From the NCBI GenBank assembly GCA_023700945.1, contig JAMPXY010000008.1:1-38314 (forward strand): a stretch of DNA of 38,314 nucleotides. The letters run 5' to 3'. How positions within the stretch are numbered: position 1 is the stretch's first letter; the number at the start of each line of letters is the position of its first letter. A program made the translations under genes and the position numbers. The notes below the pieces were generated by a model. The model searched no databases. It was not told the DNA's origin and saw only the letters and a program-made list of their open reading frames with translations. Shown piece by piece: positions 1 through 38,314 of the stretch. Source of the DNA: Alphaproteobacteria bacterium (GTDB taxonomy: Bacteria > Pseudomonadota > Alphaproteobacteria > Micavibrionales > Micavibrionaceae).

Positions 1-1835
1 AGAAAGGCTGAAGCAAAACCATAGCCTTTTCCGGCAAAACCGCTATGACTAGAGCCGTTAGCTGCGCCCATGGTATCGAGAGGGAGTGTTGGGGGAGGGA
101 GGGGGGATCCCGCAATATTCTCAAAATCATTGTAGATGGCGTTATCACTGCCGCTATCCATTCGGCCATCAGCTAGCCGGACACCGATCACCACTGAGCC
201 AATGAGGGTACCCAGACTCATGCTTAAAATATCTGCCGCGCCATCGGCGGTCAGGATAATCTTATAAACGCCCGGCCCTTCTTGTAGCAGTGTAAACATG
301 GGTGTACTGGAACTGCTAAGAGGCACGCTGATGAATTGCATGACTGCCCCAGGATAGGGCAGGGTGGTGTAGGCCGTGCCGACTACGCTACCGGCGACGG
401 CATCATCGTCAACTCTCATCTTTACCACCAGCTCAAGCGGTGGAAGTGGCGCTGGTTCTACAGTATTGCTTGTCGTGGTTGCGGTTTTAAGATCGGTGGC
501 ACCGGGTGGCGGCGGGGGTGGCGGCAGAATATTTGGTGACAACATGATACTGTTGCCGCTAAGAATGTCGGTATTCAACAAGGGCTGTTGGTAGGGGTTA
601 TAAGGTTCCAAAGTTACCGACTGATCGAAATTGGTTTGTAGTGGATCGCTGTGGATATCATAGTCGGCGAGCACGACTTTCTCTTCGGGCGCGACATCCT
701 GCAATGCAGGGTCTTCGGCTGGAGCCTGCGGATCATCTCCAGATTCAATCATAGCGCCTTCATCTGCGCCAGCGCCCTCCAGAGGTACGGTTTCAGTCGG
801 TACGGTTTCAGCCGGTGCGGTCTCTTCAGTCGGTGTATCTATTGTACCCTCTACGGCCCCTTCCGTAGCGGGCTCACCCTCGGGGGCAGCCTCTGGGATG
901 GTGCCTTCAACGGGACTCTCAGTCTCATTCAGCGTATTAAAGAATGTTGGTACAACATTCTCCAGGCTGCTGTAATCGTCCTTGACCGTGCGAGTGTCGA
1001 TTTGGCCATTTTCTAAAATCTCATTGTCATGACCGGTCAGGGTCACGGTTTCATATTGCTGATCCAGCGTTACTTCGCCACTGCCATTACGGATCACGAT
1101 CGCACCTTCGATCACCGTGATTTGACTTTCTCCGTCAGGGTTGATCGTGCCCGCAATCGTCGTGCCGCGAATGCCAATAGATCCTACCGGTGTATCGATC
1201 TGCACATCGTCTGGATCGTCCCGGCCAATCAGGCCTGATGTAAATACAAAAATCCCGCGCAGGATAGAAACGTTGGTTTCTCCGCTTTGGGCAGCGGGAT
1301 CGAATACGTATTCATCAATTGTCATGCGCGCATTGCTGGAAATGGCAAAGCTCGATTCATCGGCAAATACTATATTGACGGCACCCCCAGCCGTAGTTTC
1401 CACGATATCACCTTGATGAATTTCGGTGCCAAGAACAATTTTTTCGTTGCTACCATCGGCACGGGTAACGGTGGCTTCACCCGATACTTCGCGCACACTC
1501 CCCACGGGAGAGGTGTCGCTGGCGGTATCTTGGGCCGCGTATTGGAGTGTATCGGCTTTGATAAAAGATTGTACCAGTTCAGGAGTAAGCAGACTGCCGT
1601 GTGTGGTCGATAACGTGGGTGGTGTGAGAGCACTGAAATAATCTTCGATTACAATTTCGCGTCCGTCCGATCCTTGCAAGATCAGGTCTTGACCATCGCG
1701 TAGTATATCGCCCTGACTAAGGGCATTGGTTTCGGGTAAAGCAATATCTGCCTGCCCATTGACTTTTATCACGGTCAACTGTCCCTCATGGCTGCCGGAT
1801 TGACCTGCCTGATCATCGATGATTTCTCGCGCCAT
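1..1835 (-). CDS. FecR-domain surface/adhesin-like protein, N-terminal part
   Basis: An open frame runs leftward from the ATG at 1835 to the window edge without a stop, giving about 611 residues with the C terminus missing. Residues 20-65 form a short beta-rich module (VNGQADIALP, then GDILRDGQDLILQGSDGREIVIEDY) like the prefix of large RTX/Bap-type adhesins. Residues about 95-240 match a FecR domain: GSVREVSGEATVTRADG, GDIVETTAGGAVNIVFADES and DTPVGSIGIRGTTIAG. An acidic, Pro/Glu/Thr-rich linker with EETAPAETVP-type repeats and a run of prolines follow. FecR domains of this kind sit at the start of long secreted cadherin- or RTX-like proteins in Alphaproteobacteria, so the missing part may be a large repeat region. 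The start at 1835 has GGGGA six bases upstream; an in-frame ATG at 1841 is too close to it. Function in adhesion or biofilm is inferred. Confidence 0.75.
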   Translation of the reverse strand, partial: MAREIIDDQAGQSGSHEGQLTVIKVNGQADIALPETNALSQGDILRDGQDLILQGSDGREIVIEDYFSALTPPTLSTTHGSLLTPELVQSFIKADTLQYAAQDTASDTSPVGSVREVSGEATVTRADGSNEKIVLGTEIHQGDIVETTAGGAVNIVFADESSFAISSNARMTIDEYVFDPAAQSGETNVSILRGIFVFTSGLIGRDDPDDVQIDTPVGSIGIRGTTIAGTINPDGESQITVIEGAIVIRNGSGEVTLDQQYETVTLTGHDNEILENGQIDTRTVKDDYSSLENVVPTFFNTLNETESPVEGTIPEAAPEGEPATEGAVEGTIDTPTEETAPAETVPTETVPLEGAGADEGAMIESGDDPQAPAEDPALQDVAPEEKVVLADYDIHSDPLQTNFDQSVTLEPYNPYQQPLLNTDILSGNSIMLSPNILPPPPPPPGATDLKTATTTSNTVEPAPLPPLELVVKMRVDDDAVAGSVVGTAYTTLPYPGAVMQFISVPLSSSSTPMFTLLQEGPGVYKIILTADGAADILSMSLGTLIGSVVIGVRLADGRMDSGSDNAIYNDFENIAGSPLPPPTLPLDTMGAANGSSHSGFAGKGYGFASAF

Positions 1836-1854
1836 ATGCATTCCCCATCTTGGC

Positions 1855-1871
1855 GTCTCTATATCAGAGAC
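1855..1871. promoter_or_regulatory. Inverted repeat just upstream of the FecR-protein gene
   Basis: GTCTCT-N5-AGAGAC is a perfect 6-bp inverted repeat about 20 bases before the start codon of the FecR-domain gene. It could be a leader hairpin close to the ribosome-binding site or a protein operator. No convincing -35/-10 pair was picked out around it. Confidence 0.3.
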
Positions 1872-2058
1872 TTTTGTATATTGCAGGCCAGCCAGTAGCC
1901 AACCGATTTATAGTTTACGTTCCCCCGGCCCGGCCGGTTAATGTTTTAAGCATAGACCCCAAAAAATACACAGAAGGCAGCCAGAAGCTGCGTATCCTTA
2001 TATTCTAGAGGAAAATTGATTAATTTCGGGTAATCTTTAGCTGGTATTTTATTCAAAA

Positions 2059-3282
2059 TCAGGCGGATATCTTGACGGGCTGCCAGGTTTTGAGCAGTTC
2101 AATCACTTTCTGCTCCGGCAGGGGCTTGGCGAAATGGTATCCTTGGGCGGCCTCGCAGCCCATCTGACGCAACAAGGTGGCTTCCTCGCGGGTTTCAACA
2201 CCTTCGGCAATAATATTCAGGCCCATATTCTGCCCGAGGCCAATAATCGATCGTACCAGCTCACGGCTACGGTTATCCCTTTCCATGGCACGAATAAAGC
2301 TTTGATCGATTTTCAAGGTTTCGATCGGGAAATAATAAAGATAGCTGAGTGAGGAATAGCCGGTGCCAAAATCGTCAATTGAAATTCCCATCCCTGCATC
2401 GCGGCAGCGTTGCAGGGTTTCTTTTGCGTTGTCGGGCTGCTGCATCAGCAGGCGTTCAGTAATTTCCAGCTTGATCTGCCAGGGTTTCAGGCCGCTTGCA
2501 GCCGTAGTGCCAACCGTGTTCTCGACGAAATCTGATTCAACAAAATCATGGCTGGAAAAATTGACACTGACATAAAGTTGTTCAGCTTGGCCTAGGGCAT
2601 TTTCCATGCGCTTGAGGGCGGCACACGATTCCTTGAGCGCCCATTTGCTGGCTTCCACAATCAAACCGCTTTTCTCGGCGATGGGGATAAAGATACCAGG
2701 GGAAATAAACCCTTTTTCCGGATGGGTCCAGCGCATCAGTGCCTCAAAGCCAAGCACTGTACCTGCGGCCAGATCGACAATTGGCTGGTAATGCAGTTCA
2801 AGTTGGTCGTTTTCAAGTGCATGTTTGAATTCGTTGGATATCGTGACAGATTCTACGACATCACTTTGGCTGGCGTAGTTTCTTTCCAGTATCTCCGGTG
2901 GTGGTACGGTCGCACTCTCATGCAAAATCTCGGCACGGGTTAAGGTGTCGCGAAAGCGGGTCAGGATAACCTGAGAGATCATTTGAATAACCGGGTCTGA
3001 TGTCTTCAGGCGTTGGGCAAAATCTTCGCGGGTTATTTCCAGCATTTTACAGTCTTTGATCGCACGGACTGTGGCCACTCGTGGACCTTCGTCAACGATC
3101 GCCATTTCCCCAATGATGGTGCCTGGGCCGCGTGTACTGATGACTTGTGATTTACCATCACTGCGTTGGATCAGTATTTCGACCTGTCCTTCTTCGATGA
3201 TATAGGCGCAATCACCCTTCTCCCCTTGTTTCAGGATGATGTCGCCGGCTTGAAACATTCGTCTGGATTGTAGGCCGCTCAT
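2059..3282 (-). CDS. Cyclic-nucleotide-binding domain + EAL c-di-GMP phosphodiesterase
   Basis: A 407-residue cytoplasmic two-domain protein. Residues about 9-115 are a CAP-ED/cNMP-binding domain with the phosphate-binding cassette GEMAIVDEGPRVATV (Glu59, Arg68). Residues about 148-400 are an EAL domain. The residues needed for c-di-GMP hydrolysis are all present: Glu180 in EALMRW, Asn241 in SVNFSS, Glu273 in LEITE, Asp303-Asp304 in IDDFGTGYSSL, Lys324 in LKID, Glu360 in AEGVE and Gln380 in QGYHFAKPL. It should therefore be an active phosphodiesterase producing pGpG, probably gated by cAMP, cGMP or another ligand of the N-terminal domain. There is no membrane segment. It stands alone, facing the FecR surface-protein gene in the same direction with 223 bases between them. 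A role in lowering c-di-GMP to control attachment is a reasonable inference. Confidence 0.92.
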   Translation of the reverse strand: MSGLQSRRMFQAGDIILKQGEKGDCAYIIEEGQVEILIQRSDGKSQVISTRGPGTIIGEMAIVDEGPRVATVRAIKDCKMLEITREDFAQRLKTSDPVIQMISQVILTRFRDTLTRAEILHESATVPPPEILERNYASQSDVVESVTISNEFKHALENDQLELHYQPIVDLAAGTVLGFEALMRWTHPEKGFISPGIFIPIAEKSGLIVEASKWALKESCAALKRMENALGQAEQLYVSVNFSSHDFVESDFVENTVGTTAASGLKPWQIKLEITERLLMQQPDNAKETLQRCRDAGMGISIDDFGTGYSSLSYLYYFPIETLKIDQSFIRAMERDNRSRELVRSIIGLGQNMGLNIIAEGVETREEATLLRQMGCEAAQGYHFAKPLPEQKVIELLKTWQPVKISA

Positions 3283-3472
3283 GAAAGCGCTGGTCCTTAT
3301 GGTTTTTTGTTGGTGTTAGCCCCGCCGGGCTTTTGAAATAAACCTCGTAACTTGTCACATTTACTATGCAGGATACGGGGTTAGCGGGCAGTTAATAAGG
3401 CAGGAAAGTCTATGATTCACATTATGCTGTCTGTCGGGCGACTTGGCAAACGCTGCATTTCAGGCCATAATT

Positions 3473-3500
3473 TTGCAACGAGACTTATTGTTTTCATAAT
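3473..3500 (+). promoter_or_regulatory. Candidate promoter for the DUF3307 gene
   Basis: TTGCAA (3473-3478), a 16-bp spacer and CATAAT (3495-3500) precede the start codon at 3518. This would give a very short leader of about 10 bases. It is a prediction from consensus similarity only. Confidence 0.35.
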
Positions 3501-3517
3501 TATGGAATTTTATCCCA

Positions 3518-3913
3518 ATGACCCCTATGGCATTGCTGGTTCTTTATGTGGCTTTTCGGTTTAAGCAGTTTACCTGCGATTTCCTATTTCAGACTGACTG
3601 GATGGCATTGAACAAAGGCAAACCTGGTAAAGAGGGCTATAAGGCCCTGTTTAGCCATACGGCTGTGCATGGTGCCGGGACGACCTTGATCGCTTTATTG
3701 CTGGTACCATCTTTCTGGTGGCTGGGCTTGGTTGATTTTGCCATCCATAGCTTGGTTGACCGGCTCAAAGGGATCTATACCCTGCAGAAAGGCTGGTCTT
3801 ATACTGATCGTTGGTTTTGGTGGTCGTTTGGACTGGATCAAGAGGCGCATAATTTGACCCATCTGGCTTACATAGTGATGATTTTAGCCGCGCTGGGAGG
3901 GTTGAAATTATAG
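3518..3913 (+). CDS. DUF3307-family membrane protein
   Basis: 131 residues with three or four hydrophobic segments. The DUF3307 signature is visible near the N terminus: Phe-rich segment, then CDFLFQTDWMALNKGK, followed by HTAVHGAGTT and DFAIHSLVDRLKG. It ends in a membrane helix (LTHLAYIVMILAALGGLKL). The family has no established biochemical function; members are small integral membrane proteins. The start at 3518 is the first in-frame ATG after a plausible promoter; the next Met is three codons later and cannot be excluded. It is followed by rpmJ after 87 bases that contain a separate promoter. Confidence 0.75.
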   Translation: MTPMALLVLYVAFRFKQFTCDFLFQTDWMALNKGKPGKEGYKALFSHTAVHGAGTTLIALLLVPSFWWLGLVDFAIHSLVDRLKGIYTLQKGWSYTDRWFWWSFGLDQEAHNLTHLAYIVMILAALGGLKL

Positions 3914-3932
3914 TGAGCGCAGGCTTTTCAGC

Positions 3933-3961
3933 TTGACAGACGCGCATTTCTGCCGTTATTG
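3933..3961 (+). promoter_or_regulatory. Candidate rpmJ promoter
   Basis: A perfect -35 hexamer TTGACA (3933-3938) is followed after exactly 17 bases by TTATTG (3956-3961), about 40 bases before the rpmJ start. The -10 is weak, which is common for alphaproteobacterial housekeeping promoters. Confidence 0.45.
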
Positions 3962-4000
3962 TCCGACCCTGATCAAGAATTCGAGCAAGGAAGATGTGCG

Positions 4001-4126
4001 ATGAAAGTCGTTAACTCACTGAAAACATTGAAAGTTCGTGACCGCAATTGCAAAATTGTCAAGCGCCGTGGCCGCGTTTATGTCATCAACAAAAAGAATC
4101 CGCGGATGAAGGCACGTCAGGGCTAA
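4001..4126 (+). CDS. rpmJ: 50S ribosomal protein L36
   Basis: A 41-codon gene encoding [20 protein letters not shown] followed by [21 protein letters not shown]. This is the short, very basic ribosomal protein L36. It is the variant with Val/Asn-Ser-Leu-Lys after the start and a single Cys, so it lacks the four-residue zinc ribbon of the canonical L36; such zinc-independent forms are usual in Alphaproteobacteria. A GCAAGGAAG Shine-Dalgarno lies upstream. It is monocistronic, with its own promoter and a strong terminator 35 bases downstream. Confidence 0.95.
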
Positions 4127-4160
4127 CTGGTACCTGCGGCTTTTATTGGCTTGAAAAATG

Positions 4161-4191
4161 CCCGCCAGCGATAGCGCCTGGCGGGTTTTTT
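4161..4191 (+). terminator. Intrinsic terminator of rpmJ
   Basis: CCCGCCAG and CTGGCGGG form a perfect 8-bp GC-rich stem with a 9-base loop, followed by TTTTTT. It lies 34 bases after the rpmJ stop. Confidence 0.9.
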
Positions 4192-4208
4192 GCTGTCTCA
4201 ACGGTTTT

Positions 4209-4228
4209 TTAGCACTCTTTTAGCACTC
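4209..4228 (+). repeat. Tandem copies of TTAGCACTC
   Basis: TTAGCACTC occurs at 4209-4217 and again at 4220-4228, an 11-bp period, one helical turn. The sequence is identical to one half of the CIRCE heat-shock operator, but the two copies are direct rather than inverted. They lie about 30 bases upstream of the DUF3137 gene. Confidence 0.5.
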
Positions 4229-4258
4229 TGGGGTCGATAGTGGAGAGGGAGGGTGGCT

Positions 4259-5308
4259 ATGGATCAGTTGCGTGATATCAATGATCAAACCTTTTATGAC
4301 ACTGTGCGCCCCCGGCTCGAGCAGCTGGAGGTCGTGCGCCAAGCCAAACTTGCCGCTTATCTGTTTCGTCGAAATATAGCGATCCCGCTCGCGGCTCTTC
4401 TGACTCCGCCCTGCGCATTTCTGGACTGGATGTTACTACGCTGGCAATCCGGCAATGAGGATGGGGCTGCCGGGGTGACTGTGGCGGTGCTGGGGGGGTT
4501 GTATTACTGGGTGACCCAGCCCAAACGGCAATATGCGAAGGCATACAAGACAGATATTCTGCCGCAGATTGCCCGTTTGTTCGGCAATTTGATTTATGAG
4601 GCTGAAGGTAAAATTCCGCTGGGGGTTCTGGAGCCGTCCAAGATTATTCCCTCCCATCATCGTTACAGCTCGGAGGATTATTTTACCGGTCTGTATAAAG
4701 GTATAAAAATTACTCTGTCTGAAATTCATCTCGAACGTCGCCAGCGTTCCGGCAAGCGGACAACTTATCACACGGTTTTTAAAGGGTTGGCCGTGTTGAT
4801 CGTTATGCCACGGGAGAAGTTTCATGGTCATACCGTATTGACGGAGAATGTATCGGCCTTCGGTAAATGGTTTCAAAAACAATCAAGTGGCCTTAAGCAT
4901 GCCGACCTTGTTGATCTTGAATTTGAAAAGGCCTTTGATGTCTTTACCAATGATCAGGTTGAAGCTCGTTATTTGATTGACCCGGCGATGATTGAAAATC
5001 TCAAAAGCATGCGCGATGTCTATCGGGCCAAAAGTTTTTCGGCGGCGTACTACAAAAATCAGGTTCTGGTGATGCTGCCCTCGACCCATAATTATTTCGA
5101 ACCAGCCAATATTAAAATTCCTGCAACGGATCCGCAGTCGATTGTCAGCATGAAGGAAGAATTGGGACATATTTTGACGCTGGTTGACTATCTTGATGTC
5201 TATGATGCGGTCTCTTTGCATGAGGCACGGAAAGACGGACGTCTGCCGCCTCTTGAGGCGGACGCGACCAGCCAGCAGTCACAGACACCCAGGCGCCGCA
5301 TTCTGTAA
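4259..5308 (+). CDS. DUF3137-domain membrane-associated protein
   Basis: About 349 residues. Two hydrophobic stretches near residues 40-85 (IAIPLAALLTPPCAFLDWML and AAGVTVAVLGGLYYWV) suggest a short N-terminal hairpin in the membrane. The rest is a soluble domain with the DUF3137 pattern: YSSEDYFTGLYKGIKITLSEIHLERR, then VFKGLAVLIVMP and KFHGHTVLTEN. It also has FDVFTNDQVEARYLIDP and a C-terminal AAYYKNQVLVMLPS segment. The family is widespread but uncharacterised. I chose the ATG at 4259, six bases after a GGAGAGGGAGG Shine-Dalgarno; the in-frame GTG at 4253 is too close to it. It is followed by mreB after a 163-base gap, so it may not share mreB's transcript. Confidence 0.75.
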   Translation: MDQLRDINDQTFYDTVRPRLEQLEVVRQAKLAAYLFRRNIAIPLAALLTPPCAFLDWMLLRWQSGNEDGAAGVTVAVLGGLYYWVTQPKRQYAKAYKTDILPQIARLFGNLIYEAEGKIPLGVLEPSKIIPSHHRYSSEDYFTGLYKGIKITLSEIHLERRQRSGKRTTYHTVFKGLAVLIVMPREKFHGHTVLTENVSAFGKWFQKQSSGLKHADLVDLEFEKAFDVFTNDQVEARYLIDPAMIENLKSMRDVYRAKSFSAAYYKNQVLVMLPSTHNYFEPANIKIPATDPQSIVSMKEELGHILTLVDYLDVYDAVSLHEARKDGRLPPLEADATSQQSQTPRRRIL

Positions 5309-5378
5309 AATAAATACTGGCGAGGATCAGGCGATAATCTGGCTTCAAGCCGACACCAAGTTGGCATCAAGAATGTGA

Positions 5379-6518
<1,140 letters not shown>

Positions 6519-6730
6519 AAATTGACTCGTAAGTCATACGTCAGACCCTTGAAATTTATCCACAAAACAAAGGCTCTGATCCTAGACGCAGGGCGCTTTT
6601 TCTTGTTAGACTGGTGAGATCAAGGGTTGCTTCTTCTCTTGTTTCCTTTTAGCAGTGGGGATGCTGTTTTGCGGTAAGCTGTGACCGTGTAAAAGTAGAT
6701 CCGCTATTTTCGATAATAGGATACCGAGGC

Positions 6731-7609
6731 TTGCATATTCGCTCCCGCCCCCGAAGCCTGATCCGTATCGCCACGTTGCAAGCGTGGGGGCCCAAAGCGA
6801 CGTCTTTGTTTTTTGCTATTGTTGCTTTAATCCTGTTTACCATGTCATTTACTAGTCCGAATAACATGCGCTCCTTGCGTACAGGGGCGGCAGATATGTT
6901 TGCGCCGGTGCTGGCAGTAGTGAACTACCCGATTGAACAGGCGGCATCCTATGTTCGTGCCGTGACCGGGATTGCCGAATTACAGGGCGAGAATGCCCGG
7001 CTGATGCAGGAAAATGCCCGTTTGCGCGAATGGTATCATGCCGCCTTGCAGCTCAAGAGCGATAATGAATCACTGCAAAAATTACTTAAAGTGCAAATTG
7101 ATCCCCAGCATAGCTTTATCACTGCCAGGATCATTGCCGATTCCGATACCGCTTTCGTGCGCAGTGTTCTGGTCATGGCCGGCAGTGATCAGGGGGTGGA
7201 TGCTGCACAGGCTGTCCTTGGCGGCGAGGGGTTGATGGGCCGGATTGTGGAAACTGGTAAGCGCTCGGCTCATGTATTGCTACTCACTGATATGAATGCC
7301 CGGGTGCCGGTTTTTATCGGCGCTGACAACATTCGCGGTATGCTGGCCGGGAACAACACTGATCGCCCCGGGTTAATTCACCTGCCCCCCCAAGCACAGG
7401 TCAAAGCCGGAGATCGGGTAGTGACGTCAGGCCATGGCGGTCTTTATCCTCATGGTCTGCCAGTGGGTGAGGTGATCATGGCTGCAGATGGTTCAGCGAT
7501 GGTGGGGCTGTACGCCGATATTGATAGAACCACCTATGTTCGGATTGTTAAGCGCACGGATGATCCAAATCTGAGGATTGCCCCGCCTTCCACGCCCCAG
7601 ACGGATTGA
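6731..7609 (+). CDS. mreC: Rod-shape-determining protein MreC
   Basis: 292 residues. One membrane helix (about residues 27-46, SLFFAIVALILFTMSF) anchors the protein. A periplasmic coiled coil follows (about 83-120, ELQGENARLMQENARLREWYHAALQLKSDNESLQKLL). Beyond it is the beta-barrel MreC domain with DQGVDAAQAVLGGEGLMGRI, DMNARVPVFIG and KAGDRVVTSGHGGLYPHGLPVGEV. MreC scaffolds the elongasome and activates PBP2-RodA. No ATG or GTG lies in frame between the upstream stop (6650) and this region, so a TTG start is required. TTG at 6731 is used here, but its GAGG is only one base away, so a slightly different start is possible. Confidence 0.95.
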   Translation: MHIRSRPRSLIRIATLQAWGPKATSLFFAIVALILFTMSFTSPNNMRSLRTGAADMFAPVLAVVNYPIEQAASYVRAVTGIAELQGENARLMQENARLREWYHAALQLKSDNESLQKLLKVQIDPQHSFITARIIADSDTAFVRSVLVMAGSDQGVDAAQAVLGGEGLMGRIVETGKRSAHVLLLTDMNARVPVFIGADNIRGMLAGNNTDRPGLIHLPPQAQVKAGDRVVTSGHGGLYPHGLPVGEVIMAADGSAMVGLYADIDRTTYVRIVKRTDDPNLRIAPPSTPQTD

Positions 7610-7642
7610 CCTGAGCGCCCTCAGTCTTTAGTTTCTCTCTTT

Positions 7643-8212
7643 ATGGCAAGACGAAGAAAAAGCCGGAATTCCGGCATTTCAGAGATTTCGTTCTCGTGGC
7701 GTGGGCTCGAAACGATCATTAGGCTGCTTATTGCCTATATTTTGCTCGGATTTTTGTTTCTCTTGAACCTGACGGCATTGCCAATCCCTTATGCCGGAGT
7801 GATCAAGCCTGATTTCGTCTTGATGGCAATTTATTACTGGGCAATTTTTCGGCCACGCCTGATTCCGACATGGCTGTGCTTTGCGGCAGGCATTTTACTT
7901 GATGTATTATCGCTGACGCCGCCGGGTTTGCAGGCCTTCATTTTGGTATTGGCGCAAAGTCTGGTGCGCGACCAGAGAAAATTTCTAATGGCCCAACCGT
8001 ATATCTCGCTTTGGGCAGTTTTTGGCCTGGTGGCGCTAATGGCTGCTGCTATCCAGTGGGCACTCTTTGGTCTGTCCAATGATTTTCAGTGGCCTGCGAT
8101 TATGCCGGTGGCAATTCGTGTCGTGGTGACTATGTGCCTGTTTCCTCTCGTGACGATGGCATTGATTGGTAGTCACCGCTTCCTCTCGCCCTCACAACAT
8201 AGTTATCCTTGA
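7643..8212 (+). CDS. mreD: Rod-shape-determining membrane protein MreD
   Basis: 189 residues with about five hydrophobic helices (for example LIAYILLGFLFLLNLTAL, LCFAAGILLDVLSLTPPGL and WAVFGLVALMAAAIQWALFGL). KPDFVLMAIYYWAIFRPRLIP is a conserved MreD segment. It belongs to the elongation complex in the inner membrane. It follows mreC by 33 bases and its stop lies 10 bases before the PBP2 start, so it is clearly in the same operon. No strong Shine-Dalgarno precedes the ATG. Confidence 0.92.
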   Translation: MARRRKSRNSGISEISFSWRGLETIIRLLIAYILLGFLFLLNLTALPIPYAGVIKPDFVLMAIYYWAIFRPRLIPTWLCFAAGILLDVLSLTPPGLQAFILVLAQSLVRDQRKFLMAQPYISLWAVFGLVALMAAAIQWALFGLSNDFQWPAIMPVAIRVVVTMCLFPLVTMALIGSHRFLSPSQHSYP

Positions 8213-8222
8213 GGGCGGGGTT

Positions 8223-10130
8223 ATGGATCGCGATCAGGATAGAATCGATACTTTTAGCCGACGGGCTTTTGTCGTAGGGGGCATACAAGGACTGTTATTA
8301 ACAACGTTGGTCGGTCGTCTGGGATGGCTACAGATCTCTCAAAGTCAGCGTTACCGCATGTTGGCAGAAAACAATCGTATCAATGTGAAATTGGTGGCAC
8401 CACCTCGTGGGTTGATTATCGATCGTATGGGCAAGTTACTGGCGATCAACGATCAAAATTTTCGTTTGGTGATCATTCCCGAGCAGACCGCAAAGCTGGA
8501 TGATACTTTAAGACGTTTACAAAAACATATTGATTTGAGTGAAAAAGATATTGAGCGCCTGAAGAAGCAGTCAAAAAAGAATACGCCGTTTTTTCCGCTT
8601 GAGGTTCGTGAAAATCTGGACTGGGAAACTGTGTCACGGATTGAGGTTAACCTACCGGATTTGCCGGGTGTGGCGATTGATGTCGGCGAGGTACGCAGCT
8701 ATCCGATGGCGCAGGCGACGGCCCATATTCTGGGTTATGTCGGTGCGGTCAGCAAAGGCGAAGATAATATTGATCCATTGCTGAAAATGCCCGGTTTCAA
8801 AATTGGTAAAACCGGATTGGAAAAGACCTATGATCTTGAGCTGCGTGGTAAGGCAGGGACCTCGGAAGTGGAAGTCAATGTCGTGGGTCGCGAAGTCCGT
8901 GAGTTGCGCAGAACATCTCCTAGTGCGGGTAAGACCCTGCAATTGACGATTGATGCTGAATTGCAGGCGTTTACGCAAGCACGCTTGCTTGAGCAACGCA
9001 GTGCGTCGGCAGTCGTGATGGATGCGCGTTCTGGGGAATTGTATGCATTATCATCTTCCCCCAGTTTTAATCCAAACGAGTTTGCCAAAGGTATCCCCGC
9101 TGATTTGTGGGAACAATTACTGGCAGATCCAGGGTTGCCCTTGAACAACAAAGCTGTTGGGGGCTCTTACCCACCCGGTTCGACATTTAAAATGATTACG
9201 GCATTGGCGGGACTGGAGGCCGGTATTATCAATGAAAACACAGTAGTCTTTTGTCCTGGTCATTATCAACTGGGCAATGCACGCTTCCATTGCTGGAAGC
9301 GTGGTGGTCATGGTACGGTTAACGTTGTCAGGGCGCTGGCGGAATCGTGCGATACTTATTTTTATAAGATGGCAGTTGACCTTGGAATCAACCGAATTTC
9401 TGAAATGGCCAGACGATTTGGGCTGGGGCAAAGGCTGGATGTTGAATTGCCCGAGGAACGGGCCGGATTGATGCCAACCACACAATGGAAACGGCAAACC
9501 ATGGCCGATAAAGTCTGGCATCCGGGGGAATCCATTGTCTGTTCAATCGGACAGGGTTATGTACAGGCTACGCCACTACAATTAGCGGTGATGACGGCGC
9601 GGCTGGTGAATGGCGGTTATGCGGTCAAGCCTTGGCTGACGGGCTATGTCGGCGATGTGCCTACCCATGATCAGCCGTGGGAAAAAATTGGCGTGAAATC
9701 AAAGCATCTTGAATTGATCATGAAAGGAATGGACCGGGTTGTAAACTATCCCGGTGGAACGGCGCTGGGCTCACGGATTACTGATGAAGGTATGGGCATG
9801 GGCGGTAAAACCGGGACGTCGCAAGTCAAACGGATTACTGCTGATGAGAGAGCCCGTGGCGTCAAGCAGGAAGATCTGCCGTGGAAATTCCGCCACCATG
9901 GTTTGTTTGTCGGCTACGCCCCGGTTGATAACCCCCGCTACGTTTGTGCAGTGGTGGTTGAGCATGGCGGTGGCGGTTCGGCGGTGGCGGCCCCGATAGC
10001 ACGTGATTTGCTGCTGCAGGCGCAGAAGCTAAATCCGCGTTCTCGCGGCTTGCGCCCTGTTTCGAAAAATGAGCAACCGGCAGAGTCGTTTCCGCCGCGT
10101 AAGCCTAAGAATTTGAGCGGGGAGGGTTAA
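8223..10130 (+). CDS. mrdA: Penicillin-binding protein 2, elongation transpeptidase
   Basis: 635 residues, a class B PBP. Residues about 13-35 form the membrane anchor (RRAFVVGGIQGLLLTTLVGRL). The dimerisation domain follows, starting at APPRGLIIDRMGKLLA. The transpeptidase motifs are complete: SxxK as STFK with nucleophile Ser320 (GSYPPGSTFKM), SxN-type as Ser375-Cys-Asp377, and KTG at Lys529-Thr-Gly in GGKTGTSQVK. It crosslinks peptidoglycan in the lateral wall together with RodA, the next gene. The ATG at 8223 is preceded by GAGGGCGGGG; an upstream in-frame extension into mreD lacks the family N terminus. Confidence 0.97.
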   Translation: MDRDQDRIDTFSRRAFVVGGIQGLLLTTLVGRLGWLQISQSQRYRMLAENNRINVKLVAPPRGLIIDRMGKLLAINDQNFRLVIIPEQTAKLDDTLRRLQKHIDLSEKDIERLKKQSKKNTPFFPLEVRENLDWETVSRIEVNLPDLPGVAIDVGEVRSYPMAQATAHILGYVGAVSKGEDNIDPLLKMPGFKIGKTGLEKTYDLELRGKAGTSEVEVNVVGREVRELRRTSPSAGKTLQLTIDAELQAFTQARLLEQRSASAVVMDARSGELYALSSSPSFNPNEFAKGIPADLWEQLLADPGLPLNNKAVGGSYPPGSTFKMITALAGLEAGIINENTVVFCPGHYQLGNARFHCWKRGGHGTVNVVRALAESCDTYFYKMAVDLGINRISEMARRFGLGQRLDVELPEERAGLMPTTQWKRQTMADKVWHPGESIVCSIGQGYVQATPLQLAVMTARLVNGGYAVKPWLTGYVGDVPTHDQPWEKIGVKSKHLELIMKGMDRVVNYPGGTALGSRITDEGMGMGGKTGTSQVKRITADERARGVKQEDLPWKFRHHGLFVGYAPVDNPRYVCAVVVEHGGGGSAVAAPIARDLLLQAQKLNPRSRGLRPVSKNEQPAESFPPRKPKNLSGEG

Positions 10131-10137
10131 GGCCACC

Positions 10138-11271
10138 ATGGCTCTGTCTTTTGATATTCATACCGACCAGACACTCAAGCAAAAAATCATTAACCTGAAT
10201 TGGGGTTTGATGGCACTGATCACCCTGATTGCTGTGATTGGCTTTGTTGCACTTTATTCAGCAGCGGCTGGAAATCTTGAGCCGTGGGCCTCCAAACAGA
10301 TGATCCGTTTTGGTGTATTTTTGGTCATGATGATTGCCATCGCCCTGATTGATATCCGGTTCTGGTACAAAATTTCTTACCCGTTATTCGGGATCGGTTT
10401 TGTTTTGCTAGTGATCGTTGAATTTATGGGACAAATCGGGATGGGGGCGCAGCGCTGGATTAATCTGGGCTTTATCCAGATTCAGCCTTCCGAGTTGATG
10501 AAAGTTGCCATGGTAATGGCGTTGGCGCGCTACTTCCATAGCGCGCGGCTGGACGATATGCGGCGTCTGTCCTTCCTGTTGCTGCCGGCATTGATGGTAT
10601 TGCTGCCGGTAGGGCTGGTGCTACTGCAGCCCAATCTTGGCACCGCGACCATAATGGTGGTGAATGGGGCAACGCTCCTGTTTATTGCCGGGGCGCCTAT
10701 CTGGCTTTATTTATTGGGTGGGGCGGCTTTGGTCGCGTTGGTGCCGCTGGTCTGGCATTTTTATATGCATGATTACCAAAAACAGCGGGTGCTGACTTTT
10801 CTTGATCCAGAATCAGATCCGCTCGGGGCAGGTTATCACATCACCCAGTCGAAGATTGCGCTTGGCTCGGGTGGGTTTGATGGACGCGGTTTCCTGCAAG
10901 GGACCCAGAGCAAACTCAATTTCCTTCCGGAGAAGCAGACTGATTTTATCTTCACTCTCTGGGCCGAGGAATGGGGTTTACTGGGGGGGGCTTTCCTGTT
11001 GCTCCTCTTTGGTTTGGTTTTTGTATACTGCGCCTGGATTGCCTTTCGGTGCCGTCACGCCTATGGGCGCTTCCTGGTATTTGGCCTGATGGTGAATTTT
11101 TCCTTATACATGTTTATCAACGTGGCGATGGTGATGGGTTTGATCCCGGTGGTGGGGATTCCTTTGCCGCTGGTTTCTTACGGCGGTACGGCGATGATGG
11201 CTTGTATGATTGGTTTTGGCCTGATCATGTCAGCCAGTGTCCATAGAGATTCCCGTTTGGCTAAATTTTAG
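10138..11271 (+). CDS. rodA: Peptidoglycan polymerase RodA (SEDS family)
   Basis: 377 residues with about ten membrane helices. SEDS signatures are visible: GMGAQRWINLGFIQIQPSELMK, LLQPNLGTATIMV, the long extracellular segment around FLDPESDPLGAGYHITQSKIALGSGG, EKQTDFIFTLWAEEWGLLGG and the C-terminal LPLVSYGGTAMMACMIGFGL. RodA is the glycosyltransferase partner of PBP2. The gene starts 7 bases after the PBP2 stop and closes the mre operon; an inverted repeat 9 bases after its stop ends the transcript. Confidence 0.97.
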   Translation: MALSFDIHTDQTLKQKIINLNWGLMALITLIAVIGFVALYSAAAGNLEPWASKQMIRFGVFLVMMIAIALIDIRFWYKISYPLFGIGFVLLVIVEFMGQIGMGAQRWINLGFIQIQPSELMKVAMVMALARYFHSARLDDMRRLSFLLLPALMVLLPVGLVLLQPNLGTATIMVVNGATLLFIAGAPIWLYLLGGAALVALVPLVWHFYMHDYQKQRVLTFLDPESDPLGAGYHITQSKIALGSGGFDGRGFLQGTQSKLNFLPEKQTDFIFTLWAEEWGLLGGAFLLLLFGLVFVYCAWIAFRCRHAYGRFLVFGLMVNFSLYMFINVAMVMGLIPVVGIPLPLVSYGGTAMMACMIGFGLIMSASVHRDSRLAKF

Positions 11272-11280
11272 GATAAAAAA

Positions 11281-11299
11281 GCCCCGGTGAACGGGGCTT
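11281..11299. terminator. Bidirectional terminator between rodA and grxD
   Basis: GCCCCG and CGGGGC form a 6-bp stem around GTGAA. The rightward T run is only three bases, but leftward the stem is followed by six Ts. It therefore works best for the grxD transcript and may also stop rodA. Confidence 0.8.
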
Positions 11300-11326
11300 T
11301 AGTAAAGGGCGTAATGTTTCCTTGAA

Positions 11327-11680
11327 TCAGGCAGCCTGATTAAAACTGATGTCTTTGGCGGCCAGCAGGTCCTGCAATTCGCCAGTTGCATACATTTCAC
11401 GAACGATGTCACAGCCGCCAACAAATTCGCCTTTGACGTAAAGCTGCGGGATGGTCGGCCAGTTCATAAATTCCTTGATCCCTTGACGGATTTCATTGTC
11501 CTCAAGGACATTGATGTCTTTGAATTTGACGCCCAGCTGCGAGAGAATCTGGACGACAGCAGCAGAAAAACCGCATTGTGGGAAGACGGCTGTACCTTTC
11601 ATGTACAGCACGACATCGTTTTGCCCGATGTCGTTGCGAATTCTCTCAAAGACGGTGTTGGGTACGGTTTGTTGCATCAT
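11327..11680 (-). CDS. grxD: Monothiol CGFS glutaredoxin (Grx4/GrxD family)
   Basis: About 117 residues starting at MMQQTV. It has the CGFS active site in [19 protein letters not shown]. It also has the family's [23 protein letters not shown], which holds the cis-Pro and the glutathione-binding GGCD. Class II monothiol glutaredoxins bind [2Fe-2S] clusters with glutathione and pair with BolA proteins in cluster trafficking; the adjacent bolA gene fits this directly. The frame could begin at 11707, but ATG 11680 matches the family N terminus and has AAGGAG ten bases upstream. Confidence 0.95.
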
Positions 11681-11718
11681 CAGTGGCTTACTCCTTCTTT
11701 CACGCAAAAATTGTCTGG

Positions 11719-11952
11719 TTATTCCGGCAGAGCTGTTTGTATTGCCAGCGCATGCAATTCGCCCCCCATTTTCCCCTGCAGGGCGGCATAAACCATCTGG
11801 TGCTGCTGCACCCGGCTTTTGCCACGAAAGGCTTCGGAAACAATATAGGCGGCATAATGGTCGCCATCACCCCGCAGATCGGAAATATTCACAACGGCAT
11901 CGGGGATACCGTCTTTGATCATTTTTTCAATGGCTTGTGCGTCCATGGCCAT
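11719..11952 (-). CDS. bolA: BolA family protein
   Basis: About 77 residues beginning [21 protein letters not shown]. The BolA fold is indicated by [53 protein letters not shown], with the conserved His in HALA that ligates the Fe-S cluster shared with CGFS glutaredoxins. The ATG overlaps the purL stop by one base (TGATG), so it is translationally coupled to purL. The purL-bolA-grxD order is common in Alphaproteobacteria. Confidence 0.93.
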
Positions 11953-14192
11953 CAGGCGCGCCCTTCCATAAAAGCAGGCAACCACTGCTCGTGAATACCG
12001 ATGATTTCACTTACATTTATACCTTGATTTTCCGGAATTCTCAAGGCGGAACCACCGGTCAAACCGAGAATTTGTGCTGGAATGCCTGCTTTTTCAGCCA
12101 ACTCCAGAAGTTTGTCGGGCTGGGTCGTGGTCACAACATAACGTCCTTGATCTTCGCCAAACCAGAAGGAAGCATCGCCGGAAACGTTGAGTTCGGCGCC
12201 AATCCGGGCTGCCATGGCCATCTCGGCCACCGTCACCAATAAACCGCCATCAGCCACATCGTGGCAGGCTTTGATATAGCCACCCTGAATCAGGCTGCGG
12301 ACGAAATCGCCGTGACGTTTTTCCGCGGCCAGATCGACCGGCGGCGGCGGCCCGTCTTCGCGGCCCATAATTTCACGTAAATACAGCGATTGCCCCAGAT
12401 GGCCTTTTGTAGCGCCGATCAGGATGATGCTTTCACCTTCCTGTGTGAACCCAAAACCAGCCGATACATTGCCATGATCAATCAGCCCGACGCCGCCGAT
12501 AGCCGGAGTGGGGAGAATGCCCTGACCGTTGGTTTCGTTGTAGAGCGAGACGTTGCCCGAAATGATCGGGTATTCTAGCGTGACGCAGGCCTCGGCCATG
12601 CCTTGCAGGCAGGTCACAAATTCCCACATGATCTCGGGCTTTTCCGGGTTGCCGAAATTCAAATTGTCGGTGATGGCAAGAGGCAAGGCCCCGGTCGCGG
12701 TCAGGTTGCGCCATGTTTCGGCTACCGCCTGTTTGCCACCTTCGTAAGGATCGGCGTAGCAGTAACGCGGTGTCACATCGCAGGTCATGGCCAGCGCCTT
12801 TTTGTCTGACAGGCGCACGACAGCGGCGTCAGCTGGTTTATGCGCCTGTGTTTGCTGGATACCGGGGCTGGAGATGGTATCGCCCCGTACCAGTGAATCA
12901 TATTGCTCCCAGATCCAGCGTTTGGAGGAAAGGTCAGGGCAGGCCATCAGTTTTTTGAAACTGCCGATAATATCTTTATCCAGCGCCAAGGCGGGCAAGG
13001 GTGCGGGTTTCGCGCGGGCCTTCTGCGGCCTGTCATAGACAGGTGATTCATCGACCAGCGGCGGCACCGGAATATCGCACCAGCATTTGCCGTACATATT
13101 CAGGCGCAGGCGTTTATCGGCGGTGGTCTTGCCGATCACGGCAAAATCGAGGTCCCATTTCTCAAAAATCTTGCGCGCCATGTCTTCTTTGCCGGGCTGT
13201 ACGATCATCAGCATGCGTTCCTGCGATTCCGACAGCATAATTTCGTAAGGAGTCATGTTCGGTTCACGTTGCGGCACCATATCGAGATCAAGCTCGACGC
13301 CAATCTCGCCCTTGGCCGCAATCTCGACGCCCGATGATGTCAGGCCCGCAGCCCCCATGTCCTGAATGCAAATGATGGCGTCTGATTGCATCAGCTCAAG
13401 GCAGGCTTCCAGCAGCAATTTTTCAACGAACGGATCGCCCACCTGTACGGTCGGGCGCTTGGCATCGGATTCATCGTCAAATTCCGCGCTCGACATGGTG
13501 GCGCCGTGAATGCCGTCGCGCCCGGTTTTGGAGCCAACATAGACGATGGGCTGACCGATACCGGCACCGCGTGAATAATAGATCTTGTCCTGCTCAACCA
13601 CACCCACGGTCATGGCGTTGACCAGAATATTGCCGTTATAACGTGCATGGAAATTGGTTTCCCCGCCCACGGTCGGCACGCCCATGCAATTGCCGTAGCC
13701 CGCGATACCCGCGACGACACCGTTGACCAGTTGCCGTGTTTTCGGGTGATCCGGCGCACCGAAACGCAGCGCGTTCATGTTCGCAATCGGCCGCGCGCCC
13801 ATGGTGAACACATCACGCATGATTCCGCCCACACCTGTGGCCGCCCCTTGGTAGGGTTCAATATAGGACGGGTGGTTATGCGATTCCATTTTAAAGACCG
13901 CCGCCTGCCCGTCACCAATATCAATGACCCCGGCATTTTCCCCCGGCCCCTGAATAACCCACGGCGCCGAGGTCGGCAGCTTTTTCAGGTGCAGGCGCGA
14001 CGATTTATAAGAACAATGCTCCGACCACATCACCGAGAAAATGCCCAGTTCTGTAAAGGTCGGGTCGCGACCCAGAATTTTCAGCATGTGCTGATATTCA
14101 TCGGGCTTGATGCCATGTTCCGCCGCCAGTTGCGGCGTGATCGTGGGTTCTTTGAAAGAGGGAGCTTCTTTTTTCAGTGCTGTAGCAGTCAT
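11952..14192 (-). CDS. purL: Phosphoribosylformylglycinamidine synthase, large subunit PurL
   Basis: 746 residues, the small-type PurL that works with separate PurS and PurQ. Recognisable blocks are [59 protein letters not shown] and [29 protein letters not shown] second AIRS-type half has [19 protein letters not shown] and [12 protein letters not shown]. It catalyses the ATP-dependent conversion of FGAR to FGAM in de novo purine synthesis, using ammonia delivered by PurQ. It lies one base after purQ and overlaps bolA, forming purQ-purL-bolA-grxD. Its partner purS is on the opposite strand about 2.4 kb away from its start. Confidence 0.98.
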
Positions 14193-14193
14193 A

Positions 14194-14883
14194 TTAATTC
14201 ATCGCTCCGATAATACTCTCAAACAACGGCAATCCTGTAAGGTTGCCCTGATGGCCCTGCGTTGCGTTTTCCGGGTGCGGCATCATGCCGAGGATGGTTT
14301 TGCTCTCGCTTAAAATACCCGCGATATTGCCGAGCGAGCCATTCGGGTTGGCGGCATCGTTGACCGCGCCGTTTTCATCGCAATAGCGGAAGGCGATGCG
14401 GTCTTGGTCTTCCAGTTGCTTGATGGTAGCGGCGTCAGCGAAGAAATTGCCTTCGCCGTGCGCGATCGGCACCTGAATGACCTGATCCTTTTTGAAGTGC
14501 GACATGAAGCTGTTGCTGTTGGTGGCGGCCTTCAGATGTACCTGTTTGCAGATGAATTTGAGCGAACGGTTACGTAAGAGGGCGCCGGGCAGCAATTCAG
14601 TTTCGACCAAGACCTGAAAGCCGTTGCAGATGCCCATCACGCGTGTGCCTTTTTTAGCCAGCGCGATGACTTCCTTCATCACGGGGGAGTGCGCGGCCAT
14701 CGCTCCGCAGCGTAAATAATCCCCGTAGGAAAAACCGCCGGGTAACACGATCAGGTCGGGTTTGCCGAGTTCGGTATCCTTATGCCAGACGAATTGCGGG
14801 GTTTTGCCGGTCAGCTTTTTGAAGGCTTGGGCCATATCCTGCTCCCGGTTGGTCCCGGGAAAGACAATCAGAGAGATTTGCAT
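14194..14883 (-). CDS. purQ: Phosphoribosylformylglycinamidine synthase, glutaminase subunit PurQ
   Basis: 229 residues, a class I glutamine amidotransferase. The nucleophile Cys is in [13 protein letters not shown], and the His/Glu of the catalytic triad are in [12 protein letters not shown] near the C terminus. The N terminus [19 protein letters not shown] and [19 protein letters not shown] are typical of PurQ. It produces ammonia for PurL. It is the first gene of the leftward purQ-purL-bolA-grxD operon; purS normally precedes it but is here on the other strand. Confidence 0.97.
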
Positions 14884-15242
14884 GCCCGCACCCTAGCACC
14901 TGTGAAACTCCCGGAAAAGAAGAGGCTTCCAGTCTGGCCACAGGAAAATAAGCGTCAGGGGGTCGCGGTTAACATCCGAAAAACCCAAGTTGTTCCTAGA
15001 GTTATTGTAAAACGCACGAATATTTCGCATTGAGGCAAAATTGTGGAATTTTTCTCTTGCAGGCCCCGGGAAGTTGTTCTATGGAATCTAATATACAAAA
15101 TTAAAAAACACGCTGGAACAAGTTTCAAGAGCCCCAAAAAGCCAAGAAGCAATAAAGGGCCTAAAACCTGAAGCGGAATAGAGGAAATCAGCTCAGGCCA
15201 GCGAGTTGAACTAGGGATAAAAGACTGAAAAAACTAAATAAA
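14884..15242. other. Non-coding gap upstream of purQ
   Basis: About 360 bases with no credible gene on either strand. It must hold the leftward promoter of purQ, but no clear -35/-10 pair could be chosen. The short frames here have no family resemblance or ribosome-binding site. It coincides with the place where the usual purS-purQ continuity is broken. Confidence 0.6.
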
Positions 15243-15270
15243 AAGCCCCGTCACAACGGGGCTTTTTTAT
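15243..15270. terminator. Bidirectional terminator downstream of the DUF1476 gene
   Basis: GCCCCGT and ACGGGGC form a 7-bp stem with a CACA loop, flanked by A-rich and T-rich runs on both sides (TTTTTT rightward, TTTTT leftward). The leftward transcript of the DUF1476 gene ends here. Confidence 0.85.
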
Positions 15271-15325
15271 TCTGCATACTATCGTAGTTGGTTATCGTCT
15301 TGGATCAGCCGGACAGGGCTGGCAA

Positions 15326-15643
15326 TCAGCTGGCAATCAGCTGGCGCTTGGCTTCCTCAAAAAACTCTTCGAGCTTGCGGTCCAGCACGTGGTCTGACAC
15401 ATCCTTGTTTTTGGCCTGCAGATCGGGGATGACCTTGCGTTTGACATCATCAAAGCCGGGCTCTTCCAGATTGGCACTGACAATGGTTTTGGCATAGGTA
15501 TCGGCATCGGGACCCTCCAGACCGATTTCCCCGGCTACCCACAGGCCAAACAGCTTGCAGGTGCGGGCCTCAACCTTGAACATCAGTTCCTGATCGTGGG
15601 CGTATTTTTTTTCAAATGCGTCCTTGCGTTCGTCGAGGCTCAT
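15326..15643 (-). CDS. DUF1476 protein, F1-ATPase inhibitor zeta-subunit family
   Basis: 105 residues: MSLDERKDAFEKKYAHDQELMFKVEARTCKLFGLWVAGEIG, then DADTYAKTIVSANLEEPGFDDVKRKV. It ends in a helix (DHVLDRKLEEFFEEAKRQLI). This is the alphaproteobacterial DUF1476/ATPase inhibitor zeta family. The Paracoccus denitrificans member binds F1-ATPase through its N-terminal segment and blocks ATP hydrolysis; whether this protein inhibits is unknown. An AAGGAG box lies five bases before the ATG. It is divergent from purC, with 92 bases between the start codons. Confidence 0.88.
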   Translation of the reverse strand: MSLDERKDAFEKKYAHDQELMFKVEARTCKLFGLWVAGEIGLEGPDADTYAKTIVSANLEEPGFDDVKRKVIPDLQAKNKDVSDHVLDRKLEEFFEEAKRQLIAS

Positions 15644-15735
15644 TATGGCTCCTTTACATATGGTGTGTTTGAATAAATCAAAATCACTGTCTTTCTAACA
15701 TTGGAATGGCTGAAAATCTAGGCTATATCAGGGGA

Positions 15736-16617
15736 ATGAAAACATGGACGACAATAGGCGCCAAGCGCAAGGTTTTGTACGAAGGCAAGGCAAAGACCAT
15801 TTATGAAGGGCCGGAGCCGGGTACATTGATTCAGTACTTCAAGGATGATGCCACCGCCTTTAACGGCGAGAAGCATGATCTGATTGCGGGCAAGGGGGTT
15901 CTCAATAACCGGATTTCCGCCCACCTGATGACCAAACTCGAGGCCATCGGCATCCCCACCCACTTCATGCGCTCACTCAATATGCGCGAACAGCTGGTAC
16001 GCCAGCTGGAAATTATTCCGATCGAGGTGGTGGTGCGCAATATCGCTGCCGGTTCGCTGGTAAAGCGTCTGGGCGTGAAGGAGGGCACAATCCTCACTCA
16101 CCCCATCGTCGAATTTTATTACAAGAAAGATGAACTCGGCGATCCGATGGTTAACGAACACCATATTGTCGGTTTTGGCTGGGCTGACCCTTATGAACTT
16201 GAAGAAATGGTTCATATGGCGTGGCGGGTCAATGACTACCTCAATGGTCTGTTCGCCGGTATCGGTCTGCGCCTTGTTGATTTTAAACTCGAGTTTGGCC
16301 GTCTCTACGGCGAATATGGTGAGCTTTATATTCTGCTCGGCGATGAAATCTCGCCGGATAACTGTCGTTTGTGGGATGCCAAAACCAACGAGAAACTGGA
16401 TAAGGATCGTTTCCGGCAGGATCTTGGCAACGTGATTGAAGCTTACTCGCAAGTGGCCGAGCGTCTGGGGCTGATTCCTAAGGGGGGTATTATCGAAGGC
16501 GGCAGCATCAATGAACAGCTGGCAGCCTCGCTGGGCGAGATCGAAAACGAAGTGGCTGAGCAACGTAAATTGCGCGAGGTCAATAAAACCTCACCGAATA
16601 AACCACGGAAAGTATAA
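15736..16617 (+). CDS. purC: SAICAR synthetase PurC
   Basis: About 293 residues. Family blocks are [92 protein letters not shown] and [12 protein letters not shown]. It joins aspartate to CAIR to give SAICAR in purine synthesis. The frame could begin at 15706, but homologues start close to the KVLYEGKAK block, so ATG 15736 is preferred; AGGGG is close before it. A C-terminal tail of about 35 residues ([26 protein letters not shown]) is rich in charge. purS follows three bases later. Confidence 0.96.
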
Positions 16618-16620
16618 GCC

Positions 16621-16854
16621 ATGAAAGCCTATGTGCATGTCACGTTAAAAAAAGGTGTCCTTGACCCGCAGGGCAAGGCGATTGGTCAGGCTTTGCACGG
16701 GATGGGTTTTGATGAAGTCGGCGAAGTCCGGCAGGGCAAGACCATTGAACTCGAAGTCGCACCCGGTACGGATATCAAACGCATTGAACAGATGTGCGAG
16801 AAGCTGCTGGCCAATACTGTGGTGGAAGATTACCGGATTGAACTGGCCGCCTAG
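16621..16854 (+). CDS. purS: FGAM synthase subunit PurS
   Basis: 77 residues: KAYVHVTLKKGVLDPQGKAI, then MGFDEVGEVRQGKTIELEV and the C-terminal CEKLLANTVVEDYRIEL. PurS bridges PurL and PurQ in the small-type FGAM synthase. It is in an operon with purC, but the usual next genes purQ and purL are on the other strand further left, so the complex is made from two transcripts. Confidence 0.96.
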   Translation: MKAYVHVTLKKGVLDPQGKAIGQALHGMGFDEVGEVRQGKTIELEVAPGTDIKRIEQMCEKLLANTVVEDYRIELAA

Positions 16855-16866
16855 TAACTGTCTTGG

Positions 16867-17256
16867 CTAGTTGGGAATAATCTCAATAGGTGATTTTCTT
16901 CCTGATATTTTTGTACTCAGGCGAAGCAAGGGCATAAAACCAACATCAATACCCTCTGTTGTTAGTGCTTCGATCGCTTCGGCACGAGAGTTAAAGACCG
17001 CTGTCCTCGAGATGACTATATCGCTCGGCTGAAAGTGACCATCAAGTTGCATTTCTGTGATAGCGGCAATCACTTTATCTTTTTGGGTTTTATACAGGGC
17101 CATCATTCTTTGGCCCTCTATCGTTCCCATTTGCACTTCAATATCATGGATGGGGTTACCTGGTTTGTAGAGGCTAAGGGCACGTTGTCCGGGCAATTGA
17201 ACCTTGCCGGTATCCTCTAAAGCGGCCTTGTGGGTCTCTTTCAAGCGGATTTTCAC
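16867..17256 (-). CDS. Unknown protein, 129 aa
   Basis: GTG start with AGGAG seven bases upstream. A soluble, basic protein with no signal peptide or membrane segment. Visible parts are an N-terminal KIRLKETHKAALEDTGKVQLPGQRALSLYKPGNPIHDIEVQMG and a middle GQRMMALYKTQKDKVIAAITEMQ. The C-terminal IVISRTAVFNSRAEAIEALTTEGIDVGFMPLLRLSTK resembles an alpha/beta segment. I do not recognise a family. It converges on purS with 12 bases between the stops and has 167 bases upstream. Confidence 0.6.
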   Translation of the reverse strand: MKIRLKETHKAALEDTGKVQLPGQRALSLYKPGNPIHDIEVQMGTIEGQRMMALYKTQKDKVIAAITEMQLDGHFQPSDIVISRTAVFNSRAEAIEALTTEGIDVGFMPLLRLSTKISGRKSPIEIIPN

Positions 17257-17423
17257 AATATTTCTCCTGATCTGGGGAGGAACTTATCATATTACATAAT
17301 AAAAATCAAAGAATATGCCTGTTAAAGCTGACGACTCCGATATATGAAGCAATATCAACTCTTTGGAACTATTTGAGGGATCGGCGCTGTTTGATTGAGC
17401 ATTTGCGATGGAGCGGTCGATAA

Positions 17424-18044
17424 ATGAAAGCATACCTACACGAAATCCCCCACATTCGCGCAGGACTGGATCATCTCCTGCTCAATGACCGGGTGTTCAA
17501 GAAACTGGATATCACACCGGAGGATCTCGACTGGCGTTATACCGCGCCGGGTTATGATTCATTGGTGCGGATTGTGATTGGCCAGCAGGTGTCGACCAAG
17601 GCGGCGCGGAGCATCTGGGAAAAGTTCAAGAGAGAACTCAAGACCGTTACTCCTGCCCGTGTCATGAAAATGACGGACGAGGATTTGCAGGCGCTGGGGT
17701 TGAGCGGACAGAAGGTCAAGTATATCCGGGGCCTATCCACGGCGGTACAAACCAAGATGTTTGATCCGCAGGCACTCGAATCCCTGCCGGATGCTGAAGT
17801 TTACGAAGCGGTTACGGCCCTCAATGGTTTTGGCCGCTGGAGTGCTGAAATGTATCTGATGTTCTCATTGGCCCGTCCTGATATCTGGCCTGCGGGCGAT
17901 CTCGGCATTCAAGAGGGATTACGTCTCTATCATCGCCGTGCCGAACGGCCTACGGCTGAACAAGCAGCGATGATGGGAAAAAAATTCGCACCGCATCGGA
18001 CGGCGGCCTCGATTTTGCTGTGGTACCTGAAAGGGATTTCCTGA
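17424..18044 (+). CDS. AlkA-like DNA-3-methyladenine glycosylase (HhH-GPD)
   Basis: 206 residues. YDSLVRIVIGQQVSTKAARSIWEKF matches the start of the HhH-GPD fold. The helix-hairpin-helix is LNGFGRWSAEMYLMFSLARPDIWPAGDLGIQ, with the catalytic Asp at 159. It lacks the N-terminal domain of E. coli AlkA, as is usual for the short form, and has no C-terminal Fe-S cysteines. It should excise alkylated purines. It is monocistronic; the terminator at 18071-18103 follows. Confidence 0.92.
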   Translation: MKAYLHEIPHIRAGLDHLLLNDRVFKKLDITPEDLDWRYTAPGYDSLVRIVIGQQVSTKAARSIWEKFKRELKTVTPARVMKMTDEDLQALGLSGQKVKYIRGLSTAVQTKMFDPQALESLPDAEVYEAVTALNGFGRWSAEMYLMFSLARPDIWPAGDLGIQEGLRLYHRRAERPTAEQAAMMGKKFAPHRTAASILLWYLKGIS

Positions 18045-18070
18045 TTCTCGGATAAAACAACTTAAAGAAA

Positions 18071-18103
18071 AACCCTTGCCGCAGATTGGCACGGCAAGGG
18101 TTT
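18071..18103. terminator. Bidirectional terminator between the glycosylase and metallopeptidase genes
   Basis: AACCCTTGCCG and CGGCAAGGGTT form an 11-bp stem with a 10-base loop. Leftward it is followed by TTTTTCTTT, rightward only by TTT, so it mainly serves the leftward gene ending at 18134. Confidence 0.85.
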
Positions 18104-18133
18104 GAGAGTTTGGTACAGAGAGATTGAGAAAAT

Positions 18134-19282
18134 CTATGAGGCCAGACGTTGTGCCGGGGCCGCCGGATTGGGTCTGACATGGCGCTCAGTATAGATGCCG
18201 GGTTTGCGGGCATAGGTTTTGTAGACCATGTATTCGGCCACACTTCCGGCGTTATGGGCATCTTGTTCCAGTGGCTGGAAACGGTAGCCATTCATCCCGG
18301 CATCCTTGTCGCCGTTGATATAGCCGCCATTATCACCGTTAGCGGCAAAAACGCGGGCCGCCATATAATCAGGGTGGGTCTTGGCAATTTTCCCGGAACG
18401 GTAAGCATCCGCCAGACGTTGCTGCGAGGCATGCTGGCGTTCATGCATGATGATGCCGACGCAGGCTTGAAAATTACTGATCTCGGTGACATTCAGGCCA
18501 ATCACTTCCGGATTCTGGTCGGTTTGATGCATGTAAAAACCCTTGAGGCCGGGCTTGCCGTTGAACAGGCCCATTTTGACCCTTGTCTCACCGAGTGAGT
18601 CGCTAAAGCAATCGCAGAGGAATTGCAGCAACTGGATCCGACGTTTGGCATCAGCCGCACTCCAGATCGGGCGATTCTCCAGCTCTTCGGCCATGGCATC
18701 GGCAAAGTTACCAGCATGCGCAGGCAAGCGCCCATCCGTTAAAGCTTGCTGCCATTTTTGTTCCATCCAGGCGCGCTGGCTGTCGTCAAACAAGCGGGAG
18801 ACAGTCTCGATTCTCTTTTCATAGAACGTATCCGGCAGATCAAGTGCCCGGTTCAGTTCACGCAGATACAGGCTGTTACCCTTGGCATCACTTTTAGAGA
18901 TTTTCTCGTACAAGGTGATGACAGTTTCAAACCCCAGTGTATTTAAACCCTGACGGGCGCGGGGGTCGGTGATCCTGATGTCATTGGCAAAGACACCGCT
19001 CAGGCAGTCATTGACGAACTGGCGGGCTGTATCGGTATCGACATCCCCGTTCTTGCTGGTGACTTCCTGCCACAGGGCGGACGCATCATAGAAGCGTTTA
19101 CCGCGGCTTTTGCTAAAGGGGTCTGTTGATGCTTCGAGGAAGGCCTCACCCAAGGTCGGGATACGGAATTCCTGCGGTAGCGCGGTCACTGTGATCACGG
19201 ATGGATCACACATATAAGCCAGATTATCGTTAATAGTCCTACTGCAGCGAGCAAAGCTCGCTGTTGCAAAGGTCGTCGCCAT
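18134..19282 (-). CDS. Putative zinc metallopeptidase with HExxH motif, unrecognised family
   Basis: 382 residues, soluble. Residues 280-284 are HERQH in a hydrophobic helix (FQACVGIIMHERQHASQQRLADAY), which fits the zincin HExxH motif with Glu281 as catalytic base. About 55 residues later, FQPLEQDAHNAGSVAEYMV offers Glu339 as a possible third zinc ligand, in the pattern Pro-Leu-Glu-x-x-Ala seen in gluzincin-like peptidases. The N-terminal 250 residues are mostly helical and have no recognised domain. There is no obvious signal peptide, though SFARC and AYMCD place two cysteines near the start. GGGAGA lies six bases before the ATG, so the start is firm. Function as a peptidase is inferred from the motif alone. 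Confidence 0.6.
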   Translation of the reverse strand: MATTFATASFARCSRTINDNLAYMCDPSVITVTALPQEFRIPTLGEAFLEASTDPFSKSRGKRFYDASALWQEVTSKNGDVDTDTARQFVNDCLSGVFANDIRITDPRARQGLNTLGFETVITLYEKISKSDAKGNSLYLRELNRALDLPDTFYEKRIETVSRLFDDSQRAWMEQKWQQALTDGRLPAHAGNFADAMAEELENRPIWSAADAKRRIQLLQFLCDCFSDSLGETRVKMGLFNGKPGLKGFYMHQTDQNPEVIGLNVTEISNFQACVGIIMHERQHASQQRLADAYRSGKIAKTHPDYMAARVFAANGDNGGYINGDKDAGMNGYRFQPLEQDAHNAGSVAEYMVYKTYARKPGIYTERHVRPNPAAPAQRLAS

Positions 19283-19477
19283 GTGAACTCTCCCAGAGTT
19301 TGTTTTTTATGGTTTTCGTCTGCAGTTCTCTGCAGCCACACCCTTGCTTTTTTTGTTTGTGATGTTGAGGTTAGTTGCCAGAGGTGAAGAAATCGTAAAG
19401 GCAGGAAAGATTTTTTGTTATGGCAAAAAATAACATCGTTATTCCCTGCACGAGACAAATATATCTCATTTTTGCGC

Positions 19478-20251
19478 CTAAGGCAAAAACTGCTCTTTGA
19501 GAATACGCTCTTCGAGATTGTGATCGGGGTTGAACATCAATGTGACTGAGAGTGTTTTTGATTCACGGATTTCTACACGCGCTACATCGCGCACTTCGGT
19601 TGAGTCAGCCGTGGCGCTGACAGGGCGTGCCTGCGGATCGGTGATATCAAAACGGATTGAGACGTGCGACGGCAGCAAAGCACCCTTCCAGCGGCGGGGA
19701 CGGAAGGCGCTGATGGGGGTCAGTGCCAGTACGTTGGCCGAGAGTGGCAGGATCGGCCCGTGTGCCGAAAGATTATAGGCGGTGCTGCCTGCAGGTGTTG
19801 AAACCAGAATGCCGTCACAGACCAGTTCCGGCAGGCGCTCGATGTCATCAACGCTGATGCTGATCTTGGCGGCATGTCGCTCCTGCCGCAGCAGAGAGAC
19901 TTCGTTAAACGCAATCGCATCGATGCAGGTTCCGTCTTTGGTGAGGGCCCGCATGCGCAAGGGATGCAGCGTGACGCTTTGTGCGTGCGCCAGACGCTCG
20001 AGAAATTTGTCGGTGCGGAAAGGATTCATCATGAAACCGACCGAGCCGCGATTCATCCCATAGATTGGCTTGCCGGTCTGATGGAATTTATGCAGGGCTT
20101 CGAGCATGGTGCCGTCGCCGCCCAGAGCGACAATCACCAGCGCTTCATCCGGGCCGCACTGACCGTACTGGCTGGTGAGGATGGTCAAAGCCTCCTGCGC
20201 CTCTTCCGAAGCTGCGGCATGGAAATGAACTTGGCCTTTTTTGTAAGTCAT
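19478..20251 (-). CDS. nadK: NAD kinase
   Basis: 257 residues. The motifs of the NAD kinase fold are present: IVALGGDGTMLEALH (GGDGT with catalytic Asp), YGMNRGSVGFMMN, AFNEVSLLR (NE motif) and DGILVSTPAGSTAYNLSAHGPIL (glycine-rich TPxGSTAY). It phosphorylates NAD to NADP. The protein is shorter than E. coli NadK, as is usual for alphaproteobacterial members. It is divergent from the unknown gene at 20329 with a short intergenic region. Confidence 0.97.
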   Translation of the reverse strand: MTYKKGQVHFHAAASEEAQEALTILTSQYGQCGPDEALVIVALGGDGTMLEALHKFHQTGKPIYGMNRGSVGFMMNPFRTDKFLERLAHAQSVTLHPLRMRALTKDGTCIDAIAFNEVSLLRQERHAAKISISVDDIERLPELVCDGILVSTPAGSTAYNLSAHGPILPLSANVLALTPISAFRPRRWKGALLPSHVSIRFDITDPQARPVSATADSTEVRDVARVEIRESKTLSVTLMFNPDHNLEERILKEQFLP

Positions 20252-20328
20252 GGCAGGAACCTAGACTGAATGGGGCGGAGGATCAAATATTGTCTTTTCT
20301 GCCGGAGATTATATGGATTTGCATAATT

Positions 20329-20934
20329 ATGACAATGGTATTAAAATCAGCCTCCATGCACACAGAGTTTAAAGATGCGGCCGATCCCTTTACTGGCCTG
20401 ATTCAGGCGATAGACGCTCATGCCCGCCGTGAGCTCGATTCACCTGTTCGTGACATCACAACAGCCCTGCAGACCCTGAATGCGGTTTTCCTCACAGTGT
20501 CCTCACAGCGCCGTACTTTCGTTGGGGTATCGTGCGGTGATGGCCGTGAGACTTTTTATATCGAAGGGCCGATGAGCGAGCTCACGGCTGAAAAAATCGT
20601 CCGTCATCTTTGTGGTTTCAACAATGACATGCGGCTTTTGCTTGAACGGCGGCCTCTGCCGTTGATCGCCATTGATCCGCAGCGCATAACATCGATCGGT
20701 AGTGAGGGTAGTGATCTGGTTTTTGGGCTGCGTGAGTCTGCCCACTCAGTCAGGATTGCCTATAGCAACCCACATAGTGCGGATATCGACTCAATTTTGC
20801 TCGAGAACAAGCTGGTGCAGGCGCGTTTTGGCAATATTACGCTGAAGCGGCCTGGAGCACTCTCTGCGGTCGATGGCGTGGCCGTGGCCTTGCCATATTG
20901 TGATAACCGTTTGTGGGCACCTAAGCTGTTTTAG
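20329..20934 (+). CDS. Unknown soluble protein, about 200 aa
   Basis: An open frame of about 200 residues divergent from nadK. It has an N-terminal helix (FTGLIQAIDAHARREL), a beta-rich middle (FLTVSSQRRTFVGVSCGDGRETFYIEGP), a helix (ELTAEKIVRHLCGFNND), and a C-terminal strand-rich part ending DNRLWAPKLF. There is no signal peptide in the preferred form and no recognised family. The start is uncertain: ATG 20329, 20335 and 20356 and TTG 20290 are all in frame, none with a good Shine-Dalgarno. The last 14 bases overlap the end of pyrE on the other strand, so the two genes converge without a terminator between them. Confidence 0.55.
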   Translation: MTMVLKSASMHTEFKDAADPFTGLIQAIDAHARRELDSPVRDITTALQTLNAVFLTVSSQRRTFVGVSCGDGRETFYIEGPMSELTAEKIVRHLCGFNNDMRLLLERRPLPLIAIDPQRITSIGSEGSDLVFGLRESAHSVRIAYSNPHSADIDSILLENKLVQARFGNITLKRPGALSAVDGVAVALPYCDNRLWAPKLF

Positions 20935-21589
20935 CCAGATGCTTGTTGGCTTCAGCCCAGACATCGGGGGCCTTCAGGAAGGCTTCAACCGAATTCAGTG
21001 TTTCCTCGTCAAAATATTGCTTTTCGCGTGCTACGGCCAAGACATCCCACCAGGTGGTCAGCGCATGCAGTTTGACACCCATGGCTTTCATGTTGTCTTC
21101 GCTTGCCTGGAAAATACCGTAATGAAACACGACGAAGGAATGTTCAACCACCGCTCCGGCCTCGCGCAGTGCATCGATAAAGACTTTCTTGCTGCCGCCA
21201 TCAGTTTGCAGATCTTCAATCAGCACGACATTCTTGCCTCCCTCATCCATGACACCTTCGATCTGGGCCATCCGGCCAAAACCTTTGGGTTTTTTGCGGA
21301 CATAGAGCATCGGCAAATTGAGGCGCTCGGCCATGAAGGCGGCATAGGGGATGCCGGCAGTTTCTCCCCCGGCACAGTAATCCAGATCAGGGCAGGCTTT
21401 ACGCAAGATATCGGCCCCAAAATCCATCAAGATGCTCCGTTCTTTCGGGAAAGAGATCAGACGGCGGCAATCGACATAGACCGGACTGATCCGGCCTGAG
21501 GTAAAGGTGAAAGGCTCCCGCGCATTGAACAAAACGGATTTTGTATCCAGCAGGATCTGGGCTGACTCGGCGGCAATATTGATCATCAT
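20921..21589 (-). CDS. pyrE: Orotate phosphoribosyltransferase
   Basis: 222 residues. The PRPP-binding motif is NVVLIEDLQTDGGSK, with the expected acidic pair Glu-Asp. FTFTSGRISPVYVDCRRLISFP and GGETAGIPYAAFMAERLNLPMLYVRKKPKGFG are typical of OPRTase. It makes OMP from orotate and PRPP in pyrimidine synthesis. Its ATG overlaps the stop of the kinase gene (ATGA), making it the third gene of the repressor-kinase-pyrE operon. Confidence 0.95.
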   Translation of the reverse strand: MMINIAAESAQILLDTKSVLFNAREPFTFTSGRISPVYVDCRRLISFPKERSILMDFGADILRKACPDLDYCAGGETAGIPYAAFMAERLNLPMLYVRKKPKGFGRMAQIEGVMDEGGKNVVLIEDLQTDGGSKKVFIDALREAGAVVEHSFVVFHYGIFQASEDNMKAMGVKLHALTTWWDVLAVAREKQYFDEETLNSVEAFLKAPDVWAEANKHLAKTA

Positions 21590-22596
21590 CTGTCTCCTTG
21601 TGGCAGGGGCGGACGTCCCCCCTGTTGCTGTATAATCCGGGCAGCAGCCCCGGTGCCTTGATGGGCGGCCTCAATATAAGGTTTTCCCGCGATCATGCCA
21701 GCAATAAATCCGGCGGCAAACTGGTCGCCCGCCCCGACCGTGCTGACGACTTGCGCGGGGGTCAGATCGGGGCCGGGCACATGATCGATGTTGTTCGGGG
21801 TAATCACATAGGCGCCGTTAGCGGCATTGGTGATAATAAAATCCCGTCCGGTGGCTTGTGCCTTTTCAAAAGCCAGCGCCATGTCATGTTCATCGAACAG
21901 AGCCAGACATTCGTTCATGTTGCCCATCACCAGGACATTGCTGAAACTTAAGCACTGCAGGATCAGGGGGCGCATATTATTGACGATGTCGCGGTCATTC
22001 AATCCCACAATCAGACGCCGCCGGGTGTTGCCATAGGTAATCAGGGCCGCTGCCAGCACACTTTCATCGGGGTGGCACCCGGCCGGGGATAGGGCCATGT
22101 TGGCCTCGATACATATATAGGTGTCGGGTTGATCAGGCAGGGTGGGCAGATCCTGCGGTTTCAGCGCGTAACTGGCGGTATAGTGGCAGACGACAAAACT
22201 ACGTTCCTTGTCGGGGGTCAGCAGGGTCAGGCACACCGAGGTTGTGCGCCCGGCAATACGGTCATTGGGAAACTTGATGCCATAAGGGACAAAAGCTTCG
22301 CGGAAGAGTGCGCCATAGCGATCATCTCCCGTGCGGCCAATGAAAGTTGCAGGCAGACCTTGAGCCGCGAGTCCGCAGAGTAGATTGGCGGTCGAGCCGC
22401 CGGGAATGACCAAAGGGTCAGTCAGACTTTCAAGCAGATAGCCAAGCTTATGGGTGTCAACCAGGGTGGTGACCCCTTTGCCGATGTTATGGGCGTGAAT
22501 AAAATCGTCATCAATATGGGCTATCGCATCGACAAAGGCGGCGCCGATGCCGATGATCAGGGGGGCTGTAGCCCGGTTGTCTGCTGCTTTGTTCAC
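21586..22596 (-). CDS. PfkB-family carbohydrate/nucleoside kinase
   Basis: About 336 residues. PfkB signature 1 is VIPGGSTANLLCGLAAQGLPATFIGRTGDDRYG. Signature 2 is VSTVGAGDQFAAGFIAGMIAGKP with the catalytic Asp in GAGDQF. The N terminus IIGIGAAFVDAIAHIDDDFI resembles the adenosine-kinase-like branch, so a nucleoside or ribokinase-type substrate is likely, but the substrate cannot be read. I prefer the GTG at 22596, which overlaps the repressor stop as GTGA; an ATG at 22626 would give a 34-base overlap. The 3' end overlaps pyrE. Translational coupling on both sides implies equal expression of all three proteins. Confidence 0.88.
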   Translation of the reverse strand: MNKAADNRATAPLIIGIGAAFVDAIAHIDDDFIHAHNIGKGVTTLVDTHKLGYLLESLTDPLVIPGGSTANLLCGLAAQGLPATFIGRTGDDRYGALFREAFVPYGIKFPNDRIAGRTTSVCLTLLTPDKERSFVVCHYTASYALKPQDLPTLPDQPDTYICIEANMALSPAGCHPDESVLAAALITYGNTRRRLIVGLNDRDIVNNMRPLILQCLSFSNVLVMGNMNECLALFDEHDMALAFEKAQATGRDFIITNAANGAYVITPNNIDHVPGPDLTPAQVVSTVGAGDQFAAGFIAGMIAGKPYIEAAHQGTGAAARIIQQQGGRPPLPQGDR

Positions 22597-23243
22597 TGGC
22601 TGACCCAGATAATCCGGGCGATCCACGATATATCATCGACAGGCAGGCTGACGCTGTTGCCGTCAGGGCCCAGCATACGCAGCTCAACCCGGTTGGCGGT
22701 CTGACGGCGCAATTCATGGATCAGAATATCGCCGTGGCGGGTGCGTACCACCACGCGGTCACCACGACGGACATGCGCCTGTGGCGAGGCCACCAGTACA
22801 TCCCCTTCGCGGTAAGCGGGCATCAAGGCATGGCCGATAATTTCGAGTGCGAACAGGTTCTCATCATGAAGGCTGCTCAGGCCGGGAAAATTAAAATCAT
22901 CCCAGCTATTGCCGATGGGGTGCCCGTCGGTTGAGAAGTGTGTGCTTTTTCCAGCCATGGCGGTGTTGATCATGGGAATGGTCTGGCGGCCAGAGCGGGG
23001 GACGTTGTCATCATCCTGACCGATCAAGGCAATAAAATCACTCATGGTCGCACCGGTGACGGCTAGAATTTTGGAGAGGCTTTCGGTGGAGGGCCAGCGT
23101 GGCTTGCCGTCGCTGCTGATGCGCTTGCTTTTGTTAAAGGTGGTGGGGTCGAGTCCGGCTTTTTTGGCCAGCCCCGAGGGTGAATAGCCATGGCTGTCAG
23201 CCAGACGGTCAATCGCCCGCCACATATCGTCATGAGAAAACAT
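22593..23243 (-). CDS. Phage-type HTH repressor with degenerate S24 peptidase domain
   Basis: 216 residues. Residues 6-75 form an XRE-like helix-turn-helix (YSPSGLAKKAGLDPTTFNKSKR). Residues about 128-215 are a LexA/CI-type S24 domain: FALEIIGHALMPAYREGDVLVASP and VRRGDRVVVRTRHGDILIHELRR. At the catalytic positions, the Ser of GDSM-type motifs is Ala139 and the Lys is His176. They are 37 residues apart, the same spacing as the Ser119-Lys156 dyad of E. coli LexA, so autocleavage is not expected. The ATG at 23243 has AGGAG ten bases upstream. It heads the kinase-pyrE operon and faces the phage structural cluster across a 161-base divergent region holding a palindrome; it is the natural candidate to bind that palindrome. 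Confidence 0.88.
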   Translation of the reverse strand: MFSHDDMWRAIDRLADSHGYSPSGLAKKAGLDPTTFNKSKRISSDGKPRWPSTESLSKILAVTGATMSDFIALIGQDDDNVPRSGRQTIPMINTAMAGKSTHFSTDGHPIGNSWDDFNFPGLSSLHDENLFALEIIGHALMPAYREGDVLVASPQAHVRRGDRVVVRTRHGDILIHELRRQTANRVELRMLGPDGNSVSLPVDDISWIARIIWVSQ

Positions 23244-23272
23244 GAGGTTTTTGCTCCTAGGATCACAATCCC

Positions 23273-23312
23273 ATTGTATGCAGCACAAATAAATAGGAAA
23301 TAAATCCTATTT
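23273..23312 (-). promoter_or_regulatory. Leftward promoter of the repressor operon, overlapped by operator
   Basis: On the minus strand TACAAT (23273-23278) is a good -10, followed by a leader of about 25 bases carrying AGGAG. The -35 region (about 23296-23301) is poor and lies inside the palindrome at 23291-23312, so bound repressor would cover it. This suggests autorepression. Confidence 0.5.
23291..23312. promoter_or_regulatory. Palindromic operator O1 in the divergent region
   Basis: AAATAGGA and TCCTATTT are perfect 8-bp inverted arms around AATAAA. The 17-base core ATAGGAAATAAATCCTA is repeated exactly at 27893-27909. The palindrome lies over the -35 region of the leftward repressor promoter and ends five bases before the -35 of the rightward promoter. 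Confidence 0.75.
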
Positions 23313-23317
23313 TTCTC

Positions 23318-23346
23318 TTGACCCCACCTCTGAAACGTATCATAAC
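23318..23346 (+). promoter_or_regulatory. Rightward promoter of the phage cluster
   Basis: TTGACC (23318-23323), a 17-base spacer and CATAAC (23341-23346) precede the first phage-cluster gene at 23405. The operator at 23291-23312 is just upstream of the -35, a position from which a CI-like protein could either repress or help RNA polymerase. Confidence 0.5.
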
Positions 23347-23404
23347 TAGAACATAAAGAGAACACCTGTGTTCCAAACAAGAACAAAAAAGGATAAGAAC
23401 CGTC

Positions 23405-23854
23405 ATGGCCCACCGCGAACCTTATAGTCCCAAACCTTCAACATCTGTGGATACTACGCCTTTTACGACCGCCGAGGAGGCTTGGTTCTGGTTTATTCAG
23501 GCACAGGCCGCCCGCAATGACGGGGCCCGATTCTCGGCCGGGCAGGGGTTGGTCAGTCGCCCGTGCGAACCGATTGACATATTGAAAATTATTGACCGCC
23601 TCTACCGCCAGCGCCGCTTGCTGATCGATCACTTGCTGGTGCTGCGCCATTATGGCCGCCGTTTGATGGCACCCGATGCGCGCCGTCTTAAGGAAGTCAA
23701 GGCGCACAGCCTATGGGTTGAGGCACTGGAGCGCATGACCCCGATTTTTGAGCGCAAGGGTATCGTCCAGACCTTTTCAAGCTGGCATCCGTTTGCTGCC
23801 GATTTTTCCCAACACAATGTTATTCCCTTCAGCCTGACAGGAGCTCTCCAATGA
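23405..23854 (+). CDS. Unknown basic protein, first gene of the phage cluster
   Basis: 149 residues, soluble and rich in Arg. It has a well-structured helical core: TAEEAWFWFIQAQAARNDGARFSAGQGL, then IDILKIIDRLYRQRRLLIDHLLVLRHYGRRLM and KEVKAHSLWVEALERMTPIFERKGI. I recognise no named family. AAGGAT lies upstream of the ATG. It is the gene directly controlled by the divergent operator region and overlaps the next gene by four bases (ATGA). A regulatory or DNA-binding role would suit its position and charge but is only inference. Confidence 0.65.
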   Translation: MAHREPYSPKPSTSVDTTPFTTAEEAWFWFIQAQAARNDGARFSAGQGLVSRPCEPIDILKIIDRLYRQRRLLIDHLLVLRHYGRRLMAPDARRLKEVKAHSLWVEALERMTPIFERKGIVQTFSSWHPFAADFSQHNVIPFSLTGALQ

Positions 23855-24312
23855 GAAAATTTTTTGATGAAGCCGAAGAAGTTATGATGCCGATCCCATC
23901 GCAGACCTTGACGGCTCCTGTACAGGAAAAGGCCTGGGTGGTCTTCAGCGGTAAATCTGAGTGGCCGTGGTTGAAATGTCTGCGCCCCGGCTTCCGCCAC
24001 TGCTTTGTAATCGTGCATGACGGGACACGCTGGCTTTCACTCGACCCGTTGCTGCAGCATACTGAACTTAAGGTTCATGATGTGCCGCCTGATTTTGATC
24101 TGCCGGGCTGGCTCGCTGGTCGTGGTAACCGTGTTCTGCCCGCCCCTGTGAATCGGGGGCATAAAAAGCCGGCGCCGCCGATGGTGTTTACTTGTGTCGA
24201 GGCAGTCAAGCGCGTGTTGGGTTTGCATCACTGGAGCGTCATGACCCCGTGGCAACTTTATCGTCACCTGACCCGTCACGGATCAGATTCACTCTCATGG
24301 CAGGGGGTGTAA
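23851..24312 (+). CDS. Unknown protein with possible permuted papain-like (LRAT/YiiX-type) fold
   Basis: 153 residues, translationally coupled to the preceding gene. The central part WVVFSGKSEWPWLKCLRPGFRHCFVIVHDGTRWLSLDPL carries His50 before two beta strands. Downstream, PMVFTCVEAVKRVLGLHHWSVMTPWQLYRHL has Cys115 at the start of a helix. A His on a strand followed later by Cys at a helix start is the order found in permuted NlpC/P60-like (LRAT, YiiX) cysteine hydrolases. If real, it could be an amidase or peptidase acting on the cell wall or on phage proteins. No database check was possible, and an uncharacterised structural phage protein is an equal alternative. Confidence 0.5.
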   Translation: MRKFFDEAEEVMMPIPSQTLTAPVQEKAWVVFSGKSEWPWLKCLRPGFRHCFVIVHDGTRWLSLDPLLQHTELKVHDVPPDFDLPGWLAGRGNRVLPAPVNRGHKKPAPPMVFTCVEAVKRVLGLHHWSVMTPWQLYRHLTRHGSDSLSWQGV

Positions 24313-24316
24313 TATC

Positions 24317-24592
24317 ATGGGAAGTCTTGCTTCACGCCCCAAGGCGCCGACGGTTTCCCCGGCCCAATATATTTATGTGCCGTCACCCTCTACCCCGTCT
24401 GTTCCGGTGGCGGCCGCGCCAACGTCGACCCCGACATCAAACCTTCCCGGTGATGACGAGGTCAAGGCGCAAGCCCGCGCCCAGAGTTTACTTGAACGAA
24501 GGCGCGGGCGTTTGGGCACCGTGCTGACCAGTTTTCGCGGTTTGCTCGGTGATAATTTGACTGGTGCACGCAAAACCTTGCTCGGAGAATAA
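24317..24592 (+). CDS. Small phage protein preceding the portal gene
   Basis: 91 residues. The first half is low-complexity, Pro/Ser/Thr/Ala-rich (SPSTPSVPVAAAPTSTPTS). The C-terminal half is basic: KAQARAQSLLERRRGRLGTVLTSFRGLLG, ending RKTLLGE. Small proteins with an Arg-rich segment and a terminal LLG motif are common just upstream of podoviral connectors. In T7 this position is held by the tail protein gp7.3, but no sequence homology to it is claimed. The gene is five bases after the previous stop and two bases before the portal start. Confidence 0.6.
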   Translation: MGSLASRPKAPTVSPAQYIYVPSPSTPSVPVAAAPTSTPTSNLPGDDEVKAQARAQSLLERRRGRLGTVLTSFRGLLGDNLTGARKTLLGE

Positions 24593-24594
24593 TC

Positions 24595-26121
24595 ATGACC
24601 ACAGCACACAAAAAGACGGCCCCGATACCGGTGGCTGAGGGCGATCATGTGCGCCAGTTGGGCGCACGTTACGACCGTGCCCGCCAACGCCGCCGTGCCT
24701 GGGAATCGCTCTGGCAGGAAAGTTACGAATACGCTCTGCCGCAACGTAATTCCTTTGCCGGGATCAGCGCCGGACAGAACCGGATGGAGAAAATTTATGA
24801 TGGCACCGCGCTCGATGCGGTGGACGCGCTGGCCGCGAGTCTGCTCGGCCATCTGACTCCGCCCTGGACGCAGTGGTTTGGCTTTAAACCCGGCCCTGAT
24901 CTTTCACCTGCCGAAACCGAAGCCTTGTCCCCCGTGCTGGAACAAGCGGCGCGAACCTTGCAGGCGCATTTTGACCGTTCGAATTTTATGGTCGAGATGC
25001 ATCAATGTTATCTCGATCTGATTGTGGGGGGGACGGCGGCATTGGTACTGGAGGAATCTGAACCCGGATCAACTTCGGCGTTTCGGTTCTCGGCCGTGCC
25101 TCTCAACGATATTGTTCTTGAAGAAGGAACTCACGGCACACTCGATGGTTCCTATCGGCAACTGGCGTTGACGCTGGCACAATTACAGGCACGATACCCG
25201 ATGGCCCTGCTGCCTGCTCCGGTTATGCAGGCAGGTGACAAAGACCCTCAGGCGCGATTTGACGTCCTTGAGGCGGTCTTGCCAGCTGCCTTTGGTCAAT
25301 ATGAATTTACCGCTGTGCTGCGCCATACCGCGGGCGAACCTTGTTTACTGCGCCAAGGATCTTTTGCCCAGTCACCGGTGATTGCTTTTCGCTGGCTGAA
25401 AGCGCCCGGTGAACTTTATGGCCGCTCGCCAGTGATGAAGGCGTTGCCCGATATCAAGACCGCCAACAAGGTGGTGGAGCTGATCCTGAAAAATGCCTCG
25501 ATAGCCGTGACTGGTATCTGGCAGGCCGATGATGACGGGGTTTTGAACCCTGCCAATATTGAACTCACCCCCGGCACCATCATTCCCAAGGCGGTGGGCT
25601 CGGCGGGATTAAAGCCGCTCGAAATGCCAGGACGTTTTGATATTTCGCAACTGGTGCTGGAGGATTTGCGTCGCCGGATCCGGCATGCGTTGCTGGCCGA
25701 TAAACTTGCACCTGTGGCGGCTCCACGTATGACGGCCACCGAAGTGATTGAACGCTCAGCGGAGATGTCGTTGCTGCTGGGGGCAACTTATGGTCGCCTG
25801 CAAGCCGAATTACTGACCCCGTTAGTGCAGCGTGCCTTTGCGATTTTGCGCCGTCGGGGTGAGGTGCCGGATATCCGCCTTGATGGCCGTCTGGTTGCCC
25901 TCGATTACCGTGCGCCGCTGGCGCGGGCGCAGGGACAGCGTAATATCCAGAACACGCTTTCATGGATTGAATCGGTATTGCGCATGGGACCGGAGGCCAG
26001 CAGCGCTATTGATCTGCCTGCGGCTGCCCGCTTCCTCGGTGAAGCGCTGGGCGTGCCAGTTGATCTGATCCGCCAACCGTTACCTTTACCTCCAGAGGAG
26101 ATAGACCATGTTCTTCCGTAA
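24595..26121 (+). CDS. Podoviral head-tail connector (portal) protein
   Basis: 508 residues, similar in length to T7 gp8. Characteristic segments are QLGARYDRARQRRRAWESLWQESYEYALPQRN, IYDGTALDAVDALAASLLGHLTPPWTQWFGFKPG, NDIVLEEG, a conserved PVIAFRWLKAPGELYGRSPVMKALPDIKTANKVVELILKNASIAV, and TATEVIERSAEMSLLLGATYGRLQAELLTPLVQRAF. These are the marks of the 'bacteriophage head to tail connecting protein' family. The dodecameric portal is the DNA gateway of the capsid and docks the terminase and tail. Its last 14 bases overlap the next gene. Confidence 0.93.
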   Translation: MTTAHKKTAPIPVAEGDHVRQLGARYDRARQRRRAWESLWQESYEYALPQRNSFAGISAGQNRMEKIYDGTALDAVDALAASLLGHLTPPWTQWFGFKPGPDLSPAETEALSPVLEQAARTLQAHFDRSNFMVEMHQCYLDLIVGGTAALVLEESEPGSTSAFRFSAVPLNDIVLEEGTHGTLDGSYRQLALTLAQLQARYPMALLPAPVMQAGDKDPQARFDVLEAVLPAAFGQYEFTAVLRHTAGEPCLLRQGSFAQSPVIAFRWLKAPGELYGRSPVMKALPDIKTANKVVELILKNASIAVTGIWQADDDGVLNPANIELTPGTIIPKAVGSAGLKPLEMPGRFDISQLVLEDLRRRIRHALLADKLAPVAAPRMTATEVIERSAEMSLLLGATYGRLQAELLTPLVQRAFAILRRRGEVPDIRLDGRLVALDYRAPLARAQGQRNIQNTLSWIESVLRMGPEASSAIDLPAAARFLGEALGVPVDLIRQPLPLPPEEIDHVLP

Positions 26122-26380
26122 ACTGTTTAAACCGAAATCAGCGCCGGTCTTCTGGCTGCCGCAACCACTTTCAGGGGACCGTCGTCACGTTGAAAAATCT
26201 TATGCCCGGTTGTTTTCCAGTGAAGACGGCAAAATCGTTCTCGGGCATTTGCAAAACCTGACTTTTGCCCGGGCCTATAGTGCGGAGGTGCCCGAGGGCC
26301 ATTTGCGCTACGCCGAAGGCCAGCGCGCGCTGGTGGGGATGATCTTGCGTTGGATCAATGCCGGACGCCAGCCCTCCTGA
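26108..26380 (+). CDS. Bbp19-like small phage protein
   Basis: 90 residues. The core SYARLFSSEDGKIVLGHLQNLTFARAYS, followed by LRYAEGQRALVGMILRWINAG, matches the Bbp19-like family of small phage proteins often found between portal and scaffold genes. Function is unknown. It starts inside the end of the portal gene, which suggests coupled translation. Confidence 0.7.
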   Translation: MFFRKLFKPKSAPVFWLPQPLSGDRRHVEKSYARLFSSEDGKIVLGHLQNLTFARAYSAEVPEGHLRYAEGQRALVGMILRWINAGRQPS

Positions 26381-26410
26381 TCTGTCATAATCTTCAAGAA
26401 AGGAAAAACC

Positions 26411-27139
26411 ATGAGTGATAATTTACTGACTCCCGAGATCGAAGTCGCCGCGAATAAATATGCCGGTAAACCCGCGGCCATCCCTGATAAATTCTGGGAT
26501 GCAGAGACACAGCAAATCAGGGTCGAAGCCTTGCTCGGCTCTTACCTTGAGCTCGAAAAGAAACTCTCCGGTATGATGCCGTCCCCGGATACACCGGATG
26601 ATCGCTTGCGCATTTTGCGGGCGCTGGGTGTGCCGGAAACTGCGGAGGCCTATCAGGTTGATGTCAGTCACGGTTTGTTTGCAGTTGATCCTGACCTCAA
26701 TGGCCGTTTGCATGAACGTGGTTTTACTCCCGAACAAGTACAAATGGTCTACGATCTGGCTGTTGAAAAGATGGTGCCAATGGTCTTGGAACTGGCTGAT
26801 GAATTCAAAGCCGAGCGCGAGGTTGACCGTCTGGTGGCGGCGTTTGGCGGGCCAGAGGCCTGGGCCGAAATTTCGCGCCAGTTGCTGAACTATGGCCAGA
26901 AAAACTTGCCGCCTGAAGTGCTCAGCAATCTCGCCTGCAGCTTCGAAGGGGTGATGGCGCTTTACCGCCTGATGAAAGGTAACGAGCCACTACTGGCGCA
27001 GGAATCTGGTCAAGGGACCTCTGAAAATGCGGGTGAATTGCAATCGATGATGCGTGATCCGCGTTACTGGAAAACCCGTGATCCGGCCTTTGTCGCGCAG
27101 GTGACCGATGGGTTCCGCCGGATGTATGCCGGGCAATAA
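26411..27139 (+). CDS. Capsid assembly scaffolding protein (T7 gp9-like position)
   Basis: 242 residues, acidic and largely helical. KYAGKPAAIPDKFWDAETQQIRVEALLGSYLELEKKL is the usual N-terminal block of podoviral scaffolds. The C terminus LQSMMRDPRYWKTRDPAFVAQVTDGFRRMY is also characteristic and probably contacts the coat protein. Scaffold protein shapes the procapsid and leaves before DNA packaging. The gene has an AAGAAAGGA box before its ATG and is followed by a strong hairpin terminator. Confidence 0.85.
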   Translation: MSDNLLTPEIEVAANKYAGKPAAIPDKFWDAETQQIRVEALLGSYLELEKKLSGMMPSPDTPDDRLRILRALGVPETAEAYQVDVSHGLFAVDPDLNGRLHERGFTPEQVQMVYDLAVEKMVPMVLELADEFKAEREVDRLVAAFGGPEAWAEISRQLLNYGQKNLPPEVLSNLACSFEGVMALYRLMKGNEPLLAQESGQGTSENAGELQSMMRDPRYWKTRDPAFVAQVTDGFRRMYAGQ

Positions 27140-27160
27140 TTCTATACCAAATCAATAAAA

Positions 27161-27188
27161 AATTCCTCTCCGCAAGGAGAGGAATTTT
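27161..27188. terminator. Bidirectional terminator between the scaffold and PilZ genes
   Basis: AATTCCTCTCC and GGAGAGGAATT form a perfect 11-bp stem with a GCAA tetraloop, flanked by T-runs on both sides. It ends the rightward early structural unit and the leftward PilZ transcript. Confidence 0.9.
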
Positions 27189-27204
27189 CATGAAAGGGGA
27201 TGAT

Positions 27205-27591
27205 CTAGGCTTGCGATTCAGCAAACTCGCTGGCGACCGCATCATCGATCACACGTTGGAAACCCTGACGAATAGTCTGAGTCAGTGGTTCAAACTCCAG
27301 CGCGATCCGGCCATGGGCTTTGCGTACAACCCGGCCACGATGGTGAACATCCAGAATGGTATTACGGACTTTGAATTTCAAGGTGAAGTCGAGCACCTGA
27401 CTGGCACCAAACAGGCGGTCATCCCCGGAGAGTTGCAGTCCACCAAAACTCCAGTCCTCGACCGGAAAGGTGTGACCATAGATAACAACCACACAACGAT
27501 CACTCGCCCGGCGCGGATGACGGCGGCGGGTGGATATGGCATCGTTGCTGGAACTGGATTTTAAGGCGGCGATCAGGTTTTGTAACATCAT
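27205..27591 (-). CDS. PilZ-domain c-di-GMP receptor, inverted inside the phage cluster
   Basis: 128 residues. The c-di-GMP-binding signature is present: the Arg-rich RRRHPRRASDR (RxxxR, around residues 22-32) and DWSFGG (D46-x-S48-x-x-G51), followed by beta strands of a PilZ barrel (LDFTLKFKV, DVHHRGRVVRKAHGRIALEF). The C-terminal helix (IRQGFQRVIDDAVASEF) is typical of single-domain PilZ proteins. It lies opposite to all its neighbours, with its own candidate promoter and a terminator directly downstream, which is the layout of a phage moron. It may modulate host motility or attachment through c-di-GMP. The start could be either of two adjacent ATGs. Confidence 0.85.
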   Translation of the reverse strand: MMLQNLIAALKSSSSNDAISTRRRHPRRASDRCVVVIYGHTFPVEDWSFGGLQLSGDDRLFGASQVLDFTLKFKVRNTILDVHHRGRVVRKAHGRIALEFEPLTQTIRQGFQRVIDDAVASEFAESQA

Positions 27592-27644
27592 AGTTTTTAC
27601 GTGGCTCCATCAGCTTCGGGGGCGTCCCGAATCAGAGTTGACAT

Positions 27645-27673
27645 AACATACAGAACGCCATGCTGCTTTGCAA
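27645..27673 (-). promoter_or_regulatory. Candidate promoter of the PilZ gene
   Basis: On the minus strand, TTGCAA (27668-27673), a 17-base spacer and TATGTT (27645-27650) lie about 55 bases before the PilZ start. It is independent of the phage promoters. Confidence 0.45.
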
Positions 27674-27884
27674 GAAGATATAGACGGCTTGCGGAAGAAA
27701 AACAGGGCGACACACCCGATATTCTGATTCTCTCATGAAATCAGAGACTTTACAAATAGAAGCTCATACGAATGCTCAAAACAATCAACCGTTGTTTATC
27801 AGATGTATGCTGTGAATACAGTATCGGGAGTATTCTTGCAGAGCGGTCAGAACGTGATCGCAGAATGGGCAGCTAAAAATTCCC

Positions 27885-27913
27885 TTGACACCATAGGAAA
27901 TAAATCCTAGAAT
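27885..27913 (+). promoter_or_regulatory. Strong promoter with operator O2 in its spacer
   Basis: TTGACA (27885-27890) and TAGAAT (27908-27913) are separated by exactly 17 bases, and that spacer contains the palindrome TAGGAAATAAATCCTA (27894-27909, its last two bases entering the -10). The same 17-base core occurs in the divergent region at 23292-23310. A repressor bound here would block RNA polymerase directly, so this promoter is expected to be silent when the repressor is present. Confidence 0.8.
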
Positions 27914-27919
27914 ACTCAA

Positions 27920-28055
27920 ATCAACGCCCGGAGTCTGTCTTGTGCAGAGGCCCTTTAGCGACCGGGCGTTTGGCTTTCCCTGCTTTTTCAAAACTTGTCA
28001 GCGCGGTCAAATAACATCCGCCCCATCGGGACGGATGCTTGGCCGCGTTTTTTTT
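27920..28055 (+). ncRNA. Candidate small RNA or attenuated leader upstream of the capsid gene
   Basis: From the likely transcription start (about 27920) the sequence contains no credible coding frame. It has a first long-range hairpin, AACGCCCGG (27923-27931) pairing with CCGGGCGTT (27962-27970). After a U-rich single-stranded stretch comes a terminator hairpin ending in eight Ts at 28055. The product would be about 135 nt, fully bounded by a promoter and an intrinsic terminator, as in a typical bacterial sRNA gene. The capsid gene starts 126 bases further on and no second promoter is obvious there. The alternative is therefore a leader whose terminator must be read through or antiterminated for capsid synthesis. 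The structure is seen; the function is inferred. Confidence 0.55.
28002..28055 (+). terminator. Terminator with branched stem and T8, upstream of the capsid gene
   Basis: CGCGGTCAA (28002-28010) pairs with TTGGCCGCG (28039-28047) through nine base pairs, one of them G-U, enclosing an inner hairpin CATCCG/CGGATG (28015-28037). Eight Ts follow at 28048-28055. It is the strongest terminator-like structure between the scaffold and capsid genes. Confidence 0.85.
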
Positions 28056-28107
28056 CACGACCGGCGGCCGTTTCCTGACGACAACCCTGTGGCGTGTTTC
28101 GACGGCT

Positions 28108-28143
28108 CTTAATGCGGGCCATGTATCAGCCCTTAACGCGGGC
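28108..28143 (+). repeat. Short direct repeat before the capsid gene
   Basis: CTTAATGCGGGC (28108-28119) and CTTAACGCGGGC (28132-28143) are 12-base direct repeats with one difference, 24 bases apart, in the untranslated stretch before the capsid ribosome-binding site. No function is evident. Confidence 0.4.
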
Positions 28144-28180
28144 AGCTATTCCATCAACTTGAAACCACGAGGTATCTGTC

Positions 28181-29014
28181 ATGTCGACATCGATCGATCA
28201 GGCGTTCATCAAGCAGTTTGAACGCGAAGTCCACGAATCCTATCAACGTCAGGGTTCAAAATTGCGTAACACCGTCCGCACCATTGGCGACGTTAAAGGC
28301 TCCACCGCCATCTTCCAGAAAGTCGGCAAGGGCACTGCCTCGACTAAATCTACGCATGGTATGGTGCCGGTGATGAATCTCTCACACAGTGCGGTTGAAT
28401 GTCCCTTGCAGGATTATTATGCCGGCGACTGGGTCGATCGTTTGCAGGAACTGAAAATCAATATCGATGAACGTCAGGTGATTGCAAACGCTGGGGCCTA
28501 TGCGCTCGGGCGCAAGACCGATGAACTGATTATTACATCGCTTGCGACTGTGAGCGGCACCCAGGAAGTCAGTGATGCCAATACCGGCATGACATTGGCC
28601 AAGGTTATGACCGCCTTTGAGAAACTGGGCGGGGCCGATGTGCCGGATGACGGTGAGCGTTATGCCGTAGTGGGTTGGAAACAGTGGAGTGAGCTGTTGC
28701 AGATCGATGAATTCTCCAAATCCGATTACATCGGTACTGATGATTTACCTTTCCGTGGCACGCAGGCCAAACGCTGGCTTGGCACGTTGTGGATGCCGCA
28801 TTCAGGGTTGCCGGTCGATGGTGACGATATCCGCTCCTGCTTCTGGTATCACCGTACGGCGGTAGGTCATGCGGCAGGGTCCGATGTGCAGACCGATATC
28901 AGTTGGCACGGTGATCGTGCTGCTCATTTCGTCAACAACATGATGAGTCAGGGCGCTGCGCTGATCGATGATACCGGTATCGTCGAGATCAAGTGCGACG
29001 AAACACCGGATTAA
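28181..29014 (+). CDS. Major capsid protein
   Basis: 277 residues. Pattern of phage coat proteins of this group: MSTSIDQAFIKQFEREVHESYQRQGSKLRNTVR at the N terminus, VGKGTASTKSTHGMVPVMNLSHSAVECPLQDYYAGDWVDRLQELKINIDERQVIANAGAYALGRKTDELIITSL in the middle, and WHGDRAAHFVNNMMSQGAALIDDTGIVEI at the C terminus. It occupies the T7 gp10 position after portal and scaffold. An HK97-like fold is expected but not readable directly. CGAGG eight bases before the ATG sets the start. It has its own leader with promoter, operator and terminator upstream. Confidence 0.88.
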   Translation: MSTSIDQAFIKQFEREVHESYQRQGSKLRNTVRTIGDVKGSTAIFQKVGKGTASTKSTHGMVPVMNLSHSAVECPLQDYYAGDWVDRLQELKINIDERQVIANAGAYALGRKTDELIITSLATVSGTQEVSDANTGMTLAKVMTAFEKLGGADVPDDGERYAVVGWKQWSELLQIDEFSKSDYIGTDDLPFRGTQAKRWLGTLWMPHSGLPVDGDDIRSCFWYHRTAVGHAAGSDVQTDISWHGDRAAHFVNNMMSQGAALIDDTGIVEIKCDETPD

Positions 29015-29066
29015 GCGCCTGTATCACTCATCTACATTCTCACTTCATTTAACGGAGTATTTCATT

Positions 29067-29306
29067 ATGGCTTTTAAAGCATCCGACTTAAGCGTTCTTG
29101 CGTACGCCAATAATTTCACCTTGTGGCATTACACCACATTCGATAGCGCGGTCAGCACGGCCAATTATTTTGATAAGGCCGCTGATATGATGCGCGTCAA
29201 CGATCTGGTGATTGCAAATATCGATACCGATGGCACGCCGTCGACAAAATTCTACATTGTCACGGCCAATACCGGCAGCAGCGTCAGTATTTCTCTGTAT
29301 AGCTGA
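29067..29306 (+). CDS. Small capsid-associated protein, unknown role
   Basis: 79 residues: AFKASDLSVLAYANNFTLWHYTTFDSA, then YFDKAADMMRVNDLVIANIDTDG and a beta-rich C terminus (TKFYIVTANTGSSVSISLYS). Small proteins beginning this way are frequent downstream of coat genes in alphaproteobacterial phages and prophages. A decoration, head-fibre or head-completion role is plausible but unproven. AACGGAG precedes the ATG. It shares the capsid transcript, which ends at the terminator 29448-29497. Confidence 0.7.
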   Translation: MAFKASDLSVLAYANNFTLWHYTTFDSAVSTANYFDKAADMMRVNDLVIANIDTDGTPSTKFYIVTANTGSSVSISLYS

Positions 29307-29649
29307 GCGGTATAAGGGGCGCCGCTGACACTCTGCCACTCCTCCCCTGGTTGTCGCGGTGTCTATTTGTGCGCAAAATCGGTCTGAGTACGCGAATCAG
29401 TCCTGAGGATCAGGCTTTTTCATGACTCGCCCCGGTGGTATCGATCCGGCACGGCCATCAACCCTTCTTTTAAGTGCTTGATGGCCGTGCCATTTTTCCC
29501 ATAACCGAAATTATTGTTGCCTTGGCCTCAAATTTATGTTTTGTTAACTTTGTCTTCACAAAAAACGGCACGTCAGCGTAATTGAGTATCAATGAACGTC
29601 CGAAGAAGGCTTTGTAACCGGCAACTAATAGTGATAATCGGGTGTGAAC
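29307..29649. other. Intergenic stretch after the capsid unit
   Basis: About 340 bases without a credible gene. It contains a small CCTGA/TCAGG hairpin followed by CTTTTT (29402-29420), then the strong terminator at 29448-29497. An AT-rich segment of about 150 bases that probably carries the promoter of the next gene follows. I could not assign clear -35/-10 boxes there. Confidence 0.55.
29448..29497 (+). terminator. Terminator of the capsid unit
   Basis: GGCACGGCCATCAA (29448-29461) and TTGATGGCCGTGCC (29478-29491) form a perfect 14-bp stem with a 16-base loop, followed by ATTTTT. It is the longest perfect stem noted in the window. Confidence 0.9.
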
Positions 29650-30150
29650 ATGACCTATCAAGGCATGCACAGGGAAGACGTTTCTCGATCAGATCAAGGT
29701 TATATTTTGATTCCGAGCGCAGTAAACAAACTTCCCGAGCGCATTGAAGCGGCTCAGGCGCTTCGTCTCGTTAACAACGCTTCTATTGATGATGATCTGG
29801 GTCTGCTCAAGGTGTCAGAGCGCATTCAGGGTGACCAACATCTGGAATCGCAGGTGCGTGGCTTCTGGATGACCGAGAAGGGGCTTTTGATCCATGGTAC
29901 CATGGATGCTGCCTTCCGTCTCAGCCATGCCGATGATTTGCATGCGCGCAGCCCTCTGCAGGATACATCTGTGGCCCCAGTTTCCTTGCTCGGCAGTATC
30001 CGTAGCTCTTTCAAAGGCAGCATGGAATATTATACTGGTTGCGTCCGCCGCGAGATTGATAGCATTAGCCAGATGTTTGATGGCTCTGCCGGTCACGTAC
30101 CAGCCTTGGCTTCGGCCAATTTTGCTCCGCGCTTGGCGCTGGCGGCATAA
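29650..30150 (+). CDS. Unknown protein of the phage cluster
   Basis: 166 residues (in-frame GTG two codons earlier). It has PSAVNKLPERIEAAQALRLVNNASIDDDLGLL, a central ESQVRGFWMTEKGLLIHGTMDAAFRLSHADDL, and a Ser/Gly-rich C terminus (SSFKGSMEYYTGC). No family is recognised, and there is no signal peptide or membrane helix. It is monocistronic, lying between the capsid-unit terminator and its own terminator at 30231. Nothing in T7 occupies this position, so it is a lineage-specific addition, either structural or host-directed. Confidence 0.6.
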   Translation: MTYQGMHREDVSRSDQGYILIPSAVNKLPERIEAAQALRLVNNASIDDDLGLLKVSERIQGDQHLESQVRGFWMTEKGLLIHGTMDAAFRLSHADDLHARSPLQDTSVAPVSLLGSIRSSFKGSMEYYTGCVRREIDSISQMFDGSAGHVPALASANFAPRLALAA

Positions 30151-30230
30151 GATACAGAATTATGACCGGTGCGTTCACAAGACGCATCTGTCGTCAAAAG
30201 ACCAGAGGGTGTAAAAATAACAAAGATTCA

Positions 30231-30255
30231 GGGCCGCTTCAGCGGCCCTTTTTTT
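30231..30255 (+). terminator. Intrinsic terminator after the 166-residue unknown gene
   Basis: GGGCCGC and GCGGCCC form a perfect 7-bp stem with a TTCA loop, followed by seven Ts. Confidence 0.92.
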
Positions 30256-30293
30256 CGCATTTTTAAATGTCTCAAATAACGGAGTTTAATTTT

Positions 30294-30761
30294 ATGGCAC
30301 TGAACGATGTGGCGCTGGCCAGCCGGGCTTTGATCCGGCTGGGGGCAGCACCAATAGCTTCCTTTAATGATGGCTCGGCCGAGGCCGAGATTGCCGGGGC
30401 GCTGTTTGCCCCGGTGCGCGATTCCCTGCTTTCGGCCTATGGCTGGAGCTTTGCCTCTGGCCAGATTACACTGGGGCTGCATTACCGTATTGCTCGGCAG
30501 GCCTTACACGCCCACGCCTCTGATGTCTTGCTGACCTATATCTTCCGGCCCGAGGAGGAAGAATTTCCACCTTATTTTGATGCGGCGTTGATCGCGCGGC
30601 TTTCGGCTGAATTCTGCATTCCGGTGACCGAGAATACCGCCCGGGCTGAAGTCTTGTTCCGTATGGCGACGATTGAGTATGAGCGGGCCCGTCAGATTGA
30701 TGCCCAGCAGGATAGCCCCGGCCGGATCGAGGATTTCAGTCTGATCAAGGCCCGTCAGTAA
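30294..30761 (+). CDS. Tail tubular protein A (T7 gp11-like)
   Basis: 155 residues: ALNDVALASRALIRLGAAPIASFNDGSAEAEIAGALFAPVRDSLLSAYGWSFA, the recognised start of podoviral adaptor/tail tubular A proteins. It continues LTYIFRPEEEEFPPYFDAALIARLSAEFCIPVTE. It forms the ring between portal and nozzle. The ATG at 30294 has GGAG ten bases upstream and gives the family N terminus; an earlier in-frame ATG at 30267 has no such support. Confidence 0.85.
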   Translation: MALNDVALASRALIRLGAAPIASFNDGSAEAEIAGALFAPVRDSLLSAYGWSFASGQITLGLHYRIARQALHAHASDVLLTYIFRPEEEEFPPYFDAALIARLSAEFCIPVTENTARAEVLFRMATIEYERARQIDAQQDSPGRIEDFSLIKARQ

Positions 30762-30769
30762 GAAATTAT

Positions 30770-30797
30770 TTGACATAATATTCATCTATGTTACTGT
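30770..30797 (+). promoter_or_regulatory. Candidate promoter before the 135-residue gene
   Basis: TTGACA (30770-30775) with TACTGT 16 bases later. The -35 is perfect, the -10 poor. No operator-like palindrome is visible here. Confidence 0.35.
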
Positions 30798-30833
30798 GCA
30801 GACCTCTCGGGCGTACTAACAGGAGTTGAGGTT

Positions 30834-31241
30834 ATGCAACAAGTTGTTCTTCGCAATGGCACACAGGCCGACGGTACCGATGTCTTTATGATTGGATCTG
30901 TGCTGGAGGTCATATTTCATGAAGATCGGGCTGTCTTTCTTGAAATGCTTGATCACGCCCGTACTGGCCAGCCTTTGTCGCAGGTCGCCTGCGAATATTT
31001 ACATGGCATGGCGATGCTGCAGCCTGACTTCAAGGTTGATCCGCTGGTGCTGAATATCGCCGTCAATATGGCTGAGGGCGATGGCGATGATATGCATCTG
31101 GTCAATCCTGTGACCGGGGCTGTGTTGACCGGGGATAACGATTTGCTGGCGCCGCTGACTTTTGTGGTGGCGGGTGAAGATGTGCCGCTGCAGGCCTCTG
31201 CGCAGAGTTTTTATGTACCGGGCCCGCCCACGCTGCAATAG
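30834..31241 (+). CDS. Unknown protein between the tail tubular A and B genes
   Basis: 135 residues, acidic. SVLEVIFHEDRAVFLEMLDHARTGQPLSQVACEYLHGMAM is helical, followed by a strand-rich part (DMHLVNPVTGAVLTGDNDLLAPLTFVVAGEDVPL) that may be a small beta domain. No family is recognised. It has an AGGAG box before the ATG, a candidate promoter upstream and a terminator 24 bases after the stop, so it may be an independent unit. A minor tail or head-completion protein or a host-interaction gene are both possible. Confidence 0.6.
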   Translation: MQQVVLRNGTQADGTDVFMIGSVLEVIFHEDRAVFLEMLDHARTGQPLSQVACEYLHGMAMLQPDFKVDPLVLNIAVNMAEGDGDDMHLVNPVTGAVLTGDNDLLAPLTFVVAGEDVPLQASAQSFYVPGPPTLQ

Positions 31242-31264
31242 TTTTCACGATATTTTCTAGCCAG

Positions 31265-31290
31265 ACCCTCGCTGTGCGCGAGGGTTTTTC
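31265..31290 (+). terminator. Intrinsic terminator after the 135-residue gene
   Basis: ACCCTCGC and GCGAGGGT form an 8-bp stem with a 5-base loop and are followed by TTTTCTTTTTT. Confidence 0.9.
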
Positions 31291-31325
31291 TTTTTTGACT
31301 TAAATTTGACCAAAGGAATGCCATC

Positions 31326-33224
31326 ATGTCACGAATTCGGCAGGTAAAAACTACTTTTACCGCAGGTGAAGTGTCGCGTACCCTGCTTGGGCGCGGCGAT
31401 TTGCGTGCCTATGAAAACGGGGCGCTGACATTGCGCAATGTCTTTATCCAGCCCACGGGCGGGGTCACAAGGCGATCGGGTTTGCGCTATATCGACACGG
31501 TTGCGGGCGATGGTCGCCTGCTGGCGTTTGAGTTCAGCGTTGAGCAAACATACCTGCTGGCGCTGACAGAGGGTCTATTGTCGATTTATGCAGACGGGGT
31601 CTTGTTGACATCAATGGTGGCCCCGTGGACGGCGGCACAAATCTCCCAGCTATCTTATACCCAGAGTGCGGATACCTTGTTGCTGGTTCATCCCGATGTG
31701 CCGCCGCGCCGCCTGACACGCCAAGGGGGTGGGGTTTGGCAGTTGCTAGACTGGGACTTTTTCACTGACGCCAATATCATCCATCAACCTTACTTTAAGT
31801 TTGTCGATACCGCGGTGACCGTGACCGCGAGTGCGACCAGTGGCACAGTGACTCTGACATCTTCAACGGCCGTTTTCACCCCTGATCATGAGGGCACCCG
31901 CCTGCGTCTGGCGGGCAAGGAAGTGCTGGTCACGGATTATAATTCACCCACTGTCGTAACAGTGGAGGTCATTCAGACCTTAAGCGGGACGGCGCCGACG
32001 ATTGACTGGCAAGAACAAGCCTTTAGCCCGGTGCATGGTTATCCGGTCTCGGTGGCATTCCATCAGGACCGACTGGTGCTGGGCGGTAGTCGCGACCTGC
32101 CGAACCGCCTCTGGCTTTCTTGTTCGGGGGACCTTTTCAATTTTGACAATGGTACCGGGTTAGATGACCAGGCAATTGAATTTGCGATCCTTTCTGATCA
32201 GGTAAATGCCATTCGCGGGATTTTTTCTGGCCGCCATCTACAGGTGTTTACCAGCGGCGCGGAATGGATGGTCACGGGCGATCCTCTTACCCCCGCTACG
32301 GTGCAAATTCGCCGCCAGACCCGGACCGGGTCGATGACCAGCCGTTCGATTGCCCCGGTGACCGTCGATGGAGCAACTCTGTTCGCTGCCCGTAATGGCG
32401 AACAAATTCAGGAATTTCTCTATACCGACGTTGAGCAGGCCTATCAGGTGACTGATCTGGCGCTGGTATCGCGGCACATTGTCCCCATCCCGCTGGATAT
32501 GGATTTCGATCAGCGTCGCCGTTTGTTGTTTCTCGTGCGTGAAGACGGGCATTTTGCCACTCTGACGGTCTTTCGTGCCGAAGCCGTGGCGGCCTGGACC
32601 CTGCATGAAACAGCAGGACAGGTGCGTTCAGTGGTGGTGGCGGGGGATCGGGTTTTCATGCTGATCCAGCGGGGTGCAGCCTATCAGATTGAAGAAATTG
32701 ACGATGCCCTGCAAATGGATGCGGCCATGACCGGTGCAGCACCGTCCCCGGCGTTGGTTTGGTCGGGATTGGATCACCTCGAGGGTCAGACCGTGATGAT
32801 TGTTGCGGATGGAGTGGTGGTAGCGCCGCAACTTGTGGTCGGGGGCCAGATCACGTTGGCAGAACCCGTCCAGAACATCGAGGTAGGCCTGCCCTATACT
32901 CATATTATTGAACCCTTGCCGCCCAGTGTGCTGGAACAGGGGGGTGCCGGACGGGCAGTTCGTCTGGTCGAGGCTGTATTCCGGCTGGAGCAGACGGCAG
33001 CTCTGCGGCTGGATACCGGGCGTGGTTTGCGCGATATCCCGCTGCGTCAGCTTGGCATGGATACGATCCTTGATAGTCCACCGTCACGGGTTAGTCGAGA
33101 TCTGCGTGTTCATGCCTTGGGCTGGCAGACGGATAATCACCGCCCCCTCTGGCGGATTGAGCAGGATATGCCATTGCCTTTCACCTTGCTGTCCGTGACC
33201 ACTGAACTCAAAATTAACGATTAG
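31326..33224 (+). CDS. Tail tubular protein B / nozzle (T7 gp12-like)
   Basis: 632 residues. The N terminus SRIRQVKTTFTAGEVSRTLLGRGDLRAYENGALTLRNVFIQPTGGVTRRSGLRYIDTV is the hallmark of podoviral nozzle proteins, followed by YTQSADTLLLVHPDVPPRRLTR. Later AFHQDRLVLGGSRDLPNRLWLSCSGDLFNFDNGTGLDDQAIEFAILSDQVNAIRGIFSGRHLQVFTSGAEWMV shows the conserved repeat-rich middle. It makes the lower tail through which DNA passes. It is about 20 percent shorter than T7 gp12. Confidence 0.92.
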   Translation: MSRIRQVKTTFTAGEVSRTLLGRGDLRAYENGALTLRNVFIQPTGGVTRRSGLRYIDTVAGDGRLLAFEFSVEQTYLLALTEGLLSIYADGVLLTSMVAPWTAAQISQLSYTQSADTLLLVHPDVPPRRLTRQGGGVWQLLDWDFFTDANIIHQPYFKFVDTAVTVTASATSGTVTLTSSTAVFTPDHEGTRLRLAGKEVLVTDYNSPTVVTVEVIQTLSGTAPTIDWQEQAFSPVHGYPVSVAFHQDRLVLGGSRDLPNRLWLSCSGDLFNFDNGTGLDDQAIEFAILSDQVNAIRGIFSGRHLQVFTSGAEWMVTGDPLTPATVQIRRQTRTGSMTSRSIAPVTVDGATLFAARNGEQIQEFLYTDVEQAYQVTDLALVSRHIVPIPLDMDFDQRRRLLFLVREDGHFATLTVFRAEAVAAWTLHETAGQVRSVVVAGDRVFMLIQRGAAYQIEEIDDALQMDAAMTGAAPSPALVWSGLDHLEGQTVMIVADGVVVAPQLVVGGQITLAEPVQNIEVGLPYTHIIEPLPPSVLEQGGAGRAVRLVEAVFRLEQTAALRLDTGRGLRDIPLRQLGMDTILDSPPSRVSRDLRVHALGWQTDNHRPLWRIEQDMPLPFTLLSVTTELKIND

Positions 33225-33233
33225 GAGAAAACT

Positions 33234-33755
33234 ATGGGTGCTTTAACCCCTGTCATTACCGGCCTGACCACTCTGACAACTGCGATTTCCGCCGCTGACC
33301 GCCTGATTGGAGCAGGCCGCGATTTTGCCCGCGATCCTTATGAAGAACAGCGCCGCCAGTTGCGTGCGCAGCAGGATTTGGCCTTGCAGCAGTTGGGGGC
33401 ACAGCAGGCACAAAATGAACAGCAGGCGCGACAGGAGGCCGAGCGTGAGCGACAGACGATTGCCGCTACCGCCCAGGCGGCTGAACAAAAACGTCGCGCC
33501 GCCCTGCGCCGGGCCGTGGCTCGTCAGCGCGTGCAATTTGGTGGCAGTGGTCTGCAGGCGGGTGATGGCTCGGCCGAGGCCGTGTTACTTGGCCTGTTTG
33601 AAGAATCCGAGCAGGACAAGACAGCAACAGGCCGGATAGACGCCTTGCGATATGCGGCGTTGGATCAGTCCTTGAGTGACCGTCAGGCCCTGAATGTGCT
33701 GCAACGGACACAGTTACAGGAACGGCAGGCTTTGGCACGTATTGCGTCAGTGTGA
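33234..33755 (+). CDS. Coiled-coil internal virion-like protein
   Basis: 173 residues. A short N-terminal helix (GALTPVITGLTTLTTAISAADRLI) precedes a long Gln/Ala/Arg-rich coiled coil (about residues 40-100, QLRAQQDLALQQLGAQQAQNEQQARQEAERERQTIAATAQAAEQKRRAALRRAVARQRVQFG). A Gly-rich hinge (GGSGLQAGDGSAEAVLLG) is followed by a C-terminal helix. Position after the nozzle gene and composition fit internal core or ejection proteins of podoviruses (T7 gp13-gp14 region), but no large gp15/gp16-type proteins are present. The assignment is by position and composition. Confidence 0.6.
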   Translation: MGALTPVITGLTTLTTAISAADRLIGAGRDFARDPYEEQRRQLRAQQDLALQQLGAQQAQNEQQARQEAERERQTIAATAQAAEQKRRAALRRAVARQRVQFGGSGLQAGDGSAEAVLLGLFEESEQDKTATGRIDALRYAALDQSLSDRQALNVLQRTQLQERQALARIASV

Positions 33756-33870
33756 TGGGGCCATGCGTACAGTGCATGCGCTTTCACATTCTTGCCACAT
33801 CAGCAACGAATTATGGACGTGATAGCGCAGTATAAGGTTCAGCATACTCCAACGCCTGACAGAAGGATCT

Positions 33871-34284
33871 ATGGTTATGCTGACATCCAGATATTTGCTG
33901 CCTCCTCTGTGTCTTGCCTTTTTGATCGCTGTCAGCGCCCCGGCGGCGGCAAGTTCCGTGACGCCTACTGTTTGCGATATTGGCAAAACTGTAAACCTGA
34001 ATGCGCGGGCGTCCTGGTATGGGCCGGGCTTTCATGGTCGTAAAACCGCGAATGGTGAAATTTTTAACAGGCATGCGCTGACGGCAGCACACAAAACTCT
34101 CAAATTGGGCAGCCGGGTTTTGGTGGAAAATATTGAGAATGGCATGAAAATCGTACTGCGGATCAATGATCGTGGTCCTTATCATGGTAACCGTGCGCTG
34201 GATGTTTCAGAGCGTGCTGCCACCGCTCTTGGTTTTCGTGACGACGGACTCGCCCGTATCAAACTGAGCTTATGTAATAGCTGA
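33871..34284 (+). CDS. Exported RlpA-like double-psi beta-barrel protein
   Basis: 137 residues. A cleavable signal peptide is clear (LLPPLCLAFLIAVSAPAAA, cut near residue 27). The mature part is the RlpA-type DPBB domain: ASWYGPGFHGRKTANGEIFNRHALTAAHKTLKLGSRVLVENIENG and RINDRGPYHGNRALDVSERAATALGF, with the Asp residues expected in the pocket. Two cysteines (35 and 135) could form a disulfide. RlpA enzymes cleave naked peptidoglycan strands. There is no SPOR domain and no lipobox. Within the phage cluster it may act in lysis or in wall penetration; a host gene captured between tail genes is the alternative. Confidence 0.82.
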   Translation: MVMLTSRYLLPPLCLAFLIAVSAPAAASSVTPTVCDIGKTVNLNARASWYGPGFHGRKTANGEIFNRHALTAAHKTLKLGSRVLVENIENGMKIVLRINDRGPYHGNRALDVSERAATALGFRDDGLARIKLSLCNS

Positions 34285-34311
34285 TTATAATTTCCGATAT
34301 CCCTTAAACAG

Positions 34312-34340
34312 GCCCGCCCGGTTAACCGTGGCGGGCTTTT
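34312..34340 (+). terminator. Hairpin terminator between the RlpA-like and tailspike genes
   Basis: GCCCGCC (34312-34318) pairs with GGCGGGC (34330-34336); the loop itself contains the palindrome CGGTTAACCG. It is followed by only four Ts, so termination may be partial. Confidence 0.7.
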
Positions 34341-34360
34341 CATCTCGATAAGGAGCTTTC

Positions 34361-36391
34361 ATGTCGAACCAGCATATTAAAATTCCGGCGGTGGTGCCGG
34401 TGGTACGTTTTTTAGCCAATGGCAGTCAGAATGATTTCACTTATCCGTTTCCGATTTTTTCTGCTGATGATCTCAGGGTGTCTTTGAACGGCGCCCTGCA
34501 ATCCTACGGCTATAGCGTCAGTGGCGTCGGAGAAAGCGCAGGAGGTCAGGTCAATTTTGCCATACCACCCGCCGCTGGGGTGGTGGTGATGTTAGAACGC
34601 CGTTTTCCTTTAGAGCGCATGACCGATTTTCTTGAAGGCGGTGATTTCAGTGCTCGTGCGCTGAATAATGAACTGGATTTTTTGATGATGGCCCTGCAGC
34701 AGGTGCAGCGCGATCAAACGGCAATGCTACGCTATACCCCCGGCGAAATGCCTGCGGCACTTGATCTGCCGGTCAAGGATTTACGTGCAGGTAAGGCGTT
34801 GGGCTTTGATGATAGTGGTAACCCTGTCGCGGTCTCACTCGAGGGCAGTATGGCGACACCTGATTATACTGCGAGTGGTATGGGTGCCGAGACCCGCAGC
34901 AGCAGTGATAAATTATCTGATCTGGTGTCCGTGCGTGACTTTGGCGCGATCGGTGACGGTTTGACAGATGATACATTGGCGTTGCAACAGGCACTGGCTT
35001 CGCATCAGGCCGTATTTGTTCCTGCCGGTACCTATCTGGTCACGGCGCCTGTGACGATTGGTGCACGGCAAAGCTTGCAGGGGGTAGGGGCTGCGTCAGT
35101 TATCAAAGCGCAGGATAACAGTTTTATCACCGTCGAGCTTGCCGCCGGACAGGCGTTGCTCAGTCAGCTGCGGATTGAGGGGGGGCTAGTCGGTGTGGCC
35201 TTGCGTGGACGTCTGGGGGAATGTGTCCAGAATACGCTATGTGATGTGCAAATCATCGGTGCGAACACGGGCCTCGTGCTGGATGGGTATAATGATAGCA
35301 ACCGGCCTTGTTACTGGAATCATCTTGCCCGGGTACTGATTGAGCAACCGATTATGCACGGCGTGCATCTGAATTTAAGCGGGGCGGGTGATACCCCGAA
35401 TGCCAATCGTTTTCATATGGTGCGGGTATATTCCAAAGGAGCAGCCACATCGGGTCATGGATTTTATGTCCAGTACGGCCAACTCAATAACAGCTTTATC
35501 GATTGCGAAGCCAATGTGAACGGTGCTACGGCACAAAGCTGTGTTTGCGTCGGGGCCAGCAGTGATAAGACTTTATTGCTGAATTTTCTATGTGAATCAT
35601 CCAACGGCGTTCCGAACGTAAAATTGCTGAACGGCTCACAGGAAACGGCCATCATCAATCTGACTGCAATGAGCGACGGCCCGGCGATTGAAGATGCATC
35701 CGGCGGCAATTATGATGCTCTCAATGCCGGCTGGCCGGATAAAAACCGTTTGCGCAAGACGGTGGTAACCGATCTCAAGGCCACCTTGATGCGCTTCGAT
35801 ACCGAATATATTGACAGTGCGGGTACCCACAACCTTGATTTGTCACATTCTGTCCATCTGGTGGATGCCACGGCAGGGGCGATCAATATCGCGTTGCCAG
35901 CCGCAGCCAGTGCTACCGGGGCGCAGGTCACTATCAAAAAAGTTGATAACAGTGCCTATATAGTCACTGTGTCTGAACAGAGTGGTGGAGCGGGGCCAGA
36001 TGGCAGCACGTTGCAGCTGGGAGGGCGTTACGATTATGTCACTGTCATTTCTAATGGCGCTAACTGGCATATCCAGTCATCCAGCCGGATGGCCGGTAAT
36101 ACCCGCTATGCTGATACCACCGGTACCTATGACATTGATATGGCGGTGGATACCTATTTGCTATCGAGCTATGGCGGGGCACTGACCGCACGTTTACCTC
36201 CGGCCAATGCTGCGCAGGCGATCGGGCGGACGGTGACGATCAAAAAAATAGATAGTTCAGGTAATGCTGTCACTGTGACCGAGCAAGGCGGTGCCGGTCC
36301 GGATCAGACTAGCCAACCCCTGACCAGCCAGTACAAAGCTGTCACTGTCATATCAAACGGTAGCCAGTGGTACGTGGTTTCCAAAAATTGA
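34361..36391 (+). CDS. Tailspike / tail fibre with pectate-lyase-type beta-helix
   Basis: 676 residues in three parts. Residues 1-130 resemble a podoviral head-binding domain: FLANGSQNDFTYPFPIFSADDLRVSLNGALQSYGYSVSG and a following LEGGDFSARALNNELDFLMMALQQVQRDQ, as in T7-type fibres. Residues about 190-470 begin with VRDFGAIGDGLTDDTLALQQAL, the start of pectate_lyase_3-type beta-helix domains that often depolymerise capsule or LPS. Residues about 482-575 and 582-676 are two tandem copies of a beta module: DSAGTHNLDLS to WHIQSSS, and DTTGTYDIDMA to WYVVSKN. Each contains VTIKK(V/I)D and VTVISNG. It should determine host range. No catalytic residues can be assigned with certainty. Confidence 0.85.
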   Translation: MSNQHIKIPAVVPVVRFLANGSQNDFTYPFPIFSADDLRVSLNGALQSYGYSVSGVGESAGGQVNFAIPPAAGVVVMLERRFPLERMTDFLEGGDFSARALNNELDFLMMALQQVQRDQTAMLRYTPGEMPAALDLPVKDLRAGKALGFDDSGNPVAVSLEGSMATPDYTASGMGAETRSSSDKLSDLVSVRDFGAIGDGLTDDTLALQQALASHQAVFVPAGTYLVTAPVTIGARQSLQGVGAASVIKAQDNSFITVELAAGQALLSQLRIEGGLVGVALRGRLGECVQNTLCDVQIIGANTGLVLDGYNDSNRPCYWNHLARVLIEQPIMHGVHLNLSGAGDTPNANRFHMVRVYSKGAATSGHGFYVQYGQLNNSFIDCEANVNGATAQSCVCVGASSDKTLLLNFLCESSNGVPNVKLLNGSQETAIINLTAMSDGPAIEDASGGNYDALNAGWPDKNRLRKTVVTDLKATLMRFDTEYIDSAGTHNLDLSHSVHLVDATAGAINIALPAAASATGAQVTIKKVDNSAYIVTVSEQSGGAGPDGSTLQLGGRYDYVTVISNGANWHIQSSSRMAGNTRYADTTGTYDIDMAVDTYLLSSYGGALTARLPPANAAQAIGRTVTIKKIDSSGNAVTVTEQGGAGPDQTSQPLTSQYKAVTVISNGSQWYVVSKN

Positions 36392-36409
36392 TCAGGAAAA
36401 GGATAAGGC

Positions 36410-36760
36410 ATGAATATAAAAATAGAACAGCAAAGTCGTGCGCAAATTGCGGCCTTTTTACCGGATGCGATTCGTATGGCGCTGAACTCCTATCAAAAAT
36501 TTTCTCATGAAATTCACGGGGAGAACGAGAAAAGTTTTAAAGATCACCATACCGCCTGCAAGGTGGCGATATCGCATATCGATTTATTGCTGAAGCTGGC
36601 GCGTTGGGCTGATTTGCCGGATGGCGTGACTGCCGATCGCAATCAACAGATGATTTTGGTGGCGGCAATTGCCGAAGCCGAACGTGAATTGCAGGATTAT
36701 GAGGATCAAGATGACGCAGTCAGTAACATTGCCAACGACGCAGGGGATCAAACCAGCTGA
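36410..36760 (+). CDS. Probable small terminase subunit (gp18-like position)
   Basis: 116 residues, helical: a lead helix (RAQIAAFLPDAIRMALNSYQKFSHEI), a middle helix (DHHTACKVAISHIDLLLKLARWA) and an acidic C-terminal part (AIAEAERELQDYEDQDDAVSNIANDAGD). It lies directly before the large terminase and overlaps it by 50 bases, the T7 gp18-gp19 arrangement. Function as the DNA-recognition subunit is inferred from position and size. AAGGATAAGG precedes the ATG. Confidence 0.65.
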   Translation: MNIKIEQQSRAQIAAFLPDAIRMALNSYQKFSHEIHGENEKSFKDHHTACKVAISHIDLLLKLARWADLPDGVTADRNQQMILVAAIAEAERELQDYEDQDDAVSNIANDAGDQTS

Positions 36761-38198
36761 TTTTATGGTATTTCTGGTGCTATGGAACCGGATGCAGGGG
36801 CAAACAACGCCCGCCCTTCACCGTCGCATGGCGCTCTGGCTGCAGCAGAGCTGGTACGATGGGCAAAACCGTCTGCTATTGATGGCGTTTCGCTCGTGCG
36901 GAAAATCCACTCTTGTGGGTTTGTTTGCCGCATGGTTGCTATATCTGAATCCCGATTTGCGAATTCTGGTGCTGGCCGCCGAAAGCACATTGGCGCAGCG
37001 TATGGTTAGGAATGTGCGCCGGATCATCGAACGTCACCCTCTCACCATGGCGTTGAGACCAGATCGGCCTGATCAATGGGCGGGGGATCGCTTTACTATC
37101 AACCGCAGGCGTGAACTACGAGAACCCTCGATGGTCGGGCTGGGGCTGGAGTCCAATATGACGGGCAGTCGCGCCGATATCGTTATCTGTGATGATGTCG
37201 AGGTGCCGAATAGCTGCGATACGGCTGAGAAGCGACGAAACCTGCGCGAGGTGTTAGCGGAGCTGGATTACATCCTTGTCCCGGGCGGGACCCAGCTTTA
37301 TGTCGGCACCCCCCATCACTGGTATACAATTTATGCAGCCGAGGCACGCACAGACATTGGCGAGATACGACCTTATCTCTCCGGTTATCAGCGTTTAATC
37401 TTGCCGGTACTGGATTCGCAGGGTCGCAGCCAATGGCCGGAACGATTCACTCTTGAAGATATTGCAAGGCACAAGGTACAGGGGTTCAATCGCTTCCGTA
37501 GCCAGATGATGCTGGAGCCGGTGAATGTAAGCGAGGGTCGGTTGCAGCCTGAGCGCTTGCGTCGTTATCAGGGTGAACTATGTCCCATCAGGGAATTAAA
37601 TCGGCTGGAATTACAGGGCCGGGCGTTAGTATCGTGCAGTGCCTTCTGGGATCCGGCTTTTGGCACTCGCGACCGAAGCGTTCTGGCTCTGGTTTATGCC
37701 GATGAAAGCGGGACGTTATGGCTGCACCGGGTTTTTTATCTCAAAAACGGACAGGGACCGGATGAGGCCACCGGACAGGCGCAGCAGGTTGTTGAGGCAG
37801 CGCATGGCTATATGATCCCGTCGATCGCAGTGGAAGGAAACGGTATCGGCAAGTTTTTGCCCTTGATACTGCGTCGTGAGTTGGCGCGGGCGCGGGTGCC
37901 TTGTGCGGTGATTGAACATCACAACACGCGCAACAAGGATGAACGAATTCTTGAGGCGTTTGATACGGTCATGGCTGCAGGGTTGCTGCAGGTTCATGAC
38001 AGCGTCTATGCCACTCCGTTTATCACGGAAATGCAGGAATGGCGACCGGGGCGTTCCAGTGGCCATGATGATGGTCTGGATGCGGTAGCGGGGGCCTTGT
38101 TGCGCCAGCCGGCAAGATTGCCGGTTGAATCATTCTCCGGACGCCAGAACTGGCAAGGATACCCCTCACATACAGCAAGGACTGATTTCAATGTTTGA
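36711..38198 (+). CDS. Large terminase subunit, packaging ATPase-nuclease (gp19-like)
   Basis: 495 residues. The ATPase has a Walker A of the gp19 type, MAFRSCGKSTLVG (Lys65), and Walker B ADIVICDDVEVPNS (Asp161-Asp162, Glu164). The C-terminal RNase H-like nuclease retains its acidic residues: Asp314 in AFWDPAFGTRDRS, Glu375 in SIAVEGNGIGKF and Asp453/454/457 in GHDDGLDAVAGALL. Both activities therefore appear intact. The ATG at 36711 has GAGG about six bases upstream and is preferred to an in-frame ATG 14 codons earlier. The stop overlaps the next gene by eight bases. Confidence 0.95.
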   Translation: MTQSVTLPTTQGIKPADFMVFLVLWNRMQGQTTPALHRRMALWLQQSWYDGQNRLLLMAFRSCGKSTLVGLFAAWLLYLNPDLRILVLAAESTLAQRMVRNVRRIIERHPLTMALRPDRPDQWAGDRFTINRRRELREPSMVGLGLESNMTGSRADIVICDDVEVPNSCDTAEKRRNLREVLAELDYILVPGGTQLYVGTPHHWYTIYAAEARTDIGEIRPYLSGYQRLILPVLDSQGRSQWPERFTLEDIARHKVQGFNRFRSQMMLEPVNVSEGRLQPERLRRYQGELCPIRELNRLELQGRALVSCSAFWDPAFGTRDRSVLALVYADESGTLWLHRVFYLKNGQGPDEATGQAQQVVEAAHGYMIPSIAVEGNGIGKFLPLILRRELARARVPCAVIEHHNTRNKDERILEAFDTVMAAGLLQVHDSVYATPFITEMQEWRPGRSSGHDDGLDAVAGALLRQPARLPVESFSGRQNWQGYPSHTARTDFNV

Positions 38199-38314
38199 AT
38201 TTTCACATGATTTAAGCTGGTGGATTACCGTGATTGATCTGCCTGCGTTGGCGGGCTTGTTCTGGTTGATTTGGCGAACACGCCATGATCATGCCAGCGA
38301 AATCATGCACCTGC
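38191..38314 (+). CDS. Membrane protein following the terminase, partial
   Basis: The first 41 residues are visible before the window ends: MFEFSHDLSWWITVIDLPAL, then AGLFWLIWRTRHDHASEIMHL. It has a single membrane helix with the soluble part beginning after it, overlapping the terminase stop by eight bases. Small one-helix proteins in this place are often spanin, holin-like or Rz-type lysis components, but the remainder is not in the window. Confidence 0.55.
   Translation, partial: MFEFSHDLSWWITVIDLPALAGLFWLIWRTRHDHASEIMHL

Follow-up and report, generated by a model that had tools for sequence, protein, structure and literature searches.

The late promoters of the lambdoid phages lambda and 21 (pR'-tR', acted on by Q) combine a protein site in the promoter spacer, a special transcript start and a terminator within about 200 nt, with the structural genes lying beyond. 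Hairpins that carry an asymmetric internal loop and are read by protein at a terminator are known from the BglG/LicT antiterminator RNAs. Closer in host to the present case is the gene transfer agent (GTA) of Caulobacter, a domesticated, repressor-controlled alphaproteobacterial phage with a long untranslated leader and a terminator to bypass, in which GafY, GafZ and IHF take part (PMC11150451); GafZ antiterminates, and its putative DNA element lies between the -10 and -35 positions (PMC11150451, PMC6606751). Podovirus-like head genes in a host-packaging element are found in FpGTA of Faecalibacterium, described as the first podovirus-like GTA-like element (PMC12946183).

The locus reported here, the leader region of a major capsid gene in a stretch of Micavibrionaceae DNA of 38,314 nucleotides (the window), resembles each of these systems in part. 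It has the lambdoid order of parts, but its spacer site is a putative repressor operator, no -10-like pause hexamer stands at +1 to +7, the terminator bears a conserved internal loop, and a counterpart of Q is at present a candidate. Compared with the BglG/LicT RNAs, the loop has another sequence and sits inside the terminator itself, and no BglG-type gene was noted in the window. Where the Caulobacter GTA relies on GafY, GafZ and IHF (PMC11150451), the present element has T7-type (podovirus) head genes, apparent S24/CI and LexA-type control, and a structured RNA leader; among the window genes annotated here, none was noted to encode a GafZ-like protein. FpGTA belongs to an unrelated host, and no such leader is seen in the accessible part of its description (PMC12946183); the likeness to it lies in the podovirus-like head genes and, putatively, in the packaging of host DNA. 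A literature search for Micavibrio GTAs or leaders of this kind found none.

The element and its gene neighbourhood

The features of the window to which we refer are as follows.

22593-23243, minus strand: S24/CI-like repressor gene, divergent from the structural operon (PF00717, 4.7e-11; phrog_4 transcriptional repressor, 3.1e-14)
23258-23309, unstranded: putative repressor operator pair, 23258-23273 and 23294-23309, 36 bp apart
23349-23363, plus strand: LexA-type box GAACATAAAGAGAAC, upstream of the structural operon
23405-23854, plus strand: first gene of the structural operon, encoding a conserved protein and antiterminator candidate (AlphaFold2 core pLDDT about 97)
26411-27139, plus strand: scaffold or capsid assembly gene (PF05396, 1.4e-10)
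27205-27591, minus strand: PilZ-domain gene between the scaffold gene and the leader (PF07238, 8.6e-05)
27885-27913, plus strand: sigma-70-type promoter of the capsid transcript, TTGACA-N17-TAGAAT (11 of 12 consensus bases)
27894-27909, unstranded: operator palindrome TAGGAAATAAATCCTA (TAGGA-N6-TCCTA) in the promoter spacer, putative S24 repressor site
27920-27940, plus strand: conserved initial transcribed sequence ATCAACGCCnnAATTGYRTCT (from column information over 50 promoters)
27923-27970, plus strand: P1, a long-range 9-bp stem of 27923-27931 with 27962-27970 in the minimum-energy fold
28000-28055, plus strand: M1, terminator hairpin with internal loop AUAA 28011-28014 / C28038 and T8 tail 28048-28055
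28066-28086, plus strand: M2, the M1 loop with its strands swapped (G-GC-C...G-ACAAC-C), 95 nt ahead of the capsid start
28181-29014, plus strand: major capsid gene, to which the leader belongs (PF19821, 1.2e-81; phrog_3437, 2.9e-70)

The genes surrounding the leader are T7-type (portal PF12236, PF05396, PF19821, tail proteins and a T7-type terminase), and they adjoin ordinary host genes. No replication or integration gene was found among the ORFs searched from 22.6 to 38.2 kb, several of which were unmatched, the window ending just after the terminase. As had been read from the DNA letters, the unit lies between the scaffold and capsid genes, although an opposite-strand PilZ gene also intervenes and is kept at this position in most loci. 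A further gene of the window (2059-3282, minus strand) joins an EAL domain to a cyclic-nucleotide-binding domain; its product and the PilZ gene raise a possible link to cyclic-di-GMP.

The best 80 bacterial loci encode capsids of 69-94% identity and belong mostly to Micavibrio-type Alphaproteobacteria and Azospirillum. Within the order, the capsid was present in 62 of 91 genomes, mostly as a single copy. PBP2 was used as the host marker for tree comparison because PurL, the marker rejected, exists in the order as two unrelated types; capsid and PBP2 trees agreed with a Mantel r of 0.49, where the null reached at most 0.29, and had 8 splits in common, where the null gave no more than 2. Such agreement, together with presence in about two thirds of the genomes, would be expected of a domesticated prophage or GTA passed on largely vertically. 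Gene content and phylogeny mark the element as a prophage of T7 type that Micavibrio-type Alphaproteobacteria have inherited largely by descent, and it is probably a podovirus-type GTA. Azospirillum loci (L157-L168) share this capsid cluster and type of leader. From Azospirillum, mitomycin-induced particles carrying random host DNA of about 10 kb were reported and assigned to other genes (PMC3899980).

Searches returned no close DNA match in phages. Among free phages and viruses with related capsids, M1 was absent ahead of the capsid gene in Pelagibacter phages Hodr and HTVC034P, Vibrio phage 1.254.O, virus SI2 and a gut phage contig; Hodr has just 39 nt where the window holds the PilZ gene and the leader. 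Because these free relatives are without it, the leader seems tied to the chromosomal, domesticated lineage.

Promoter, operators and transcript start

The near-consensus promoter and the palindrome in its spacer, both claimed beforehand, are present. In an 18-kb scan the promoter was among the two best of 20 promoter-like sites (mean of 13.4 sites in shuffles). Within the control region of the repressor gene the palindrome appears twice more, exactly at 23294-23309 and with one mismatch at 23258-23273. Of 36 relatives, 35 have operators of this sequence in the interval that separates the repressor gene from the structural operon, 21 of them as the exact 36-bp pair, and the repressor gene heads the structural operon in relatives too. 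The S24/CI-like protein is thus likely, judging from shared operators and gene order, to be the repressor acting at the capsid promoter, and the repressor control that had been proposed from the palindrome is supported and gains a plausible agent. Of 20 aligned sequences, 14 keep the S24 catalytic Ser/Lys pair, which the window copy has lost (GHAL, IHEL); the window repressor may not be inducible by self-cleavage. A LexA-type box (GAACN7GAAC) was found in 31 of 36 relatives against 0.6% in shuffles, and since it is conserved upstream of the structural operon, the element looks SOS-inducible.

Fifty of the 81 capsid-upstream regions examined hold this operator-bearing promoter, and the distance from -35 to operator is constant in 48 of these 50. 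Column information across the 50 promoters is high over positions 1-21 of the initial transcribed sequence and about zero from position 23; the likely transcript start is 27920, the A of ATCAACGCC. The conserved start includes a pause-like core, TGYR, at positions 15-18, with no -10-like hexamer. Some relatives (L097, L107 and L138) keep M1 and M2 where the capsid promoter and the 21-nt start block are absent, so the parts of the leader are separable. Chance falls far short of explaining why promoter, operator, the initial 21 nt and the hairpin recur ahead of the capsid gene across dozens of genomes.

Another contig of the same genome (C92:10954; L176 around 1501) carries a second operator-bearing promoter with closely similar first transcribed bases, ahead of a LamG-like, perhaps tail-fibre, gene, an arrangement that suggests a second member of the regulon. 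Genome G042 (L294) has an intact promoter and leader ahead of a decayed capsid gene.

Folding and conservation of the leader RNA

The leader (27915-28060) folds at -51.9 kcal/mol (z -2.5 against shuffles), and its minimum-energy fold includes the 9-bp long-range hairpin that had been predicted, P1, whose region folded alone gives z -1.8. M1 folded alone reaches -29.9 kcal/mol (z -5.5), a value equalled by none of 200 shuffles. The sequence-only reading had described a branched terminator hairpin ending in T8; the strong hairpin and its T8 hold, and the branching gives way to one stem (28000-28049), interrupted by a 4x1 internal loop and a one-base bulge. The window M1 scores 31.2 bits against the covariance model and is the sole strong copy in the 38 kb. 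M2 is weak in the window, with 4 inner pairs and 1 outer pair; in relatives it lies 40-90 nt ahead of the capsid start codon.

Conservation of both stems and of the T-run among relatives had been set in advance as the test of the unit, and the parts fared differently. The M1 stem is kept, with compensatory changes. P1, with at least 7 bp, occurs in a minority of relatives (12 of 50) and was rejected as a universal feature of the leader. A U-tract directly follows M1 in 24 of 37 copies, compared with 24% of background positions.

Comparison of about 80 relatives gave, in many of them, a common M1 architecture of outer stem, ANAAC, inner hairpin, GC and outer stem. Its core is an ANAA/C internal loop of fixed sequence flanked by G-C and C-G pairs. 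Stem complementarity at GANAAC sites was 450 against 186 ± 15 when 5' halves were swapped among loci (z about 18), and for M2 it was 425 in relatives against 277 ± 12 in shuffles (z about 12). In 22 aligned copies from relatives, all 14 of the M1 pairs, in both helices, had changes on both sides, and 84% of alignment cells paired (54% in shuffles); the observed covariation was reached by 0 of 500 shuffles, and sliding the partners abolished the signal. Since these 22 copies had been preselected for stems of at least 3 pairs, the complementarity test at GANAAC sites is the fairer of the two. The M1 covariance model gave 38 matches in 883 kb, and 36 of these lay no more than 260 nt ahead of a capsid gene; among the 18 matches outside the training set, 16 fell in this interval, which makes up 1.2% of the bases searched. 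M1 was found on other alphaproteobacterial contigs as well. A whole-genome search with the RNA model failed to recover the known window copy and is uninformative on further copies.

The window and 12 relatives gave no Rfam match above the gathering threshold, and the suhB (suhB/mmgR) family was rejected at 18.6 bits against a threshold of 41. An ANTAR-type double hairpin was also rejected: there are no conserved six-base end loops, the end loops of M1 vary freely, and the constant bases sit in the internal loop. Comparative analysis strongly supports the M1/M2 leader as a structured RNA, one that Rfam does not contain. A constant loop within variable stems points to recognition by a factor.

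Probable termination and read-through into the capsid gene

An intrinsic terminator soon after the transcript start is present in the window and in the 24 M1 copies with a U-tract, and a terminator-like site was found in 25 of 50 leaders (14% of shuffles). In about one third of relatives no clear U-tract follows M1, and termination is therefore not common to all of them. The earlier observation that no other capsid promoter is evident before 28181 extends to the relatives, in which promoter-like sites between M1 and the capsid gene occur in 3 of 81 upstream regions (10% in shuffles). The roughly 135 nt said to be without a coding frame hold no plausible frame (27920-28055), and no conserved small ORF was found in the leaders, any Shine-Dalgarno sequence plus start occurring in 2 of 61; leader-peptide attenuation was rejected for want of such an ORF. 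Taken together, the U-tract enrichment, the terminator-like sites, the missing later promoter and the missing leader peptide make a regulated terminator the best interpretation of M1. A small RNA and an attenuator had been offered on equal terms; we favour the attenuator or leader over a free small RNA because M1 invariably sits right before the capsid gene, no promoter intervenes and the U-tract is not universal. The conserved internal loop and its second copy, the conserved first 21 nt and the domesticated-prophage nature of the element were beyond what a reading of the letters could show.

On these grounds we think it fairly probable that the unit is the leader at the 5' end of a domesticated T7-type phage's capsid operon, acting as a regulated terminator that sets read-through, and the conserved layout of its parts suggests that the leader probably decides whether capsid protein is made. 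The S24 repressor would hold the capsid promoter off. After induction, RNA polymerase would start at 27920, may pause near +17, and would then either stop at M1, leaving a leader RNA of about 135 nt, or continue into the capsid gene. Read-through would be set by a trans-acting factor, most likely a protein recognising the ANAA/C loop in M1 and M2, or else by an antiterminator loaded at the promoter. The short RNA would then be mainly stopped leader and not an independent small RNA.

The role of a promoter-loaded antiterminator is central to a different explanation, Q-type processive antitermination, in which the leader would be pR'-tR'-like and a Q21-like product of ORF 23405, loaded at the promoter-proximal pause, would cause M1 and later terminators to be ignored. 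The order of parts matches that of lambdoid late promoters and of the Caulobacter GTA with GafZ (PMC11150451, PMC6606751), and positions 1-21 are sharply conserved, with T-G-Y-R at 15-18. The Q21 likeness of ORF 23405 was suspected from its sequence ahead of any fold search, and Q21 proved the best solved-structure match of its model (Z 6.2, rmsd 3.9 over 93 residues, followed at 4.5 and 4.1 by sigma region 4 chains), although a Z of 6.2 can reflect a common helical arrangement. Comparing ORF 23405 by profile with eleven proteins of the Q21 family gave no match, however, and a Foldseek search alone returned nothing significant, so that the modelled protein is best called a candidate Q21-like antiterminator. 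Moreover, the ORF is also retained at loci whose capsid promoter no longer has the 21-nt block, the fixed ANAA/C loop is left unexplained, and the spacer palindrome is accounted for by the repressor; we do not favour it as a Q-type element, as the same palindrome forms the repressor's own operators. We therefore judge Q-type control unlikely. Doubtful, yet a contender to be taken seriously, is a post-transcriptional element in which M1 and M2 would bind a capsid, scaffold or host protein that controls translation or stability of the capsid mRNA, termination being incidental: the loop is more constant than the U-tract and is present near the ribosome site in either strand order, but the U-tract is enriched straight after M1, and M2, well upstream, does not cover the ribosome site.

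A small RNA that acts independently, in trans, on other genes would fit the complete promoter-to-terminator unit of the window; it is made improbable by the constant position of the unit just upstream of the capsid gene with no further strong copy in the window, by a terminator that is not universal, by a capsid gene with fewer candidate promoters of its own than shuffles give, and by the freely variable sequence between the conserved parts. We consider it very improbable that the locus is simply a repressed promoter followed by a long untranslated region, its leaky terminator being a phage relic. Operator and repressor would suffice for on/off control without any RNA-level step, but covarying stems with a constant internal loop persist across genomes of 65-94% capsid identity, and selection on the RNA is needed to keep them.

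Returning to the regulated terminator, we propose tentatively, and with rather less than even confidence, that it represents a new class of RNA control, in which an ANAA/C loop present twice in opposite strand orders would be read by a protein or ligand and would gate capsid synthesis, and thereby suicidal particle release, in an ancient SOS-linked podovirus-type GTA of predatory alphaproteobacteria. The leader is a structured RNA linked to a single gene and to the domestication of a phage. Should it gate the output of capsid, a lethal particle factory would be held under three layers of control, namely the LexA-type box, the S24 repressor and the RNA leader. The findings point to an unreported T7-type GTA candidate across Micavibrio-type bacteria and Azospirillum.
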